A stretch of DNA of 64,000 nt, from assembly GCF_000381925.1 (NCBI RefSeq), contig NZ_KB907308.1, positions 124,001 through 188,000 on the forward strand, in the 5' to 3' direction. Of this stretch, positions 1-64,000 are shown one piece after another. Source of the stretch: Nocardia sp. BMG111209 (GTDB taxonomy: Bacteria > Actinomycetota > Actinomycetes > Mycobacteriales > Mycobacteriaceae). How positions within the stretch are numbered: position 1 is the first letter of the stretch; every line of letters starts with the position of its first letter. The translations under genes were made by a program, and so were the position numbers. The notes under the pieces are model-generated. The model had not been told where the DNA came from and made no database searches. It saw nothing but the letters and a program-made list of their open reading frames with translations.

Positions 1-39
1 TGGTGCTGCCACCCTGGCTCATCGCTGCGTCGTCTCTCC

Positions 40-936
40 TCACCCGCGGATCGCGGTCAACAGTGTGTGTCGGTCGATGTCGGCGGTCTCGTCCGCCGTA
101 CCCGTACGGCCGTGTGCGGCCAGGACCTCGGCCAGGCTGGTGGTCGATACCGTCCAGCCGTGCCCGGCGAACCAATCCGCCGGATCGCTGCGGTTGTCCT
201 CGTCGTACCAGAGGTTGTCCATGTCGAGCTCGATGCCGATGTCGGCCAGCAGCTTCGTGCGGGCCGCCCGCTCGTGCTCCGAGCGCCGCGACCGGACCTG
301 CCCGGTGTTCAGGGCGATCCGGCTGCCGGGGGCGGCGAGCCCGTCGATGTTGTCGAACAGGCGATCCAGGGCGTCGGCGGGCAGGTACCGCAACAGCCCC
401 TCGGCCAGCCAGGCGGTCGGGGCCGAAGTGTCGAAGCCGTTGTCCCGCAATGCCTTCGGCCAATCGTGCCGGAGGTCGACGGCCACCTCACGGCGATCGA
501 CGGCCGGCGCCACTCCGGTCAGCGCTTCGGCCTTGAACGCCAGCACCTTCGGCTGATCGAGCTCGAAAAGCACGGTGCCGGAAGGCCATTCGAGCCGGTA
601 GGCCCGTGCGTCCAGGCCGGCGGCCAGGATCACCACCTGCCGCAGCCCGGCGGCGGTCGCGGCGGCGAAGTACTCGTCGAAGTAGACCGTGCGGCCGACC
701 AGGAAGGCGCCGTTGCCCGCACCCGCGCGGCCGAGCTCCTGCCGCCGCCGCGCGAAGTCGCCGTCGAGCAGCCGCGTCCAGCCGGAGCTACCGGTGGCAC
801 GCACCAGCCGCTCCGCGTAGGGGTCGTGGAACAGGGCGTCGTCGCGGCGGGTCTCCGCGGCGCGCATGGCCGCCACGCCGAGCGCGGTCGCGCCGACGCT
901 CTCGGTGATCTCCCAGCTGTCGTCGTCGGTTCGCAC
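40..936 (-). CDS. SAM-dependent methyltransferase, TIGR00027-like family
   Basis: About 298 aa. The N-terminal part carries the TALGVAAMRA stretch typical of the actinobacterial leucine carboxyl methyltransferase-like family, followed by the SAM-binding strand VVILAAGLDARAYRL and an acidic strand VLFELDQPKV that should hold the adenosyl ribose. The acceptor substrate is not known for this family; many Nocardia and Mycobacterium genomes carry several paralogues. I place the start at GTG 936 because AGGAGG lies 4 nt upstream; the in-frame GTG at 939 is too close to it, and the open frame extends further upstream without homologous-looking sequence. It lies 125 bp downstream of argG on the same strand; no functional link to argG is evident. 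Confidence 0.85.
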   Translation of the reverse strand: MRTDDDSWEITESVGATALGVAAMRAAETRRDDALFHDPYAERLVRATGSSGWTRLLDGDFARRRQELGRAGAGNGAFLVGRTVYFDEYFAAATAAGLRQVVILAAGLDARAYRLEWPSGTVLFELDQPKVLAFKAEALTGVAPAVDRREVAVDLRHDWPKALRDNGFDTSAPTAWLAEGLLRYLPADALDRLFDNIDGLAAPGSRIALNTGQVRSRRSEHERAARTKLLADIGIELDMDNLWYDEDNRSDPADWFAGHGWTVSTTSLAEVLAAHGRTGTADETADIDRHTLLTAIRG

Positions 937-1061
937 CACGCCTCCTGTCGGACTCCCTCGGATATACGTCGCGACCACCGGCTTGCGGCGGGCGAACGCC
1001 ATCCGACGGTACGCCTGGGCCGCCGCGGCGGCGCGCGGCGGCCGACCGGCGCGGCGGACCG

Positions 1062-2264
1062 CTACTTCTTGTTCAGGTCCCGGCGGGCGGCGACCTTCGA
1101 GGACAGGCCGTGGATCTGCACGAAACCCTTCGCCAGCGACTGGTCGAAGGTGTCACCCTCGTCGTAGGTGGCCAGGTTGAAGTCGTACAGCGACTGCTCG
1201 CTGCGGCGGCCGTTGACCACGGCGTTGCCGCCGTGCAGCACCATCCGGATATCGCCGGAGACGTGCTCCTGGGTGTCGCGGACGAAGGCGTCCAGGGCCC
1301 GCTTCAGCGGCGAGTACCAGAGGCCGTCGTAGGCCAGCTCGCCCCAGCGCTGCTCGATCTGCCGCTTGTAGCGGCCCAGTTCGCGCTCGAGGGTGACGTT
1401 CTCCAGCGCCTGGTGCGCGGCGATCAGGGTGATCGCGCCGGGCGCCTCGTAGATCTCGCGGCTCTTGATGCCGACGAGCCGGTCCTCGACCATGTCCAGG
1501 CGGCCCACGCCCTGACGGCCGGCGCGGCGGTTCAGCTCGACGATCGCCTCCAGCACGCTGACCGGACGGCCGTCGATCGCGACCGGCACACCCTTGTCGA
1601 AGGTGATGATCAGCTCGTCGGGCGCCTCGAAGTTGACGGTCGGGTCGACGGTGTAGTCGTAGACGTCCTTGGTGGGCGCGTTCCACAGGTCCTCGAGGAA
1701 CCCGGTCTCGACCGCGCGGCCCCACACGTTCTGGTCGATGGAGAACGGCGACTTCTTGGTGACGTTGATCGGGAGGTCGTTCTCCTCCGCGAAGGCGATG
1801 GCCTTCTCCCGGGTCCAGGCGTAATCGCGGACCGGGGCGATGACGGTCAGGTCGGGGGCCAGCGCGCCGATGCCGACCTCGAACCGCACCTGGTCGTTGC
1901 CCTTACCGGTGCAGCCGTGCGCGACGGTACCGGCGTTGTGGAATTTGGCGGCCTCGACCAGGTGCTTGACGATCAGCGGGCGGCTGATCGCCGAGACCAG
2001 CGGGTACTGACCCTGATAGAGCGCATTGGCCTGGATGGTGGGCAGGCAGTAGTCGTCGGCGAACTCGTCGCGCGCGTCGACCACGACCGCCTCGACCGCG
2101 CCGCAGTCGATCGCGCGCTGTCGCACGACGTTCATGTCCTCGCCGCCCTGCCCCAGATCGATGGCGACCGCGACGACCTCGGCCCCGGTCTCCTTGCCGA
2201 TCCAGCTGATGGCGACGGAGGTGTCCAACCCGCCGGAGTAGGCGAGTACGACGCGATCGGCCAT
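1062..2264 (-). CDS. argG: Argininosuccinate synthase
   Basis: 400 aa, full length. It joins citrulline and aspartate with ATP to give argininosuccinate, the penultimate step of arginine synthesis. The ATP pyrophosphatase loop AYSGGLDTS is at the N terminus, followed by GCTGKGNDQ and the conserved KSPFSIDQN and STREIYE-like ([10 protein letters not shown]) segments; the sequence follows the M. tuberculosis enzyme almost throughout. Two in-frame ATGs compete: 2270 is only 3 nt from GAGGAG, whereas 2264 is 9 nt away and fits the family start, so I chose 2264. Unlike the mycobacterial argCJBDFRGH cluster, the gene is 13 kb from the rest of the arg operon and on the opposite strand, and argH is not in the window. 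An ARG-box-like site lies in its promoter. Confidence 0.97.
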
Positions 2265-2312
2265 GTTCATGCGCTCCTCAGAATTTTGTACGAATGGGCA
2301 GCCCGCTCCACC

Positions 2313-2339
2313 TGCAAATGATTATGCACGATGATGCAA
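2313..2339 (-). promoter_or_regulatory. ArgR operator (ARG box) and promoter of argG
   Basis: Read on the minus strand this site has three TGCA steps: TTGCATCATCGTGCATAATC followed by ATTTGCA. It contains a -10-like CATAAT (2326-2321). The stretch CGTGCATAATCAT is identical to one in front of argC (15350-15362). TGCAT/ATGCA half sites match what is known of ArgR boxes; binding by the argR product here is inference. Confidence 0.65.
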
Positions 2340-2369
2340 GCCCATTCACAACCGGGGGTGGCAGTCGGT

Positions 2370-3095
2370 TCAGCTGTCCTTCGGCGCCGCCGGATCGACA
2401 CAGTAGTTGCCGGGCCCGGTACACGGCGACAGGATCGTCGTGAAGTACTGGAACGCCGACCACAACAGGATCGGACCGGCCACCAGCGCCGCGCCGGTGA
2501 TCGTGCCGACCGCGCCGATCAGCGCGATACCGGCGATGCAGCCGATGATCCCACCCGGCAGCATGCCGGTCAGCAGCGTGGTCACCGCCGCGGTCACCGA
2601 GCCGACGATCGCACCGGCCAGGCAGCCGAGCCCGCCGCCGACGATCGCCCCGACCACCGCGCCCACCACCCCGGCGATGGTGGCCCGCTGCGAGAAGGCC
2701 GTCAGTTCCTGCTGATCGCGCGGGGTGAACGATTCGACGGGCCGGGCCCGCGGCACGACCGGGTCCGGAACTCCCGCGCTGGTCACCGGAGTCAGCCGCA
2801 CGGTGTCGCCGTCGATCTCGGCGTCGATCGGGAAGGCCACGTCGTCCTTGCGGTAGGACAGCGGCAGCGAGTCGACCACGGTGTCGCCGTCGCGGACGAG
2901 CAGGCTGTCGCCGTCCGGGTCGAAGTCGGCGTCGGCGGTGGTGAGCAGTACCGAATCGCCGTCGCGGGCGATTTCGTACCACCTGCCGTCGATCGTGACG
3001 GACCGTCCCGGCGCGGGTGGCGGATCGGCGGCGGCCACGCCACCGGTGAGCAGGACGACGGTCACGGCGATCGCGAACGAGACACCCGGTTTCAT
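2370..3095 (-). CDS. Exported hypothetical protein, paralogue of the gene at 3358-4146
   Basis: 241 aa. A signal peptide is clear: MKP start, a hydrophobic core and an AAADPPP cleavage region. The mature N-terminal half has alternating short beta-like segments (ITIDGRWYEI, LPLSYRKDDVAFPIDAEIDGDTVRLTP), then FTPRDQQELTAFS, then a long glycine/alanine/isoleucine-rich hydrophobic stretch (about residues 150-215) that looks like glycine-zipper membrane helices. The C terminus has two cysteines in a conserved CxGPGNYCVDPAAPK tail. It aligns along most of its length with the next upstream gene, so the two are a tandem duplication. Similar exported glycine-zipper proteins are common in Nocardia and Rhodococcus; no function is known to me. 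GGGAAGG lies 11 nt before the ATG. Confidence 0.8.
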   Translation of the reverse strand: MKPGVSFAIAVTVVLLTGGVAAADPPPAPGRSVTIDGRWYEIARDGDSVLLTTADADFDPDGDSLLVRDGDTVVDSLPLSYRKDDVAFPIDAEIDGDTVRLTPVTSAGVPDPVVPRARPVESFTPRDQQELTAFSQRATIAGVVGAVVGAIVGGGLGCLAGAIVGSVTAAVTTLLTGMLPGGIIGCIAGIALIGAVGTITGAALVAGPILLWSAFQYFTTILSPCTGPGNYCVDPAAPKDS

Positions 3096-3308
3096 GGTCT
3101 GCGCACCTTCCCTCGATCCGGACCGCGGAAGGCCGTGCTACCGAAGCACTTCCGAGGACCGGGGCAACTTGTTCGGCACGAGCGCACCAAGAGTAGGGCC
3201 GGGCGCACCGGCCCCGGGCGGATTCGCCGAACAATTCCGATCGGCCATGATTACCGAAAAATTGCCCTAGAGTGGAGGATTCGGCCCGATGGGGACCGGG
3301 CACGAAAG

Positions 3309-3346
3309 AATCGGGCGTGCCACCGAATTCGGCGGCACGCCCGATT
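3309..3346 (-). terminator. Rho-independent terminator after the 3358-4146 gene
   Basis: Perfect 13-bp inverted repeat (AATCGGGCGTGCC at 3309-3321 and its complement at 3334-3346) with a 12-nt loop. On the minus strand the stem is followed by TTCTTTC. It sits 12 bp after the stop of the exported protein gene and ends its transcript before the paralogue. Confidence 0.7.
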
Positions 3347-3357
3347 GCGCGCGGCGG

Positions 3358-4146
3358 CTACTTCGCGTCGGCCGGCTTCGGCGCGGCCGGGTCGACGCAG
3401 TACGCGCCGGGCCCGCCGCACGGCGACAGGATGGTGCTGAAGTACTGGTAGGCCGACCACAGCACGATCGGGCCCGCCACCAGGGCCGCGCCGGCGAGGG
3501 TGCCGACCGCGCCGACGGTCGCGGCGCCCGCGATGCAGCCGACGACGCCGCCGGGCAGCACGCCGGCGAGCAGGGTGGCGATCGCGGTGGACACCGAGCC
3601 GACGATCGCGCCGGCGATGCAGCCGAGCCCGCCGCCGACGATCGCGCCGATCACCGCGCCGGTGACGTTGGCGATGGTGACGCGGGAGGAGAACGCCGAG
3701 AGCTCCTGCTGGTCACGCGGGGTGAACGATTCGGCGGCGTGCTGCGCCCGGGCGATGTCCTGCGCGGTGATCGGGTTGTCGACCGGGGCGCCGCCGGTGG
3801 TGGCCGGGGTCAGCCGCACGGTGCCGCCGTCGACCCGGGCGTCGATCGGGAAGGCCACGTTGTCCTTGCGGTAGGACAGCGGCAGCGAGTCGACGGCCGC
3901 GCCGCTCTCGTCGTCGACGACCAGGCTGCCGTCGACGGCCCGGAAGCTGCCGTTGTCGGCCGTCAGGACGACGGTGTCGCCGTCGCGGCCGACCGTGTAG
4001 TGCACGCCGTTCGCATCCACGTCCTGGGTGTCGGTGACGATCGGCTGGGCGAGTTGCTGTGCGGGCGCCGGATCGGCATTTGCCACGCCACCGGCGATGG
4101 TCACCGCGCTGATCACGAGCGCGAGCGAGACCGTGAGCTTCCTCAT
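3358..4146 (-). CDS. Exported hypothetical protein, paralogue of the gene at 2370-3095
   Basis: 262 aa with a clear signal peptide (MRKL, hydrophobic core, ANADPAPA cleavage region). It shares with its neighbour the LPLSYRKDNVAFPIDA strand, the SFTPRDQQELSAFSSR motif, the glycine-zipper region IVGGGLGCIAGAIVGS and the tail CGGPGAYCVDPAAPK. About 20 residues longer in the N-terminal mature part (DVDANGVHYTVGRDGDTVVL). The duplicates are 262 bp apart, same strand, separated by a strong terminator, so they are probably transcribed separately. The conserved cysteine pair at the end could form a disulphide outside the membrane. Function unknown; a cell-envelope role is inferred from the signal peptide and the hydrophobic stretch. 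Confidence 0.8.
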   Translation of the reverse strand: MRKLTVSLALVISAVTIAGGVANADPAPAQQLAQPIVTDTQDVDANGVHYTVGRDGDTVVLTADNGSFRAVDGSLVVDDESGAAVDSLPLSYRKDNVAFPIDARVDGGTVRLTPATTGGAPVDNPITAQDIARAQHAAESFTPRDQQELSAFSSRVTIANVTGAVIGAIVGGGLGCIAGAIVGSVSTAIATLLAGVLPGGVVGCIAGAATVGAVGTLAGAALVAGPIVLWSAYQYFSTILSPCGGPGAYCVDPAAPKPADAK

Positions 4147-4659
4147 CTACTGTCTTTCCGTTCCTGGTCCGTCATTCGTATCGCGTTGTCTCCGACGCGC
4201 ATACGAGTGCGGAGTATCACTTCGTCGAGAGCCGGTATCCGGGCTCCTCACCTGCCTTGTCACCACCCGCCGGCAGGCTCGCGCCGAGAGGGGCGCGAGC
4301 CGGGCAGAGGAACACCCCGGGATCCGGAACGGCGCCGGTGAACGCGCGCGAGTTTCCGATCTTCGTGGTCCCGAAGGTGTCTGTAACAATTTGCGCAGAC
4401 AAAGTAACCAAAGGATTGCCGAATGGCAAAGATTGTTCTCGTGTGAATCTGAACATTTGCCGCGCGGAATTCATCCGATGTCATTCGCGCGAGGAGGTAC
4501 CCGGCATCTGCGGACGGACACGGACATCGGTTCGATTCGGGCACACAAGTGGACAATTGCCCCAAAGTTACTGGCATTCAACGAATTCGCCGGGAACGGT
4601 GGCGCGGGATATGTCACGCTGGGACGGACCATCCCTCGGTAGGCAGAAGGACGTGGCGA
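4147..4659. promoter_or_regulatory. Divergent intergenic region, AT-richer than its surroundings
   Basis: 513 bp between two divergently read genes. No convincing gene is present. The part from about 4375 to 4480 is clearly less GC-rich than the rest of the window and contains a perfect small inverted repeat TTGCC-GAAT-GGCAA (4416-4429). I read it as a promoter/regulatory region for the exported protein (left) and the 56-aa peptide (right). Confidence 0.4.
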
Positions 4660-4830
4660 ATGTTGTCGACGTTTGCGGGTATCTTCAGCACCATCGGTTC
4701 GGACGTACTGTCCCTGGGGCAATCGATCTTCACCCTCATCGGCGATCTCGCGAATCAGGGCGGCTACGGCTACGGCGGTTACGGCGGCGGCTACGGCGGC
4801 TTTCCGCCCGGTCAGTATCCACTGGCGTGA
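4660..4830 (+). CDS. Small amphipathic peptide with Gly-Tyr-rich tail
   Basis: 56 aa. The first 33 residues (MLSTFAGIFSTIGSDVLSLG and SIFTLIGDLANQ) alternate apolar and small polar residues and should form one amphipathic helix; the rest is a GGYGYGGYGGGYGGFPPG tail. The start is ATG 4660 with GAAGGA 9 nt upstream; the open frame extends further upstream without coding character. There is no signal peptide and no typical transmembrane helix. Size and helix type recall the small alpha-helical cell-wall channel peptides of corynebacteria (PorA/PorH), but I see no sequence identity to them, so that is only an analogy. A strong hairpin follows the stop at once, which supports a real transcript. 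Confidence 0.6.
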   Translation: MLSTFAGIFSTIGSDVLSLGQSIFTLIGDLANQGGYGYGGYGGGYGGFPPGQYPLA

Positions 4831-4840
4831 CCGGCGGTGC

Positions 4841-4874
4841 GTGTGCCCGGCCCGGGTCGCCGGGCCGGGCACAC
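4841..4874. terminator. Strong hairpin between convergent genes
   Basis: Perfect 14-bp inverted repeat GTGTGCCCGGCCCG (4841-4854) and its complement (4861-4874) with a 6-nt loop, placed exactly between two converging stops (4830 and 4876). There is no T tract, so it would be the intrinsic-like type common in actinobacteria; it can serve both directions. Confidence 0.65.
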
Positions 4875-4875
4875 G

Positions 4876-5334
4876 TCAGTCCACGGCGGCGCGCTCGGAT
4901 TCCAGCGCCACACCCAGCGCGTCCAGCACGGCCGCCGGCGGCGGTAACCGCAACCGGCCCGGCTGCGGTTCCCGGGCCCACCGCCAGCCGAATCCCGTGT
5001 CGGACATGGGCAGTAGCACCGATCTGCCGGCCGGGTGCACGGTCACCGCGTGGTCGCCGAACCGGTCCGGGGCGTCGGCGGGTTCGGCCGCACCGGGCCG
5101 CCTTCCCGCCACCAGGAACGTCCACATCGTGTCCCGTGGATCCGTGACCACCGGTCCGCAATGGTTGCTGAGTAGCTGCAGGACCCGGGAACCCACCCCG
5201 GCGGGCATACCGATCGCGCCGATCACACCGCCACACACCACGGCCGGCCGACCGGCCACCAGCCGCACCGGAAGTCCGAAACGGAAACGCAACAGGTGCG
5301 TCACATCATATGGTGTGCAACAGGATTCGAACAT
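4876..5334 (-). CDS. Conserved actinobacterial hypothetical protein
   Basis: 152 aa, soluble. Visible landmarks are RFRFGLPVRL, GAIGMPAGVGSRVL, RDTMWTFLVAGRR, VHPAGRSVLLPMSDT and WRWAREPQPGRLRLPP. I associate this pattern with a family in Nocardia and Rhodococcus that is sometimes labelled RNA polymerase beta subunit or DNA primase-like, labels I do not trust; no catalytic motif is obvious. The start is ATG 5334 with GGAGGG 7 nt upstream. It lies 136 bp downstream of the wax ester synthase gene on the same strand and may be cotranscribed with it. Confidence 0.65.
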   Translation of the reverse strand: MFESCCTPYDVTHLLRFRFGLPVRLVAGRPAVVCGGVIGAIGMPAGVGSRVLQLLSNHCGPVVTDPRDTMWTFLVAGRRPGAAEPADAPDRFGDHAVTVHPAGRSVLLPMSDTGFGWRWAREPQPGRLRLPPPAAVLDALGVALESERAAVD

Positions 5335-5470
5335 CGGCGCTCCCTCCGAGCGGCGCGGCGGTCCGGACCCGCACCATCGAACCAGGAATCGATTTCCGAT
5401 CCGTTGCTCCCCTGTTGCGACCACATTGCCTGCAATTGCCAGATGATTGCCGTTCGGCCACGGTGGCGGT

Positions 5471-6994
5471 TCAGTCCCGCAGCTCCGCGAGGGCGTGGTG
5501 CAGATATCGGGCCAGATCCCAGACGTCGGGCACACTGTCGGGACACGCCACGATACCGACATCGAGATGGCCGTCGAACGAGATGGCCGTGATGTTCAGT
5601 CCGCCGGACAGATCCGTCAGCACCGACACCGGATAACCGGCCAGCACCGGAATGCCCCCGGCGTACAGCGGCAACTGCGGACCCGGGACGTTGGAGATGA
5701 TCAGATTGGTCAGCGGCAGCGCGGGCGCGGCGGCCCGCAGCAGCGCCCGGGTGGCGGCGCCGTGCGCGAACGACGGCATCAGCCCCGCGGCCTGGTGCAG
5801 GACCGTCGGCGTCCCGGCCCGGAACTTCTGCTTCGACTCCAGCAGCCCGGCGTGCAGCAACTTCAGCCGATGATGCGGATCCGCCTCGCCGATCGGCAAC
5901 TCGCACAACATGACCGAGAACTGATTGCCGGCCGTACCGGCCTGTTCGGCGGTGCGCACCGAGATCGGCACGGCGGCCAGCAGCGGAGCGTCGACCGCGA
6001 CGTCGTGATCGATCAGCCAGCGCCGTAATGCCGTGGTGCACAACGCCATCACCACATCGTTGACGGTGCCGTCGACGCTGCGCTTGATCTCCTTGATCGG
6101 CGCCAGCGGCAGCGAGGTGTAGGCGATACTGCGGCGAGCGGTGTTGGTGGCGTTGAACGGAACATCGGGATGCTTCTTGCGCAGATCCGCCAGCGCGCGC
6201 AGCAGCGTGGGCGCGACCCGCGCGGGGGTGCGCACCCGCTCCGCCTGCCGCCCGACGACCGTGCCGACACTGCGCGCGATCATCTCGACCGCACCCGGCG
6301 TGTGGTGCAACCGCACCCCGTCCACGGGCAGCGGCGGCGGCACCGGCTCGGGTGAGACGTCGAACACGGCCGCGAAGATCTCCGCCGCCGACACCCCGTC
6401 GATGACGGCGTGGTGCACCTTGGCGTACAGCGCCTGCCGGCCGCCGGTCAGCCCCGAGACCAGATAGCACTCCCACAGCGGCAGATCGCGATCCAGCGGC
6501 GGTTCGTGCAACCGCGAGATGAGCTCGCCGAGTTCCTCGTCGCCGGCGTCGTCGCCGAGCCGGACCTCCCGCACGTGCCGGCCGAGATCCACGGTGGCAC
6601 AGTCCTCCCAGTACGGCCGGTCCACGCCGAACGGCACGGTCCGCAGCCGCCAGCGCAGCGCCGGAACCAGATGCAGCCGCTCGGCGAACAGGCGCCGCAC
6701 CGCCGCCGCGGTCAGCGGCGCGGGCGCGGTGGCCGAATCCAGCAGGGCCAGAACGCCGATGTGCAGCGGGGTCGTATCGAGGTCGGCATCGAGCAGGTGA
6801 TGATCGAGCGAAGTCAGCTGGCGCGCTGCGGCGGTCGACCGTGCGGCCGTAACCCGGTGCACCGCATCGTCCGTCGGCGGGGGCGGCGATACATCCCGGG
6901 CGGTGTCCGGCCGAATGTACTGCCACAGTTGACTTTTCACGATTTCGATGGGATTCGACGAGCTGTCGGCGGGACGGTGCTGGGAACGGGTCAT
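5471..6994 (-). CDS. Wax ester synthase/diacylglycerol acyltransferase (WS/DGAT)
   Basis: 507 aa. Bacterial WS/DGAT enzymes transfer an acyl group from acyl-CoA to an alcohol or diacylglycerol, making storage wax esters and triacylglycerol; lipid-storing actinobacteria carry many paralogues. The catalytic HHxxxDG motif is present as HHAVIDG near residue 193, and the C-terminal half has the family's SNVPGP and YPVSVLTDLSGGLNI stretches. The LTSLDHHLLDADLDTTPLHIG block, normally at the very N terminus, begins near residue 60, so there is an N-terminal extension of about 55 residues unless translation starts later. ATG 6994 has GGAG 8 nt upstream, which is why I keep it. The 370 bp upstream hold no gene. 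Confidence 0.92.
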   Translation of the reverse strand: MTRSQHRPADSSSNPIEIVKSQLWQYIRPDTARDVSPPPPTDDAVHRVTAARSTAAARQLTSLDHHLLDADLDTTPLHIGVLALLDSATAPAPLTAAAVRRLFAERLHLVPALRWRLRTVPFGVDRPYWEDCATVDLGRHVREVRLGDDAGDEELGELISRLHEPPLDRDLPLWECYLVSGLTGGRQALYAKVHHAVIDGVSAAEIFAAVFDVSPEPVPPPLPVDGVRLHHTPGAVEMIARSVGTVVGRQAERVRTPARVAPTLLRALADLRKKHPDVPFNATNTARRSIAYTSLPLAPIKEIKRSVDGTVNDVVMALCTTALRRWLIDHDVAVDAPLLAAVPISVRTAEQAGTAGNQFSVMLCELPIGEADPHHRLKLLHAGLLESKQKFRAGTPTVLHQAAGLMPSFAHGAATRALLRAAAPALPLTNLIISNVPGPQLPLYAGGIPVLAGYPVSVLTDLSGGLNITAISFDGHLDVGIVACPDSVPDVWDLARYLHHALAELRD

Positions 6995-7364
6995 GAGTTG
7001 TCTCCGGACGCATTTCGCCACCCGTCACGAGCGACGACCGGCGACTTCCGACAGGCAGGCTGTGCCCGGCGCCATCGACGGCCGCGCCGCGGGCGGCATC
7101 ATTGGCGGTTGTCGTGCATCGCGGCACGAACGCGGAACGGTCGGCTCCGGCAACGCTGCACGGGAAGCGCCGATCCTCGAGGCCTTGGCTGCCAGCGAGT
7201 CTAGTGGGCGATCCACCCGTTTCGTGGCGGTCTGGCCGGATCAATGTGGTATCACCACGCATCCGAACGGCCTGCCGGAACCGTCACAGACTTGGACGTA
7301 CCCACTCCGAGGACGTCCAACAATCGATCATGGGAGTTCCGGTGGGAGGCGGTGACGTCCGGGC
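6995..7364. other. Intergenic region without a recognisable gene
   Basis: 370 bp between two minus-strand genes. Open frames here have no coding character that I recognise. The region presumably holds the promoter of the WS/DGAT gene; I see no clear operator or terminator. Confidence 0.4.
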
Positions 7365-8321
7365 TCAGTCGCCCGCGGCCCGGCCGTCGGTGTGCGGCCA
7401 CCGCCCGGCGACCCACTCCCCGATCGAATCCAGCACCGCGGAATCGATCGGGCGGCGCACCGTCCGGCGGTAGCCACGCATACCCAGCCGCTCCGGATCC
7501 GGCCGCAACAGGTGACCGAGATCACCGACCACCCGGCCGTCGAAGGGCCCGCGGACGAGCCGGCCCATGGCGTCGACATCCTCCGGCGGCACCTGCAGAT
7601 CGTGGCCGCCGGTGATCGCCAGCACCGGTACGGTGATGCGGCTCAGCGCGGGAGCCGGATCGTAACCGGCGAATTCGCGCAACCAGCGGGCGTTCACCCG
7701 GACGCCCTGCAGGCGCATCACCGCCGCGGTCGATTTCCGGATCCGGTGCAGCCGCTTGCGTTGCGAGACGATCGGATCGATGCGAGCGAACCGCAGCGAC
7801 GCCGTCAGCCAGCCGGGCAGCGTGGACAGCAGCGCGTCACCCTGCCATTCCAGCAGTTGTTCGCCGGGCCGGGCCGCCGCGCTCAGCAGCACCGCGCCGG
7901 ACACCGCTCCCCGCCCGGCCAGTTCGATCGCGTGCATCCCGCCCTCGCTGTGCCCGACGATCAGCAACGGCACCTCCGGCAGCCGGCGCGCCAGCCAGTC
8001 CAGTGCCGCGTGCGCGTCGTCCCGGCGCCGGTCGAAGCCGGTGGACAGATAGTCGCCGCCGCTGCCGCCGACGCCGCGCTTGTCGTACCGCAGGGTCGCG
8101 ACCCCCAGCGGCGCCAGCGTCTCGGCGAGCAACCGGGTGAGATCCAGCCGCAGCCAGCGCAGATTCGAATCACGATCCACCCGTCCGGATCCGGGCAGCA
8201 GCAGCGCGGCCGCGACCGGATCCGGGACGGGCGCGAAGGTGCCCGCCAACCGGCACCCCGCGCTGTCGAACGACACATCCTCTGAGGTCAGCGGGTCGCG
8301 CCCTCGTCGGTGGAGTCCCAT
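7365..8321 (-). CDS. Alpha/beta hydrolase
   Basis: About 318 aa with the alpha/beta hydrolase fold. The oxyanion region LLPGSGRVDRDSN is near the N terminus, the nucleophile elbow is GHSEGG (about residue 124), the acid is likely Asp in TGGHDLQVP and the base His in GDLGHLLR. This layout matches the esterase/peptidase-like hydrolases in which a prodrug or short acyl ester is cleaved, but the substrate cannot be read from sequence. No signal peptide, so cytoplasmic. ATG 8321 lacks a Shine-Dalgarno; a -10-like GATACT lies 6 nt before it, so the message may be leaderless. Confidence 0.82.
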   Translation of the reverse strand: MGLHRRGRDPLTSEDVSFDSAGCRLAGTFAPVPDPVAAALLLPGSGRVDRDSNLRWLRLDLTRLLAETLAPLGVATLRYDKRGVGGSGGDYLSTGFDRRRDDAHAALDWLARRLPEVPLLIVGHSEGGMHAIELAGRGAVSGAVLLSAAARPGEQLLEWQGDALLSTLPGWLTASLRFARIDPIVSQRKRLHRIRKSTAAVMRLQGVRVNARWLREFAGYDPAPALSRITVPVLAITGGHDLQVPPEDVDAMGRLVRGPFDGRVVGDLGHLLRPDPERLGMRGYRRTVRRPIDSAVLDSIGEWVAGRWPHTDGRAAGD

Positions 8322-8426
8322 ACGCCCAGTATCGGCGACCGGCGGCGGCGGATCCGGCACGTCCGTCCACGCCGCGAGCCGGACCGTCGCCACCACCCAC
8401 CGCGCCGCGCTCGGGCCGGTCGACGG

Positions 8427-9296
8427 CTAGGCTCCGGCGCCGCTCAGGTAGTGGGCGGCGATCTCGTCGCTGGTGGTCAGCCACACCCCCGGATGGTTCG
8501 CGACGTAGTCCAGCGCCTCGTCCAGGTAGCGCCGCCGGAACGCCTGCCCGATGACGAACGGATGCAGGGCCAGCGCCATCACTCGGCCGCTGTCGGCGGA
8601 GTCGGCGTACAACTGATCCAGCTGATCGCGCACCATCCGGACGAAATCGGGACCGGTCAGCCCCTTGCTGACGAAGACGCCGATGTCGTTGAGCTCCACC
8701 GAATACGGCAGGCTCAGCACGCCGGGCACGTTCAGGTGGTAGGGCCGGTCGTCGTTGGTCCAGTCCAGGGTGTAGCTCAGGCCCAGTTCGGCCAGCAGTT
8801 CCGCGGTGTGGAAGGTCTCGGTCAGCCCGGGTCCCATCCAGCCGCGTGGGCGGGCGCCGGTGGCCCGCTCGATCGTATCGACGATGTCGCGCAGCAGGTT
8901 TCGCTCCTCGTCACGCGAATAACCGCTGTGCAGATGGCTGTTGCTGCTGCCGTGTGCCAGCCAGGTCCAGTCGCGCTGCTTCCCGGCCGTGATGATCTGC
9001 GGATATCGTTCGGCGACATCGGAATTCAGCAGTGCGCTGGCCCGGATGCCGTACTTGTCGAGCAGTTCGAGTACCCGCCAGAAGCCGACCCGGGGGCCGT
9101 AGTCGCGCCAGCCGTAGTTCAGCGGGTCCGGGGTCAGCGCCGTGGTGCCCTCGTAGGTCGCGGTGCCGGGCAGATCGGCGTAGAAGTGCTCGATGTTCAG
9201 GCCGAGGTAGAACGCGACGCGCTTGTCACCGGGCCAGTGGATCGGCTCCCGCTCGGTGATGGGACTGTAGTCGAAGAGGGTGAGGTCGGTGCTCAT
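8427..9296 (-). CDS. Polysaccharide deacetylase-like (CE4/PuuE type) hydrolase
   Basis: 289 aa. It has the NodB-type fold of metal-dependent deacetylases, with ALLNSDVAERYP, the WLAHGSSNSHLHSGYSRDEE segment, RPRGWMGPGLTETFHT and ALALHPFVIGQ. The family includes chitooligosaccharide deacetylases and the allantoinase PuuE; the absence of a signal peptide and the length of about 290 aa favour a cytoplasmic PuuE-like amidohydrolase rather than a cell-wall deacetylase. It is divergent from a MerR regulator with a clear operator in the 65-bp gap, so it is very probably the target gene. The normal first DD pair of classical CE4 enzymes is not obvious here (NIEHF instead). Confidence 0.82.
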   Translation of the reverse strand: MSTDLTLFDYSPITEREPIHWPGDKRVAFYLGLNIEHFYADLPGTATYEGTTALTPDPLNYGWRDYGPRVGFWRVLELLDKYGIRASALLNSDVAERYPQIITAGKQRDWTWLAHGSSNSHLHSGYSRDEERNLLRDIVDTIERATGARPRGWMGPGLTETFHTAELLAELGLSYTLDWTNDDRPYHLNVPGVLSLPYSVELNDIGVFVSKGLTGPDFVRMVRDQLDQLYADSADSGRVMALALHPFVIGQAFRRRYLDEALDYVANHPGVWLTTSDEIAAHYLSGAGA

Positions 9297-9310
9297 GCGG
9301 CTATCCTCGA

Positions 9311-9332
9311 ACCATCACACAGATGTGAAGGT
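9311..9332. promoter_or_regulatory. MerR-type operator between deacetylase and merR-like gene
   Basis: Inverted repeat ACCATCACA - 4 nt - TGTGAAGGT (8 of 9 positions pair). On the minus strand it overlaps a -35-like TTGACC directed to the deacetylase gene. Site and position are typical for a MerR protein that twists its target promoter. Confidence 0.65.
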
Positions 9333-9361
9333 CAACCGAGAATTCCTGTGAGGTAGGACAT

Positions 9362-9730
9362 ATGCGCATCAGCGAGCTGGCGGAGCGCACCGGTACCCCG
9401 GCCCGGCTGCTGCGCTACTACGAGGAGCAGGGCCTGATCCGAGTCGGCCGCTCCCCCAACGGCTATCGCGACTACGACGAGCGGCTCGCCGACCAGGTGA
9501 TCCACATCCGCGGCCTGCTGGACGCGGGGCTGCCCACCCGGCTGATCAAGCAGATCCTGCCCTGCCTCGAGGATCCCGCCGACATCCATTTCGCCGATGC
9601 CTCACCGGAGATCATCGCCACCCTGGAACAACAGCGCGACCGCCTCACCCAGCGCATCGAACTGCTCACCCGCAACCGTGACGCGATGACGGCCTATGTC
9701 GCCTCGCTGCGCACCTGCACCGGCGTCTGA
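9362..9730 (+). CDS. MerR family transcriptional regulator
   Basis: 122 aa. The N terminus has the MerR winged helix-turn-helix (MRISELAERTGTPARLLRYYEEQGLI, then GYRDY), followed by a long helix (residues about 80-115: LEQQRDRLTQRIELLTRNRDAMTAYV) that makes the antiparallel dimer coiled coil. There is almost no effector domain after it, and only one cysteine near the end, so it is not an obvious metal sensor. Divergent from the deacetylase gene, with a dyad operator between them. Confidence 0.9.
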   Translation: MRISELAERTGTPARLLRYYEEQGLIRVGRSPNGYRDYDERLADQVIHIRGLLDAGLPTRLIKQILPCLEDPADIHFADASPEIIATLEQQRDRLTQRIELLTRNRDAMTAYVASLRTCTGV

Positions 9731-9800
9731 GCCGCGACCGCGACGCCCGGGTGGTGTCGCGCTCCCCGTGAATCCGCTCGCGCCCGTGCCGGATTCACAG

Positions 9801-10805
9801 TCACTCGACCTTCCAGGTGACCCCGTGCCCGGTGAGGAAATCGAGGAAGTCGGCGGGGTCGAAGGCCAGGGCGGGCGGTAGCGCGCCGGCGGGCACACCA
9901 CCCGCCGCGAGCCGGCGCGCACCCTCGACCGCGATCACCGCGGTGAGCCCGTAGGCGTCCGGGCCGGTCACCCATCCCCGGGCCGTGGCGCCGTCACCCG
10001 CGGTCGCCGCCGCGAGCATCAGCCAGCGACCGGCCGCGCGCTGCTGCGCGTCGACCACCTCCGGCACCGATTCCACGACGTCGGCGGTCAGGCCCGCGAA
10101 CAGCGCCGCGGTCTCGGCCCGGATCGCCGAGCGCACCCGCCCCGCAGTGACGTGGCGGGGAATCGTGGCCACGCCGGGCAGCGGGAACGACTGCACCGCA
10201 ACCGGTTCCGGCTCACCGGGGGCCGTGATCGGCGCGACCGGGGCCAGGGGCGCCGCGCGCCACTGCCCGTCGGCGTATTCGAGCGGCTCCCGTTCGGCCA
10301 CCGCCACCATGGATCGCGCGGTGCCGCGCGACGCGCCACCGTCGCGGCGCAGATCGGCGATCAGCAGATCGGCCACCTCCGGCAGCCGGGCCGCGGTCAG
10401 GTGCGCGATCAGGTCACCGGGCCCGCCGTCGTCGGCCATCCCGGGTACCACGGTCACCCCGGCCGCCTCGGCGGCCGGGCCCACGGTCCGCAGCACCTCG
10501 TGCAGATAGTGCAGTTCGCCGGTGGTGTCGACGTAGTGACAGCCGGCCGCGAGGGCCGCGCGGATCACCGGCTCACCCCAGCGGGTGAACGGTCCCGCGC
10601 AGTTGACGACCGCCGCGCAGTCGCCGAATGCCCGCGCCAGCGCCGGGATGTCGTCCAGATCCGCCACCCGGATCTCGGCGTCGGCGACGGCGCGCAGTCG
10701 TATCTCGTTGCGGCCCACCAGGACCGGTTGCAGTTCGCGGCGGATCAGTTCGGCCGCCACCAGGCGGCCGGTGAATCCGCTCGCGCCGTATACGGCGATC
10801 TTCAT
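9801..10805 (-). CDS. Saccharopine dehydrogenase-like NAD(P)-binding oxidoreductase
   Basis: 334 aa. Rossmann motif YGASGFTG at the very N terminus, then VNCAGPF, the YVDTTGE motif and VVPGMADDGGPGDL, all typical of the saccharopine dehydrogenase/trans-acting enoyl reductase superfamily of mycolic-acid bacteria. Those relatives reduce or isomerise lipid or polyketide intermediates; the substrate here is open. It is divergent from an AraC regulator with a 152-bp gap, which suggests local control. Confidence 0.85.
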   Translation of the reverse strand: MKIAVYGASGFTGRLVAAELIRRELQPVLVGRNEIRLRAVADAEIRVADLDDIPALARAFGDCAAVVNCAGPFTRWGEPVIRAALAAGCHYVDTTGELHYLHEVLRTVGPAAEAAGVTVVPGMADDGGPGDLIAHLTAARLPEVADLLIADLRRDGGASRGTARSMVAVAEREPLEYADGQWRAAPLAPVAPITAPGEPEPVAVQSFPLPGVATIPRHVTAGRVRSAIRAETAALFAGLTADVVESVPEVVDAQQRAAGRWLMLAAATAGDGATARGWVTGPDAYGLTAVIAVEGARRLAAGGVPAGALPPALAFDPADFLDFLTGHGVTWKVE

Positions 10806-10957
10806 GAGTCTGGTACTCCGTCGGTCGGAGGTCGGGAACCGGCGGTCGCCGGCTCCCGATCCACGCTAGGAACGCGCGGTCGCGCGGAGGATGTCCGAAC
10901 TACCGCCGCGGATATCCGATCGTCCGGGACCCGCCCGCGGCGCAATAGGGTTGTGGG

Positions 10958-11830
10958 GTGGATGTTCTCAGCGATGTCGTGGCCGAGTTGCGGATCGGCG
11001 CGCCGCATTCGTCCCGGACCGAGCGCCGCGCGCCGTGGGACGACCGGTTCCCGCCGACCGCGGCGGTGGGATTCCATCTGGTGCTGCGCGGCGGGTGCCG
11101 GTTGACCGCGGCCGGGCAGCCGCCGCTGCGGCTCGGCGCGGGCGATGTGGTGCTGCTGCCGCGCGGGGCCGCGCATTCGATCGGCGACCACACCGTCGGC
11201 GCACCCACCGTCCTGCTCTGTGGCGCTTACCGTTTCGACCGTTCCCGGCGGCATCCGCTGCTGACCGAACTACCCGAGGTGCTGCATCTGGCCGCCGGGC
11301 CCCGGCGGCCCGCCGCCTTGGACACCGCGCTGGACCTGCTGACCCGCGAACTCGACACCGATCCCGATTCCGGCGCCGTCGGGCCGCTGCTGGAGATCCT
11401 GCTGCTGTTCATGCTGCGCGCCTGGTACGACGGCCGGGACCGGGACACCGGCTGGGGTGCGGCGCTGCGCGATCCGGACCTGGGCACGGCGCTGCGCGCG
11501 ATCCACCGCGACCCGGCCCACCCCTGGACCGTGCAGTCCCTGGGCGACCGTGCCCACATGTCGCGCTCGTCGTTCGCGCAGCGGTTCACCGAGACCCTCG
11601 GCGTGGCGCCGCAGACCTACCTCACCCGCTGGCGGATGACGGTGGCGGCGCGGCGGTTACGCGATACCGACGACACGCTGCGGGTGATCGCCGAAAGTGT
11701 CGGCTACACCTCGGAATACGCGTTCGCCAAGGCGTTCAAGCGCGAATTCGGCGTCGCCCCCGGACGTTACCGGCACACCGCCACGGCCGCGGCCCCCGGC
11801 TATCTCGCCACGGGTAGTACCGCGGAGTGA
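10958..11830 (+). CDS. AraC family regulator with N-terminal cupin domain
   Basis: 290 aa. Residues about 20-100 form a cupin-type sensor (GFHLVLRGGCRL, LGAGDVVLLPRGAAH), and residues about 185-280 hold the two helix-turn-helix motifs of AraC (HMSRSSFAQRFTE, and IAESVGYTSEYAFAKAFKREFGVAPGRYR). The cupin suggests a small-molecule ligand. GTG 10958 has no ribosome binding site, consistent with a leaderless message. It probably regulates the divergent saccharopine dehydrogenase-like gene. Confidence 0.9.
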   Translation: MDVLSDVVAELRIGAPHSSRTERRAPWDDRFPPTAAVGFHLVLRGGCRLTAAGQPPLRLGAGDVVLLPRGAAHSIGDHTVGAPTVLLCGAYRFDRSRRHPLLTELPEVLHLAAGPRRPAALDTALDLLTRELDTDPDSGAVGPLLEILLLFMLRAWYDGRDRDTGWGAALRDPDLGTALRAIHRDPAHPWTVQSLGDRAHMSRSSFAQRFTETLGVAPQTYLTRWRMTVAARRLRDTDDTLRVIAESVGYTSEYAFAKAFKREFGVAPGRYRHTATAAAPGYLATGSTAE

Positions 11831-11881
11831 TCCCGGAATCACCCTCGGGGGTGATGAGCCGCGCGGCCGCGACCCGCCACG

Positions 11882-13351
11882 ATGAGCCGCATGCGACGCA
11901 CATCCGCCACCACACCACCGATCGCGCGGTTCCGCCGCACCGCCCTCTGCCGCATGATGCTGGCGCTGTGCCTCGGGATCGGCGTGATCGCCGTCGCCGG
12001 CGCCACGGCGGCGGCCGATCCGATCGCGTGGCGGCCGTGCCCGGAGAACGCCGGGGTCGACTGCGCCACCGTCACCGTGCCGATCGACCGGTCGCATCCC
12101 GCCGACGGATCGGTCGCCGTGGCGGTGGCCCGCATCCGGGCCCGGGGCGATCGGATCGGCACCCTGATCGAATTACCCGGCGGTCCGGGAAATTCGGGCG
12201 TCGACGCGCTCGTGCACGGTGACCGCTTCTCCCCCGCACTGCACGACCGTTTCGACATCGTCGGCTTCGATCCGCGCGGTGTGCGGCGCACCGCCCCGCT
12301 GCGCTGCGACGCCGGCCTCGCCGCGTGGCCGAACCTCGTGCCCGACACCGGCGGATCGATCGACGAGATCCATTCCTACGCAAAGCGACTCGCCGACAGC
12401 TGCCGCCGCTACACCGGCCCGGTCGCCGACCGTCTCGACAGCGCCACCGTCGCCGCCGACATCGACGCCCTGCGAGATGCGCTCGGCGAGCAGCGGATCA
12501 GCCTCTACGGCCGCTCCTACGGCACCATGATCGGCCAGTCCTATGCCGAGCAGTTCGGAAACCACGTGCGCGCACTGGTACTCGACAGCGTCGACGACCA
12601 TTCGCTGAGCGGTGCCGAATTCCTCGCGTCCGAGGCCCGCGCCGGACGCGACGCGTTCGCCGGATTCGTGTCCTGGTGCGACCGGACTCCCGGCTGTGCC
12701 CTGCACGGCACCGACGTCGCGGCCCGCTACGACACCCTGTTCCGGCGCGCCGAACGCGGCGACCTGCCCGACCCGTCCGCACCGGGCCGCGCGTACGACC
12801 CGCTGATGTTCAGCCGGGCCGTGACCGCCCGCCTCTACCAGCCCGACCGGCCCGCCCTGGCCGAGGATCTGCGGGCCCTGTCCGACGCACCACCGATATC
12901 GGCTGTCCCGCAACCGATTCCGAGCGACACGGCGGCGCCGATGCCCGAGTACGCGGTGTGTGCGGACTGGACCTTCGACATTCCGGATCAGGCCACCTGG
13001 CAGCGCCTGTGGGCCGAGCAGAACCGCGAGGCCGGGCCGCTGCACGCGCACTTCGCCTGGGGCGCCGCCGCGATCTGCTCCGGCTGGCCCACCCCGCCCC
13101 CGAATCCGGCGCACCTCCCCCGCCTCACCGGCACGCCGCCGATCCTGGTGATGAACGGCCTGCACGACCCCGCCACCCCGTACGAATGGGCCACCTCGGT
13201 CACCGCGCACACCCCCGGCGCGACACTGCTCACCTACGACGGCTGGGGCCACGGCAGCTACGGCCGCACCCCCTGCACCACCGCCGCCGGCGACCACTAC
13301 CTGCTCGACCTCGTACTGCCCGCCCCCGGGACCCATTGTCCCGCAGCGTGA
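11882..13351 (+). CDS. Secreted S33-type alpha/beta hydrolase (tripeptidyl aminopeptidase-like)
   Basis: 489 aa. An N-terminal basic region plus hydrophobic core ending in AAADPIAW is a signal peptide. The mature protein has ELPGGPGNSG (oxyanion hole), the nucleophile elbow GRSYG near residue 215, VLDSVDD, and the C-terminal TAP-like domain with MNGLHDPATPY and a final GWGHGSYGRTPC with the catalytic His. Relatives release tripeptides or cleave prodrug esters outside the cell. Starts 50 bp after the AraC gene on the same strand. Confidence 0.9.
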   Translation: MSRMRRTSATTPPIARFRRTALCRMMLALCLGIGVIAVAGATAAADPIAWRPCPENAGVDCATVTVPIDRSHPADGSVAVAVARIRARGDRIGTLIELPGGPGNSGVDALVHGDRFSPALHDRFDIVGFDPRGVRRTAPLRCDAGLAAWPNLVPDTGGSIDEIHSYAKRLADSCRRYTGPVADRLDSATVAADIDALRDALGEQRISLYGRSYGTMIGQSYAEQFGNHVRALVLDSVDDHSLSGAEFLASEARAGRDAFAGFVSWCDRTPGCALHGTDVAARYDTLFRRAERGDLPDPSAPGRAYDPLMFSRAVTARLYQPDRPALAEDLRALSDAPPISAVPQPIPSDTAAPMPEYAVCADWTFDIPDQATWQRLWAEQNREAGPLHAHFAWGAAAICSGWPTPPPNPAHLPRLTGTPPILVMNGLHDPATPYEWATSVTAHTPGATLLTYDGWGHGSYGRTPCTTAAGDHYLLDLVLPAPGTHCPAA

Positions 13352-13412
13352 TCCGGCGGCGGGCCCGCCCTGCCCGCGGTGCCCGCCCCGGCCGGGGCAA
13401 CCACCCGATATT

Positions 13413-13428
13413 TTGACCGAACGGTCCA
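13413..13428. promoter_or_regulatory. TetR-type operator upstream of TetR/SDR pair
   Basis: TTGACCGAACGGTCCA, with a perfect GACCG/CGGTC dyad, 22 bp before the TetR start. It has the same 16-bp layout as sites near the TetR and SDR genes at 48.8-49.5 kb, so autoregulation is likely. Confidence 0.6.
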
Positions 13429-13449
13429 GATACGGCTAGGGTGACCGGC

Positions 13450-14031
13450 ATGCCGAGAACCAAGGAGTTCGACCCGGCCACCGTGCTGGAACGCGCGGTG
13501 GAGCTGTTCTGGGAGCGCGGATACGAGGCGACCTCCCTGTCGGACCTGGTCGCGCACCTCGGCATCGCGAAGGCGAGCATCTACGCCACCTTCGGCGGTA
13601 AACAGGAATTCTTCGCCAGGGCGCTGCAACGCTATCTCGACCGCACCGATCCGCTGATCATGGCCCAGTTGTCCCAGCCCGGCCCGGTACTGCCCGCGGT
13701 GCGGGCCCTGGTGAACCGATTCGTCAGCGAGGCCGCCGAGGACGCGCCCCGCCGCGGCTGCATGGTGGTCAACAGCGCGGTCGAATTCGCGGGCCGCGAC
13801 CGCGAGGTCACCCGCCTGGTCGAATCCAGTTGGTCCCATCTCGAAACGACCCTGACCTCGGCACTCCTGCGCGCACGAGCCCAGGGCGAACTACCCCCCG
13901 AGGCCGACGCCCGCGCTCTCGCTCGCTTCCTGCTGGTCTTCCTCCAGGGCGTGCGGGTCCTGGAACGGACCCCCGAAGCCGCCGCCCGCCTGCACGACGC
14001 GGCCCGGATCGCCCTCACCATCCTGGCCTGA
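13450..14031 (+). CDS. TetR/AcrR family transcriptional regulator
   Basis: 193 aa. HTH of the TetR type at residues about 10-55 (VELFWERGYEATSLSDL, IAKASIYATFGGKQEFF), then a ligand domain with RRGCMVVNSAVE, a stretch common to TetR proteins that sense lipophilic or reactive aldehydes/quinones and control SDR genes. I use ATG 13450; GTG 13441 is an alternative. The downstream SDR gene (14119) lies 87 bp away and is the likely target together with the regulator itself. Confidence 0.92.
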   Translation: MPRTKEFDPATVLERAVELFWERGYEATSLSDLVAHLGIAKASIYATFGGKQEFFARALQRYLDRTDPLIMAQLSQPGPVLPAVRALVNRFVSEAAEDAPRRGCMVVNSAVEFAGRDREVTRLVESSWSHLETTLTSALLRARAQGELPPEADARALARFLLVFLQGVRVLERTPEAAARLHDAARIALTILA

Positions 14032-14118
14032 CTCCCGGACCGGCCCGAGCGCACCGGCCATCCCCCGCCGCATCGCCACATCCGAATCAAGACCACTCGT
14101 TCCAGAAAGAGAGATCCA

Positions 14119-14883
14119 GTGAGCACCCGTTTCGACGGCAAGGTCGTCCTGATCACCGGCGGCGCCGGAGCCATCGCCGCCGCCACCGCCCGGGCTTTCA
14201 CCGACCGGGGCGCCACCGTCGTACTGGCCGGCCGCGACCCCGACGCCCTGGCCACCGCCGCGGCCGCCGTCCACACCCCGGGCAACGCCGAAACAGATTG
14301 GCTCACCGCCGATGTCACCGACAGCACCCAACTCGCGGCCGCGGTCGCCGAGGTGGTCCGCCGCCACAGCGGCCTGCACGTGGCCGTGAACAACGCGGGC
14401 ATCTTCGCCCCCTTCAGCCCCCTCGCCGATCTCGACGAAAAGCTCTGGCACACCACGCTGGACGTCAACCTGACCGGCGTCTTCCTGTCGATGAAACACG
14501 AGATCGCCCATATGCGCGAGCACGGCGGCGGCACCATCGTGAACATCTCCTCCAACATCGGCGCCCATCGCCGCCTGCGCGGCACCGCCGCCTACACCGC
14601 CGCGAAGGCCGCCGTCAGCGCCCTGACCCGCGCCGCCGCCCTCGACCACATCGCCGACGGCATCCGCATCACCGCCGTGAGTCCCGGCGCCACCGACACC
14701 CCGATGTCCATGGCCCCCGGCGAAACCCCCGCCGACCGCGACGCCCGCATCGCCGCCGCCACCCCCGCCGGCCGCATCGGCACCCCCGCCGAGGTGGCCG
14801 CCGCCATCCTCTGGCTCGCCTCCGACGACGCGAGCTACATAGTCGGCCACGACCTCGTCATCGACGGCGGCACCTCCGCCTGA
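14119..14883 (+). CDS. SDR family NAD(P)-dependent oxidoreductase
   Basis: 254 aa. Classical short-chain dehydrogenase: nucleotide-binding TGGAGAIA, NNAG, catalytic Ser region (IVNISSN), and YTAAK with the catalytic Tyr and Lys; the C terminus VIDGGTSA is typical. Codon use is strongly biased to C at third positions. GTG start with GAGAG upstream. In an apparent two-gene unit with the TetR gene before it; the oxidised alcohol cannot be predicted. Confidence 0.93.
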   Translation: MSTRFDGKVVLITGGAGAIAAATARAFTDRGATVVLAGRDPDALATAAAAVHTPGNAETDWLTADVTDSTQLAAAVAEVVRRHSGLHVAVNNAGIFAPFSPLADLDEKLWHTTLDVNLTGVFLSMKHEIAHMREHGGGTIVNISSNIGAHRRLRGTAAYTAAKAAVSALTRAAALDHIADGIRITAVSPGATDTPMSMAPGETPADRDARIAAATPAGRIGTPAEVAAAILWLASDDASYIVGHDLVIDGGTSA

Positions 14884-14906
14884 CCCGGAACCCTCTGTGG
14901 CACAAG

Positions 14907-15315
14907 CTATTCGACCGGCGGCCGGCGGTAGCGCCGGAGGGCCTCCGCGTAGGCCTCGTCCACCGTGAGCTCACCGGTGACGAGGCGTTCGCCCGGGGCG
15001 ACGAGATCCGGGGACGGTTCGGGCCCTTCGGCCCGCACCCGAGGCCGCGGCGGTGGCGTCGGCCCGGCATCGGGACAGCTGTTCCCGCAACTCGTCGCAC
15101 TCCCGGCGAAGCGCCTGCAACGCTTCCGCACCCTCGCGATAGGCCCGGTAGGACAGCAGTACGGCCTCGGCCTCGTGGTGCGCGCCGAAGACGACCGGTG
15201 GCGCGGCGGCGCCTTCGGCCCGGAATTCGCCGACGATCTGCGACAGCTGTTCGTGTACCTCGGCGAGGGGACGGATGAGCAGGGGTGGCGGCACGCTCTC
15301 GACGATACCGACCAT
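14907..15315 (-). pseudogene. Hypothetical protein with coiled coil, apparently frameshifted
   Basis: From ATG 15315 the frame reads a plausible protein (MVGIVESVPPPLLIRPLAEV, AHHEAEAVLLSYRAYREGAE, then a helical ALQALRRECDELREQL) up to about 15050, after which it degrades to arginine/proline noise. Skipping one base near 15040-15058 moves to a frame with a sensible C terminus: PEPSPDLVAPGERLVTGELT and DEAYAEALRRYRRPPVE, stop at 14907. I therefore read one gene of about 135 codons carrying one extra base, either real or a sequencing error. It is divergent from argC with only 50 bp between, so its promoter overlaps the ARG box. No family recognised. Confidence 0.5.
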
Positions 15316-15337
15316 GCGCGCACCCCCATCGTGAATG

Positions 15338-21273
<5,936 letters not shown>

Positions 21274-21280
21274 GCACGGG

Positions 21281-21835
21281 TCAGTCGCCCGATCCGGTGG
21301 CCGCCCGCGCCGCCGGGCTGCGCAGGGCCGGCGCCAGATGCGCCGGCAGGTAGCCCTGGTCGGCCAGCCGCGCGAGCAGCCCACCGCTGGTGAGGATTTC
21401 ACGGATCAGGGGCGGCAGCGGCGCGGTGTGCGCGACGGCCCCGGTGGTCTCGTTGCGGCAGACGCCGACGGCCGGGTCGATCGCGGCCAGGTCGCCGTCG
21501 CGGAACATCCCGGTGACGTCCGGGACCGTGAGCGCGGGCAGTCCGGCGTTGATCGCGTTGCGGAAGAACAGCGAATTGAACTCCTCCGCGAGCAGTGCGC
21601 CCACCCCCAGTTGCAGCAGCAGCGCGGCCACCGGACGCGAGGAGCCGACGCCGAAGTTCCTGCCCGCCACCACGATATCGCCGGGTTCGACGAGATCGGT
21701 CCAGCCGGGCCGGATCTCGTGGAAGACATACCGCGCGGCCTCGGGGATCTCCAGTTTCATCGCATGTGCCGGGTACATCGCGTCGGTGTTCAGCGCGTCG
21801 CCGAAAACCCAGGTCCGGCCGGTGATCACGGTCAT
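21281..21835 (-). CDS. Aconitase-family hydro-lyase, small subunit (LeuD-like)
   Basis: 184 aa, the swivel-domain subunit of a two-part aconitase-family dehydratase. [32 protein letters not shown] and [20 protein letters not shown] are conserved. The normal leucine enzyme has FGCGSSREHAPWAL; here [13 protein letters not shown] shows a different substrate loop, as in the LeuD/DmdB/HacB branch. It overlaps the large-subunit gene by 4 bp and ends 7 bp from the argR stop (convergent). Part of a four-gene catabolic operon, so I do not think it is leucine biosynthetic leuD. Confidence 0.85.
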
Positions 21836-23079
21836 GCGGTCACACTCCTCGGGTCGGTGATGCGGCCGGTGACGGCGGAGGCGGCGACGGTCGCCGGGGA
21901 GGCGAGGTAGATGTCGGCGTCGGGACTGCCCATCCGGCCGGTGAAGTTGCGGGTGCTCGACGTCAGGCACACCTCGCCCGGACCGACGACACCCATGTGG
22001 TAACCGAAGCAGGCGCCGCAGGTCGAATTCGTCACCACCGCACCGGCATCGGCGAGAATCTGCAGATAACCCAGTCGCATCGCCTCCCGATACACCTGCT
22101 GCGAGGCCGGCGTGACCAGCAGCCGCACCCCGGGCGCCACGGTCCGCCCGCGCAGGATCTGCGCGGCGACCCGCAGATCCGACAACTGGCCGTTGGCGCA
22201 GGATCCGATGAAAGCCTGGTCGATGCGCCGGGATTCGATCTGCGAGACCGGTACGCCGTTGCGGCTCACCGTGCCCGGCCGCGCGACGTACGGCTCCAGG
22301 GCCGACAGGTCCAGGGTGCGCACGTCGAGGTATGCGGCGCCGGGATCGGCCGCCGCCGCGGCGTAGTCGTCGATGCCGCGCTCGGACAGGTGTTCCCGCA
22401 ACCGATCGTCGACGCCGAAGGTGGCGAAATCCGCGGAGATCTCGGCGGCCTGGGTCGCGATGGTGCGCCGGTCCTCGATCGGCACGCTCGCCAGCCCCGG
22501 CCCGCCGAACTCCAGATTGGAGTTGGTGGCGTCGCCGTACCGCGCGGCCAGGTACAGGAAGACGTCCTTGCCGTTGATCCCCTGGGGCAGTTCACCTTCC
22601 AGCTCGTACCGGATGGTGGGCGCGACCTGGAACCAGGTGTGCCCGGTGCACAGGATCGAGAACACCTCGGCGGGACCGAGTCCGCGGGCGGCGGTGTTGT
22701 AGGCGCCGCCGGCGCAGGTGTGGGAATCGGTGCAGGTGAGCACCTCGCCGGGCCGGGCCAGTCCGTTCTCGGCGATCACCTGATGGCAGATGCCGTGCCG
22801 CCCGACATCGTAGAAGTTCTCGATCCCGAAGTCCGCCACGAACTTCCGGGCCTTCGGGCCACCGGCGGCATCCTTCGCGGTGGGCGCCGGGACCGCGTGG
22901 TCCATGACCACCGCGACCTTCGCCGGATCGTGGATGCGGGCGGGCTGGATCCAGGAGGTGGCGAACTGCAGGTCGATCAGGACACACATGTCGACCTCGA
23001 CGATCACCGTATCGCCCGGCCGTACCAGTGGCACACCGGCCTTGCGGGCCAGCAGATTCTCGATCATGGTCATGGCCAT
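21832..23079 (-). CDS. Aconitase-family hydro-lyase, large subunit (LeuC-like)
   Basis: 415 aa. The three [4Fe-4S] cysteines are in FIGSCANG and [28 protein letters not shown] and [20 protein letters not shown] are family signatures. Related enzymes are 3-isopropylmalate, homoaconitate, citraconate/citramalate and dimethylmaleate hydratases. Start is uncertain: ATG 23079 is 11 nt after GGAAGGA, and ATG 23073 overlaps the upstream stop as ATGA; I use 23079. Context with a PrpB-family lyase and MmgE/PrpD protein points to breakdown of a branched C5-C7 di- or tricarboxylate. Confidence 0.87.
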
Positions 23080-23960
23080 GGCTGGGTGATTCCTTCCGTG
23101 GGGTGCCGCTCGCCGAGCGCGGACCATTCGGCCAGCCCGACCAGTTCGAAGAATTCCGCCGGCCCGGACGGGGCCAGCAGGGCGGGATCGCGGCCGGCCA
23201 GACCGGCGAGCGCGGTCAGCATGCCGTACGCGGCCGCACCCAGCGCGGCCGACGGGTGGATGGCGATCGCATAGCCGAGTTCGCGCAGCCGGTCCGCGGA
23301 TTCGAGCGGGGTCAGCCCGCCGATCACCAGGTTGATCAGCTTGGGCGCGGACACTTCCCGCGCGATCCGCTCGATCTCGGCCGCGTCCTGCGGGGCCTCC
23401 ACGAAGATCACGTCGGCCCCGGCCGCGGCGTAGGCGTTGGCGCGTTCGATCGCCGCGTCCAGGCCCAGCGGGCCGCGGGCGTCGGTGCGGGCGATCACCA
23501 GCAGATCCGGATCGCGGCGGGCGTCCAGTGCCGCACCGAGTTTGGCGAGGAACTGCTCCGGTCGCACGAGTTCCTTGTCCGGCAGGTGCCCGCACTTCTT
23601 CGGAAAGGCCTGATCCTCCAACTGGATCGCCGCGACCCCCGCCGCCTCGTACTCCCGGACGGTGCGAATCACGTTGAGCGGCGCGCCGTATCCGGTGTCG
23701 GCGTCGGCGATCAGCGGCACCGTCCCGAGCACCCCGGTCAGCATCCGGGCCCGCTCGGCCATCTCGGTCGCGGTGACCAGGCCGATATCGGGCAGCCCGA
23801 ATCCGGCGGCGGCCACCCCGGCGCCGGTGAGGTAGGCCGCGGGAAATCCGACGCGGCGCACCAGCGAGGCCGACAGGCCGTCGAAAACGCCGGGGGCGGT
23901 GATCAATTCACCGGTACCGAGCAGGCCGCGCAGGCCGCTGCGGCGCTCGGCCGCGGTCAC
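23070..23960 (-). CDS. Isocitrate lyase/PEP mutase family carbon-carbon lyase (PrpB-like)
   Basis: 296 aa. TIM-barrel lyase with the catalytic KKCGH signature (FPKKCGHLPDKELV), metal-binding DADTGYG, and LVIARTDARGPLGLDAAIERA. Family members include 2-methylisocitrate lyase, 2,3-dimethylmalate lyase, oxaloacetate hydrolase-like and citramalate-type lyases. GTG start overlapping the MmgE/PrpD stop. No prpC or prpD of the classical methylcitrate cycle is beside it, and aconitase-like genes follow, so dimethylmalate or another methylated malate is a better guess than methylisocitrate, but this is inference. Confidence 0.87.
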   Translation of the reverse strand: MTAAERRSGLRGLLGTGELITAPGVFDGLSASLVRRVGFPAAYLTGAGVAAAGFGLPDIGLVTATEMAERARMLTGVLGTVPLIADADTGYGAPLNVIRTVREYEAAGVAAIQLEDQAFPKKCGHLPDKELVRPEQFLAKLGAALDARRDPDLLVIARTDARGPLGLDAAIERANAYAAAGADVIFVEAPQDAAEIERIAREVSAPKLINLVIGGLTPLESADRLRELGYAIAIHPSAALGAAAYGMLTALAGLAGRDPALLAPSGPAEFFELVGLAEWSALGERHPTEGITQPWP

Positions 23961-25390
23961 GACGGGACCTCCGCCGGATCCAGTGCGCCACCGACCGGCG
24001 GGGCCAGCAGTGCGGTGAGCTCGCGCAGGTCGGCGAGCCGGTCGAGTCCGAGCACCGCCGCCTGGATCGCGTCCAGCCGCGCGGCGGGCAGCAGGGGGCC
24101 CACCAGCGCACGGTATTTGGCGACGATCTCGTCGTCGGTCACCGGATCCGCCGGGCCGCCGTGGGGCTGCTCGATCCGCCGGTGCCGCACGGTGCCGTCG
24201 GTCGTGGTGATGGTCACCTCGGTGGCGAAACGCTGTGCCGGCGGGCCGTTCTGGATCTCCTCGTCCAGCTTCACCGCCACCGTGCCGAGCAGCCGCCAGA
24301 CGTCGTCGGCGTCGAGTCGGGCCGCGGTGAACTGCGGTGGCAGCACCTGCCCGTCGAGCAGCGCCACCGCCGCCGCGTAGCCGAGATTCATCTGCGCGCC
24401 CACCGAGGTCAGCGGCCGCTGCGGCGGCCACCAGCCGTGCCGGTAGACGGTGTGCCCGACCCGGATCTCCAGCCGCGACACCGTGTCCGGGTCGATGTCG
24501 TACGCAGCGCGCAGTTCCAGCACGGCCTGGATCGTGCCGTGCAGACCGCCTTGCGCCGCATGGGTTTTCACCATGATCAGCTCGGTGTGCCAGCCTTCGC
24601 CGAGCCCCGCGACGATCTGCGACGCGTCCGGATCGTGGCCCTCGCCGAACACCGCAAGATATCCGCCGTAGGGCCGGTCGAAGACCTGTTTGATCCCGCT
24701 GTACCCGCCGGCGGCCAGCCCCGCGGCGTAGTAGCCGTTGCGCGCGGCGAATCCGTGCTGCATCCGCTTGGACATCGCCTCGTACTGGGCGGCCATCAGC
24801 CCGGCCGATTGGGTTCCGGCCATCCCGAACGCGTCCTCCAGCCGACCGGCGTCGAGCCCGCGCAGCTTCCCCGCGGTCGCCGCCGCGGTGTGGGTGCCGA
24901 ACACCGGCCCGGAATGCCAACCGCGCGAGAGCATCTGGGCGCCGTGCAGCGCCAGCCCGACCCGCGGTCCCACCTCGAATCCGGCGACCGCGGCGGTCAG
25001 TGCGGCCGCACCCGAGACGCCGCCGCGATGCCCGGCCGTGGCCAGCAGGACGGGCAGGATCAGCGCGGTGCTGTGCAGCGGGGCCAGCGGATGGAAGTCG
25101 TCGAGTTCGAAGCCCTGGATGTAGGTGCTGTTCAGCAGCACCGCGGCCGGGCCGGAGGTGGTGAGACCGGTCCCGATCACCGCGGCCTCCCCCGCGCCCT
25201 CCAGATCCAGCACCGACCGGGTGGCGACCCGCGACCAGGGCAGCTGGGCCCCCACCAGCCCGCAGGCGACCCCGTCCAGCAGCAGGTGCGCGGCGCGGCT
25301 CCGCACCCGTTCCGGTATCGCCGCCGCGGTCAGCCCCTCGACCCAGCGGGCCAGCGGCACCGTGACCCCGGTGCTCGTCGCTTCGCTCAT
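23957..25390 (-). CDS. MmgE/PrpD family protein
   Basis: 477 aa, all-helical domain plus alpha/beta domain typical of MmgE/PrpD. Conserved stretches: LLLDGVACGLVGA, GFELDDFHPLAPLHSTALILP, GWHSGPVFGTHTAAATA, and KTHAAQGGLHGTIQAV. The family covers 2-methylcitrate dehydratase, cis-aconitate decarboxylase and iminodisuccinate epimerase, all acting on small tri- or dicarboxylates. First gene of the four-gene operon; 58 bp upstream is a divergent AsnC-type regulator. The KTH and DDFHP motifs are retained, so it should be active. Confidence 0.87.
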   Translation of the reverse strand: MSEATSTGVTVPLARWVEGLTAAAIPERVRSRAAHLLLDGVACGLVGAQLPWSRVATRSVLDLEGAGEAAVIGTGLTTSGPAAVLLNSTYIQGFELDDFHPLAPLHSTALILPVLLATAGHRGGVSGAAALTAAVAGFEVGPRVGLALHGAQMLSRGWHSGPVFGTHTAAATAGKLRGLDAGRLEDAFGMAGTQSAGLMAAQYEAMSKRMQHGFAARNGYYAAGLAAGGYSGIKQVFDRPYGGYLAVFGEGHDPDASQIVAGLGEGWHTELIMVKTHAAQGGLHGTIQAVLELRAAYDIDPDTVSRLEIRVGHTVYRHGWWPPQRPLTSVGAQMNLGYAAAVALLDGQVLPPQFTAARLDADDVWRLLGTVAVKLDEEIQNGPPAQRFATEVTITTTDGTVRHRRIEQPHGGPADPVTDDEIVAKYRALVGPLLPAARLDAIQAAVLGLDRLADLRELTALLAPPVGGALDPAEVPS

Positions 25391-25448
25391 GCGGACAGTC
25401 AACGGCACCTCCGGCGCGGATCCCGGCATCCGACGGTCAGTAGGATCG

Positions 25449-26585
25449 ATGGCGGTGACGCGGAGGGAAAACGACACGGCAACGCCGATCGACGACGGTT
25501 CGCGACACGAACCGGACCAGGGCCGTTCCCGGCACGACCCGGACGACCGCTGTGCCCGCGACGCCGATCCGGCCCGGCCGCGCCACGACCTCGACGAGGT
25601 CGACGTCCAACTGCTCGACGCGCTGCACGCCAATCCGCGGGCCAGTTTCGAGCGGCTCGGCCCGGTCCTGGGCATCTCGCCGGTCACCGCGGCCCGCCGC
25701 TGGCAGCGCCTGGCCGACAGCGGCCGGGCCTGGATCTCCTCGGTCCCGGGCCCTCGGCTGGCGCTGGTCGCCGCGGTCGTCGACGTGCGCACCCAGCCGG
25801 GCAGTCTCGCCGCGACCGCAGCGGCGCTCGCCGCGATCCCGCAGGTCATCAGCGTGTACGCCACCGACGGGGAATTCGACCTGCACACCCTGGTGATCGC
25901 TGCCGACATGCCCGCGCTGAGCGCGCTGCTGCTCGACCGGCTGCCCGCCCTGCCCGGCGTCGCCCGGATTCGCTCCCATACCGGCCTGGCCTGGCACAGC
26001 GGTGTCCGCTGGCAGCTGGGCGCGATGGATCCCGATCAGCAGCGGGCGGTCGCGGGCGACGCACCCGAGGACCCCCGGGCCGCCCGCACCCGGCTGTTCG
26101 ATCCGGACGACCGCGCGTTGTTCCTGGCCCTCCAGCACGACGGCCGTGCCCGCTACCGCGAGCTGGCCCGCACGCTCGACACCTCGGAACATCTGATCCG
26201 CCGCCGCGTCGACACCCTCGTCCGCCAGGGCATGCTCGGCTTCCGCACCGACTTCGCGCGCGGCGAGGGCGGCTGGCCGACCGAATTCGTACTGTGGCTC
26301 GCGGCCCCGCACCACCGCCTCACCGAGATCGGCACCGCGATCGGCGGCCGCCCCCAGACCCGCATCTGCCTGTCCGCGGTCGGCACCGCCAACCTGATGG
26401 TGATGGCCCAGGTGCACCGGCCCACCGACATCGGCGCGGTACTGGACCTGATCCGCACGATCGACGCCGATACGACGGTGGCCGAGCAGCGCCTGATCCT
26501 GCGCGCGGTCAAATCCTGGGGCCGGCTGCTGGATCCGGAGGGCCGGGCGATCGGCCTGGTCCCGGTGGATCCGTGGGCGAAATAG
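25449..26585 (+). CDS. Lrp/AsnC family regulator with two AsnC modules
   Basis: 378 aa. Two HTH domains, one at residues about 45-95 (VDVQLLDALHANPRASFERL) and one at about 215-270 (LFDPDDRALFLALQHDGRAR, RELARTLDTSEHLIRRRVDTL), each followed by a RAM-like ligand domain. Such duplicated AsnC proteins act as pseudo-dimers. The first 40 residues are charged and disordered-looking. Divergent from the MmgE/PrpD-PrpB-LeuCD-like operon, with a 58-bp gap, so it is its probable regulator, with the substrate or an intermediate as ligand. Confidence 0.88.
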   Translation: MAVTRRENDTATPIDDGSRHEPDQGRSRHDPDDRCARDADPARPRHDLDEVDVQLLDALHANPRASFERLGPVLGISPVTAARRWQRLADSGRAWISSVPGPRLALVAAVVDVRTQPGSLAATAAALAAIPQVISVYATDGEFDLHTLVIAADMPALSALLLDRLPALPGVARIRSHTGLAWHSGVRWQLGAMDPDQQRAVAGDAPEDPRAARTRLFDPDDRALFLALQHDGRARYRELARTLDTSEHLIRRRVDTLVRQGMLGFRTDFARGEGGWPTEFVLWLAAPHHRLTEIGTAIGGRPQTRICLSAVGTANLMVMAQVHRPTDIGAVLDLIRTIDADTTVAEQRLILRAVKSWGRLLDPEGRAIGLVPVDPWAK

Positions 26586-26611
26586 TCACCGGCCCAAGGG
26601 TTCCGCGGACC

Positions 26612-27160
26612 TCAGGGCACGACGATGGCGTCGGTCACGAACGTGGCGATGTTCGCGTGGGTGAGATACCGGCTCGGCGAAACCAACTGCGTGTAGACCG
26701 CGCCGACCATGAACTCCACGGCCGCAGCGGTATTCGGCCGCAGGTGCACGGCGAGTTCGGACCCCTCGATATGGGTGAGGGCCCGGTCGGTGACGATATC
26801 GACCAGCGTCGGCTTGCCGTCCCGTTTGATCAGCCAGGGCAGCAACGCCGAGCCGTCGATGTGGATGGCCGCTTGCAGCGCAGCATGATTGGTCAGATAG
26901 TCGAGAACCTCCCGGACGAGCATGTGGGTGGTCTCGCGCGGCTGATCGGCGAACCGCAGCCGGGCCAGCACCAGCGCCTCCAGCGCATCGAGTTCGGCAT
27001 TGATCACGGCCGCGATCAGGGTGTCCCGGGAGGCGAAGCGCCGATACATCGTGGCCCGGCTGATCCCGGCCTCCTTGGCGACCGCGGCCAGGGTCAGCGC
27101 GGTGATACCCACCCGGCGCACGACGGCACGCGCCGCCGCGGTCACATCCTCGTTCGACAC
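26612..27160 (-). CDS. TetR family regulator of the carotenoid oxygenase
   Basis: 182 aa. TetR HTH at the N terminus (TLAAVAKEAGISRATMYRRFASRDTLIAAV). I use GTG 27160 because a perfect -10 TATACT (27172-27167) ends 6 nt before it, giving a leaderless message; the upstream ATG 27214 would lie inside the operator. The C-terminal domain has no recognised ligand. It is divergent from the carotenoid oxygenase gene and most likely represses both. Confidence 0.88.
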   Translation of the reverse strand: MSNEDVTAAARAVVRRVGITALTLAAVAKEAGISRATMYRRFASRDTLIAAVINAELDALEALVLARLRFADQPRETTHMLVREVLDYLTNHAALQAAIHIDGSALLPWLIKRDGKPTLVDIVTDRALTHIEGSELAVHLRPNTAAAVEFMVGAVYTQLVSPSRYLTHANIATFVTDAIVVP

Positions 27161-27166
27161 CGGCCG

Positions 27167-27172
27167 AGTATA
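27167..27172 (-). promoter_or_regulatory. -10 element TATACT of the leaderless tetR gene
   Basis: TATACT read on the minus strand, 6 nt before GTG 27160. Start of transcription would coincide with the G of the GTG. Confidence 0.6.
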
Positions 27173-27196
27173 GAGCTCCCGCAAGAGCGGCCATAT

Positions 27197-27224
27197 TGAG
27201 ACATCTATTGCCATCTATGTCTCA
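27197..27224. promoter_or_regulatory. TetR operator between tetR and carotenoid oxygenase genes
   Basis: Perfect 8-bp arms TGAGACAT (27197-27204) and ATGTCTCA (27217-27224) with a 12-nt spacer, 20 bp before the oxygenase ATG. Size and place fit a TetR dimer site covering the oxygenase promoter. Confidence 0.7.
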
Positions 27225-27244
27225 TTCTTGCGACACTCTTCGGC

Positions 27245-28684
27245 ATGCCCGTTTCGAATCCTCCCCGTGACACGTCCGTGACGACCCTCGGCGGCCGGTC
27301 CCCGTGGGACTCGCAACCGCAGGAGTTCGGCTACCGGATCGACGAGGTCGAAGGGCGGCTACCCGAGGGCCTGCGCGGCGATCTGTACCGCATCGGCCCC
27401 GGTCGATTCGACGTCGGAGCGCATCCGGTCGCGCACATCTTCGACGGCGACGGGATGGTCTCGCGCCTCGCCATCGACGAGAACGGGGTGCATTTCCGCA
27501 ACCGGTACGTCCGCACCCGCGAGTACCGCCGGACCGCCGCCGGCGGCGCACTCGGCCGGGGATTCGGCACCCAGCGCGCCGGCGGCATCCTCGCCAACGC
27601 CTTCCGACCACCGGCGAACATGTCGAACACCAACGTGCTCGTCCACGACGACAACCTGTACTCGTTGTGGGAGGGCGGCCGCCCCTACCGCCTGGACCCG
27701 CACACCCTGGGGACGCACGGCGCGGAGAGTTTCGGCGGCGCGCTGAAACGCATGGGCGCCTTCTCCGCGCACCCGAAGCGCGACCCCGTCACCGGCGAGA
27801 TCTACAACTTCGGCCTCGACTTCTTCCCGAGACCGATGATCCGCTGCTACCGGCTCACCGGCGGCCGCCTGGAAAACATTGCGTCCGTGCCGATCCGGCA
27901 ACTCGGCTTCGTACACGACTTCGCCCTCACCGAACGCCACCTGGTCTTCGTGATCGACCCGATCGTGGTCACCCGCCCGATCTCGGCGGCCCTCGGCCTG
28001 AGCTCCATCGACCGCGCGATGTCGTACGAACCGCACCTGGGCACCACCATCGTCCTCGTGCCCCGCGCCGGCGGCACCCCGATCACCGTCGAGACCGACG
28101 CCCTGTTCCACTTCCACGTCACCAACGCCTACGAAACCGACACGGCCACCACCGTCGAACTGGTGACCCACGACCCCGACCGCGGCTGGTCCGGCTGGAA
28201 CGGTCACCTACGCCGCTACCGAACCGACCCCGGCCCCGCCTTCGGCGGGCAGCTGACCCGCCTCACGATCGACCGCCGCACCACCCGGGTCACCCGAGAA
28301 GTACTGCACGACAACGGCTGTGAGTTCCCCCAACTCGACCCGCGCCACGCCACCCGCCCCCACCGCTACAGCTACGTAGCCGCCGCCTCGACCCCCGGCG
28401 GCGACCCGGACTCCATCACCACCATCGATCACAGCACCGGCCGCAACCACACCTACACCACCTCCCCCGGCGACACCGTCTGCGAACCCCTGTTCGCCCC
28501 CGCCGAGGGCGGCACCGAGGGCGACGGCTGGCTCCTGACCTTCGAGCACCAGCCCACCACGAAACGCACTCGCGTCCTGGTACTTCCGGCAGACCGACCC
28601 GACCGCGGCCCGATCGCCACGATCCCCCTCCGCCACCACGTCCCGATGACCTTCCACGGGGCGTTCGTTCCGGCGCGGGGCTGA
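27245..28684 (+). CDS. Carotenoid oxygenase family protein
   Basis: 479 aa. Non-haem iron dioxygenase with the seven-bladed propeller of carotenoid/lignostilbene cleavage enzymes. The four iron-binding histidines are recognisable in FSAHPKRD, GFVHDFALT, LFHFHVTNAYE and, at the C terminus, TFHGAFVP. It would cut a polyene or stilbene double bond to two aldehydes. Full length. Divergent TetR and a perfect dyad operator in front indicate inducible expression by the substrate or an aldehyde product. Confidence 0.93.
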   Translation: MPVSNPPRDTSVTTLGGRSPWDSQPQEFGYRIDEVEGRLPEGLRGDLYRIGPGRFDVGAHPVAHIFDGDGMVSRLAIDENGVHFRNRYVRTREYRRTAAGGALGRGFGTQRAGGILANAFRPPANMSNTNVLVHDDNLYSLWEGGRPYRLDPHTLGTHGAESFGGALKRMGAFSAHPKRDPVTGEIYNFGLDFFPRPMIRCYRLTGGRLENIASVPIRQLGFVHDFALTERHLVFVIDPIVVTRPISAALGLSSIDRAMSYEPHLGTTIVLVPRAGGTPITVETDALFHFHVTNAYETDTATTVELVTHDPDRGWSGWNGHLRRYRTDPGPAFGGQLTRLTIDRRTTRVTREVLHDNGCEFPQLDPRHATRPHRYSYVAAASTPGGDPDSITTIDHSTGRNHTYTTSPGDTVCEPLFAPAEGGTEGDGWLLTFEHQPTTKRTRVLVLPADRPDRGPIATIPLRHHVPMTFHGAFVPARG

Positions 28685-28871
28685 GGACGGCCGACACCGA
28701 CGAGGGCTCGCATTCGTCTCGGTGACGTGAACCATCGGAAGTACCGATCTTCTCGAGATACATTCTGCTGGTGGCACTGTCACGGCAAGAATGCATACTC
28801 GATGGCCGCGTCGGGTTCCGAAATCCGACGGCACGGCTCAGACGGCACGCACACCGAGCCGGGCGGCAGCG

Positions 28872-30014
28872 ATGACACCGGACAATGCCGGCGGAGTGCC
28901 ACGGACGCCAGCGCGGCACCCGAGCCGGTGGCGTGCGGCGATCGCGCGCGCGTGGTTCGAGTTGACCGGTCCGGATCGCCGCGAGCACATCGAAGAGTGG
29001 CGGTCGGATTTCACCGAATTCGTCCGATTGCTTCGCCCGCGCCAGGTCCCTACATCCCCAGACCCGATTCGGATATTCGACGACCTGTTGGCAAAGGCAC
29101 TGGACACCGAAGAGATAAGTGCAGCGACGCGACAGATGGGCGCACCTTCGATCGCCGAACTCAGGCAGGTCAACGACGCTCATCGCGACAGTATCAGGGA
29201 ACAGGCCGGGACCGCAGAGGCGGTCTTTCTCTCGGCTGCCGCGCGAGCCGCGTCGATGAGCGCGCGGGTGCGCAGGCCCGGGTGGACAGGGATCGCGAGT
29301 GGCGCTCTCACCTATCTGGTCGTCATGATGTCGATGGTGTTTCTCGGCTGGCCGCCCAACAAGCTCGACCCATCGCCGTTCGTCGACGGGACGCCCGATG
29401 AACAATTCAGCCTCTCCGACTCCTTGGGCTTTTCCTTCGTCATCACCTTCTTTCTATTCGTGGGAATTTTCATGTTCGGTGGGTTGATCCGGTACACAAC
29501 GTATCTTTGGCCTTCGGTCCGGCGCCACGAATTCGGCGCGGTCCATCTGGCGGCACGGTTGACCGTGTGGATACCTTCGTTCGTCCTCGGATCGATAGTG
29601 CTGTTCATCAGCGACAAGGTGAAGGATTACGTCGAGCCCCTGATCCGTCATCGTCACCGTCGTTCCTGCGGCCTGGTGGCTCATACGCAAACAGGTGGAG
29701 AGCACGGTCTCGCTGTCTCCGCTCGAGAGCCATTTCGTGTTGTGGGAGAACGAGCTCTTCGACGCGATCCTGGCGTTCCTCCGGCAGCGGATCGGCAACC
29801 ATGTGAACCGCCCCTACAGCACCACGCTGGAACTGACCACCGGCGCGGTGGGACTTCGGAATGTCCGCAGCCAGACCAGCTACGTACAAACCTCCGCCGA
29901 TCGCCAGTTGCGTGCCGCGGCGCGCGGTATCAGCGGCGGCAGCATCGCACTGTCCGGCCCACGAGGGGTCGGCAAGTCCGAACTGCTCCACCAGATCTGC
30001 CCCCGAAGCCCTGA
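28872..30014 (+). CDS. N-terminal membrane part of a P-loop NTPase, separated from the ATPase by a frameshift
   Basis: Coding character is good from ATG 28872 (cytoplasmic N terminus with ELTGPDRREHIEEW and a helical region) through three transmembrane helices (GALTYLVVMMSMVFLGW, FSFVITFFLFVGIFMFGGLI, IPSFVLGSIVLFISDKV) to about 29643; beyond that the frame is a meaningless extension to 30014. The fourth helix (VIVTVVPAAWWLIRKQ) and the ATPase follow directly in the +1 frame. I infer one gene of about 714 codons with one extra base near 29643. The first-frame product alone would be a membrane stub. Confidence 0.6.
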   Translation: MTPDNAGGVPRTPARHPSRWRAAIARAWFELTGPDRREHIEEWRSDFTEFVRLLRPRQVPTSPDPIRIFDDLLAKALDTEEISAATRQMGAPSIAELRQVNDAHRDSIREQAGTAEAVFLSAAARAASMSARVRRPGWTGIASGALTYLVVMMSMVFLGWPPNKLDPSPFVDGTPDEQFSLSDSLGFSFVITFFLFVGIFMFGGLIRYTTYLWPSVRRHEFGAVHLAARLTVWIPSFVLGSIVLFISDKVKDYVEPLIRHRHRRSCGLVAHTQTGGEHGLAVSAREPFRVVGERALRRDPGVPPAADRQPCEPPLQHHAGTDHRRGGTSECPQPDQLRTNLRRSPVACRGARYQRRQHRTVRPTRGRQVRTAPPDLPPKP

Positions 30015-31014
30015 CCAGGCCGGGTTCGTGGTGAATGTGCCGGTGATCTTCGACCGTCGCGAATTCATGCTCCATCTGTTCGCCAGAGTCTGCGAGTTCG
30101 CGATCGATCAGGGCCTGGAACCGCGACAGGCCGAGAAAAAACTGATGTCGATACGATATCTGCAAACATATTCGGCGGAGACTACGGCCGGAATCGGCTG
30201 GCGGGGAATGAACCTCGGGCGGAAGCACGGTTCCGGCAAGGCGCGGCAACCACTCACCTATCCCGAGATCGTCGACGAGCTGCGACGGTATCTCAGCTTC
30301 CTCGGAACCCTGCTGGGCCAAAAAGTTCGGCAGCGCCTCGTAATCGGAATCGATGAATTGGATCGGATCGAACCCATCGACCGGGCGCGCGAATTCCTCA
30401 ATGAGATCAAGGCCGTCTTCGACGTACCCAACTGCCTCTTCGTGCTGTCGGCCTCCGACGAAGCACTCCACCGAGCCGATCTGGCACAACCCGGCCGCAG
30501 AGACGAATTCGACAGCGCGATAGACGAAGTCGTCCGTGTGAAACCATTGAGGTATCTCGAAGCGAAGCAGCTGATCGATCAGCGCGTGATCGGAGTCCCG
30601 GAACCCTTCATAGCGCTGTTCCATTGCCTGTCCGGCGGTTTGCCTCGCGAGTTACTCCGCATCGCGCGCGCCACAACGATACATGCGAGCCAGAACCAAC
30701 CCTGCACTCTTTCCGACGCAACCACCTATCTGATCGACCGGGAGCTCGAGCGCGGTCTGACCGGGCCCGTCCACCAGGTTTTCCACGTCACACTACGACA
30801 GATATTCACCGACGGACTGTCACAGCAGCAACTGGCTCGAGCAACCGAAGCCGAGTTCGTCGGGTCGTTCGACGCGCTCGCGGCCGCGCGAGCCGGCGAA
30901 GCCTCATCGGCGCTGACAGCAGTCACCACGATCTGCCGCGCCTGGCATATTCGCGTGCCCCATCGGCCGGTCCGGGGAATTCACAAACTGCCCCTCACGA
31001 GAACAACCGGGTGA
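29695..31014 (+). CDS. P-loop NTPase domain (KAP/AAA-like) of the same membrane protein
   Basis: About 439 aa as read from GTG 29695, which has no ribosome binding site. Walker A GPRGVGKSEL (near 29958), Walker B LVIGIDELDRI, a sensor-like VLSASDEALH, and a GGLPRELLRIAR arginine segment; this is the layout of KAP/STAND-like NTPases. Coding sense continues upstream of 29695 in the same frame to 29644 (SVIVTVVPAAWWLIRKQVES), so this is the C-terminal part of the protein begun at 28872. Such membrane-tethered NTPases are widespread in actinobacteria and are sometimes found near conflict systems; the function is unknown. Confidence 0.75.
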   Translation: MESTVSLSPLESHFVLWENELFDAILAFLRQRIGNHVNRPYSTTLELTTGAVGLRNVRSQTSYVQTSADRQLRAAARGISGGSIALSGPRGVGKSELLHQICPRSPDQAGFVVNVPVIFDRREFMLHLFARVCEFAIDQGLEPRQAEKKLMSIRYLQTYSAETTAGIGWRGMNLGRKHGSGKARQPLTYPEIVDELRRYLSFLGTLLGQKVRQRLVIGIDELDRIEPIDRAREFLNEIKAVFDVPNCLFVLSASDEALHRADLAQPGRRDEFDSAIDEVVRVKPLRYLEAKQLIDQRVIGVPEPFIALFHCLSGGLPRELLRIARATTIHASQNQPCTLSDATTYLIDRELERGLTGPVHQVFHVTLRQIFTDGLSQQQLARATEAEFVGSFDALAAARAGEASSALTAVTTICRAWHIRVPHRPVRGIHKLPLTRTTG

Positions 31015-31037
31015 GACCGCGTTCCGGAGAAAGTCAC

Positions 31038-31172
31038 ATGCGGGCCCTGAAGAAGACGTTTCCGGCTGCTCTCGCCGACGTCGCCACCCGGATCGAACGG
31101 CCGCTCACCGCATGCCGCTCGGCGCAGCTGCGATATCGGATGCCCATGCGGCACCGCCGCTACGACCTGTGA
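31038..31172 (+). CDS. Possible 44-aa basic peptide
   Basis: Starts at ATG 31038 with GGAG 8 nt upstream, right after the NTPase stop. MRALKKTFPAALADVATRIE then an Arg-rich tail. No family recognised; composition is compatible with chance, so support is weak. Confidence 0.25.
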   Translation: MRALKKTFPAALADVATRIERPLTACRSAQLRYRMPMRHRRYDL

Positions 31173-31355
31173 CGACGCGACACGAGCCGGTCACGCGCGG
31201 CAGTCGGCCGACGCGGATCGGCCCCGGCACAGTGCCCGGTGGACTTGTGCACATCGCGGCCGGTCACGAGAATGACGGCAGTTGCCGGAACACCGGCGGC
31301 CATTGCCCGGCACGCAGCGACTTCCCGGCGGGGACGAGACTCGAAGGAGCCCATC

Positions 31356-32684
31356 GTGATCGGCGACACCGGTACCGTTCCCGCGATCCGGGCGGACGCG
31401 GTGGCGGCCCTGCACGACCGGGTGATCGGGCCCGAGCACAAGGCGCTGCCGCCGGCGGCGTGGGGCCGGACGGTTCGTGAGTATCTCGCCACCGGGCCGT
31501 ATCTCGACGAGTTGCAGACGCCGGTGCTCACCATCGACCGCGCCGCGCTGGACAACAATCTCGCGGTGATGGCCGACTGGGTGTCCGCCGCCGGGGTGCG
31601 GCTGGCTCCGCACGGTAAGACCACGATGTCCCCGCAGTTGTGGGCCGAGCAACTCGCCGCCGGAGCCTGGGGCATCACGCTGGCCACCGGCTGGCAGGCG
31701 CAGGTAGCGCGGCGGTTCGGGGTGCGGCGGATCCTGATCGCGAACACGCTGGTGGATCCGGCCGGATTGCGCTGGGCCGCCGCCGAACTCGCGGACGATC
31801 CGGAATTCGATCTGCTCTGCTGGGCCGACGACGTGGTCACCGTCGAGGCGATGGACCGGCATCTGGCCGGCGCTCCGGCCGGGGTGCGGGTGTCGGTGCT
31901 CGTCGAACTCGGCGGGCCGCGCGGCCGTACCGGCGCACGCAGTGTCGCGGCGGCACTGGAGGTCGCCGGGGCGATCGAGCGATCCGACCATCTGGAGCTG
32001 GCCGGTGTCGGCGGTTACGAGGGCCCGTTCGCCCGCGACCGCTCCCCCGCCGGGCTCGCGGCCGTACGCGGATATCTCGACGAATTGGCCCGGCTGCACG
32101 GGGAATTGCGTGGTCGGTACCCGCGCCGGGCGATCGTCACGGCGGGCGGCAGCGCCTTCCCGGATCTCGCGGCGGAACGGCTGGCCGCCACGGCCGCCGA
32201 CGCCGAAGTACCCACCACCGTGGTGCTGCGATCCGGCGCCTACCTGATCCACGACGACGGTTTCTATGCCGGACTGTCGCCGCTGATCGCCGGACGCACC
32301 GATCGGCCCCTGCGGTCGGCGATGCACGGCTGGGCACGCACGGTCTCCCGGCCGGAACCGGAGCTCGCACTACTCGACGCAGGCAAGCGGGATTTTCCCT
32401 ACGACGAGGGAATGCCTGTGCCGCAACTCGTTTCGCGATTCGGTGAGGTGCCGGGGGAAATGCCGGTGCCGCACCACATTCCGAATGCCCACGTGTCGAA
32501 ACTCAACGACCAGCACACCTTTCTCCGGCTGCCCGGCGGTGGCGATGTCCCCATCGGCAGCGTCGTGCGACTCGGACTGTCACACCCCTGCACCGCCTTC
32601 GACAAATGGCGGCTGATCCCCGTGATCGATGACGCCGGCGCCGAACGCCCCCGTGTCGTCGACTTCCTCCACACGTTTTTCTGA
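31356..32684 (+). CDS. D-serine dehydratase/D-threonine aldolase-like PLP enzyme
   Basis: 442 aa, fold type III (alanine racemase-like barrel). The PLP lysine is in LAPHGKTTMSPQLW, followed by WGITLATGWQAQVA and RRILIANTLVDP; the C-terminal domain has the zinc-binding HxxxxxxxC layout in LSHPCTAFDKW. Family members deaminate D-serine or related D-amino acids, or cleave D-threonine. GTG 31356 has AAGGAG 6 nt upstream. The KDPG-type aldolase gene follows after 39 bp, in an apparent two-gene operon; this pairing recurs in actinobacterial D-amino acid/sugar acid utilisation loci. Confidence 0.87.
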   Translation: MIGDTGTVPAIRADAVAALHDRVIGPEHKALPPAAWGRTVREYLATGPYLDELQTPVLTIDRAALDNNLAVMADWVSAAGVRLAPHGKTTMSPQLWAEQLAAGAWGITLATGWQAQVARRFGVRRILIANTLVDPAGLRWAAAELADDPEFDLLCWADDVVTVEAMDRHLAGAPAGVRVSVLVELGGPRGRTGARSVAAALEVAGAIERSDHLELAGVGGYEGPFARDRSPAGLAAVRGYLDELARLHGELRGRYPRRAIVTAGGSAFPDLAAERLAATAADAEVPTTVVLRSGAYLIHDDGFYAGLSPLIAGRTDRPLRSAMHGWARTVSRPEPELALLDAGKRDFPYDEGMPVPQLVSRFGEVPGEMPVPHHIPNAHVSKLNDQHTFLRLPGGGDVPIGSVVRLGLSHPCTAFDKWRLIPVIDDAGAERPRVVDFLHTFF

Positions 32685-32723
32685 TCGACGAATCTGTTTG
32701 CGCGAGAAGGAGAGTCACAGGCC

Positions 32724-33389
32724 ATGACGACGGCTGTGGAGGTGATCCGCTCCGACCGGGCACTGACGGTCGTACGCGCCCCGCACATTCCCGATCCGCG
32801 CGCACTCGCCGACACCCTCGCGAGCGCCGGAATCCGTGCCGTGGAACTCACTTTCACCACCCCCGGCGTGGTCGAGGCGCTACGAGCCGCGGCCACGTCC
32901 GGGACAGCGATGCTCGGCGCCGGTACGGTGATCACCGCCGAACAGGCCGAACAAGCCATCGCAGCCGGCGCACGATTCCTGGTCACACCCGGCCTACGAC
33001 CCGAGGTCGCGAAAGCCGCTGCCCGCCACGATATCCCGGTGGTGATGGGCGCACTCACCCCGAGCGAGGTCCTCCGAGCCCTGGATCTCGGCGCCACCGC
33101 GGTGAAGATCTTCCCCGCCCGGCTGTTCGGCCCGGGATACCTCACCGATCTGCGCGGCCCCTTCCCTGATGTCGCCCTGATCCCATCCGGCGGAGTGAAC
33201 ACCACCAACGCCGCCGAATTCCTCGAGCACGGCGCGATCGCCGTATCCGCGGGCACCGGAGTCGTCCCACCCGCCGCCGTCGCCGCGGGCCGATGGACCG
33301 AAATCGCCGAGCGCGCAGCAGATTTCGTCCGCGCCCTGGGCCCGAATCAGGCTGCGCCGAGAATCTCCAGCACCACATCCGAGGTATAG
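32724..33389 (+). CDS. KDPG/KHG aldolase family protein
   Basis: 221 aa. Class I aldolase barrel with AVELTFTTPGVVEAL, the phosphate or substrate loop GAGTVIT, FLVTPGL and the Schiff-base lysine in AVKIFPARLFGPGYL; LIPSGGVNTTNAAEFL closes the site. Expected reaction is cleavage of a 2-keto-3-deoxy sugar acid to pyruvate plus an aldehyde. It overlaps the convergent gene at 33347-34366 by 43 bp. Confidence 0.9.
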   Translation: MTTAVEVIRSDRALTVVRAPHIPDPRALADTLASAGIRAVELTFTTPGVVEALRAAATSGTAMLGAGTVITAEQAEQAIAAGARFLVTPGLRPEVAKAAARHDIPVVMGALTPSEVLRALDLGATAVKIFPARLFGPGYLTDLRGPFPDVALIPSGGVNTTNAAEFLEHGAIAVSAGTGVVPPAAVAAGRWTEIAERAADFVRALGPNQAAPRISSTTSEV

Positions 33390-34366
33390 AACGGCTCCAG
33401 CCGAGCCCGGATCAACGTGGCCAGCACGCCGTCCCGCTTCGCCGCCTCGATCACGGCGGGCCCGTACCGCAGAATCTCCCCGGTGATGTCGTCGGCGGTC
33501 AGCCCGAGCTCCGGCAGCAGCGCCGCGAGGGTGTGATCACCGTACTTGGTGAAGAAAACCTCCACCGCCTCGTCGAGCAGCAACCCGACGTACTCCTTGT
33601 TGCGGGTGCCGGTGGCGATCCGATGCCCGATCAGCACGAGTTCGCGCAGGTCGTGCTGAGTCAGATACTGCCGCAACCCACTGACCGGCTCACCCGCGTG
33701 CAGATCCCAGAACTGCATGGCCGCCCCGTGCACCGGCGCCTCACGCAGGGTCTCCCGAATGGCGTTGGTGACCCGCCGCAGCGCGTAGAGCGTCCCCCGA
33801 TTGGCCATATCACCGACGAAACTGCCCTCCGCGGCCTTCTTCGCACTCTTGACCGCGGACTGCCCGAGCGACATCAGCGAGGTCATCCCCGGCACCTTGC
33901 CGACGACCTTCTTGTTCGCCTCGAGGATGTCGTCCACGAGCATGTCGACGAATTTGGACGCGACCGGCGCCGCCAACGGCGCCTCCCCCAGGCGATCCAG
34001 CAACCGTTCCTGCGCATCGTGCAGCCCCAGCAGCTTCTCCACCAGCGCCTCGACCGGATCACGATCCACCACATCGCCGAGCGTGTGCTCCTCGTTGCCG
34101 ACGATGTGGTCGTACAACGCATCCGACAGCACCCCGGTCAGATCCCGCAACAGCGGACTGTCCGAACGGTCCACGATCCTGCGCACAGTGGCCTTGGCCT
34201 GCTCGACCCCCACCACATCACGGAAAACGACGGTGTCGGCGACCGTGAGCGCATCGGCGACATCCCGCGCGACCACCTCCGCGAGGCGGTCACCGGTCAC
34301 CTCCGCCAGCAGGAAGTCGACCTGCGCGTCCAGCAGTCGTCCGGCGATCTCCCGCGGCTCGGTCAT
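33347..34366 (-). CDS. Conserved hypothetical protein, mostly helical
   Basis: 339 aa, no signal peptide, no transmembrane helix. Sequence is rich in amphipathic helices (LLDAQVDFLLAEVTGDRLAE, DALYDHIVGNEEHTLGDVVD, TRNKEYVGLLLDEAVEVFFTKYG). I know similar uncharacterised proteins in Nocardia and Mycobacterium but no function. ATG 34366 is chosen because GAGGG lies 8 nt upstream; ATG 34381 is too close to GGAGAGG. The next gene upstream (34407-34886) is 40 bp away and probably in the same transcript. Confidence 0.75.
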   Translation of the reverse strand: MTEPREIAGRLLDAQVDFLLAEVTGDRLAEVVARDVADALTVADTVVFRDVVGVEQAKATVRRIVDRSDSPLLRDLTGVLSDALYDHIVGNEEHTLGDVVDRDPVEALVEKLLGLHDAQERLLDRLGEAPLAAPVASKFVDMLVDDILEANKKVVGKVPGMTSLMSLGQSAVKSAKKAAEGSFVGDMANRGTLYALRRVTNAIRETLREAPVHGAAMQFWDLHAGEPVSGLRQYLTQHDLRELVLIGHRIATGTRNKEYVGLLLDEAVEVFFTKYGDHTLAALLPELGLTADDITGEILRYGPAVIEAAKRDGVLATLIRARLEPFYTSDVVLEILGAA

Positions 34367-34406
34367 CGAACCCACCCTCATCCTCTCCGGGCCGCCGGAG
34401 GGCCGG

Positions 34407-34886
34407 TCACTCGTCGCGCATCGACTTGCGGATCCGATCCAGGCGCTCGCGTGCGGCCTTCTCGCGCGCGTCCCACTGTTCTTCCACGGTGCGGCCGGTC
34501 GGCGCCTGCGAGGACAGTTCCCCCATCCCCTGCGCGGTACCGATCCGCTGCTCGACCTTATCCCGAACTGACTCCCAAGTAGGTACGCCACCGGGCCCGT
34601 ACGCCCCCAGCCCACCCGGCACCGCCGCCCCGGGAATCCCGGCCACACCCCCGACCTGCCCGAACGGCTCCTCCACGATCGGCTCCACCACGATCTCCGG
34701 CAACTCGGTGGCAGAACTCACAGCCACCCCCGCCTCCGCATGACCCCCCTGCCCCACCAGATCGGCCGCCACCAGATGCAGCCGATCCAACCGAGGCCGC
34801 CCGGTGGTCGCCCCCAGCACCACGGCCAGCAGATCGTCATCCGACAACCCCGCCACTACCGCCGTCACATCACTGATATCCGACAT
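34407..34886 (-). CDS. Hypothetical protein
   Basis: 159 aa. An N-terminal helical segment (VTAVVAGLSDDDLLAVVLGA) is followed by a Gly/Pro-rich middle (VGGVAGIPGAAVPGGLGAYG) and a strongly charged C-terminal helix (TVEEQWDAREKAARERLDRI). No family recognised. Lies upstream of the 339-aa gene in a likely two-gene operon. Confidence 0.65.
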   Translation of the reverse strand: MSDISDVTAVVAGLSDDDLLAVVLGATTGRPRLDRLHLVAADLVGQGGHAEAGVAVSSATELPEIVVEPIVEEPFGQVGGVAGIPGAAVPGGLGAYGPGGVPTWESVRDKVEQRIGTAQGMGELSSQAPTGRTVEEQWDAREKAARERLDRIRKSMRDE

Positions 34887-34946
34887 GAGTCCAGGCTACT
34901 GACACGACCGGCAGCCCGGCCCGACTCGTGACCTTCCGGCGGCCCG

Positions 34947-36479
34947 CTACGACGATCGGGCGGCTCGCGCGCGGTCACGGTAGCGGTGGCCGAAACCGAT
35001 CAGATAGCGCTGCGGCGGCACGGACGACGAGGACTTCTCGACGACGGCGTCGTCGGCGATGTAGTAGACGGCCCGCCCGAGCATGACCTGACCGGGCGCC
35101 GTGGGCACATAGACCATCCAACCATGTTGGACCCGTTCGGCTTTGAGCCTGTCCAGCGGATAGGCCGTGGTCTCGTGCCCCTGTTCGAGAATATGAGCGC
35201 GGACCCGGGCCACCGCTTCCTGCTGCGGCAGCGGCGATTCGGCGATCGCGGAGGTGAGACCGGCCAAGGTGAGCTGGTTGTGCGCGGCATCGATGTCGGA
35301 GGTGTCGCTGTCGAGCAGGCCGGCGAGCAGCGATCGGGTCACGGTGCCGGACTCGGCTGCGGAGATCAACTGCGCCGCAGCAGTTTCGACGTCCGCATCG
35401 ATACGCCGGCCGACGGCGGCGAGTACCCTGCCCGCGACGCCGGCGGTGGACTCGGCGGTCCACAGTCCCGGCACCGCCGGGGCGAGATCCGGGCCGGCCG
35501 GTGACTCGCCGCGATACCATCGGCCGTCGTCCCACCAATAGCAGAACGACAGTGTCCCGGCCGCGGCCCGCGGATTGAGCACCGCGTCGGTGATCCATTC
35601 CGGCGCACCGGCATACAGATCCGGCAGCGAATCTTTCCCGTTGTACGCGGCATCCAGGTTCGAGGCGTTCCAGACGCCGCCCGAGATCACCGCCCGGTCG
35701 TGGGCCAGCAGGTAGAGGCTGCTGCCACTGCGTCCCATGCCTTCGAACCACGCCAGCGATGGCAGGATCCGTGGTCCGCCCGACGACCCGACGGCGGCGT
35801 AGACCGCCGCGAGTGTTGCCCACCGGGCCCACAGCCGAGGCAGATCGGGGAAGTCGCCGGTCGACGGCAGCGGATGTGTCCCGGTGTCCCGGTGGCGGCG
35901 AGCCTGCTCGGCCGCAGCGCGCGGTGAGCGGAGTTGCCGATCTCGGTGTCCCACATACGCGGCCAGCCACACCGGCAACCGAGCGCGTGGATAAGCTTGC
36001 AGGTCGGCAAGATACGCGTCCGGCGCCAGCAGATCCTCATCCGGAAACGGTTCGTCACCGTAGTCGTAGTCCGTGTCGAGCCCGCCCGCGGCGGTGAGCC
36101 GGATCAGCATTCGCCACCACGGCCCCGCGGCCATGCGCGCGGCCGCCTCACGCTGCTCGCGAACCGCCGCGAGCACCCGGATGGACGGCTCCATCCGGGC
36201 TGGACGGTCCCCCTCGGTGACGGCGATACGCCACGACTGCGCGGCGACGGTCCACACGAACACCGCGTCGAGGCGTTCCCATCCGGCCGGGGCCGCGGCG
36301 GCCAGTTCCCGGGCGATCGTGTGGGTCAGTTCCCGAGTCCGCAGTGCGAGTTGTCGTGGGTCGGTCGGGACCGGTGGGTCGTGATGGGCGAGCGCGAACG
36401 CGACATCGGCCTCCTCGGTGGAACCCGTGAGCGAGTTGTCCGACTGCTCACCGGCGGAATCGGCCACCTGCCCAGACAC
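34947..36479 (-). CDS. Hypothetical protein with Imm35/YrhB-like C-terminal domain, toxin island
   Basis: 510 aa. The N-terminal 110 residues are helical (LALRTRELTHTIARELAAAA) with VFVWTVAAQSWRIAV, a pattern seen in actinobacterial type VII-associated proteins. The middle is Trp/Tyr-rich (GTLSFCYWWDDGRWYRGES). The C terminus (RAHILEQGHETTAYPLDRLK, HGWMVYV, LGRAVYYIADDAVVEKSSSS) resembles the YrhB/Imm35 immunity fold; this is by eye. GTG 36479 has a GGAGGGGAG about 7 nt upstream. Divergent from the WXG100-like gene; a 12-bp inverted repeat lies between. Confidence 0.7.
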   Translation of the reverse strand: MSGQVADSAGEQSDNSLTGSTEEADVAFALAHHDPPVPTDPRQLALRTRELTHTIARELAAAAPAGWERLDAVFVWTVAAQSWRIAVTEGDRPARMEPSIRVLAAVREQREAAARMAAGPWWRMLIRLTAAGGLDTDYDYGDEPFPDEDLLAPDAYLADLQAYPRARLPVWLAAYVGHRDRQLRSPRAAAEQARRHRDTGTHPLPSTGDFPDLPRLWARWATLAAVYAAVGSSGGPRILPSLAWFEGMGRSGSSLYLLAHDRAVISGGVWNASNLDAAYNGKDSLPDLYAGAPEWITDAVLNPRAAAGTLSFCYWWDDGRWYRGESPAGPDLAPAVPGLWTAESTAGVAGRVLAAVGRRIDADVETAAAQLISAAESGTVTRSLLAGLLDSDTSDIDAAHNQLTLAGLTSAIAESPLPQQEAVARVRAHILEQGHETTAYPLDRLKAERVQHGWMVYVPTAPGQVMLGRAVYYIADDAVVEKSSSSVPPQRYLIGFGHRYRDRARAARSS

Positions 36480-36494
36480 ATTCGCGCTCCCCTC

Positions 36495-36528
36495 CGGTAT
36501 CGGATGCGACCCTACACATCCGATACCG
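36495..36528. promoter_or_regulatory. Long perfect inverted repeat in the toxin-island promoter region
   Basis: CGGTATCGGATG (36495-36506) and its exact complement (36517-36528) with a 10-nt spacer, in the 132-bp gap between the divergent genes. Too regular for chance; probably an operator for an unidentified regulator, or an mRNA hairpin. Confidence 0.5.
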
Positions 36529-36611
36529 CGGCCGCATCGGACATTCGGGTTGAATGTGCGGTACGGCTGTGGCAGCGTCGGAGGGGGAGCTTCGGGAGGG
36601 AGTCGATCAGC

Positions 36612-36935
36612 ATGAGCGACAGAGTCGAAGTGAATCCGGATGCACTGCGCGCCGCCGCCGGGAGAACGGCCGAGGTGCACGACCGAGTTCACGACATTTT
36701 CACATCGTTGCAGAACGCGTTGTCCGCCAAAGGAACTCCGTGGGGGAACGACGAATACGGGCAACGGTTCGCGGAGGGGGAGAACGGCTACCTGGCCCAG
36801 TCCCGTAATCAGACCGGGGGGATCGCCACCGTTGCGGCGACCTTCGACGGGTTCGCGACCGCACAGGGCGTGGCCGTCACGACGCTGCTCGGCACCGAAG
36901 ACGGCAATGCCGATTCCTTCGGCGCTGGCCGATGA
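36612..36935 (+). CDS. WXG100-like ESX (type VII) secretion protein
   Basis: 107 aa. Helix-turn-helix hairpin with the turn motif TPWGNDEYGQRF replacing the classical WXG, followed by YLAQSR and a second helix. Proteins of this type act as secretion partners of larger ESX substrates. GGGAGGGAG is 9 nt before ATG 36612. It overlaps the YbaB gene by 4 bp and is 600 bp upstream of the giant toxin frame, so it likely helps export it. Confidence 0.83.
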   Translation: MSDRVEVNPDALRAAAGRTAEVHDRVHDIFTSLQNALSAKGTPWGNDEYGQRFAEGENGYLAQSRNQTGGIATVAATFDGFATAQGVAVTTLLGTEDGNADSFGAGR

Positions 36936-37435
36936 CCAACGAGCAGGGCAAAGGTGAGCTGGCCGGTCTGCTCGACGAATTCCGGGTGCAGATGCACGCG
37001 ATCGCCGACATCCATCGCAAGCGGGCCGAACTGCTGGCCGACGGTACCGGCGGGGGCAGGCGGGTGACGGTGACCGTCAACGCCGACGGCGTCGTCGTCG
37101 AAACCAAGTTCAGCGCGGACATCCTCGAGCTCGAACCGTCCGACATCGCACGAGCCGTCACCGAGGCCGCACAGGCCGCCGCCGCCGAAATGGCCCGCAA
37201 GAACAGCGAAATCATGGCTCCGTTGCACGACAGCCGCGCTCGGGTACCGAAGTTGTCCGATCTGATCGTCGGGCTGCCGGACGTCGAGGACATGGTCCCC
37301 GCACCGCAGCCGATCTCCACCGCGCCGCCCGCCGCCCGGGAACGCCTGCGGCACAACGTCGAGGAACAACCGTTCAGCGACGTGGAGTACCTCGATCCGC
37401 GGCCGCGCGGCACCGTCGACGACACGAACTGGTAG
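36932..37435 (+). CDS. YbaB/EbfC family nucleoid-associated-like protein
   Basis: 167 aa. N-terminal half fits YbaB/EbfC (LAGLLDEFRVQMHAIADIHR, VTVTVNADGVVVETKF); C-terminal half is a disordered-looking extension with SDLIVGLPDVEDMVP. YbaB-type proteins with tails frequently lie between WXG100-like and toxin genes in Nocardia ESX loci and may act as chaperones or DNA-binding factors. ATGA overlap with the preceding gene. Confidence 0.83.
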   Translation: MTNEQGKGELAGLLDEFRVQMHAIADIHRKRAELLADGTGGGRRVTVTVNADGVVVETKFSADILELEPSDIARAVTEAAQAAAAEMARKNSEIMAPLHDSRARVPKLSDLIVGLPDVEDMVPAPQPISTAPPAARERLRHNVEEQPFSDVEYLDPRPRGTVDDTNW

Positions 37436-37520
37436 CACGTCGCGGCGTAGCACGCGACCTCGAATTCGATTGTATGACAATGACACACGGTAAAGCCGCG
37501 CCCGCGGACGGAGGTGGGCG

Positions 37521-40500
37521 ATGATTCCGCGCCCGCCGGGCGCGGGCTGGCTGGGCTGGCTGGCGGGTATGAAATGGCCCGACGGCGACGAGGATTCGTT
37601 GTGGGACATGGCCCAGGACTGGCACACCCACGCGGATCGGCTGCGCGCCGTCGGGGATCACATCGATGTCGCGAAAGCGGCTGCACAGGTGGCGTATCCG
37701 TTCGGTGACGGCGGCCGGGCGATGGTTGCCGAGCTGGACAAGATGCGCACGGGCGACGGCTCGATCGAGGAACTCGCCGACTGGATGCAGCGGGTGGGCG
37801 ACAGTGCCCACGGCATGGGCACCGAGATCGAGTACACCAAGCTCATGTTCTACGCCACGCTGGTCACACTGGCCATCGACCTGGCCGCGGCTCCGCTGAC
37901 CGGCCCACTCATGGGCGAGGCCGAGGCGGCCGCGGTCGGCGCCGCTCGGGTGGCGGTGCGATTCCTGACCAGGCGGCTGCTGACGGAAGCGGCCGAGCGG
38001 GCTGCCGAGACCGCGACGGCGGCCGTGGTCCGGTACACCGTGCGGCACATCGCGCTGAACACCTTCCTCGGCGGTATCACCGACGCCGGGATCCAGGCCG
38101 GCCAGATGTTCGAGGGAACGCGCGACACGTTCGACTTCGGGCAGCTCGGCATGACGGCACTGACCGTGGGCGCCGCCGGCGCCATCGGCGGGCCCATCGG
38201 CACCCGAATCGGAGCGGCGATCGCCGTTCCCGCGTCGCGGGCGCTCGGCAACCGGATCGGCGCCTATGCCTCGCATGCCGCCGGTGGCATGGTGGGTGGA
38301 ACGGTCGCGGGCGGAGCCGGAGGCCTCGCCGCCGTGGCCACCGGCGGCGAATTCGATTGGCGCACGGTCACCGGCGGCGCTGCCCAGGGCGCCACCGCGG
38401 GCCTGCGGCACGGTGCAGTCGCCTACCGCGATCACGCCGTCGACGCCGCCGCCGCGCATCCCGGCGACCCGGCCCGGCTCGCCGAGCATTCCGAATCGTC
38501 CCGGCAGCACAGCATTTCACCCGACGGCAGCACCGATCGGCCCGCGAGCCGCCCGGGTACGGATCAGGAATCCCGAGGACATCCGCCGGACGACTCGCCG
38601 GCCAAGCCACACAGCGATACCCCGGCGCCCGCACACGAGGCGGAACCGAAGGGGGGCAACGTCGAGCAGAGCCCGCGACGAGCGCAGTTCGCGGAGAACA
38701 GCCCCGGCGCCGGCGAAAATCACCGCGGCGGGGCAACATTCACCGAGCAGGAGGTGTCGGCCCAGCCGGCAGCGGCCTCCCCACGCGCCGGCACGCCGGC
38801 CGCCACCGGTGCGGGATCCCCACTCGCCCAAGCCGATCCGGTGTCGAACTCGCCCGCTCCGGCCCGCAACGACATCCCCCCGGTCGCGAAACCTGCGGAC
38901 AGTGCGCAGGTCGCACCACGCCCCAGCTCCGACGTTGCGACAGCCGGGTCCGCTCGGGCGGCCGCCGACGCGCGTTCGTCGCTGCCCACGGAGCTCCGAT
39001 CCGGGGCGGCCGATCGTGTGGAGCCCGCTCCGCTACAGGCACGGCACACCGGCGCGGATGTCACCCCCGCCGCCCCCCGCGCGCAGCAGATCGGTACCGA
39101 GAAGGTCGTCCACCCCGTCGCCGGTGATGCTCCCGAGCCCGGAACTGCCGCGCCCGCAGCAATTCCCGTCGCGGTGCCGGTCACCGAGGCGAATCGGCCC
39201 GCGTCGCGAATCGGCGCCGAGAACGAGCGGCCGAGGCCCGCGAGCCCCGGTCCCGACCTTCGGACATCCGAGACGCCGACGCACGACCCCGTGCGCCGAC
39301 GTCCTCCCACCGACGACACACTCCCCGCCGCACCGCACGAACACGTCGACGCCACCACCGAGCACCACGCCACCGAACCGGAGCCGGACAGCTCGCCGGA
39401 CCCGGCCCGAAACGACTGCGGCCCCGAGGCTCTTCGGGCCGTGCGGGAGTTGACCGGCGCCGACGACGTCCACGTGCCCGACGGCGACCATATCGCCGAC
39501 CACGGCATGACCGCACACGAGCTCGAGGACGCCGCCGGCGGCGAGATGCGGGAATATCTGTCCCACGACGAGATCGCCGACCATCTCATCCGGCTCGGCG
39601 ACGGCGCGACCGCCCTGGTGATCGACGAATTCCACGGCGCGAGCGGCGAAGAAGGAATCGGCGCACACGCCTACGTCCTGCACAACGACAACGGCCGGAT
39701 CGTGATCCACGAGGACGGAACCACCCGGCCCTACCCCCCGGACGACACGAATGTCCGCTCGACGCACGGCATTCTGTACGACCCACGGGGAAATCCGCTG
39801 CATCCCCTCGAATCCGGCGGCGGCACTCGTCCGGCCGGCGAACGACCGTTGTCCCGCATCGGCAATGCCGATCCGCACGGCGAGCCCGGTGATCGCCCGG
39901 AACCGACCGAGCGTCCACCGACACCGCAGGAGCGAGTAGCCCAGGATGCCTGCGACCGGATGCCCCTCGCCGAACGTGAGGCGATCGCGGACTATGTCGG
40001 CGACGCCTACAACGAGATCAACCGCCACCTGCGTTTCGGTGAGGACCTCGTCACGGTGCCACCGGAGACCATCGATCTGATCCGCAGCGGCCTGGACCGG
40101 CTCCCGAATCATGTCGGCCCGGTCAAACGTTCGATCATGCTCGGACCGGCAGAGTTGGAGAGGTTCTGGTACGAGAACCGACGTGGCAACGTCGTCGAGG
40201 ACCCCGGGTTCGTGTCGACCTCGAAGACCAAGTTCAAATGGAACCCGAATGTCAAGCTGACCATCATATCCGCCACCGGCAAGGACATCTCCTATCTGCG
40301 GCCACCCGGGATGCGCGGCGAGGCCGAGGTTCTCATTCCCGACGGCAGGCAGTTCCGGGTCCTGGACAGGGAGATGGACTCCGACGGAACGATGCACGTC
40401 ACCTGGGAGGAGATCACCGAGACAGCGCAGTCGCCGGGCGACCGGGACACGACATCCGCCCCACGGCCACTCGACGAGCCGGATGTTCCCTTTCCCGGCG

Positions 40501-43500
40501 ACGTCGCCGTCGAGCTCGACAAGGGCTTCTCCCTCGACCTCCCGGATTCGCGACCGGCCACGGCGCGCGATCCGTCCGAAGTCGCGGAACCACAGCAACA
40601 TTCGGCCGAGGCCCCGCCGACACGGGTCGACGCGCCCGATCCGGCGCGAGTACCCCGACCACCGGAAGAAGTCACCCCGCGGATGCGGAGCGTCGTCACC
40701 GAACTCGCGCAAGCGTCACGAGATCCGGTCCAGGCTCACCGGTTGCCCGAACTGCGACGGGATTACGCACGTCTGCTCGACGAAGCCGGACTGCTCGATC
40801 CGAGAACAGCCGACCCGGCGTGGCGGCGGCTGGCGGCCCACGACAGCGAACTCGCACGATATCTGGCCGACAATCACGCCGCACTGCTGCGGACCCGCGA
40901 GGGGGAAAGCGCCGCACCGCACCATGATTCCGGCGGGCACCAGCCACGGCCGGACGATCCGAGCCCACCGGCGCCGCCCGAGAACAGCCAGGCGGAGCAG
41001 TCCCGGCAGGCGCGAGAGTGGTACCGCGGACAGCCGACCGACGATCGGACTCCGGTACGACTCGAGGACGGTCCGCCCGCCTATGTGGTCCGGCGCTATC
41101 CGCACGGGCCCGGCGGCCCGGTCGCGGTCGTGCGGATCGAGGCGCACGTGACCTACGACCACACGGTCACTCCGGACCGCGTCGCGCGCTTGTGGGAGCG
41201 AGCGCAGTCGGCAGTGGACGTTCGCCTGAACCACGCCCGGCAGTTGCTGTCCGGAGACCGGCTGCTGGTCGACCTCGTGCACACCGCGGACCCGGCACGC
41301 GCGCACCTGCGCGTCCATGTCACCGACGCGCCCGGCCCGTGGCATCCGGACAGCCCGGCGGCAGACCTCGCCGCGCAACTGCGCCGGCAACTCGGCCTGC
41401 CCGACGCCGCCGAAACACTCGGCCGTGGACCGAGTCCCGACGATATCCGCACGCTCAGCAACGCCATCGCCGCAGCCAATACCCCTGTCACGCGCCCCGG
41501 CCTGGCCGAGGGTCGCGTGTTCGGGCGCGGCAACCTGCAGCACGTGGAAGACCCGGCGTATCAGCACGTCGTCGAAGACTCGGTACGACAACACAACTCG
41601 TTCCGCGTCGGTGCCGATCCGCACCGCTACGCGGACCTCGTCAACGACGGCGGCCCCGCCCGGCTCGGACGCGGAAACGATTGCAGCGAGGTCGCCCTCG
41701 CCGTGCTCTCCACGCACAACGGCCGCCCCGTGGTGGCCGCGCCGCGATGGCCGGACCGGTTGGCCGACGGCACACTGGATCTGCGGAGCGGGGAACGCGC
41801 CGCGTTGCAACGTGCCGAGCAGTGGATCGGCGGGACATGGCAGAACTTCGACAGTGCGGGCAGATCTGTCCCGGATCAGTTCCGGGCCCTGCACGACTGG
41901 ATCGCGCAACTCGGCCCCGGCTCGTCGGCCTACGTCCACAACTATTGGCATGCCACGGATCCCGTCACCGGACAACGGCTGTACCACCCGGACGGCAGCC
42001 CGGTCGTCGCGGCCTCGCATGCCACCGCGATCGTCTATCCCCACGAGGGCAACGGCCCGTTGTGGGTGGACGCCCAGCCGAAACCGGCGATCATTTCCGA
42101 TCGGCCACCCGCCCATCTGGTAAATGGTTCGGCGGCAGTGCGTTTCATGACCGTCGACCCGAGCGGAGGATCACCCGGTGGCACCGCAGCTGCACACCAT
42201 GGAACAAGTCCGGCAATATCTCACCCACGCCTTTCCGAACCAGCGGTTCGGGGCGATCGTCCCGAGCCGGCACGGATGGATCTGCCGCCCGGAACTCACC
42301 CCGGAGGAGATCGCCCGGGGACAGGACCTGGGCCTGACCAACTACGTGGTGAATCGGGAGACGGGCGTGGTGACCGTGCACCCGAGCCTGCACCCGGAAA
42401 CGATCGGCGAGATGTACGACCGGGCGATCTCGACCGGCAGGCCGGTGCAGGGCGCCCAGATCTACCCGGCACTCACCCGGACGAGCGTGCAGCGGATCCA
42501 CGAGGATTCGGCGACGATCGGCTATCTCGTCCAGATCGAAGCGCTGAGCGGATCGCCCGAAGCGCCGACGGAATTCCGGCTGGACATCGACAAGGACACG
42601 CTGAACCATCACCCGACCGGCCCCGCGGCGGCACTGACGACCTCGTGGCTGGACTGGAGACGCGAGCAGACCGGGGAGTGGCCGAGCCAGGGGACGTTCG
42701 AGGAGTAGCACACGAGGCCGGAGCGGAACCGTCGGCCACCACGGAACCGCAGCACGGACCGGTGCCGTCACCGTTCGCCGAGGCTCACCGTTATTCGGAG
42801 CTGCCGGCGAACCAGCACCATCCGTGGCCCAGTGATCCGGTGACCGGCCATCCGATCCGGCAGCGCGACCTCGACTTCATCGGCCGCGATCCGGAGGAGG
42901 TCGGCTGGTGGATGCATCGCGAAGCTCCGCTCGGTATGACCCCGGATCTCTACCGCGGCTGGCGAATGTCATTGCTGGAGGCGCTGGTTCGCGACGGCGT
43001 CCCGCTGGATCAGGTGGATGTCCGGCTACGAGGTTCCGGCGCGGACTTCTACTCGGCCGTCCACAAGAAGACCCCCACCGAGGCGGAGTTGGCGCACGAC
43101 CCCGAGGCTCTGGCCAGACGTCGCGCATGGCTGGGTGACGATCCGGACCAACCGGTCGCCAGGCCGTTCGACTCGATGCACAAGCTCGGTCTGGACGAGC
43201 CCAGCGACTATGACCTCAATCTCTCCTCTGGTCACATGTTCGAGCGCGCGCAACAGGGTTGGGATCCGGCCGATTACGCCGAGCCGTTGACGAGGGATCA
43301 CGGGTATCTGAACAAGAAACTGGTGAGCCGCGAATTCCCGCACTTGACCACCTGGGCGAAGGAATGGACCGCACGCACCGGTCGGGACATGTCGTTCGCG
43401 GTCTTCGACGGCAGCGGACCGAAGGATGTGTCGGAACTCGGCTACTTCGTGCATTTCCGGGATTCCGATTGGATAGTGCACAGACCGGACACCGGCACGG

Positions 43501-44477
43501 CGGACCGGCCTCCGTCGAACCGTGACACGACCATCGCCAGAGAGCACGGTGCCGCACTCGATCCCGATACCGCGGGAGAACGCCGCTGGTCGCAGGAATT
43601 CGGCCGGGACATCGTCAGCGACCACGGTGCCGTGCTCCGATCGGAAGAGGCGAAGACGACCGTCATCCGGACGATCACCGACAGTATGCTCGCGCCCACC
43701 GACCGGCTGCTGGCCGCCGCCGCGGAAAACCATGTCCCACACGACGCGGCGCGGCACCTGGGCGATCCGAATCGGGTGATCGCACTGAAGAATTCGGAAT
43801 ATCCGTCGATGGGCGGTCGACTGCTGCATCGTTCCGAATTACAGGAGGATAACCCTCGGCACAGTGAATCGAATCTGTTGAATTTGGACTCGCCGCAGGC
43901 GGATCGAGTGCTGCGGGAAATGGCCATCAGCGAGCTCGTCATGGCCTGGGCGCACGATTCCAACGGCACAAATGTGCGGTCACTGGCCATCCAGGAGGCC
44001 GCGATCGTCGAATTCCGGCTGGACCGTGTCAGCGATTGGGAGATGACCGAACAACTTCGCGCGGAAGTGCAACGAGAAGTCGGCCGGCACGCGGATGTGC
44101 ACCGCGAGCTGTTGCGCATCCAGTACGACCACACCCAGCAGGAATTGAGCAGGCTGGGCGTCAACAATCTCATCCTCTACCGCGCCTATGCCTGGCCGGA
44201 AGGAGGGCCGGGCTGGTCACGGAATCCGGCGGGAGCACGACTCGAGATGCCATTGCAACGACCGTTGTCGTCCTGGTCGAGCAATCGAAGGATCTCGGCC
44301 GACTGGCTGCTCGGCTTGGATGCTCCCGGCGTCATTCTCGCGGCCCGATTCCCCCGGGAGCAGATAGTTGCCATGCCGCGAACGGGGATCGGCTGCCTCT
44401 GGCAGGACGAGTTCGTCGTCTTGGGCGGACACGGCTCGGCTACACTCGACACGAAACATGAAGGAGCAGCTCGATGA
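37521..44477 (+). CDS. Giant polymorphic toxin open frame: toxin 1 plus in-frame second toxin cassette
   Basis: 2318 codons. Residues 1-300: WXG-like helices and membrane-prone helices as in the CpnT N-terminal domain of mycobacteria, a type VII export module. 310-620: Pro/Ala-rich linker. About 625-760: papain-like domain with C633, H716. About 808-968: ADP-ribosyltransferase with R870, S899-T900-S901 and E934/E936 (ExE). About 1165-1290: predicted pre-toxin domain. About 1385-1520: second papain-like domain (C1388, H1500, D1517, Q1519). Residues about 1553-1730 lie over an out-of-frame immunity-like gene and have poor coding bias, so they are probably not selected as protein. 1740-2318: second cassette with nucleotidyltransferase-like G1838-S1839 and D1896-x-D1898, then an ADP-ribosyltransferase with R2221, S2250-S2254 and Q2295-x-E2297 (QxE). 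Whether one protein is made, or toxin 1 ends near 42180 in related strains, cannot be settled here. Confidence 0.8.
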   Translation: MIPRPPGAGWLGWLAGMKWPDGDEDSLWDMAQDWHTHADRLRAVGDHIDVAKAAAQVAYPFGDGGRAMVAELDKMRTGDGSIEELADWMQRVGDSAHGMGTEIEYTKLMFYATLVTLAIDLAAAPLTGPLMGEAEAAAVGAARVAVRFLTRRLLTEAAERAAETATAAVVRYTVRHIALNTFLGGITDAGIQAGQMFEGTRDTFDFGQLGMTALTVGAAGAIGGPIGTRIGAAIAVPASRALGNRIGAYASHAAGGMVGGTVAGGAGGLAAVATGGEFDWRTVTGGAAQGATAGLRHGAVAYRDHAVDAAAAHPGDPARLAEHSESSRQHSISPDGSTDRPASRPGTDQESRGHPPDDSPAKPHSDTPAPAHEAEPKGGNVEQSPRRAQFAENSPGAGENHRGGATFTEQEVSAQPAAASPRAGTPAATGAGSPLAQADPVSNSPAPARNDIPPVAKPADSAQVAPRPSSDVATAGSARAAADARSSLPTELRSGAADRVEPAPLQARHTGADVTPAAPRAQQIGTEKVVHPVAGDAPEPGTAAPAAIPVAVPVTEANRPASRIGAENERPRPASPGPDLRTSETPTHDPVRRRPPTDDTLPAAPHEHVDATTEHHATEPEPDSSPDPARNDCGPEALRAVRELTGADDVHVPDGDHIADHGMTAHELEDAAGGEMREYLSHDEIADHLIRLGDGATALVIDEFHGASGEEGIGAHAYVLHNDNGRIVIHEDGTTRPYPPDDTNVRSTHGILYDPRGNPLHPLESGGGTRPAGERPLSRIGNADPHGEPGDRPEPTERPPTPQERVAQDACDRMPLAEREAIADYVGDAYNEINRHLRFGEDLVTVPPETIDLIRSGLDRLPNHVGPVKRSIMLGPAELERFWYENRRGNVVEDPGFVSTSKTKFKWNPNVKLTIISATGKDISYLRPPGMRGEAEVLIPDGRQFRVLDREMDSDGTMHVTWEEITETAQSPGDRDTTSAPRPLDEPDVPFPGDVAVELDKGFSLDLPDSRPATARDPSEVAEPQQHSAEAPPTRVDAPDPARVPRPPEEVTPRMRSVVTELAQASRDPVQAHRLPELRRDYARLLDEAGLLDPRTADPAWRRLAAHDSELARYLADNHAALLRTREGESAAPHHDSGGHQPRPDDPSPPAPPENSQAEQSRQAREWYRGQPTDDRTPVRLEDGPPAYVVRRYPHGPGGPVAVVRIEAHVTYDHTVTPDRVARLWERAQSAVDVRLNHARQLLSGDRLLVDLVHTADPARAHLRVHVTDAPGPWHPDSPAADLAAQLRRQLGLPDAAETLGRGPSPDDIRTLSNAIAAANTPVTRPGLAEGRVFGRGNLQHVEDPAYQHVVEDSVRQHNSFRVGADPHRYADLVNDGGPARLGRGNDCSEVALAVLSTHNGRPVVAAPRWPDRLADGTLDLRSGERAALQRAEQWIGGTWQNFDSAGRSVPDQFRALHDWIAQLGPGSSAYVHNYWHATDPVTGQRLYHPDGSPVVAASHATAIVYPHEGNGPLWVDAQPKPAIISDRPPAHLVNGSAAVRFMTVDPSGGSPGGTAAAHHGTSPAISHPRLSEPAVRGDRPEPARMDLPPGTHPGGDRPGTGPGPDQLRGESGDGRGDRAPEPAPGNDRRDVRPGDLDRQAGAGRPDLPGTHPDERAADPRGFGDDRLSRPDRSAERIARSADGIPAGHRQGHAEPSPDRPRGGTDDLVAGLETRADRGVAEPGDVRGVAHEAGAEPSATTEPQHGPVPSPFAEAHRYSELPANQHHPWPSDPVTGHPIRQRDLDFIGRDPEEVGWWMHREAPLGMTPDLYRGWRMSLLEALVRDGVPLDQVDVRLRGSGADFYSAVHKKTPTEAELAHDPEALARRRAWLGDDPDQPVARPFDSMHKLGLDEPSDYDLNLSSGHMFERAQQGWDPADYAEPLTRDHGYLNKKLVSREFPHLTTWAKEWTARTGRDMSFAVFDGSGPKDVSELGYFVHFRDSDWIVHRPDTGTADRPPSNRDTTIAREHGAALDPDTAGERRWSQEFGRDIVSDHGAVLRSEEAKTTVIRTITDSMLAPTDRLLAAAAENHVPHDAARHLGDPNRVIALKNSEYPSMGGRLLHRSELQEDNPRHSESNLLNLDSPQADRVLREMAISELVMAWAHDSNGTNVRSLAIQEAAIVEFRLDRVSDWEMTEQLRAEVQREVGRHADVHRELLRIQYDHTQQELSRLGVNNLILYRAYAWPEGGPGWSRNPAGARLEMPLQRPLSSWSSNRRISADWLLGLDAPGVILAARFPREQIVAMPRTGIGCLWQDEFVVLGGHGSATLDTKHEGAAR
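42178..42708 (+). CDS. Immunity-like protein nested out of frame in the toxin frame
   Basis: 176 aa in the +1 frame relative to the toxin. GTG 42178 has AGCGGAGGA 8 nt upstream. The first 45 codons have G or C at the third position in 37 cases, against 20 of 45 in the toxin frame, so this frame is the one under coding selection. YVVNRETGVVTVHPSLHPET and IGEMYDRAIST resemble the YrhB/Imm35 type of immunity protein (by eye). It directly follows the toxin 1 papain domain, the usual place of its immunity gene, and is followed by a start-less second toxin cassette. Confidence 0.78.
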   Translation: MAPQLHTMEQVRQYLTHAFPNQRFGAIVPSRHGWICRPELTPEEIARGQDLGLTNYVVNRETGVVTVHPSLHPETIGEMYDRAISTGRPVQGAQIYPALTRTSVQRIHEDSATIGYLVQIEALSGSPEAPTEFRLDIDKDTLNHHPTGPAAALTTSWLDWRREQTGEWPSQGTFEE

Positions 44478-45037
44478 CATCTCGCCCGCGACTCATGCTG
44501 ATTTTTCGTTGCGATATGACGCGGACCGCGCTGGAACGGATACGTTCGGACCTCCACCTGACCGCGATCGGTCGGTTGACCGATTCAGAGGACGAACATT
44601 TCGGCTATCGCGATCTGCGGCGCGGCTCCGAGCCGCCCACGATGGAATTGTGGCGGGGCAGGGAGACCTGGTCGCTGACCGTCGATGCCACGGAAGACCA
44701 TGCGTTCACCGACGAGCAGTTGTCGCAGTGGCGAGTCGAAATGGAACACGCGATATCCGCGGTGGGTGGCACGGTGGTCGAACAGCGCCTCTTCGAAGAA
44801 CGAAACGAACGCGCCCGAAAGACCGTGGGGCGTAACGAGAATTGGCTGCGCACCGTCGCATGGTCGCTCCCCGCCCAAACTTTGGACGAGCTTTTCGGTG
44901 ACCTCGGCGTCGGCCCGGGTGCCACCGTGGAACAACGGCGCGCGAAACTGGCGGAATTCGTACAGTCGCCCACCTGGGAGCCCGCGCCGGATCATCTCAA
45001 ACGAGCGGCGGACGAATTCCTGCGGCAGCAGAGCTGA
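44474..45037 (+). CDS. Probable immunity protein for the second toxin cassette
   Basis: 187 aa, acidic, soluble. TMELWRGRETWSLTVDATED, FTDEQLSQWRVEMEHAISAV and RNENWLRTVAWSLPAQTLDE. No named family recognised. ATG 44474 overlaps the toxin stop (ATGA) and has GGAG 8 nt upstream, so it is translated together with the toxin; position and size fit an immunity protein against the QxE ADP-ribosyltransferase module. Confidence 0.72.
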   Translation: MTSRPRLMLIFRCDMTRTALERIRSDLHLTAIGRLTDSEDEHFGYRDLRRGSEPPTMELWRGRETWSLTVDATEDHAFTDEQLSQWRVEMEHAISAVGGTVVEQRLFEERNERARKTVGRNENWLRTVAWSLPAQTLDELFGDLGVGPGATVEQRRAKLAEFVQSPTWEPAPDHLKRAADEFLRQQS

Positions 45038-45138
45038 TCGGCGGCCGCCTTCCGAACAGCACAGCGGCATCGGAACCACGCGGAGAGGACAACACGATCG
45101 ACACTTCGGAAGGAACCCCGGCGGGCTGGGATCCGGAG

Positions 45139-45360
45139 GTGTTCGCGCGCATCCGGGCGGAGTCCGAGGCGGAGCAGGCGGCACAGTCACCGGAGGAGCG
45201 CGCGCGGTTGGCGCAGTACCGGTGGGATCATCTCGACAGTCTCGACGAATCCGGCGACCACGCACCGGAGAGCCTCCGCGAGCGGATGCGTGACGTGCCC
45301 GGATTCGACGACGACCTGAATCCGTTCCCGCTCACCAGGGAGCCCGGGGACGACGGGTAG
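45139..45360 (+). CDS. Small acidic protein after the second immunity gene
   Basis: 73 aa from GTG 45139: MFARIRAESEAEQAAQSPEE, charged helix, acidic tail. No family recognised. Coding sense continues upstream in frame (TSEGTPAGWDPEVF) to ATC 45097, which is preceded by GGAGAGGA with a 7-nt gap; no ATG, GTG or TTG lies there, so the true start may be a non-standard ATC. Probably cotranscribed with the immunity gene. Confidence 0.55.
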   Translation: MFARIRAESEAEQAAQSPEERARLAQYRWDHLDSLDESGDHAPESLRERMRDVPGFDDDLNPFPLTREPGDDG

Positions 45361-45382
45361 CCGGGCGGTCGGGTCACTCCCC

Positions 45383-45721
45383 TCACCAACCCTCGAACAC
45401 CTTGCGCCCCTGCGGGATCGCGAGGTCGAGGAGGCCGGGGAAGCGGGTGTCGAGGTCGGTGCGGCGGAGGCTGTTGAAGCGGCGGGTGCCCTCGTCGCGC
45501 TGGCGGATGACGCCGGCCTCGCGGAGGACGCGGAAGTGGCCGCTCTGGGTGGATTTGCTGACCGGGAGGGCGAAGGTGGTGCAGGCGAGTTCGGTGCCGG
45601 CGTCGCCGAGGCGGGCGACGATGGCGAGGCGGACCGGGTCGCCGAGTGCGGCCAGGACGGTCGTGAAGTCGAGGTCGGTCACGTCGGGGTGGACCAGGTC
45701 GGTGGAGGTGCGGCTCGCCAT
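45383..45721 (-). CDS. ArsR family transcriptional regulator
   Basis: 112 aa. Winged HTH with VLAALGDPVRLAIVARLGDA, LPVSKSTQSGHFRVLREAGV and a QRDEGTRRFNSLR wing. One cysteine (ELACTTF) only, so metal sensing is not evident. ATG 45721 has no Shine-Dalgarno; TATGCT lies 6 nt before it, suggesting a leaderless message. Divergent from an MFS transporter with two matching operators between. Confidence 0.9.
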   Translation of the reverse strand: MASRTSTDLVHPDVTDLDFTTVLAALGDPVRLAIVARLGDAGTELACTTFALPVSKSTQSGHFRVLREAGVIRQRDEGTRRFNSLRRTDLDTRFPGLLDLAIPQGRKVFEGW

Positions 45722-45739
45722 GGGGACAGCATAGCTTTT

Positions 45740-45760
45740 ATGTTCACATTTTCCGAACAT
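45740..45760. promoter_or_regulatory. ArsR operator 1
   Basis: ATGTTC - 9 nt - GAACAT, 21 bp. Same layout and length as the second site 28 bp further on; both lie between arsR-like and transporter genes. Confidence 0.65.
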
Positions 45761-45767
45761 GCGTGTT

Positions 45768-45788
45768 ATGTTCGGATAACTCGAACAT
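45768..45788. promoter_or_regulatory. ArsR operator 2
   Basis: ATGTTCG - 7 nt - CGAACAT, 21 bp, 19 bp before the transporter ATG. Perfect 7-bp arms. Confidence 0.65.
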
Positions 45789-45806
45789 ATATCGCCGGGA
45801 GGCATC

Positions 45807-47048
45807 ATGGCGCACACCCGCGCCCCGTCCCCGTCCCGTGTACACGGGGCGGGAGTGTCGAAAACTGTTGGGGGACTCAGGTTCTGGGCCACCGGATACA
45901 CCCTGCTGGTGTTGCTCACCGGGACCAATCTGCCGACGCCGCTGTATCACGGCTATCAGCAGAAGTTCGGATTCTCGCCGCTGACGGTGACGCTGATCTT
46001 CGCCGTCTATGTGGCGGTGCTGATCCCGTCGCTGCTGATCGCGGGGCCGTTGTCGGATGCGGTCGGGCGGCGGCGGGTGCTGTTGCCGGCGGTCGCGCTC
46101 GCGATGCTGGGTGCGCTGGCGTTCGCGCTGGCCCAGAACGTCGTCTGGTTGTTCGCGGCCCGGATCGTGCAGGGCGCCGCGCTCGGGGCCGCCTCGGGGC
46201 CGCTGACCGCCGCCCTCACCGAGCTGGAACCGCACGGTGACCGGCGCCGGGCGTCGCTGGTGTCGACCGTGGCGTCGGTGGGCGGGCTGGGCACCGGGCC
46301 GGTGCTGGCCGGCCTTCTGGCCCAATACTTTCCGGCGCCGCGGGTGACCCCGTTCGTGCTGGAGATCGTGCTGCTGATCCCGGCCGCGGTGACGATCGCG
46401 CGGCTGCCCGCCACCACCACGACCACCCGATGGCGGCCGCGGCGGCCACAGATTCCGGCCGCGATGCGGGACATCTTCGCCACCAGCGGCACGGCCGGAT
46501 TCCTGGCGTTCGCGGTGGTGGGGTTGTCGCTCACGCTCATCCCGACCTATGTGGCCACCCTGTCCGGCAGCCGGAATCTGCTGCTCGGCGGCGCCGCGGT
46601 GGCGTCGGTGCTGGCCTGCTCGGCCGTCGCCCAGGTCGCCGGGTACGGGAGATCCGCTCGGGCGCTGCAACTCTCGGGCCTGCCGCTGGTGGCGGCGGGG
46701 CTCGTCCTGCTGGCCGTGGCCGGCAGCGTCTCGTCGCTGCCGCTGCTGCTCGTCGCGACCGTCACCGCGGGGGTGGGTCACGGCCTGGTGTTCCTCGGCG
46801 GGCTCACCGCGGTCAACCACGCGGCGCCCGCCGGGCGGCACGCGGAGGTGGCGTCGACCTTCCTGGTGGTGCTGTACCTCGGCACCGGGGTGCCGGCGGT
46901 GGGTGTCGGCTTCCTCGCCACCGCGTCCGGATTGTTCACCGCGGTACAGGTTTTCGCGATCGCGGTGGCGGTGCTGTGCCTGATCGTGCTCGCGGCGCTG
47001 ATCCGCCGGCGCGCGACCGCCGCCGAGATCGAGTCCGGCGCCGCCTGA
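45807..47048 (+). CDS. MFS transporter
   Basis: 413 aa, about 12 transmembrane helices. Motif A of the major facilitator superfamily is visible as GPLSDAVGRRRVLL after helix 2, with GAASGPLTAALTEL in helix 5. Drug or metabolite efflux is the usual role of such proteins beside ArsR or MarR repressors. GGGAGG is 5 nt before ATG 45807. Twin operator sites in front suggest tight repression that is relieved by the exported compound. Confidence 0.9.
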   Translation: MAHTRAPSPSRVHGAGVSKTVGGLRFWATGYTLLVLLTGTNLPTPLYHGYQQKFGFSPLTVTLIFAVYVAVLIPSLLIAGPLSDAVGRRRVLLPAVALAMLGALAFALAQNVVWLFAARIVQGAALGAASGPLTAALTELEPHGDRRRASLVSTVASVGGLGTGPVLAGLLAQYFPAPRVTPFVLEIVLLIPAAVTIARLPATTTTTRWRPRRPQIPAAMRDIFATSGTAGFLAFAVVGLSLTLIPTYVATLSGSRNLLLGGAAVASVLACSAVAQVAGYGRSARALQLSGLPLVAAGLVLLAVAGSVSSLPLLLVATVTAGVGHGLVFLGGLTAVNHAAPAGRHAEVASTFLVVLYLGTGVPAVGVGFLATASGLFTAVQVFAIAVAVLCLIVLAALIRRRATAAEIESGAA

Positions 47049-47066
47049 TCCGGCGGCGCGACGCGA

Positions 47067-48500
47067 TCAGCCGATGAGCGGGCTGTGCATGCGGCGGTCC
47101 GGATCGACGCGGCCCCGAATATCGTGGTAGCGCTGGTAATTACGGCCGAAGTAGCGCTCGACGCGATCGCCGGGCTCCAGATAGTTGACGTACGCACCGG
47201 CGGAGGCGGGCCGAATCAGCTTGTGCGCGTCGGAGATCCAGGCCCGGGACTCCTCCGGCGGATTCGGTTCGTAGGCACCCCATTCCACCAAGGCCGCGTG
47301 ATGCCGCCACGGGAAGGCGGCCTGGTCGGGTGTGGTGTCGCGCACCGCCCCGTCGAGGGAGTTGATCTGCACCCAGCCGGTGTGGCCGGACCGGGAGAAC
47401 ATCGTGATCGCCTCGACGATCACCATGATCACCTCCGGGGTGAGTTCGCGGACCACGTCGGAACCGTTGGCGAAGCCGGATCGCGGTTCGGTACCGCCGC
47501 CACCGGCGAGAAAGGTGACGGTCTCCATATGCGACAGCGTGCGGCTCTCGACCGTCAGCGGTGCGGTGCCCACCGCCTCCGCCAGCGCGGCGGTGGCCGC
47601 GGCGCCGGTACCGGCGGGTACCACCAGTTGCAGCCAGCAGCGCAGTCCGCCCTCACCGTCGGCGTCCACGCTGATGTCGGCCCACTGACTGCGATCGGCC
47701 GTGGTCACCCACGACGACCACCCGGCGATCGCCCGCGCCGCCAGATTACCGGGAAAGGTCACCTGCACAAGGTCTTTCGCGGCCGCCGGACAGGTCGCGT
47801 AGGTGAAGGAGGTGACCACGCCGAGGAAGTGGCCGCCCCCGCGCAGCGCCCACAGCAGATCCGGATGCGAGGTCTTCGACACCTCCGCCACCCGGCCGTC
47901 GGGCAGCACCACCGTCGCCGCGGTGAGCCGATCACAGGTCATACCGTAGCGCCGCGACTCGAAACCCAGTCCGCCACCGAGGGTCAGCCCGGCGATGCCG
48001 ACCATCGGGCACATGCCGGTCGGGATCATCTGCCCGAACCGATCCAGCGCGCCGTACACGTCGTAGAGGGTGAGTCCGGGCTCCACCACCGCCGCGCCGT
48101 CGAGATAACTGACGTCGCGCATCCGCCGCAGGTCGATGATCATCACACCGGTCGCCGCGGAGACGCCCAGATACGAGTGCCCACCCGAGCGGGCCGCCAC
48201 CCGCAGGTTGTTCTCGGCCGCGAAAGCCATTGCGGCGGAGACATCCTGGGTGTTCGCGACCTGCACGACCGCCGCCGGGGTCTCGGCATCGTAATAGGTG
48301 TTGAAGATCTGCTTGGCCGCCGCGTAGTCCTCGTCGCGCGCGAGGACGACCCTGCCCTGGACCCGCCGCTGCAACGCGGCCCAATTCGCGTTGGCGGCCG
48401 CCGCCGACGTCGACGGGCTCGGATCCGCGTGCGCCAGAGGGAATCCGGCGGCCGATGCACCTCCCGCGACTGCGATCCCGAGCATTCCCCGCAGAAACAT
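47067..48500 (-). CDS. Secreted FAD-dependent oxidoreductase (BBE-like), probably bicovalent flavin
   Basis: About 477 aa from ATG 48500. A signal sequence (FLRGMLGIAVAGGASAAGF, ALAHADP-like cleavage) precedes the FAD_binding_4 domain. His in RSGGHSY and Cys in GMCPMVG are the two residues that carry 8-alpha-N1-histidyl and 6-S-cysteinyl FAD in berberine-bridge-type oxidases; the BBE C terminus YFGRNYQRYHDIRGRVDPDR is intact. ATG 48500 has no ribosome binding site, but AGGAGG (48546-48541) lies 7 nt before an in-frame ATC at 48533, which would add 11 residues including an FPRSMFLRG Tat-like start. Substrate likely a sugar or alcohol outside the cell. Confidence 0.88.
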   Translation of the reverse strand: MFLRGMLGIAVAGGASAAGFPLAHADPSPSTSAAAANANWAALQRRVQGRVVLARDEDYAAAKQIFNTYYDAETPAAVVQVANTQDVSAAMAFAAENNLRVAARSGGHSYLGVSAATGVMIIDLRRMRDVSYLDGAAVVEPGLTLYDVYGALDRFGQMIPTGMCPMVGIAGLTLGGGLGFESRRYGMTCDRLTAATVVLPDGRVAEVSKTSHPDLLWALRGGGHFLGVVTSFTYATCPAAAKDLVQVTFPGNLAARAIAGWSSWVTTADRSQWADISVDADGEGGLRCWLQLVVPAGTGAAATAALAEAVGTAPLTVESRTLSHMETVTFLAGGGGTEPRSGFANGSDVVRELTPEVIMVIVEAITMFSRSGHTGWVQINSLDGAVRDTTPDQAAFPWRHHAALVEWGAYEPNPPEESRAWISDAHKLIRPASAGAYVNYLEPGDRVERYFGRNYQRYHDIRGRVDPDRRMHSPLIG

Positions 48501-48793
48501 GCTGCGCGGGAAGGCGGTGTAGGTGGTGTCGATCTCGACCCCTCCTGTTCTCCCGTCGTATTTACCTCTGTTCCAGATTAGTTGCCGAAAGGAGTTCCCG
48601 GCAGGCTGTTCGGTCAGAACGTCCCGGCACGGCGGCGGGGTCATCCGCGCTGCCAGGCCGGACTTTCCACGAAACGGTTGTCGAACCGGTCCCCTGTGCT
48701 GAGAAGTTCCCGAAGGCCGGCCTCGCCCTTCGGGATTCGCTCGCCTGCTCGATCACCAACCCGGACAAGCCGTCCGGCGTCCGCGGCCAGTTG

Positions 48794-48809
48794 TTGACCC
48801 GCGAGTCGA
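48794..48809. promoter_or_regulatory. Operator-like site upstream of the TetR gene
   Basis: TTGAC - 6 nt - GTCGA, 20 bp before the TetR start. It matches the layout TTGAC-N6-GTCRA seen before the SDR gene at 49447-49462. Confidence 0.5.
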
Positions 48810-48829
48810 CAATCATTACTGTGGCCGCC

Positions 48830-49405
48830 ATGGGCAGGCCGCGCAACTTCGAACCGGACGCGGTGGTCCAGCGGGCCATGGAGGTGTTCTGGACGTACGG
48901 GTACGCCGGCAGCTCGCCGGCCCGGCTCGCCGAGGCGACCGGTATCGGCAAGGGCAGCCTCTACCACGCGTACGGCAGTAAGCGGCAGCTGTTCGAACAG
49001 GCGGTCGCCCGCTACGACCGGCTCGGCCGGGAGAACGCCCTGCACTTCCTCGACCGCCCCGGGCCGGTGCGCGAGGTGATCCGCGCCTTCCTCTACGACC
49101 TCGCCGATACCGATGTGGCACAACCGATTCGGCGCGGATGCCTCGCGGTGAACACCGCGACCGAACTGGCCGGCCACGATCCCGACATCAACCGCGCCGT
49201 ACGCGAGATGCAGGAGCATGTGGTCACGGCGCTGACCGAACGGCTCGAGCGGGCCGCCCGCGAGGACGACCTCGATCCGCAGACCGATCCGCGGGCCGCC
49301 GCCGAATTCCTGATGAACACCCTCGTGGGCCTGCGGGTGATGGCGCGGGTCTACGACGCACCGGTCCTGCACCGCATCGTCGACACCGCACTGACCACCC
49401 TCTGA
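48830..49405 (+). CDS. TetR/AcrR family transcriptional regulator
   Basis: 191 aa. TetR HTH (AMEVFWTYGYAGSSPARLAE, IGKGSLYHAYGSKRQLF) and a ligand domain with RRGCLAVNTATELAGHD. It closely resembles in layout the regulator at 13450. The SDR gene downstream (49490) has a dyad operator in its promoter, so the pair forms a small regulon. ATG 48830 used; GTG 48821 is possible. Confidence 0.92.
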   Translation: MGRPRNFEPDAVVQRAMEVFWTYGYAGSSPARLAEATGIGKGSLYHAYGSKRQLFEQAVARYDRLGRENALHFLDRPGPVREVIRAFLYDLADTDVAQPIRRGCLAVNTATELAGHDPDINRAVREMQEHVVTALTERLERAAREDDLDPQTDPRAAAEFLMNTLVGLRVMARVYDAPVLHRIVDTALTTL

Positions 49406-49446
49406 ACACCGGCCGCCGACCGGCGGCCTTTTCTGCACCCTAATTA

Positions 49447-49472
49447 TTGACTCCGAAGTCAAATACTTCGGA
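49447..49472. promoter_or_regulatory. TetR operator in front of SDR gene, two overlapping dyads
   Basis: TTGACT-CCGA-AGTCAA (49447-49462) is a perfect dyad; overlapping it TCCGAAGT (49452-49459) pairs with ACTTCGGA (49465-49472). It lies 18 bp before the SDR start and would block its promoter. Confidence 0.65.
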
Positions 49473-49489
49473 CAGGAGAGGACATTTCC

Positions 49490-50278
49490 ATGGATCTCGG
49501 ACTCGAAGGTCGCACCGCCGTCGTCACCGGCGCGAGCCGCGGCATCGGACTGGCCGTCGCACAGGCATTGGCGGCCGAGGGCGTGCGGGTACTCGGCGCG
49601 GCCCGGACCATCTCCCCGGAGCTGGAAAAGGTCAGCGCGGCAACCGTTTCCGCGGACCTGTCGACCGCCGAAGGCGCCACCGCGGTGATCGGCGCCGCAC
49701 TGGCCGAACTCGGCGGGATCGACATCCTGGTCAACAACGTCGGCGGCGGTGACGCCGACGAACTGCGCCTGGGCGGATTCCTCGACATCGATGACGTGCA
49801 GTGGCGAAAGCTGTTCGACCTCAACCTGTTCAGCGCGGTCCGGACCACCCGGGCGGCGCTGCCCAGCCTGCTGGAGCGGCGCGGGGCGATCGTCAACGTG
49901 TCGTCGATCAACGCGCACCTGCCGGCCGGCGGACCGGTCGGCTACAGCGAGGCGAAGGCCGCGCTCACCAATCTCGGCAAACGACTCAGCGAGGAGTTCG
50001 GCCCGCGAGGTGTACGGGTGAACACGGTCTCGCCGGGCCCGGTCGGCACGCCGCTGTGGCTCGCCCCCGGCGGTTTCGGCGCGAAAGTGGCTGCTGCACA
50101 AGGTATTGCGCACGAGGACCTGATCGCCTCGATGGCGACGCGGTTCGGTGTCGCCTCGGGCCGGATCAGCGAACCGGAGGAGGTCGCCGCGCTGATCGCC
50201 TTCCTGGTCTCCGATCGGGCGGGCAATATCGTCGGCGCCGATCACATCATCGACGGCGGCACGGTGAAGACCGTCTAG
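49490..50278 (+). CDS. SDR family oxidoreductase
   Basis: 262 aa. TGASRGIG nucleotide motif, NNVGGGD (an unusual form of NNAG), catalytic Ser in VNVSSIN, and GYSEAKAAL with Tyr and Lys. C terminus [20 protein letters not shown] precedes the start. Controlled by the TetR gene upstream through the dyads at 49447-49472. Substrate unknown. Confidence 0.93.
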
Positions 50279-50284
50279 GGAATC

Positions 50285-50313
50285 GGGGTGGCGCCGCCCG
50301 CCGACGCCACCCC
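50285..50313. terminator. Hairpin between convergent genes
   Basis: GGGGTGGCG (50285-50293) and its exact complement (50305-50313), 11-nt loop, between stops at 50278 (+) and 50335 (-). No T tract; likely bidirectional. Confidence 0.55.
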
Positions 50314-50334
50314 GCCCGGATCCGGGACGGCCGC

Positions 50335-50679
50335 CTACGCGGCGGCCGGGAGTTCTCTGGTCAGCTTGGACGACCACGGACACCAGAAACAGCCCGGCAG
50401 GAATGCGCCGCACGCCTCGTCGAGATGGTCCTCGGTGTATTCGATACTCGAATCGCAGACCTCGATGGCGACCGTGAAGAACGAGATGGTGTCGGGATCG
50501 AGGTGGAAGGTCCATCCCGGGTTGTACTCGGCCTGCCGTTTGCGGATGCGGCCCATGACGTGCACGGACATCTGTTCCCTGCCGGACAGGATGCGCCGCG
50601 CCTCCTCGATACGTTGCTCATTGGTCAGCCGGATGATGAACTCCTTGCCGGAGTAATCGGTGAAGGCGAAATCGGTCAT
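50335..50679 (-). CDS. BP74-like N-terminal domain protein
   Basis: 114 aa. FAFTDYSGKEFIIRLTNEQR, HVMGRIRKRQAEYNPGW and SFHLDP-like (TFHLDPDTISFFTVAIEVCD) followed by GAFLPGCFWCPWSSKL. I recognise this as the domain named after Dictyostelium BP74, also found as small stand-alone proteins in actinobacteria; the role is not established. ATG 50679 has GGGAG 7 nt upstream. Confidence 0.75.
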   Translation of the reverse strand: MTDFAFTDYSGKEFIIRLTNEQRIEEARRILSGREQMSVHVMGRIRKRQAEYNPGWTFHLDPDTISFFTVAIEVCDSSIEYTEDHLDEACGAFLPGCFWCPWSSKLTRELPAAA

Positions 50680-50810
50680 GATTTTCTCCCTCGAACAAGC
50701 CGGACAGTGACTGAGTAGCAATCCAAGAGTAACCGCACAGCATCCACCGACACGCGGAAAACATTGCGCCACTTGAACTCCGTATCGGCGTGTCGCGGAC
50801 CGGGCAGCCG

Positions 50811-51833
50811 TCAAGGCATGCCGCTACGCTCCAATCCCGAACCACGCTGCGCCACCGCACCGTTCGCGGATACGATCAGTTCACGAATCGCCATCGGCCC
50901 CCGGCCCACCGGCGCCGCGATCCGGCCGTCCGGGCCGACCAGCACCGCCGAGGGCGTTCCCCGCACCCGATAGCGCAACGCCGCCTCGTTACCCTGCTGC
51001 ACGAGAATCGCCAGCTCACCGAGGCCGAGCTCACGTCCCCACGCCGCGTACCGCTCGACATCACCGTTGCCCACCACCACGATCGTCAGCGTGCCGCCCC
51101 GCCGCGCCTGCCACCGCGGCAACTCCCGCGCCAGCGCGGCACAGATCTCACACTCCGGGTGCACGAACACCAGCAGCAGCCAACGCCCTTCTGCCACAAG
51201 CTCGGTCAGGCCGACGCGACCGCCACAGGTATCGGCCAACTCGAACTCCGGCGCCGCCGAACCCACCGGCAGTCCCTCCCTGCCGAGATCCGCGAGCGCG
51301 AGCCGATCCACCTGCCGGCGCAACGCCGTAACCCGCCCCTGGGTCCACACCTGCCAGGCGATCAGGCCCGCGATCACCGCCGACCCACCCCACTGCGCCA
51401 CGGACAGCACCCCCGGCACGCCGGGATTCAGCGCGGAACCGACCGCCGCGACACCGGCCACCACCACCAGCATCACGTTCCGAAACACCGTGACCGCCCC
51501 GATCGGCTCGGCACTGGCCGCCCCGAAACACGCACACGCAGGCCGCGATCCCCGCACCAGCAACCGCACCACCGCCGCGGTCAACACCACCAGCAGCGCG
51601 ACCGCACCACCGGCCGCCGCGACCGCGGTCCGCCCCGGAAGCACCCCCACCGCGATCACCCCCTCGACCACGGGCAGCCCCACCGCCACAGCCGCGGCCC
51701 ACCGGATCGGCACCCCGAACTCGCGCGCCGCCTCGGCCGTCGCGGTCCGATCGGCCAACTTCCCGACCGCAGAAAGTCCGAATACCCCGGCCACAGCTAA
51801 CCTAGAGACCCATACTCCGCATTCGATCAGCAT
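50811..51833 (-). CDS. MauE-type membrane protein fused to a thioredoxin-like domain
   Basis: 340 aa. Four transmembrane helices in the N-terminal half with FGLSAVGKLADR and the CACFG pair are typical of MauE/DoxX-like redox proteins; residues about 190-330 are a thioredoxin/TlpA-like domain with the redox motif HPECEIC and the cis-Pro region GTPSAVLVG. The fusion would pass electrons across the membrane to or from an extracytoplasmic thiol. The exported protein 110 bp upstream with four cysteines is a candidate partner. Confidence 0.85.
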   Translation of the reverse strand: MLIECGVWVSRLAVAGVFGLSAVGKLADRTATAEAAREFGVPIRWAAAVAVGLPVVEGVIAVGVLPGRTAVAAAGGAVALLVVLTAAVVRLLVRGSRPACACFGAASAEPIGAVTVFRNVMLVVVAGVAAVGSALNPGVPGVLSVAQWGGSAVIAGLIAWQVWTQGRVTALRRQVDRLALADLGREGLPVGSAAPEFELADTCGGRVGLTELVAEGRWLLLVFVHPECEICAALARELPRWQARRGGTLTIVVVGNGDVERYAAWGRELGLGELAILVQQGNEAALRYRVRGTPSAVLVGPDGRIAAPVGRGPMAIRELIVSANGAVAQRGSGLERSGMP

Positions 51834-51942
51834 CCCGGCACCATCCCACGAGAAGAGCATTCCCGGAGGCGAAACAGCACAGGCCCAGCCGACCGATCCC
51901 GTCCGCTGCCGGCACGACCGTCGAAATTCCCCCGCGCTCGGA

Positions 51943-52416
51943 TCAGTCGTCGTCGTTGTCGTGCGCTTGTTCCCGCTGCTGTTGCTGGATCTGGCAGGCC
52001 CACACGGGCATCGCGTCGAGGCACTTCTGCCAGATCCCGGGCTCGTCGGCCGACTCGATATTCGACGTCGCGATACCGGCGGCGATCCCCGCCCCCACCA
52101 GCGCCCCGGACAGGCATCCGACGGGAATGGTCACGAGCTCGATCGGCGGCAGGGCCACACCGGTGAGCGCTCCGAACACACAACCCGGCACGACACCGAT
52201 CGCGGCCCCGGCCAGTCCCGCACTCGCGGCCGCCGCATTCTCCTGATTCTGTTCGTCGGCGATGGCGCTCTCGTAGTCGTCCATGGCATCGACGGGGCGC
52301 GCCGCCGCGACCGAGGAGGGCGGCGCGACAACCGTTTCCGCGTTCGCCGTCGCCGCCGCGACTCCGGTCGCGGCCGCCATCGACACCAGTACCGCCGCGA
52401 TGTGGCTGATTCTCAT
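51943..52416 (-). CDS. Exported small protein with glycine-zipper helices and four cysteines
   Basis: 157 aa. Signal peptide with ATANAETVV cleavage, then an acidic segment (DDYESAIADEQNQENAAA), a Gly/Ala hydrophobic region (SAGLAGAAIGVVPGC, VGCLSGALVGAGIAAGIAT) and a C terminus with KCLDAMPVWACQIQQQQ and an acidic DNDDD end. Resembles, without close identity, the larger glycine-zipper exported proteins at 2370-4146. Same strand and just upstream of the MauE-thioredoxin fusion, so disulphide formation by that protein is plausible. Confidence 0.75.
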   Translation of the reverse strand: MRISHIAAVLVSMAAATGVAAATANAETVVAPPSSVAAARPVDAMDDYESAIADEQNQENAAAASAGLAGAAIGVVPGCVFGALTGVALPPIELVTIPVGCLSGALVGAGIAAGIATSNIESADEPGIWQKCLDAMPVWACQIQQQQREQAHDNDDD

Positions 52417-52528
52417 GATGTTTCCTCCGTGTCGAGTCCCGGTTCGGCACAGCGGGCCGATGCGAAGACGGTAGGAACCGTTCCCGCCCTACCGATCCCA
52501 GGTTCGTGCCGGGTCACGCCGTCGTGGG

Positions 52529-52921
52529 CTAGGACGGGCCGAGGAGATCCCACCGGTTGCCGGATATGTCGAGGAAGACGGCGACCCGTCCGTAAGGCTC
52601 GTCTCGGGGTTCGGTCACGAATCGCACTCCCGCAGACAGCATTCGGTGGTACGCCCCGGAGAAGTCTTCGACACGGAGGAAGAACCCGACGCGGCCGGCC
52701 ACCTGGTTGCCGATCGCCGGGAGTTGCAGGTCCCCATCGGCTCGGGCCAGGAGGATTCCGGTCGAACCGGCAGGTGGCCGAACAACCACCCACCGTTTCG
52801 GTCGCCCGTCATTCGTGAGCGACGGCGAATCCTCGATCAGATCGAAACCGAGGCATCCGACGAAGAAGTCGATGGCGGGGTCGTACTCCGCAACCACGAT
52901 CGTCACCAATTCCACATGCAC
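52529..52921 (-). CDS. VOC (glyoxalase/bleomycin resistance) superfamily protein
   Basis: 130 aa. Two paired beta-alpha-beta units: HVELVTIVVAEYDPAIDFFVG and GFFLRVEDFSGAYHRMLSAG with FVTEPRDEPYGRVAVFLDI, GNRWDLLGPS. Metal-ligand positions His and Glu are partly kept. GTG 52921 is used; a TACGGT hexamer 6 nt upstream suggests a leaderless message. Substrate unknown. Confidence 0.85.
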   Translation of the reverse strand: MHVELVTIVVAEYDPAIDFFVGCLGFDLIEDSPSLTNDGRPKRWVVVRPPAGSTGILLARADGDLQLPAIGNQVAGRVGFFLRVEDFSGAYHRMLSAGVRFVTEPRDEPYGRVAVFLDISGNRWDLLGPS

Positions 52922-53014
52922 GATGCCACCGTATTGCGCGCAGGCCACAGCTGCCGCGAGCCAGCACCGAGAATGCCGCGCTGCCATCGACATCGAGGAC
53001 GAACGGAAACACGT

Positions 53015-53287
53015 TCAGCTGCCATCGCTGTCATGGGACATCGCCCACAACAGACCTCCCCCGACGAGCAATGCGAGCAACCCCACGATCCCCACGCCGA
53101 TTCCACACACGAGCCCGAATCGGCCGCCGAACTCCCAGCCCAGCCAGACGGGTGCGACGACGAGCATCAATCCACCGAAGACGGCGCCGCCCCCGAACAC
53201 CGCGAGTCTCTCGCCTTTCCTGAACCCGGACACAGAGATCAGGGTAATACTCTGTCGGACAACGCTGGTCAGGAAAGCGCTCGGCAT
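53015..53287 (-). CDS. Small membrane protein, two transmembrane helices
   Basis: 90 aa. MPSAFLTSVVRQSITLISVS, then a hydrophobic helix (LAVFGGGAVFGGLMLVVAPV) and a second one (CGIGVGIVGLLALLVGGGLL). No motif recognised. ATG 53287 lacks a clear ribosome binding site. Confidence 0.55.
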   Translation of the reverse strand: MPSAFLTSVVRQSITLISVSGFRKGERLAVFGGGAVFGGLMLVVAPVWLGWEFGGRFGLVCGIGVGIVGLLALLVGGGLLWAMSHDSDGS

Positions 53288-53322
53288 GTGGCTGGTCGCC
53301 GAGGTGTCGGCGCGGGGCCGGA

Positions 53323-53814
53323 TCACAGACCCATCTCGTCGCAGAGGCCGATGTAGCGGTCGAGGTATTCGGGTGTCGATCGGTGGGCACCGAGCCCGAC
53401 GGTGTCGAATTCGTCCAACCCCGGTGCGCCGGTGATGCCGAGCATGCGCAGCGCGGCGTTGATATCGGAGGCCGAGCGGATCGTGCCACCAGCGGTACAG
53501 GTGGCTGCCCACTGATCGCCGACGCCCGCGTGGTAATCCGTGTACACCACGGCGAAGCTGGGATCGGGCCGAGCCGAGAGATCGGCTGCGATGACCCGCA
53601 CGACGCCTTCTGTCGGGAAGAGTATGGGGACCTCGGGAGACGGTTCGATATGTTCGGTAATACCGAGTGCCGCTTGCCAATACATGGTGTAGTAGTGCGT
53701 CAGGTGGAGCAGACTCAGGCCGTGGTGTAGCGGGATCGGCACCAGGTCCCATCGGATCGCCGCATCGGCATCGACCGATCCCGGAACGATGAGCGCAGTA
53801 ATCGAATGTCCCAC
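53323..53814 (-). CDS. Hypothetical protein
   Basis: 163 aa, soluble. VGHSITALIVPGSVDADAAI, RWDLVPIPLHHGLSLLHLTH, and FAVVYTDYHAGVGDQWAATC. No family recognised; the layout recalls immunity-like or small cytosolic proteins of Nocardia and Streptomyces. GTG 53814 is used; TAGGGT lies 7 nt before it. A palindromic repeat begins 63 bp upstream of the start. Confidence 0.6.
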   Translation of the reverse strand: MGHSITALIVPGSVDADAAIRWDLVPIPLHHGLSLLHLTHYYTMYWQAALGITEHIEPSPEVPILFPTEGVVRVIAADLSARPDPSFAVVYTDYHAGVGDQWAATCTAGGTIRSASDINAALRMLGITGAPGLDEFDTVGLGAHRSTPEYLDRYIGLCDEMGL

Positions 53815-53876
53815 GGCCGGAACCCTATCCTTCTTCGAATGTCCGAACCTACCGGCCGACAACACTTCTCAACACG

Positions 53877-53894
53877 CGCTCATGCCGATGAGCG
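53877..53894 (+). repeat. Interspersed palindromic repeat, copy a
   Basis: CGCTCAT-GCCG-ATGAGCG, perfect 7-bp arms and 4-nt loop. A degenerate second copy (CGCTCACTTGCCGACACCG) begins at 53935. First of six sites that bound the gene segments between 53.9 and 60.1 kb. Confidence 0.7.
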
Positions 53895-53985
53895 AGTGAT
53901 CACGAGGCGCTGGCGTAACAGGTTCGGTCCGGAGCGCTCACTTGCCGACACCGGTTCCGGCGAACCGGCTAGGCTCAGGGCATGA

Positions 53986-54014
53986 GGGCAAGGGGGCAAG
54001 GGGGCAAGGGGGCA
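53986..54014 (+). repeat. 8-bp tandem repeat (GGGGGCAA) just inside an ATG
   Basis: About 3.5 copies of GGGGGCAA follow ATG 53982. The ATG is in frame 0 while the kinase downstream is in frame +1; adding one unit (or losing two) would join them. Such tracts are hot spots for slipped-strand changes. Confidence 0.6.
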
Positions 54015-54081
54015 TATTCATCGTTCGGTCTCGACCTGGCAACAACCTGTTCCCCTGCCTGCTTCACCCGAGCGTGCCGCA

Positions 54082-54696
54082 TTGATCGATCAAGTCGCCG
54101 AACGTGTTTTGGCACTGGGTCACCATCGGCTGACAGTGGGCATCGACGGATTGACCGCCTCGGGTAAGACCAGTTTCGGCCACGAACTCGCCGAACGAAT
54201 CGCCCGAGCCGGACGGCCCGTGCTGCGGGCAAGTCTGGACGATTTCAAGAATCCCTGGCGTGATCGGCACCGCTACGATCGCGAGTCCGGAGAAGGCTAC
54301 TATCGCAACGCCTTCGACTACCCGCGCGTTCGGGCACTGCTGTTCGAACCGTTCGGCCCCAACGGTTCCGGCGAGTGCGCGCTGTGCGCGATCGACCCTC
54401 TGACCCAGATCGATCATGCCTCGGTACTGACCGCGGCCGACGACGATGCGGTACTGATCGTGGACGGCGTCTTCGCGTTCCGCCCGGAGATCAACGAATA
54501 CTGGGACTTCCGCATCTGGCTGGAAGTGTCCCCCGAGATTTCGGTCAGCCGCGGCGCCGAGCGGGACAACGACGAGACGATCCACCGCGACCGGTACCTA
54601 CCGGCCGAACAGATCTACCTCGCCGAAGTGGAACCGTTGCCTTTCATGGACGTCATCATCGACAACTCGACCTTCGCCGATCCTCGGCTCCGGTAG
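54082..54696 (+). CDS. Uridine kinase-like P-loop kinase
   Basis: 204 aa from TTG 54082. Walker A GIDGLTASGKTS, then LRASLDDFKNPWRDRHRYDR with the substrate-binding Asp, GEGYYRNAFDYPRVRALLFE and AVLIVDGVFAFRPEI. Uridine kinase/phosphoribulokinase superfamily; nucleoside or small-metabolite phosphorylation. Plausible coding continues upstream of TTG (VPLPASPERAAL) with no ATG or GTG before a stop at 53983; the only good upstream ATG (53982) is out of frame behind a tandem repeat. Lies alone between repeat copies a and b. Confidence 0.8.
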   Translation: MIDQVAERVLALGHHRLTVGIDGLTASGKTSFGHELAERIARAGRPVLRASLDDFKNPWRDRHRYDRESGEGYYRNAFDYPRVRALLFEPFGPNGSGECALCAIDPLTQIDHASVLTAADDDAVLIVDGVFAFRPEINEYWDFRIWLEVSPEISVSRGAERDNDETIHRDRYLPAEQIYLAEVEPLPFMDVIIDNSTFADPRLR

Positions 54697-54757
54697 CGGA
54701 TGCTTCCACCGATCGGCCCACCTCCGCACTCGTCAACTCGGCTGCCGAACATCCTCG

Positions 54758-54812
54758 ATTGCCACTGCTCGCGCGAATCCCGTTGCGCAGCACGGTATCC
54801 GCTCATGCCGAG
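54758..54812 (+). repeat. Interspersed repeat, copy b (two units)
   Basis: First unit is degenerate (ATTGCC, then GAATCCCGTTGC), second has ATCCGCTCATGCCGA; unit spacing 46 bp. Shares GAATCCCGTTGC and TCCGCTCATGCCGA with copies c and g. Confidence 0.65.
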
Positions 54813-54864
54813 TCGCGTGCGTTCCGGATGTTGTCATCGGGCGACCGGTCGTGCATGATCGCGA

Positions 54865-54881
54865 ACGTGTCCATGACACGT
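54865..54881. promoter_or_regulatory. Palindrome upstream of the epoxide-hydrolase-like gene
   Basis: ACGTGTC-CAT-GACACGT, perfect 7-bp arms. A -10-like TATGCT lies at 54897-54902. Probable operator; its regulator is not in this segment. Confidence 0.4.
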
Positions 54882-55017
54882 GCGTCGTGGAGCCGCTATG
54901 CTCGGCGACGATCAGTTGACGCTCGACGTTTCCGAGGAGGCGGTACTGACATGCCGGTATCGCGTCGCATATATGCAGCGGACATGATGGCGATCTCGAC
55001 GGTGCCCCGGCGCGCTC

Positions 55018-55908
55018 ATGCAGCCCGGTGACGGCCGGCCGGCATTGCGCGCGCCGGTGCCGGATGGAGCGGAATCACGCTATGCGACAGTCAACGGCGT
55101 ACGGCTCCATTACGTGATCGCCGGCAGCGGCGATCCGGTTCTCCTGCTTCATGGTTGGCCCGAGACCTGGTATGCATGGCGCAAGGTCATTCCGGCACTG
55201 GCAGACCGGTTCACCGTGATTGCGCCCGATATGCGCGGCTACGGTGATTCCGAGCGCCCCGCCGTCGGCTACGACAAAGTAACGGTCGCAACCGACCTGC
55301 ACGAACTGATGCGAACGCTCGGATTCGGCCGCATTCACCTCGTCGTCCAGGACCTGGGCGGGCCTGTGGGCTTCGCTTATGCGGCAAGCTTTCCGGCGGA
55401 TGTGCGCGACTTCATCTTCATCGAGAGCGCTGTTCCGGGGTTCGGCCTCGAAGCGGCGATGGATGTAGCCCACGGCGGCAGCTGGCACATGGGTTTCAAC
55501 ATGGCCCAGGGGATCAACGAGGTGCTGGTCGCCGGACGCGAGCGGCCGTTCATCGAGTATTTCTACCGCCGCGGCACGCTGCACCCGGACGCGCTGACGC
55601 CGGCCGACATCGATGAATATGCGCGCAGCTATGCGGCAGGCGGCCTCGTGGCGAGCTTCAACTATTACCGGACACTGCTCGACGACGCGAAAGTCAATCG
55701 CGACAAGCTCGCCGTGAAAAGGCTTGCCCTCCCGGTACTCTCGCTCGCCGCCGAACAGGGGTTCGGTGACTTCTCCCACGCCTCGATCGCGCAGGTCGCC
55801 GACCTTGTCGAGCGGCAGACGATCGCCGGGGCGAAGCACTTCCTAGTGCAGGATCAGCCACAGGCGGCGACAGAAGCGATTCTGAGCTTTTTGACGCGCA
55901 CAGAGTAA
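55018..55908 (+). CDS. Alpha/beta hydrolase, epoxide hydrolase/haloalkane dehalogenase type
   Basis: 296 aa. HGWPETWYAW (oxyanion HGxP motif), nucleophile Asp in VVQDLGGPVG, cap domain with FNMAQGINEVLVAGRERPF, and C-terminal base His in GAKHFLVQDQP. An aspartate nucleophile means epoxide or C-halogen cleavage rather than an ordinary esterase. Third-position use is less extreme than in the core genes, and the protein reads like proteobacterial relatives, which suggests transfer. A 26-codon frame at 54951 (MPVSRRIYAADMMAISTVPR, good GAGGAGG upstream) ends inside this start and might be a remnant of a twin-arginine leader. Alone between repeats b and c. Confidence 0.87.
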   Translation: MQPGDGRPALRAPVPDGAESRYATVNGVRLHYVIAGSGDPVLLLHGWPETWYAWRKVIPALADRFTVIAPDMRGYGDSERPAVGYDKVTVATDLHELMRTLGFGRIHLVVQDLGGPVGFAYAASFPADVRDFIFIESAVPGFGLEAAMDVAHGGSWHMGFNMAQGINEVLVAGRERPFIEYFYRRGTLHPDALTPADIDEYARSYAAGGLVASFNYYRTLLDDAKVNRDKLAVKRLALPVLSLAAEQGFGDFSHASIAQVADLVERQTIAGAKHFLVQDQPQAATEAILSFLTRTE

Positions 55909-55968
55909 GACGCCGCAACCGGATCGGTTGCGGCGACGCATTCGTCACCTCGGCAATGATGCGCTGCA

Positions 55969-56034
55969 ATGCCGATGGTCGAGTGAATCCCGTTGCACTG
56001 TACGGACATCCGCTCATGCCGACTACCGTGCGTT
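55969..56034 (+). repeat. Interspersed repeat, copy c (two units, 47-bp period)
   Basis: ATGCCGATGGTCGAGTGAAT, then CCCGTTGCACTGTACGGA, then CATCCGCTCATGCCGACTAC. Nearly identical over about 55 bp to copy g at 60.0 kb. A partial copy (TCGAATCCCGTTGCAGT) follows at 56110-56126. Confidence 0.75.
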
Positions 56035-56471
56035 CGAAATCGGTCGATGAAGACCAGATCCTTGACCCGCAGCGGACCACGCCACGGACTGGTCGGTCGA
56101 TCGATCGACTCGAATCCCGTTGCAGTCCAGTATGTTTCACACTGCATATTGCGGGCTGCGATCCTCGCGCGGTGGCGTGTCCGGTTGTCGCGAATGCTCC
56201 GGCACGGGGGTGTGGATGTGTGTACGGTGGGCTCGACCGGCAGGGGTTGCTCGGGGCACACCTGATTGTCGAGGGTCTCGGTGGACAGGACCGATGCCCG
56301 ACGATGCGGCCGGCAAGCCGGTCACGGATCGCCGGCCAGCGGCCGGACGTGAGCAGGTGCGGTGCGCGGCAACGACTTCCCGACGAGTTCGGAGGGATTT
56401 CTCACCGACGGTGCGCCATTCACGCCCTGCCGGCATTTCGGTGCGCGGGCAACAACAGATCAGGAGCTACC
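56035..56471. other. Non-coding stretch between repeat c and the next gene
   Basis: About 440 bp with no supportable gene. It holds a partial repeat copy near 56110 and, presumably, the promoter of the membrane protein gene at 56472. Open frames across it show no recognisable protein. Confidence 0.4.
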
Positions 56472-57131
56472 GTGAGGTTCAATCCACCGCCGACCTGGCC
56501 GGCCCCGCCACCGGGCTGGGAACCCGATGCATCATGGTCACCCGACCCGAGCTGGCCGCCCCCACCACCGGGGTGGCAACTGTGGCTGGAGGATCCGACC
56601 GACGCAACAGTCGATGCCACGCAATCGGTCCGGCGACCGGCGACCGGCCAGATCGAAGCGGCGCTGCGAAACGGCTCGATCGCCCAATGGGGTGCGCTGG
56701 GCGCTGCCGTGTCGACATTGATCGCCAGCCTTCTGCCGTGGTGGACCGATTCCGCCACGTCGATGGGGTACACGGTGTCCGCATCGGCGAGCGCCTGGCA
56801 TCGATTCTGGTGGATCGGGCCACTGATAGCGGTCGCGGTCGGCATCGTCTACGCCTTGGTGATCGTCAAAGCTGTTGCTGCGCAACCGAAGACTCTGTTG
56901 CTGCTGGCAGGCGGCGGGTTCGCGTCATTTGTGCTGACGCTGATTTCGCTGATCGATACGATCAGCCGCCCCACCGGTATGGGCGTCCCGCAGCTCGCGT
57001 CTCCCGGCCCGTCGGCCGGGGTGTTCCTCGCACTCGTCACCACGGCGGTGCTGTGCTATTTCGGTGCCCTCGCCGCGCAGGACGCCGGCGCACGGCTGCC
57101 GATCGTGATTCCTGGTCCGCGACGGGAGTAG
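56472..57131 (+). CDS. Membrane protein with Pro/Trp-rich N terminus
   Basis: 219 aa. The N terminus is two PPGW repeats (PTWPAPPPGWEPD, SWPPPPPGWQLWLED), as seen in many actinobacterial membrane proteins, followed by four transmembrane helices (AVSTLIASLLPWW, FWWIGPLIAVAVGIVYALVI, LLLLAGGGFASFVLTLI, VFLALVTTAVLCYFGALAAQ). GTG 56472 has AGGAGC 7 nt upstream. No function known. Single gene between repeats c and e. Confidence 0.75.
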   Translation: MRFNPPPTWPAPPPGWEPDASWSPDPSWPPPPPGWQLWLEDPTDATVDATQSVRRPATGQIEAALRNGSIAQWGALGAAVSTLIASLLPWWTDSATSMGYTVSASASAWHRFWWIGPLIAVAVGIVYALVIVKAVAAQPKTLLLLAGGGFASFVLTLISLIDTISRPTGMGVPQLASPGPSAGVFLALVTTAVLCYFGALAAQDAGARLPIVIPGPRRE

Positions 57132-57236
57132 CAGCGCAACCGAGACCGACCATCACGCTCCAGCCCTCGCCCAAGGGGCGGTGACCCGGCTGCGGACGGC
57201 GTCCACGACAGCACGGTCCGGGCCGAACACCACCGA

Positions 57237-57300
57237 CGCTCATGCCGCATTCCGAACGAAATCTGTTGTGCCGCAGAACATCTGCTCAGGCCGATGAGCG
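57237..57300 (+). repeat. Interspersed repeat, copy e (two units, 46-bp period)
   Basis: GACGCTCATGCCGCATTCC, a degenerate middle (GAAATCTGTTGTGC), then ACATCTGCTCAGGCCGATGA and GCG. Same layout as copies c and g, more diverged. Confidence 0.65.
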
Positions 57301-57369
57301 TACTTCGGCCGTCGGTGTCCACCCGCGAATAGGGTTACCATCGGCGCCCGCTGTTGTTGCGTCGATCCG

Positions 57370-57606
57370 TCAGTCGACGGGCCCTCGGGCGGTCAGGACG
57401 GTCCTGAGCACGTGCTCGACCGCCGATTCGAACAACGCTCCCCGTAGCTCATTTCGCGCAGCCAGATTGCGGGTGGCGAGGTCGAGCACCTGATCGGGAG
57501 TTAGCCGGCGCACTACCAGGGCGGCAACGTCTTCCAGATCGAGGTCGCGGTTCGAGTCATCCAGTCTGATCAGGGCGAACGAGACGACGATCTCCTCGTC
57601 GGTCAT
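57370..57606 (-). CDS. Small hypothetical protein
   Basis: 78 aa: EEIVVSFALIRLDDSNRDLD, LEDVAALVVRRLTPDQVLDL, helical C terminus. ATG 57606 has GGAGG 6 nt upstream. No family recognised. Divergent from the tyrosine recombinase remnant. Confidence 0.6.
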   Translation of the reverse strand: MTDEEIVVSFALIRLDDSNRDLDLEDVAALVVRRLTPDQVLDLATRNLAARNELRGALFESAVEHVLRTVLTARGPVD

Positions 57607-57765
57607 ACTTCGCCTCCGCCGTTCGCTCACTCGGCCACACCGGGGTAACCAGGCCCGATACTACGGTATCGGGCAGTCCCACGACAGCTGACAATAGTCA
57701 GCACAAGTGAGCGGCAATGCCGCGATTGGTGTGTCCGGTTGGCGTGCTTGCGGGCATCGTGGTTC

Positions 57766-58667
57766 ATGGATACCTCGATCGACGTCGCTGTCGCCTTCGC
57801 TGGTGATGATCTCGTACTGCGGCTGGCCTGCGCGGCCAATCTCGCCCGCTACACCGGACAGTCCCGCATCCACTGCACCTCGGACCTGCGCATCTACATC
57901 TGCTGCCGCACCGAACGGCAACTCACACCATTGACCGTCGTACGGGCGGACGTGGAGCGATATGTGCGGTGGATGCAGGAGGTCCGCCGGTACAAGCCCG
58001 CCACCGTGGCCCGCCGCACCGCCGTGGTCACCGGCCTCTACCGCACCTGCGTCATCGACGGAGTCCTCGAACACTCACCGGCGGAATACATTCGCCGACC
58101 AAGAGTCGGTAACGAGTCACCCACACTCGGACTTTCACATCTACAGTTCGAAGCGCTGCTCACCGCCGCCCGAGACTCGCTCCACCCCAGCGACTTCGCG
58201 CTGGTCACCATGCTCGGACTACGCATCTTCGAAGCCTGCCAAACCGATATCGCCGACGTCGGTGAGGAACACGGCCACCGGGTACTACGCGTGGCCGGCA
58301 AAGGCGGCAAGGTCGTGCTGGTGCCTTTACCGCCGGCGGTCGGCCGCGCGATCGACCGGGCCTGCGGGGACCGGGTCCACGATCCGATCCTGCTCAACAC
58401 CCGCGGTCGGCGGATGGACCGGCACTGCGCCACCTGCTGCCTACGGCTGCTGGCACGGGTGGCGGTGGTGCGTTTGCCGTGGATGCACCCGCACATGCTG
58501 CGGCACACCTTCGTCACCACCATGCTCGATGCCGGCGACTGCGCGATGTTCAGATCGCGGCCCGCCACGCCGACCCACGCACGACGATGCGCTACGACCG
58601 CGCCCGCACGAACCTCGACCGCCACCCCAACTACATCCTCGTCGCCTACATGGCCTCCGGCACATGA
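57766..58667 (+). pseudogene. Tyrosine recombinase/integrase broken by a one-base deletion
   Basis: The reading from ATG 57766 gives a core-binding domain (RADVERYVRWMQEVRRYKPA) and a catalytic domain with Arg in MLGLRIFEACQ, the beta-hairpin Lys in VAGKGGKVV and HMLRHTFVTTML (HxxR). Near 58538 the frame changes: the last block DVQIAARHADPRTTMRYDRA, with the second His and the nucleophile Tyr, is in the next frame and ends at TGA 58667. Inserting one base after GGCGA (58533-58537) restores about 301 codons. As it stands the protein lacks its nucleophile. It lies between repeats e and f, in the middle of the segmented region. Confidence 0.85.
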
Positions 58668-58681
58668 CAAATCGAGAAACC

Positions 58682-58699
58682 TGCATGCCGATGAGCGGA
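58682..58699 (+). repeat. Interspersed palindromic repeat, copy f
   Basis: TGCATGCCGATGAGCGGA, 15 bp after the recombinase stop; single unit, left arm degenerate. Confidence 0.55.
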
Positions 58700-58730
58700 C
58701 GGGAACAATGACCGCCGACCAGCGATCCGC

Positions 58731-59261
58731 CTACTCTCGGTTGTCCAACCACCGCGGGAGATCTAGTTCCGGCCTGTCCGGACTGGCGAAATGGAACGGC
58801 ACACCCAGGGTTTCGGCGAGAGCGAGGCCGACGGAGGTGGCCTCTCGCGCCTCCGGATACGGAGGCACTTCGCCGTTGAAAATCCGGATGTCGCCGCCGT
58901 GCCGGATCTGTGCGAGATGATATTCGGCGCGAGGGCTCCGCATGACGGCGACCAGGCAGACTGCCCAGCCGAAAGTGTCGCCGTCCCAGACCGCTTCGAT
59001 CGCGTCGGGACATTCGGGCAGTTCCGCTACCTTGTCGGCCAGATCCTCGTGATTCAGAGGCGGAGTCGGTCTGATCCACGGCTGCCCGAGCTCGGTACAC
59101 CGCTCGGCGAGCAGATCCAGGCATTCGTTGATACCCGGTCGAGGATCACCGAGGATGTCCCGAATCTCCTTGACGGCCAACACCTTGCGGTCTTGGATGA
59201 TCAGCTCATCGACCCGAACTCGAAGATCAGCGGACAGCCGCTCCCACAACGGATCCTTCAC
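58731..59261 (-). CDS. Hypothetical protein
   Basis: 176 aa, soluble, acidic. MKDPLWERLSADLRVRVDEL, AVKEIRDILGDPRPGINECL, and a C-terminal FGWAVCLVAVMRSPRAEYHL with VPFHFASPDRPELD. I have seen related uncharacterised proteins in Streptomyces and Nocardia accessory regions. GTG start with GAGG upstream. Confidence 0.65.
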   Translation of the reverse strand: MKDPLWERLSADLRVRVDELIIQDRKVLAVKEIRDILGDPRPGINECLDLLAERCTELGQPWIRPTPPLNHEDLADKVAELPECPDAIEAVWDGDTFGWAVCLVAVMRSPRAEYHLAQIRHGGDIRIFNGEVPPYPEAREATSVGLALAETLGVPFHFASPDRPELDLPRWLDNRE

Positions 59262-59478
59262 ACACCAACCTCGCGTCCGCGCACGCTCACGCTGTCGAGT
59301 GTAGACATTCGGCCAGGCAACAGATCACGCAGAACACGCCCATCTGCCGACTACAGCGTCTATCCGCCACGGCCATGGGATCGGTTCCCCGACAGTGTTC
59401 AGTCTTGTCTCGACGGCAGGTCGAGCAAGCAGGTAGGAAAGGACCTCTGGACGACGCATCGGCGCTAGGCTCGACATC

Positions 59479-59922
59479 GTGGTGAGCGGCTCCTTCTTCG
59501 GCACGACGGCGCAGGTGCTGCCCGCATTGCTCATAGCCTTGGTCATCGAGTTCGGCTACCTCACGAACCTCGCGACGAGGCGTCAGTTGCGCCCGTTCGA
59601 ACGCTCCTTCACGGTCCGGCGCCTGCTAGGGCAGACACGACAGGCCGCGGCGCAGGCGTCGGCGGACGCGTCGAAGGAGTTCGAACGGTGGCAGCGCCGT
59701 TTCCTGAATCTCGGGACAGTCTTTCTTCTCGGCGAGACGCTGTCGCTGGTCGCGCTCATGTTCGATACCACGCCAGCATGGCTCTCCTGGGTCATGGCAG
59801 TTATCGTCTTCGGCTGCTTCTTCATTCTGAGCAGAGCGGTGGCATTGATCCCGCTGGTCAGATTCACCGCCTTCCACGTCGATCAGCTGACCTCCGGTGG
59901 ACCGGGCCGGCCGGATGACTAA
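59479..59922 (+). CDS. Membrane protein, three predicted helices
   Basis: 147 aa. Helix 1 VLPALLIALVIEFGYLTNLA, a charged helical loop (RQAAAQASADASKEFERWQR), helix 2 LGTVFLLGETLSLVALMF and helix 3 LSWVMAVIVFGCFFILSRAV. No function known. GTG at 59479 or 59482 without a strong ribosome binding site. Followed at 70 bp by repeat copy g. Confidence 0.65.
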   Translation: MVSGSFFGTTAQVLPALLIALVIEFGYLTNLATRRQLRPFERSFTVRRLLGQTRQAAAQASADASKEFERWQRRFLNLGTVFLLGETLSLVALMFDTTPAWLSWVMAVIVFGCFFILSRAVALIPLVRFTAFHVDQLTSGGPGRPDD

Positions 59923-59991
59923 TACTCCCGAGTCGTTCACGACTTGATTGGCAACAGCGAAGACGGGCCCGCAGTCGCGAGGTTCTCGAGT

Positions 59992-60066
59992 CATCCGCTC
60001 ATGCCGCTGGTCGAGTGAATCCCGTTGCACTGTACGGACATCCGCTGATGCCGATTACCGGATGTT
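59992..60066 (+). repeat. Interspersed repeat, copy g (two units, 47-bp period)
   Basis: CATCCGCTCATGCCGCTGGT (59992), GAATCCCGTTGCACTGTACG, then CATCCGCTGATGCCGATTAC (60039). Nearly identical to copy c over about 55 bp although 4 kb apart. Last copy; none is seen to the right. Confidence 0.75.
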
Positions 60067-60530
60067 GTTGTCCGAGTGGGGTGTGTCCCGGCTATAGGAT
60101 GCCATGACGGCAACGACTCTGGCTGTGCTCGCAAATCGCAATCAGATCGAAACCGCTACACTTGTCGCTTCCGACCAGCGGGTTTCGTGGGGAACGTTGA
60201 CGAGCGAAGCGGATTCGGCCGTCGCCAGCCGGATTGATGCACGATCAGGAAATCGAACCCCGAACCCGCTGTGTGGGTTCGGGGTTTTGTTGCATTCACG
60301 CTGCTGGTCCGAAGTCCACCACTCCACGGGACGCTATCTGACGGTCAGTCGGCCTCAACTCTTACATGGGTGGTCTCCCCTCCAGGGGCCGGATCAGATG
60401 GTCGCGTCACCAGGGGCCGCTGACTCGAGCTTTGTTCGATCGCAAACACCGTCGATCTTCATTCCCGCGCGAGTTGAGCCGGCGATGGATCTGCAACCAA
60501 CCGTCGCGGCGCGGCGCGCCTGTGCGGTGG
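60067..60530. other. Region without a supportable gene
   Basis: About 460 bp to the right of the last repeat. An open frame from ATG 60104 shows no coding character I trust. The only clear element is the terminator at 60258-60288. Confidence 0.4.
60258..60288 (+). terminator. Rho-independent terminator
   Basis: CCCCGAACCC (60258-60267) pairs exactly with GGGTTCGGGG (60275-60284), 7-nt loop, followed by TTTT. The strongest classical terminator in the window, though no gene directly precedes it. Confidence 0.75.
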
Positions 60531-61536
60531 TCAGCCCTCGAGCAACTCTTCGCTCAGATCCCAGAGTCGCTGGGCGGACTTCGGGTCGAGAGCGTGGGGG
60601 GGCGGCGTCGGAGATGATGATCGGCTTCTCACCGACCGGGGTGGGGCCCCAGGGGGTGGGGTCGAGGGGGGGCGACGTCGTTGTTTTTGAGGTAGACCCC
60701 GCCGATGCCGTGGAGCAGCGGGCTGGTGGCGCCGAACACGATCGTCGCGGCGGCCTGCTCAGGTGTCTTCTTCTCGTGCGCGGGGTCGATGATCGGCTGT
60801 CCGTGGTCGTCGACGAGTTCCATGGCCTTTAGCTGGTCCATGGTGAAGGTGCCCTGCTCCATGTGGGCCAGGTTCGAGGCGATGGAGATGCCGGGGTGAA
60901 CCGAGAAGGCGCGGATCTCCTCGGCCGCCCAGCGACGGTCCAACTCGACGGCGAAGAGGACACCGGCGGTCTTGGTCTGCCCGTACGCGAGGTTTCCGTC
61001 GTAGCCCGGGCGAAGTGCAAGTCGTCCCACCGGATGTCGCTGGTGCGGTGGGCACCGGACGACACGTTGACGACACGGGCACCGTGTGCGGCCCGCAGTG
61101 CGGGGTGCAGGGCGAGAGTCAGTTGGAAGTGGCCGAGGTGGAACGCGGCGAAGGACCTCTCGTAGCCGCGGGCGTCCAGGACGAGCGTGCCGTAGGTGTT
61201 GCCCGCGCCGTTGATCAGGGCATGCAGGGGCCGTCCGGACTCGAGGTAGCGTGCGGCGAACGCGTCGATCGACGCCGGGTCGAGCAGGTCCAGCCTGCTG
61301 ATCTCGACGCGCTCGACGCCCGCGAGCTTCGCCGCAGCCTGTTCGGGGTTGCGCGCGGCGACCACGACCGTGGCGCCTGCCTTGCTCATCGCCCGCGTGG
61401 CCTCGAGCCCGAGGCCACCCGCGCCGCCGGTGACGACGACGTTCCGGCCTGTCAGATCGATTCCCGCCAGCACGTCGTCGGCCGTCGACGCGGCGGTGAA
61501 CGGGGTGCCGATCAGGTGCTGCTGTTCAGTGGTCAT
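60531..61536 (-). pseudogene. SDR oxidoreductase with three frameshifts
   Basis: From ATG 61536 the frame gives a good SDR N terminus (TGRNVVVTGGAGGLGLEATR, INGAGNTYG, VNVSSGAHRTSDIRWDDLHF). A missing base near 61017 moves the next part (GYDGNLAYGQTKTAGVLFAV, HPGISIASNLAHMEQG, GVYLKNNDVAP) to another frame, and two C7 runs (near 60677 and 60600) each carry one C too many before the end HALDPKSAQRLWDLSEELLE and stop at 60531. Removing one C in each run and adding the missing base gives an intact protein of about 334 aa with catalytic Ser, Tyr-x-x-x-Lys (YGQTK). It is divergent from an AraC regulator, its likely controller. Confidence 0.8.
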
Positions 61537-61557
61537 GCCTTCACCCTGCCCCTCCTC

Positions 61558-61569
61558 GTCCGTACGGAC
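61558..61569. promoter_or_regulatory. Palindrome between SDR and AraC genes
   Basis: GTCCGTACGGAC, a perfect 12-bp palindrome, 22 bp before the SDR start and 41 bp before the AraC start. Possible operator. Confidence 0.4.
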
Positions 61570-61609
61570 AATGCTTGACGATCCGCCTTTTCTTTGCGAT
61601 AGTCCGGCC

Positions 61610-62557
61610 ATGGATGAGCTGTCCGAGGTTTTCGACATCGTGGAGGCACGAGGGCAGGTCACGGGCCTATTCGCTGCGCGGGGCCCGTGGGTGGCGCGTG
61701 CACATGGCAGCAGCCTGCTCAAGCTGACGGTAATGGTGCGCGGTCGGGCGCGCCTGTCCGCCGACGGCCTCGACACACCTCTCCAGCTGGAGCCGGGCGA
61801 CGTCGCGATCCTGAACGGCCGTTCCCACCTGGAACTCGAAGGCGGAGCGGGCGGCGGCCCCCCGCTGGAGATCGAGCCCGAGGTCATCGACCTGGCAGGC
61901 GCTCTGGACGCCGCCGGCAGCGACGGCGATCTCGTGATCGGCGGCCGGATCCTGCTCAACGCGGCGGGCCAGGCACTTCTACTGCAGGCCCTGCCACCGG
62001 TCGGTCACGTCCGAGGAGCGGCCCCCGGTTCCGCGCGGCTGCGCGCCATCACCGACCAACTCGTCGACGAACTGACCGGCAGGCAACTGGGCTCGGACTT
62101 CGCCGTCCGCCAATACTCACAACTGCTGATCCTCGAGGTCCTCCGGGCCTACCTCGAGCACACCGCCCTGCCCCCAGGACAACTGCGCCTACTGACCGAC
62201 GAGCGCCTACGCCCCGCCGTCACCCGCATGCACTCCGAACCCGGCAAGCAATGGCTCCTCGACGACCTCGCCCGCGTATCGTCGATGTCGCGAACCACAT
62301 TCGCCGAACGCTTCCGAGCCGTAGCAGGCGTACCACCGCTCGCCTACCTGAACAGCTGGCGCATGGTCCTGGCCCAACGCGCACTCCGAGAAGACGACAC
62401 CCGTATCGGCTTCCTCGCCGCGAACCTCGGGTACACCTCGGAGAGCGCCTTCAGCACAGCGTTCAAACGAGAGGTGGGCGAGTCCCCGCTGCGCTACCGC
62501 AGCCGTATACGCCGAGAACGACCAACCGCGGAGAACGGTCCGGCATGGACCTCATGA
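61610..62557 (+). CDS. AraC family regulator with cupin sensor domain
   Basis: 315 aa. Cupin-like N terminus (LTVMVRGRARLSADGLDTPL, LEPGDVAILNGRSHLEL) and C-terminal two-HTH domain (LARVSSMSRTTFAERFRAVA, LAANLGYTSESAFSTAFKRE, SPLRYR). This combination is common in actinobacterial regulators that lie divergent to SDR genes, as here. A GATAGT hexamer 6 nt before ATG 61610 suggests a leaderless message. Confidence 0.9.
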   Translation: MDELSEVFDIVEARGQVTGLFAARGPWVARAHGSSLLKLTVMVRGRARLSADGLDTPLQLEPGDVAILNGRSHLELEGGAGGGPPLEIEPEVIDLAGALDAAGSDGDLVIGGRILLNAAGQALLLQALPPVGHVRGAAPGSARLRAITDQLVDELTGRQLGSDFAVRQYSQLLILEVLRAYLEHTALPPGQLRLLTDERLRPAVTRMHSEPGKQWLLDDLARVSSMSRTTFAERFRAVAGVPPLAYLNSWRMVLAQRALREDDTRIGFLAANLGYTSESAFSTAFKREVGESPLRYRSRIRRERPTAENGPAWTS

Positions 62558-63134
62558 GCACCATGCCCGTCGTCCCACCCAGGCGGTTCGTTCGCCCGGT
62601 GTGTGCCGCCGGACCCGACGCACTGGGGCAATCAGCGCAGCTGGGATCCTTCATCGTGGTCACCGTTGCCGACCACCCGGCCCCGCCTCGGTGAGTTCCG
62701 CCTGGATCGCGAACGTCGACCCGAGTGGGGTGGTCATCTTCGCCCCGATTGTCAGGCGACGGGCTTTGTCATCCCGAGCGGTCTCATGTCCACTCCCGAG
62801 ACGTCCCGGGCAGAGTGGATGGAGGCCGTGCGTGGCACGGTGTGGGGCGCCCGGCATTCGGTGCTGGCACACGAGAGTGCGCGATAATGCCGCCGAGCGC
62901 GCCGACCACCAGATGTACTAGGCCACAGGGCATCTGGAACTGCAGATATGCGGGCATCTCGCTCGGCGCGTAGTACGCAGTCCCTGGTCACACGAGAGCG
63001 ATTGCCGCTGACGGTACGACATAAGACACCGTGACCTCGATAGGCCCAGGCCAGGCCGGCTCAGCCATCGCAGGGTCGAGCTACTAATACTGCAACGTCA
63101 CTCGTGTGGATCGCTGCTGGTAGACCTGTCGGGT
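62558..63134. other. Region without a confidently recognised gene
   Basis: About 580 bp between the AraC gene and the transposase. A plus-strand frame ending at 62887 (SGLMSTPETSRAEWMEAVRG, TVWGARHSVLAHESAR) has some coding look but no family I know and could be a gene remnant. The left end of the insertion element probably lies near 63085, where ACTAATACTGCAACGTCACT begins; the exact inverted repeat cannot be fixed without the right end. Confidence 0.35.
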
Positions 63135-64000
63135 GATGTTGGATCGGCTGGTGGTCGAGCTGGATTCGTTGATGGCACGGATCGGGGACCGGTTTTGCCG
63201 GTCCGAACCGCGTGCGAGGGCGCGGGAGTACGTGGCCGGGCTGGTCGCGGGCCTGGAACGCAAGAACGGCTGGACTTTGGCCGAGCGTGCTGGTGAGGTG
63301 TGCCCGAACGGGATGCAGCGGTTGCTTCGCAAGGCCGACTGGGACATCGGTGGTGTCCGCGACGAGGTCCGTGCGTACGTGGTCGAGCACCTCGGCGATC
63401 GGGAGGGTGTGCTCATCGCCGACGAGACAGGGTTCTTGAAGAAAGGCGTGAAATCCGCTGGGGTGCAACGCCAGTACTCCGGCACTGCGGGACGGACGGA
63501 GAACTGTCAGATCGGGGTGTTCCTGGCGTATGCCTCCCCGCGTGGGCATGCCCTGATCGATCGGGAGCTGTATCTGCCCGAGTCGTGGACCACCGACCGG
63601 GATCGCTGCCGCGCCGCGGACATCCCCGACGAGGTCGAATTCGCTACCAAGCCGCGGCAGGTGATCGCGATGCTGGAACGGACGTTGGCCGCGAACGTGC
63701 CGTTCGCCTGGTTCACCGCGGATGAAGCCTACGGTCAGGCCGGATATCTACGGGAATGGCTCGAAGACCATGATGTGTTTCATGTGATGGCGACCCGGCG
63801 CGACGACCGGTTCGCCACCCGCGCCGAGCGGACCGGCCGCGCCGACGCGCTGATCGCGGGACTGCCGGTTCGTGCGTGGCAGCGGCTGTCGGTCGGCGCC
63901 GGTTCCCACGGCCCCCGCGAATACGACTGGGCCAGAAAGCCGATCGACGGACGCTGGGCTGCTGGGCGAGGACACTGGTTGCTGGCGCGGCGGGCACTGA
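63135..64000 (+). mobile_element. IS701-like transposase, 3' end outside the window
   Basis: 288 codons seen from ATG 63135, open to the window end. Sequence MLDRLVVELDSLMARIGDRF, RAREYVAGLVAGLERKNGWT, then IADETGFLKKGVKSAGVQRQ with the first catalytic Asp, RTENCQIGVFLAY, and FAWFTADEAYGQ with the second Asp. DETGFLKKG and TADEAYG are hallmarks of IS701-family DDE transposases; the Glu of the triad should lie beyond the window. The 5' part looks intact. Confidence 0.88.

Follow-up and report, generated by a model that had tools for sequence, protein, structure and literature searches.

What kind of element occupies 53.87-62.96 kb of the window, the 64,000-nucleotide stretch of Nocardia DNA analysed here, and is it an integron? 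Integrons are the classic example of single-gene capture in bacteria, and an earlier note on this DNA had proposed that the region is a cassette system of actinobacteria whose sites are of a type of their own. We are confident that this region represents one array of a Nocardia gene-cassette system, integron-like but not an integron, with directly repeated cores and a Xer-like recombinase.

Core sites and cassettes

The actual repeat unit is a 30-bp dif-like core, in which inverted arms flank a 6-bp centre, TGCCG[A/C]. A logo of 348 distinct sites set its limits at -13 to +16, with the dyad centre in the middle of TGCCG[A/C], a dif-like 12-6-12 layout. These sites remained after removal of duplicates from 48 chosen stretches, some overlapping, which held 369 sites where reversed sequence gave 3; of the 369, 351 lay on the majority strand of their own stretch. 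The site density of the 48 is not a genome average, and some of the stretches omitted from them (L072, L079, L080, L083, L084, L086, L089-L091, L142-L144, L146, L150, L154, L155, L160), for example L086, contain sites. The 20 stretches fetched after the matrix was built (L207-L226) gave 97 sites against one in reversed sequence, 92 of the 97 on the majority strand.

In the array the PWM located 12 cores that passed the threshold and two of lower score, all on the same strand (Table 1); no core in the first 53 kb of the window passed it, and past the window the cores continue up to C2:192543. The six repeat places for which a common orientation had been noted are all real, and the two copies noted as near-identical agree at 95% over 60 bp. 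The 18-mer given as the core of the six places matches exactly at 53877 only, and at up to three mismatches has seven matches in the window, all on the + strand, against 0.31 expected in shuffles. The four double units with 46-47 bp spacing were also recovered, the weak core at 57244 included, and each is two cores enclosing a gene-less microcassette. The block GAATCCCGTTGC, described as joining the two halves, is real but is the interior of this gene-less cassette, not a piece of one long site. A single site of ~80 bp is ruled out, as homology in other genomes ends at either of two cores; a site model from nine long sites of the window genome (R1) proved over-specific for relatives, and the short-core model (R2) was used instead.

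Table 1 Cores and cassettes of the array (window coordinates)
Feature	Position	Strand	Details
Core site 1, array left end	53871..53900	+	30.2 bits; homology to G122 and G117 kinase cassettes begins
Kinase cassette, P-loop kinase-like protein, CDS 54082-54696	53884..54761	+	PF00485; core-to-core 93% G122, 89% G117
Core site 2	54748..54777	+	16.6 bits; G122/G117 homology ends
Gene-less microcassette, 46 bp	54761..54807	+	
Core site 3	54794..54823	+	26.6 bits; G132/G100 homology begins
Hydrolase cassette, alpha/beta hydrolase, CDS 55018-55908	54807..55971	+	PF00561; 91% G132, 88% G100
Core site 4	55958..55987	+	20.0 bits
Gene-less microcassette, 47 bp	55971..56018	+	
Core site 5	56005..56034	+	30.4 bits
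Cassette, membrane-protein-like ORF 56472-57131	56018..57244	+	no Pfam match
Core site 6, weak	57231..57260	+	9.4 bits
Gene-less microcassette, 46 bp	57244..57290	+	core spacing
Core site 7	57277..57306	+	22.2 bits; G132 homology begins at query 3691 = window 57290
Cassette, small ORF 57370-57630 (- strand)	57290..57719	+	90% G132, 86% G114
Core site 8, upstream of recombinase	57706..57735	+	15.6 bits
Recombinase cassette, tyrosine recombinase pseudogene ~57769-58667	57719..58687	+	
Core site 9, weak	58674..58703	+	9.2 bits; TGCCG begins 18 bp past recombinase stop
Cassette, ORF 58731-59261 (- strand)	58687..59346	+	no Pfam match
Core site 10	59333..59362	+	16.9 bits
Cassette, membrane-protein-like ORF 59479-59922	59346..60003	+	no Pfam match
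Core site 11	59990..60019	+	22.8 bits
Gene-less microcassette, 47 bp	60003..60050	+	
Core site 12	60037..60066	+	28.4 bits
Core site 13	62876..62905	+	18.0 bits
Possible core site 14	62929..62958	+	14.5 bits

Cassettes are typically 0.3-2.5 kb long, gene-less ones 34-94 bp, and the microcassettes fall in fixed length classes whose membership is approximate, the clustering threshold (0.68) lying just below the shuffle maximum (0.71). Relative to the array, 85 of 162 genes point in the same direction and 77 in the opposite one, on a crude choice of open-reading frame by GC3-GC2. Ten strands of five sites gave no consistent support for an attC-like fold (z -2.43 to +1.45, one of ten below -2), and an Rfam scan of six array stretches returned a single tRNA as its sole match, from a collection that may hold no attC family. 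In form the site is dif-like, short, symmetric and double-stranded, and not an attC-like palindrome; it is of its own type, as had been proposed.

Cassettes in other genomes

Kinase and hydrolase cassettes recur in other Nocardia with 88-93% identity and unrelated flanks. Sixteen boundaries were compared, hand-picked rather than random; neither the right ends of the hydrolase cassette nor the left end of the G117 kinase cassette were among them. At 14 of the sixteen, identity is 78-98% within the cassette and drops to 50-59% beyond it (by chance 54 on average, 61 at most), and at two (G053/G402) the outside stays 82-85% similar. One of the 14, the L082 boundary near 17935, has no recognisable TGCCG core on the G012 side. 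At the G117 kinase left end, homology was seen in a separate alignment to start at the core, and hydrolase cassette homology reaches window position 55977 in G132 and 55952 in G100. Presence and absence of segments with repeat-bounded junctions, named in the earlier note as what would support its reading, was found between G022 and G012, whose arrays occur with and without exactly the recombinase cassette, inserted precisely at a core.

Of 335 HSP ends, 50 fell within 10 bp of a core against 1.5% expected, and 8 of 87 with the recombinase excluded; the strict core-to-core criterion (at most 40 bp at all four ends) held for 5 of 97 homologous cassette pairs. Recombinase homology often begins 24-114 bp inside the upstream core, many intervals contain a missed core, and some cassette genes (L198, L204-L206), like the cassette at 57290..57719, also occur without a nearby core. 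Comparison of sequences shows the common orientation of the cores, the identity of cassettes across species up to the core and their unrelated neighbours. The segments are mobile, and the recurrence of the same cassettes elsewhere in Nocardia, in other surroundings and homologous as far as the core, bears out the proposal of an actinobacterial cassette system.

The recombinase

A tyrosine recombinase had been reported within the array, and one is present (PF00589), but as a broken copy, its frame interrupted before the C-terminal catalytic block. Three residues close to its first catalytic Arg, present in most relatives, are missing, as they are in at least one relative, P0017. No second copy was found in the window genome at E 1e-40, and with the resident copy broken the array in this genome is probably either a relic or one acted on in trans only. 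The catalytic R-K-H-R-H-Y set is complete in P0002 (R156, K185, H246, R249, H272, Y281); among 38 family members R156, H246 and Y281 are invariant, and K185, R249 and H272 are each at least 90% conserved.

The enzyme is Xer-like, not IntI. The integron integrase model TIGR02249 scored 50.8 bits against a cut-off of 265, the IntI4 match spans 65 residues only, and the Lys and the His-x-x-Arg motif are spaced 61 residues apart, which presumably leaves no space for the extra IntI domain. XerD 1a0p (E 2.5e-16) and XerA 5hxy (2e-13) are among its closest solved relatives, but it stays under the cut-offs of the XerD and XerC family models (115.7 against 329.6 and 114.4 against 335.15 bits), and by context it is no chromosome-dimer recombinase. 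It matches 110 phage records, 108 of them with query coverage of 80% or more; the 20 matches listed share 46.5-47.9% identity with it, and one unlisted record falls in the 60-80% band. These relatives are integrases of Arthrobacter and Gordonia phages. A plasmid search gave no match at 1e-50.

The recombinase gene sits between two cores, as other cassettes do. Counting only the 25 rows (24 distinct), from 29 loci, in which a C-terminus was readable by pattern, TGCCG lies 16-21 bp past the stop in 18 of 19 Nocardia copies (18 bp in 13) and 7-12 bp past it in four of five copies from other families. Across 24 contexts the 500 bp downstream of the gene showed no similarity to one another, nor did the 22 upstream stretches that were long enough. 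The recombinase appears to be itself a cassette.

Distribution and the role of host recombinases

Among 118 Nocardia genomes, 47 have at least ten cores and 27 at least 20, which are minimum values (57 or 27 scored candidates, strict filters); in Nocardia other than the window genome the cores form several arrays across the genome. The median, again of minimum counts, is 19.5 sites with the recombinase (n=18) vs. 6.0 without (n=100; one-sided p=3e-4). By hand-compiled lists, 13 of the 27 genomes with at least 20 sites are absent from the recombinase-positive list, and direct search of these 13 and G011 found no intact recombinase, only Xer-like proteins of 32-40% identity (present in 14/14 genomes searched) and fragments (45 residues in G152, 59 in G011). 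Either the recombinase is repeatedly gained and lost, therefore, or a different enzyme, host XerC/XerD, is able to act on the cores. A repeat spread genome-wide regardless of the recombinase, which the earlier note had set against its own reading, is in part what these several arrays per genome and recombinase-free, site-rich genomes represent.

We consider it unlikely that host XerC/XerD recombine the cores, as they do in Acinetobacter pdif modules, with the resident recombinase a mere passenger. The dif-like core and the 13 site-rich genomes that encode Xer-like proteins without an intact recombinase fit such a scheme, but a core follows nearly all readable recombinase copies in several families, sites are more numerous where the recombinase is present, and the cores are directly oriented and centred on TGCCG, unlike the centre of actinobacterial dif, which we take to be A+T-rich. 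Sites of the pdif type have two arms and a 6-bp centre, and alternate in orientation. The Nocardia cores share the arms and centre, a likeness of layout only, and likewise separate gene modules, but they do not alternate, differ in sequence and host group, and repeatedly flank a dedicated recombinase gene where pdif modules use host XerCD. In Acinetobacter, gene modules between dif-like sites make up multi-module islands on chromosome and plasmid, as described in PMC12907356.

Comparison with integrons and transposons

The Nocardia system works like an integron, with a tyrosine recombinase, tandem and mostly one-gene cassettes, some of them empty, and cassettes gained, lost and re-ordered at exact site junctions. 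Integrons also include clusters without an integrase (CALINs), according to PMC8618304, as does the Nocardia system. It differs from integrons, however, in integrase type, attC fold, platform and gene orientation: the recombinase is not IntI and appears to travel as a cassette, the core is a double-stranded symmetric site in direct repeats, no fixed attI-type platform was seen (judged by the recombinase neighbours), genes face both ways and microcassettes have fixed lengths. A true integron of unusual type, with IntI and attC, would explain the tandem and gene-poor cassettes, the tyrosine recombinase and the precise gain and loss, but is made very improbable by the TIGR02249 score and Lys-His spacing, the lack of a consistent attC-like fold in the ten strands, the variable recombinase neighbours and the mixed gene orientation.

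Slightly less credible still are short transposons with ~12-bp terminal inverted repeats and a TGCCG target duplication, placed end to end by a DDE transposase: a lone cassette does show inverted ends with TGCCG left on either side, but wherever a comparison was made the supposed target was a complete, two-armed core, the cassettes were not seen to share a transposase, and the gene repeatedly flanked by cores is a tyrosine recombinase. REP-like repeats dispersed between genes, as terminators or regulatory elements, would suit intergenic, partly palindromic sites and several arrays per genome, but can be practically dismissed, the cores of the window being clustered in one orientation and homology observed to break at the core.

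Proposed mechanism and implications

In the cassette system that we favour, a cassette is the DNA bounded by directly repeated cores, and the Xer-like recombinase, ~304 aa long and travelling as a cassette, most likely binds the core arms, with strand exchange taking place in the 6-bp centre. Recombination would excise cassettes as circles and insert them into other cores, with gain, loss and re-ordering at core junctions as the outcome; we infer the circular intermediates, the Xer-like recombinase as the exchange enzyme and the exchange inside TGCCG[A/C]. Beyond this locus, it is reasonably probable that such arrays form an independent class of gene capture, widespread in Nocardia and several other actinobacterial families, in which a Xer-like recombinase and double-stranded dif-like cores stand in place of IntI/attI/attC, the recombinase is a self-mobile cassette and fixed-length gene-less microcassettes multiply in arrays. 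We found no description of such a system in the PMC literature, a scope outside which lie most subscription papers and all bioRxiv preprints.

A second capture device, from another recombinase branch and with double-stranded sites, would, if true, mean that cassette capture has more than one origin, and could account for some of the variable gene content seen in Nocardia. Integrons are thought to derive from a double-stranded state, of which the Nocardia system would then be a living counterpart. Integron integrases retain ancestral double-strand activity, as stated in PMC4792948, and the Nocardia system looks as if it had kept to that activity throughout, which makes a standing question testable. 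The arrays look like a gene-shuffling system separate from classical integrons, and the sharp core makes their annotation straightforward. Two patterns had 0 matches in viral contigs; in the genome_contigs collection the pair pattern returned 29 stretches, 10 from Nocardia and 19 scattered over Proteobacteria and others, the latter probably chance occurrences in coding DNA.

Core sites and arrays

The 18-mer repeat described in the earlier note proved real: it occurs seven times in the window with up to three mismatches, always on the + strand, against 0.31 matches expected. A 31-bp weight matrix run over the whole window gave 12 matches that score above 13 bits, every one on the + strand; those on the minus strand were only weaker mirror images of five + matches, and the reversed sequence gave a single match. 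The array extends past the window (C2:124001-188000), and contig C1 of the same genome (9.14 Mb in five contigs) carries three more copies of the repeat. C1 also has two 46–47-bp microcassettes (short, gene-less units between two cores) on one strand, 10 kb apart.

Locations of the array, its cassettes and related loci (window coordinates unless another sequence is named)
Feature	Position	Remark
Core matches >13 bits	53.87-62.96 kb	12 matches
Kinase cassette	53884-54761	
Hydrolase cassette	54807-55971	
Small-ORF cassette	57290-57719	gene at 57370-57630
Recombinase cassette	57719-58687	broken copy
Array reaches	C2:192.5 kb	past window
Further repeat copies	C1:2036355, 2046450, 2529811	
Two 46-47-bp microcassettes	C1:2036355-2046531	
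Phage integrase match	OP434442.1 24629-25480	
38-bp tandem repeat	L074 (G074:C1:904901-924800) 8436-9100	

The sequence logo built from 348 distinct sites (Nocardia arrays plus genome G074, from another family) spans −13 to +16 around TGCCG with the consensus AAC[G/A][C/T]-C-C-G... TGCCG[A/C] ...CG-x-GCGTT, conservation at its best positions being somewhat inflated as the sites were matrix-selected. The outer arms are inverted repeats whose dyad centre lies at the middle of TGCCG[A/C], the core thus sharing with dif the arm, 6-bp exchange region and arm layout of a simple tyrosine-recombinase core. Single-strand folding z-scores of five full sites ranged from −2.43 to +1.45 over both strands, falling below −2 in one of ten.

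Signs of cassette exchange at the core

The cassette region was searched against 148 Nocardia genomes, in which individual segments recur without their window neighbours. G122 and G117 carry the kinase segment (93% and 89% identity), G132 and G100 that of the hydrolase (91% and 88%), and the small-ORF segment is present in G132 (90%), G114 (86%) and others, the order of the last two segments being swapped in G132. Followed base by base, the match of the kinase segment with G122 runs from the TGCCG of the left core to the TGCC of the right core and the flanks are unrelated. At 16 boundaries hand-picked from the comparisons, which belong to nine cassettes or blocks, the 120 bp inside were 78–98% identical, whilst at 14 of them the 120 bp outside shared only 50–59% (random pairs 54%, maximum 61%). 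The exceptions, two boundaries of one block common to G053 and G402, were still 82–85% similar outside; at one of the 14 sharp boundaries (stretch L082 near 17935) the Nocardia sp. CDC159 side has no recognisable TGCCG. In that genome two cassettes meet at a single core, whilst in Nocardia transvalensis BJ06-0148 a complete 916-bp recombinase cassette sits between the same two cassettes (93–96% identical), inserted at this core.

Alignment ends lay within 10 bp of a core in 50 of 335 cases, compared with 1.5% at random, and in 8 of 87 when the recombinase cassette was left out. Under a strict core-to-core rule 5 of 97 homologous cassette pairs remained: most pairs were of the recombinase, whose homology often begins only some tens of bases past the upstream core, and others had a missed core. 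This count and the boundary lacking a core slightly lower our confidence in the cassette-array reading. Two arrays 0.6 Mb apart in G053 (L145 and L147, C1 4.08 and 4.67 Mb) have common segments 98.8–99.7% identical, one beginning at a core; these are apparently the product of recent movement or copying within one genome.

Cargo and microcassettes

The 162 cassettes with a plausible open-reading frame have a median length of 995 bp, and their genes run with the array in 85 and against it in 77. Cargo judged by eye includes kinases, hydrolases, acetyltransferase-like and glyoxalase-like proteins, methyltransferases, lipoproteins and insertion-sequence transposases; a Pfam scan covered the window proteins, one array reading frame just outside the window (L019) and P0002, an intact relative of the recombinase. 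The small-ORF gene is also found in 3.3-kb loci of other Nocardia (L198, L204, L205 and L206) with no core above threshold, so ordinary chromosomal genes may be a source of cassettes, or cassettes may lose their cores.

The double units 46–47 bp apart noticed earlier are indeed pairs of cores around 46–47 bp of gene-less DNA. The commonest microcassette lengths are 34, 38, 46–47, 57–58, 67–68 and 90–91 bp; interior-sequence classes of ~55–60, 67–71 and 87–94 bp recur in nine, seven and eight genomes respectively, and the 46–47-bp class occurs in the window genome and G132 only. The kinase cassette is followed by a 46-bp unit in the window, a 90-bp unit in G117 and other DNA in G122, microcassettes therefore moving separately from genes. 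Their role, we would guess, is parasitic or that of a spacer.

A recombinase that behaves as a cassette

The Xer-like recombinase belongs to a large family (of 7996 candidates scored, 6715 pass E 0.001). The 120 matches listed mostly show 64–80% identity to the window piece, and every one that bears an organism name is actinobacterial. In the window the gene is broken, and no second copy was found in the genome at E 1e-40; P0002 (304 aa) retains six of six catalytic residues. The recombinase falls short of the XerC, XerD and integron-integrase cut-offs, and XerD is the best match among solved structures. Arthrobacter and Gordonia phage integrases match it at ~47% identity, and plasmid records gave no match at 1e-50.

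Of the 19 Nocardia copies whose end could be read, 18 have TGCCG beginning 16–21 bp past the stop (13 of them at exactly 18 bp); the one exception, G038, has AGCCG in its place. In other families TGCCG lies 7–12 bp past the stop in four of five copies; three copies only 45–46% identical (L170, L172 and L173) have no TGCCG core there. No similarity was found between the downstream 500 bp of 24 contexts, nor upstream between the 22 long enough for comparison, and the behaviour of the gene is therefore that of a cassette rather than of a fixed platform.

At E 1e-40 the recombinase is present in 18 of 118 Nocardia, and the median site number is 19.5 in genomes that carry it, versus 6.0 in those without (one-sided p=3e-4). 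Thirteen genomes have at least 20 sites but no recombinase match (G017, G019, G047, G054, G100, G106, G112, G113, G114, G120, G134, G152 and G156). A direct search of these and G011 found no intact recombinase, only Xer-like proteins (32–40%), besides a short fragment in G152 and another in G011. Such genomes resemble the integrase-less clusters of integron cassettes.

Classification and spread

The window very probably holds one array of an integron-like, non-integron gene-cassette system, with the recombinase as its putative enzyme. The Nocardia arrays and integrons are alike in function; membership of the integrons was rejected, as integrase type, site folding, platform and gene orientation all depart from theirs. 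The sites of pdif modules differ from the Nocardia cores in orientation. The arrays appear to belong with cassette arrays, possibly as a class of their own, and are less likely a pdif module system, which would rely on the host XerC/XerD pair. The PMC library literature, whose coverage leaves out most closed-access papers, gave no description of this system.

In 48 chosen stretches of 10–20 kb we found 369 sites above 13 bits, compared with three in reversed sequence, and 351 lay on the majority strand of their own stretch. Twenty stretches fetched once the matrix existed (L207–L226) gave 97 sites versus one in the control, 92 on the majority strand, and adjoining 20-kb blocks (L142–L144, L146, L154 and L155) never had more than one site position scoring ≥11 bits. 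Distances between successive cores, a few counted twice because some stretches overlap, were bimodal (20–100 bp in 92 of 307, 300–2500 bp in 171). The core model, its counts limited by the 57 candidates scored in each genome, finds at least ten sites in 47 of 118 Nocardia genomes and two or fewer in 28. At class level, 61 of 246 genomes had a core match at E ≤0.02 (chance would give ~5, assuming that the rough E-values are right), repeatedly in several families (f41, f43, f46 and f54), and 14 of 246, including the window genome, had the recombinase (E 1e-60). In G074, which belongs to another actinobacterial family, a 38-bp unit is repeated head to tail about ten times, mostly with a TGCCG core above threshold, as a tandem microcassette expansion.
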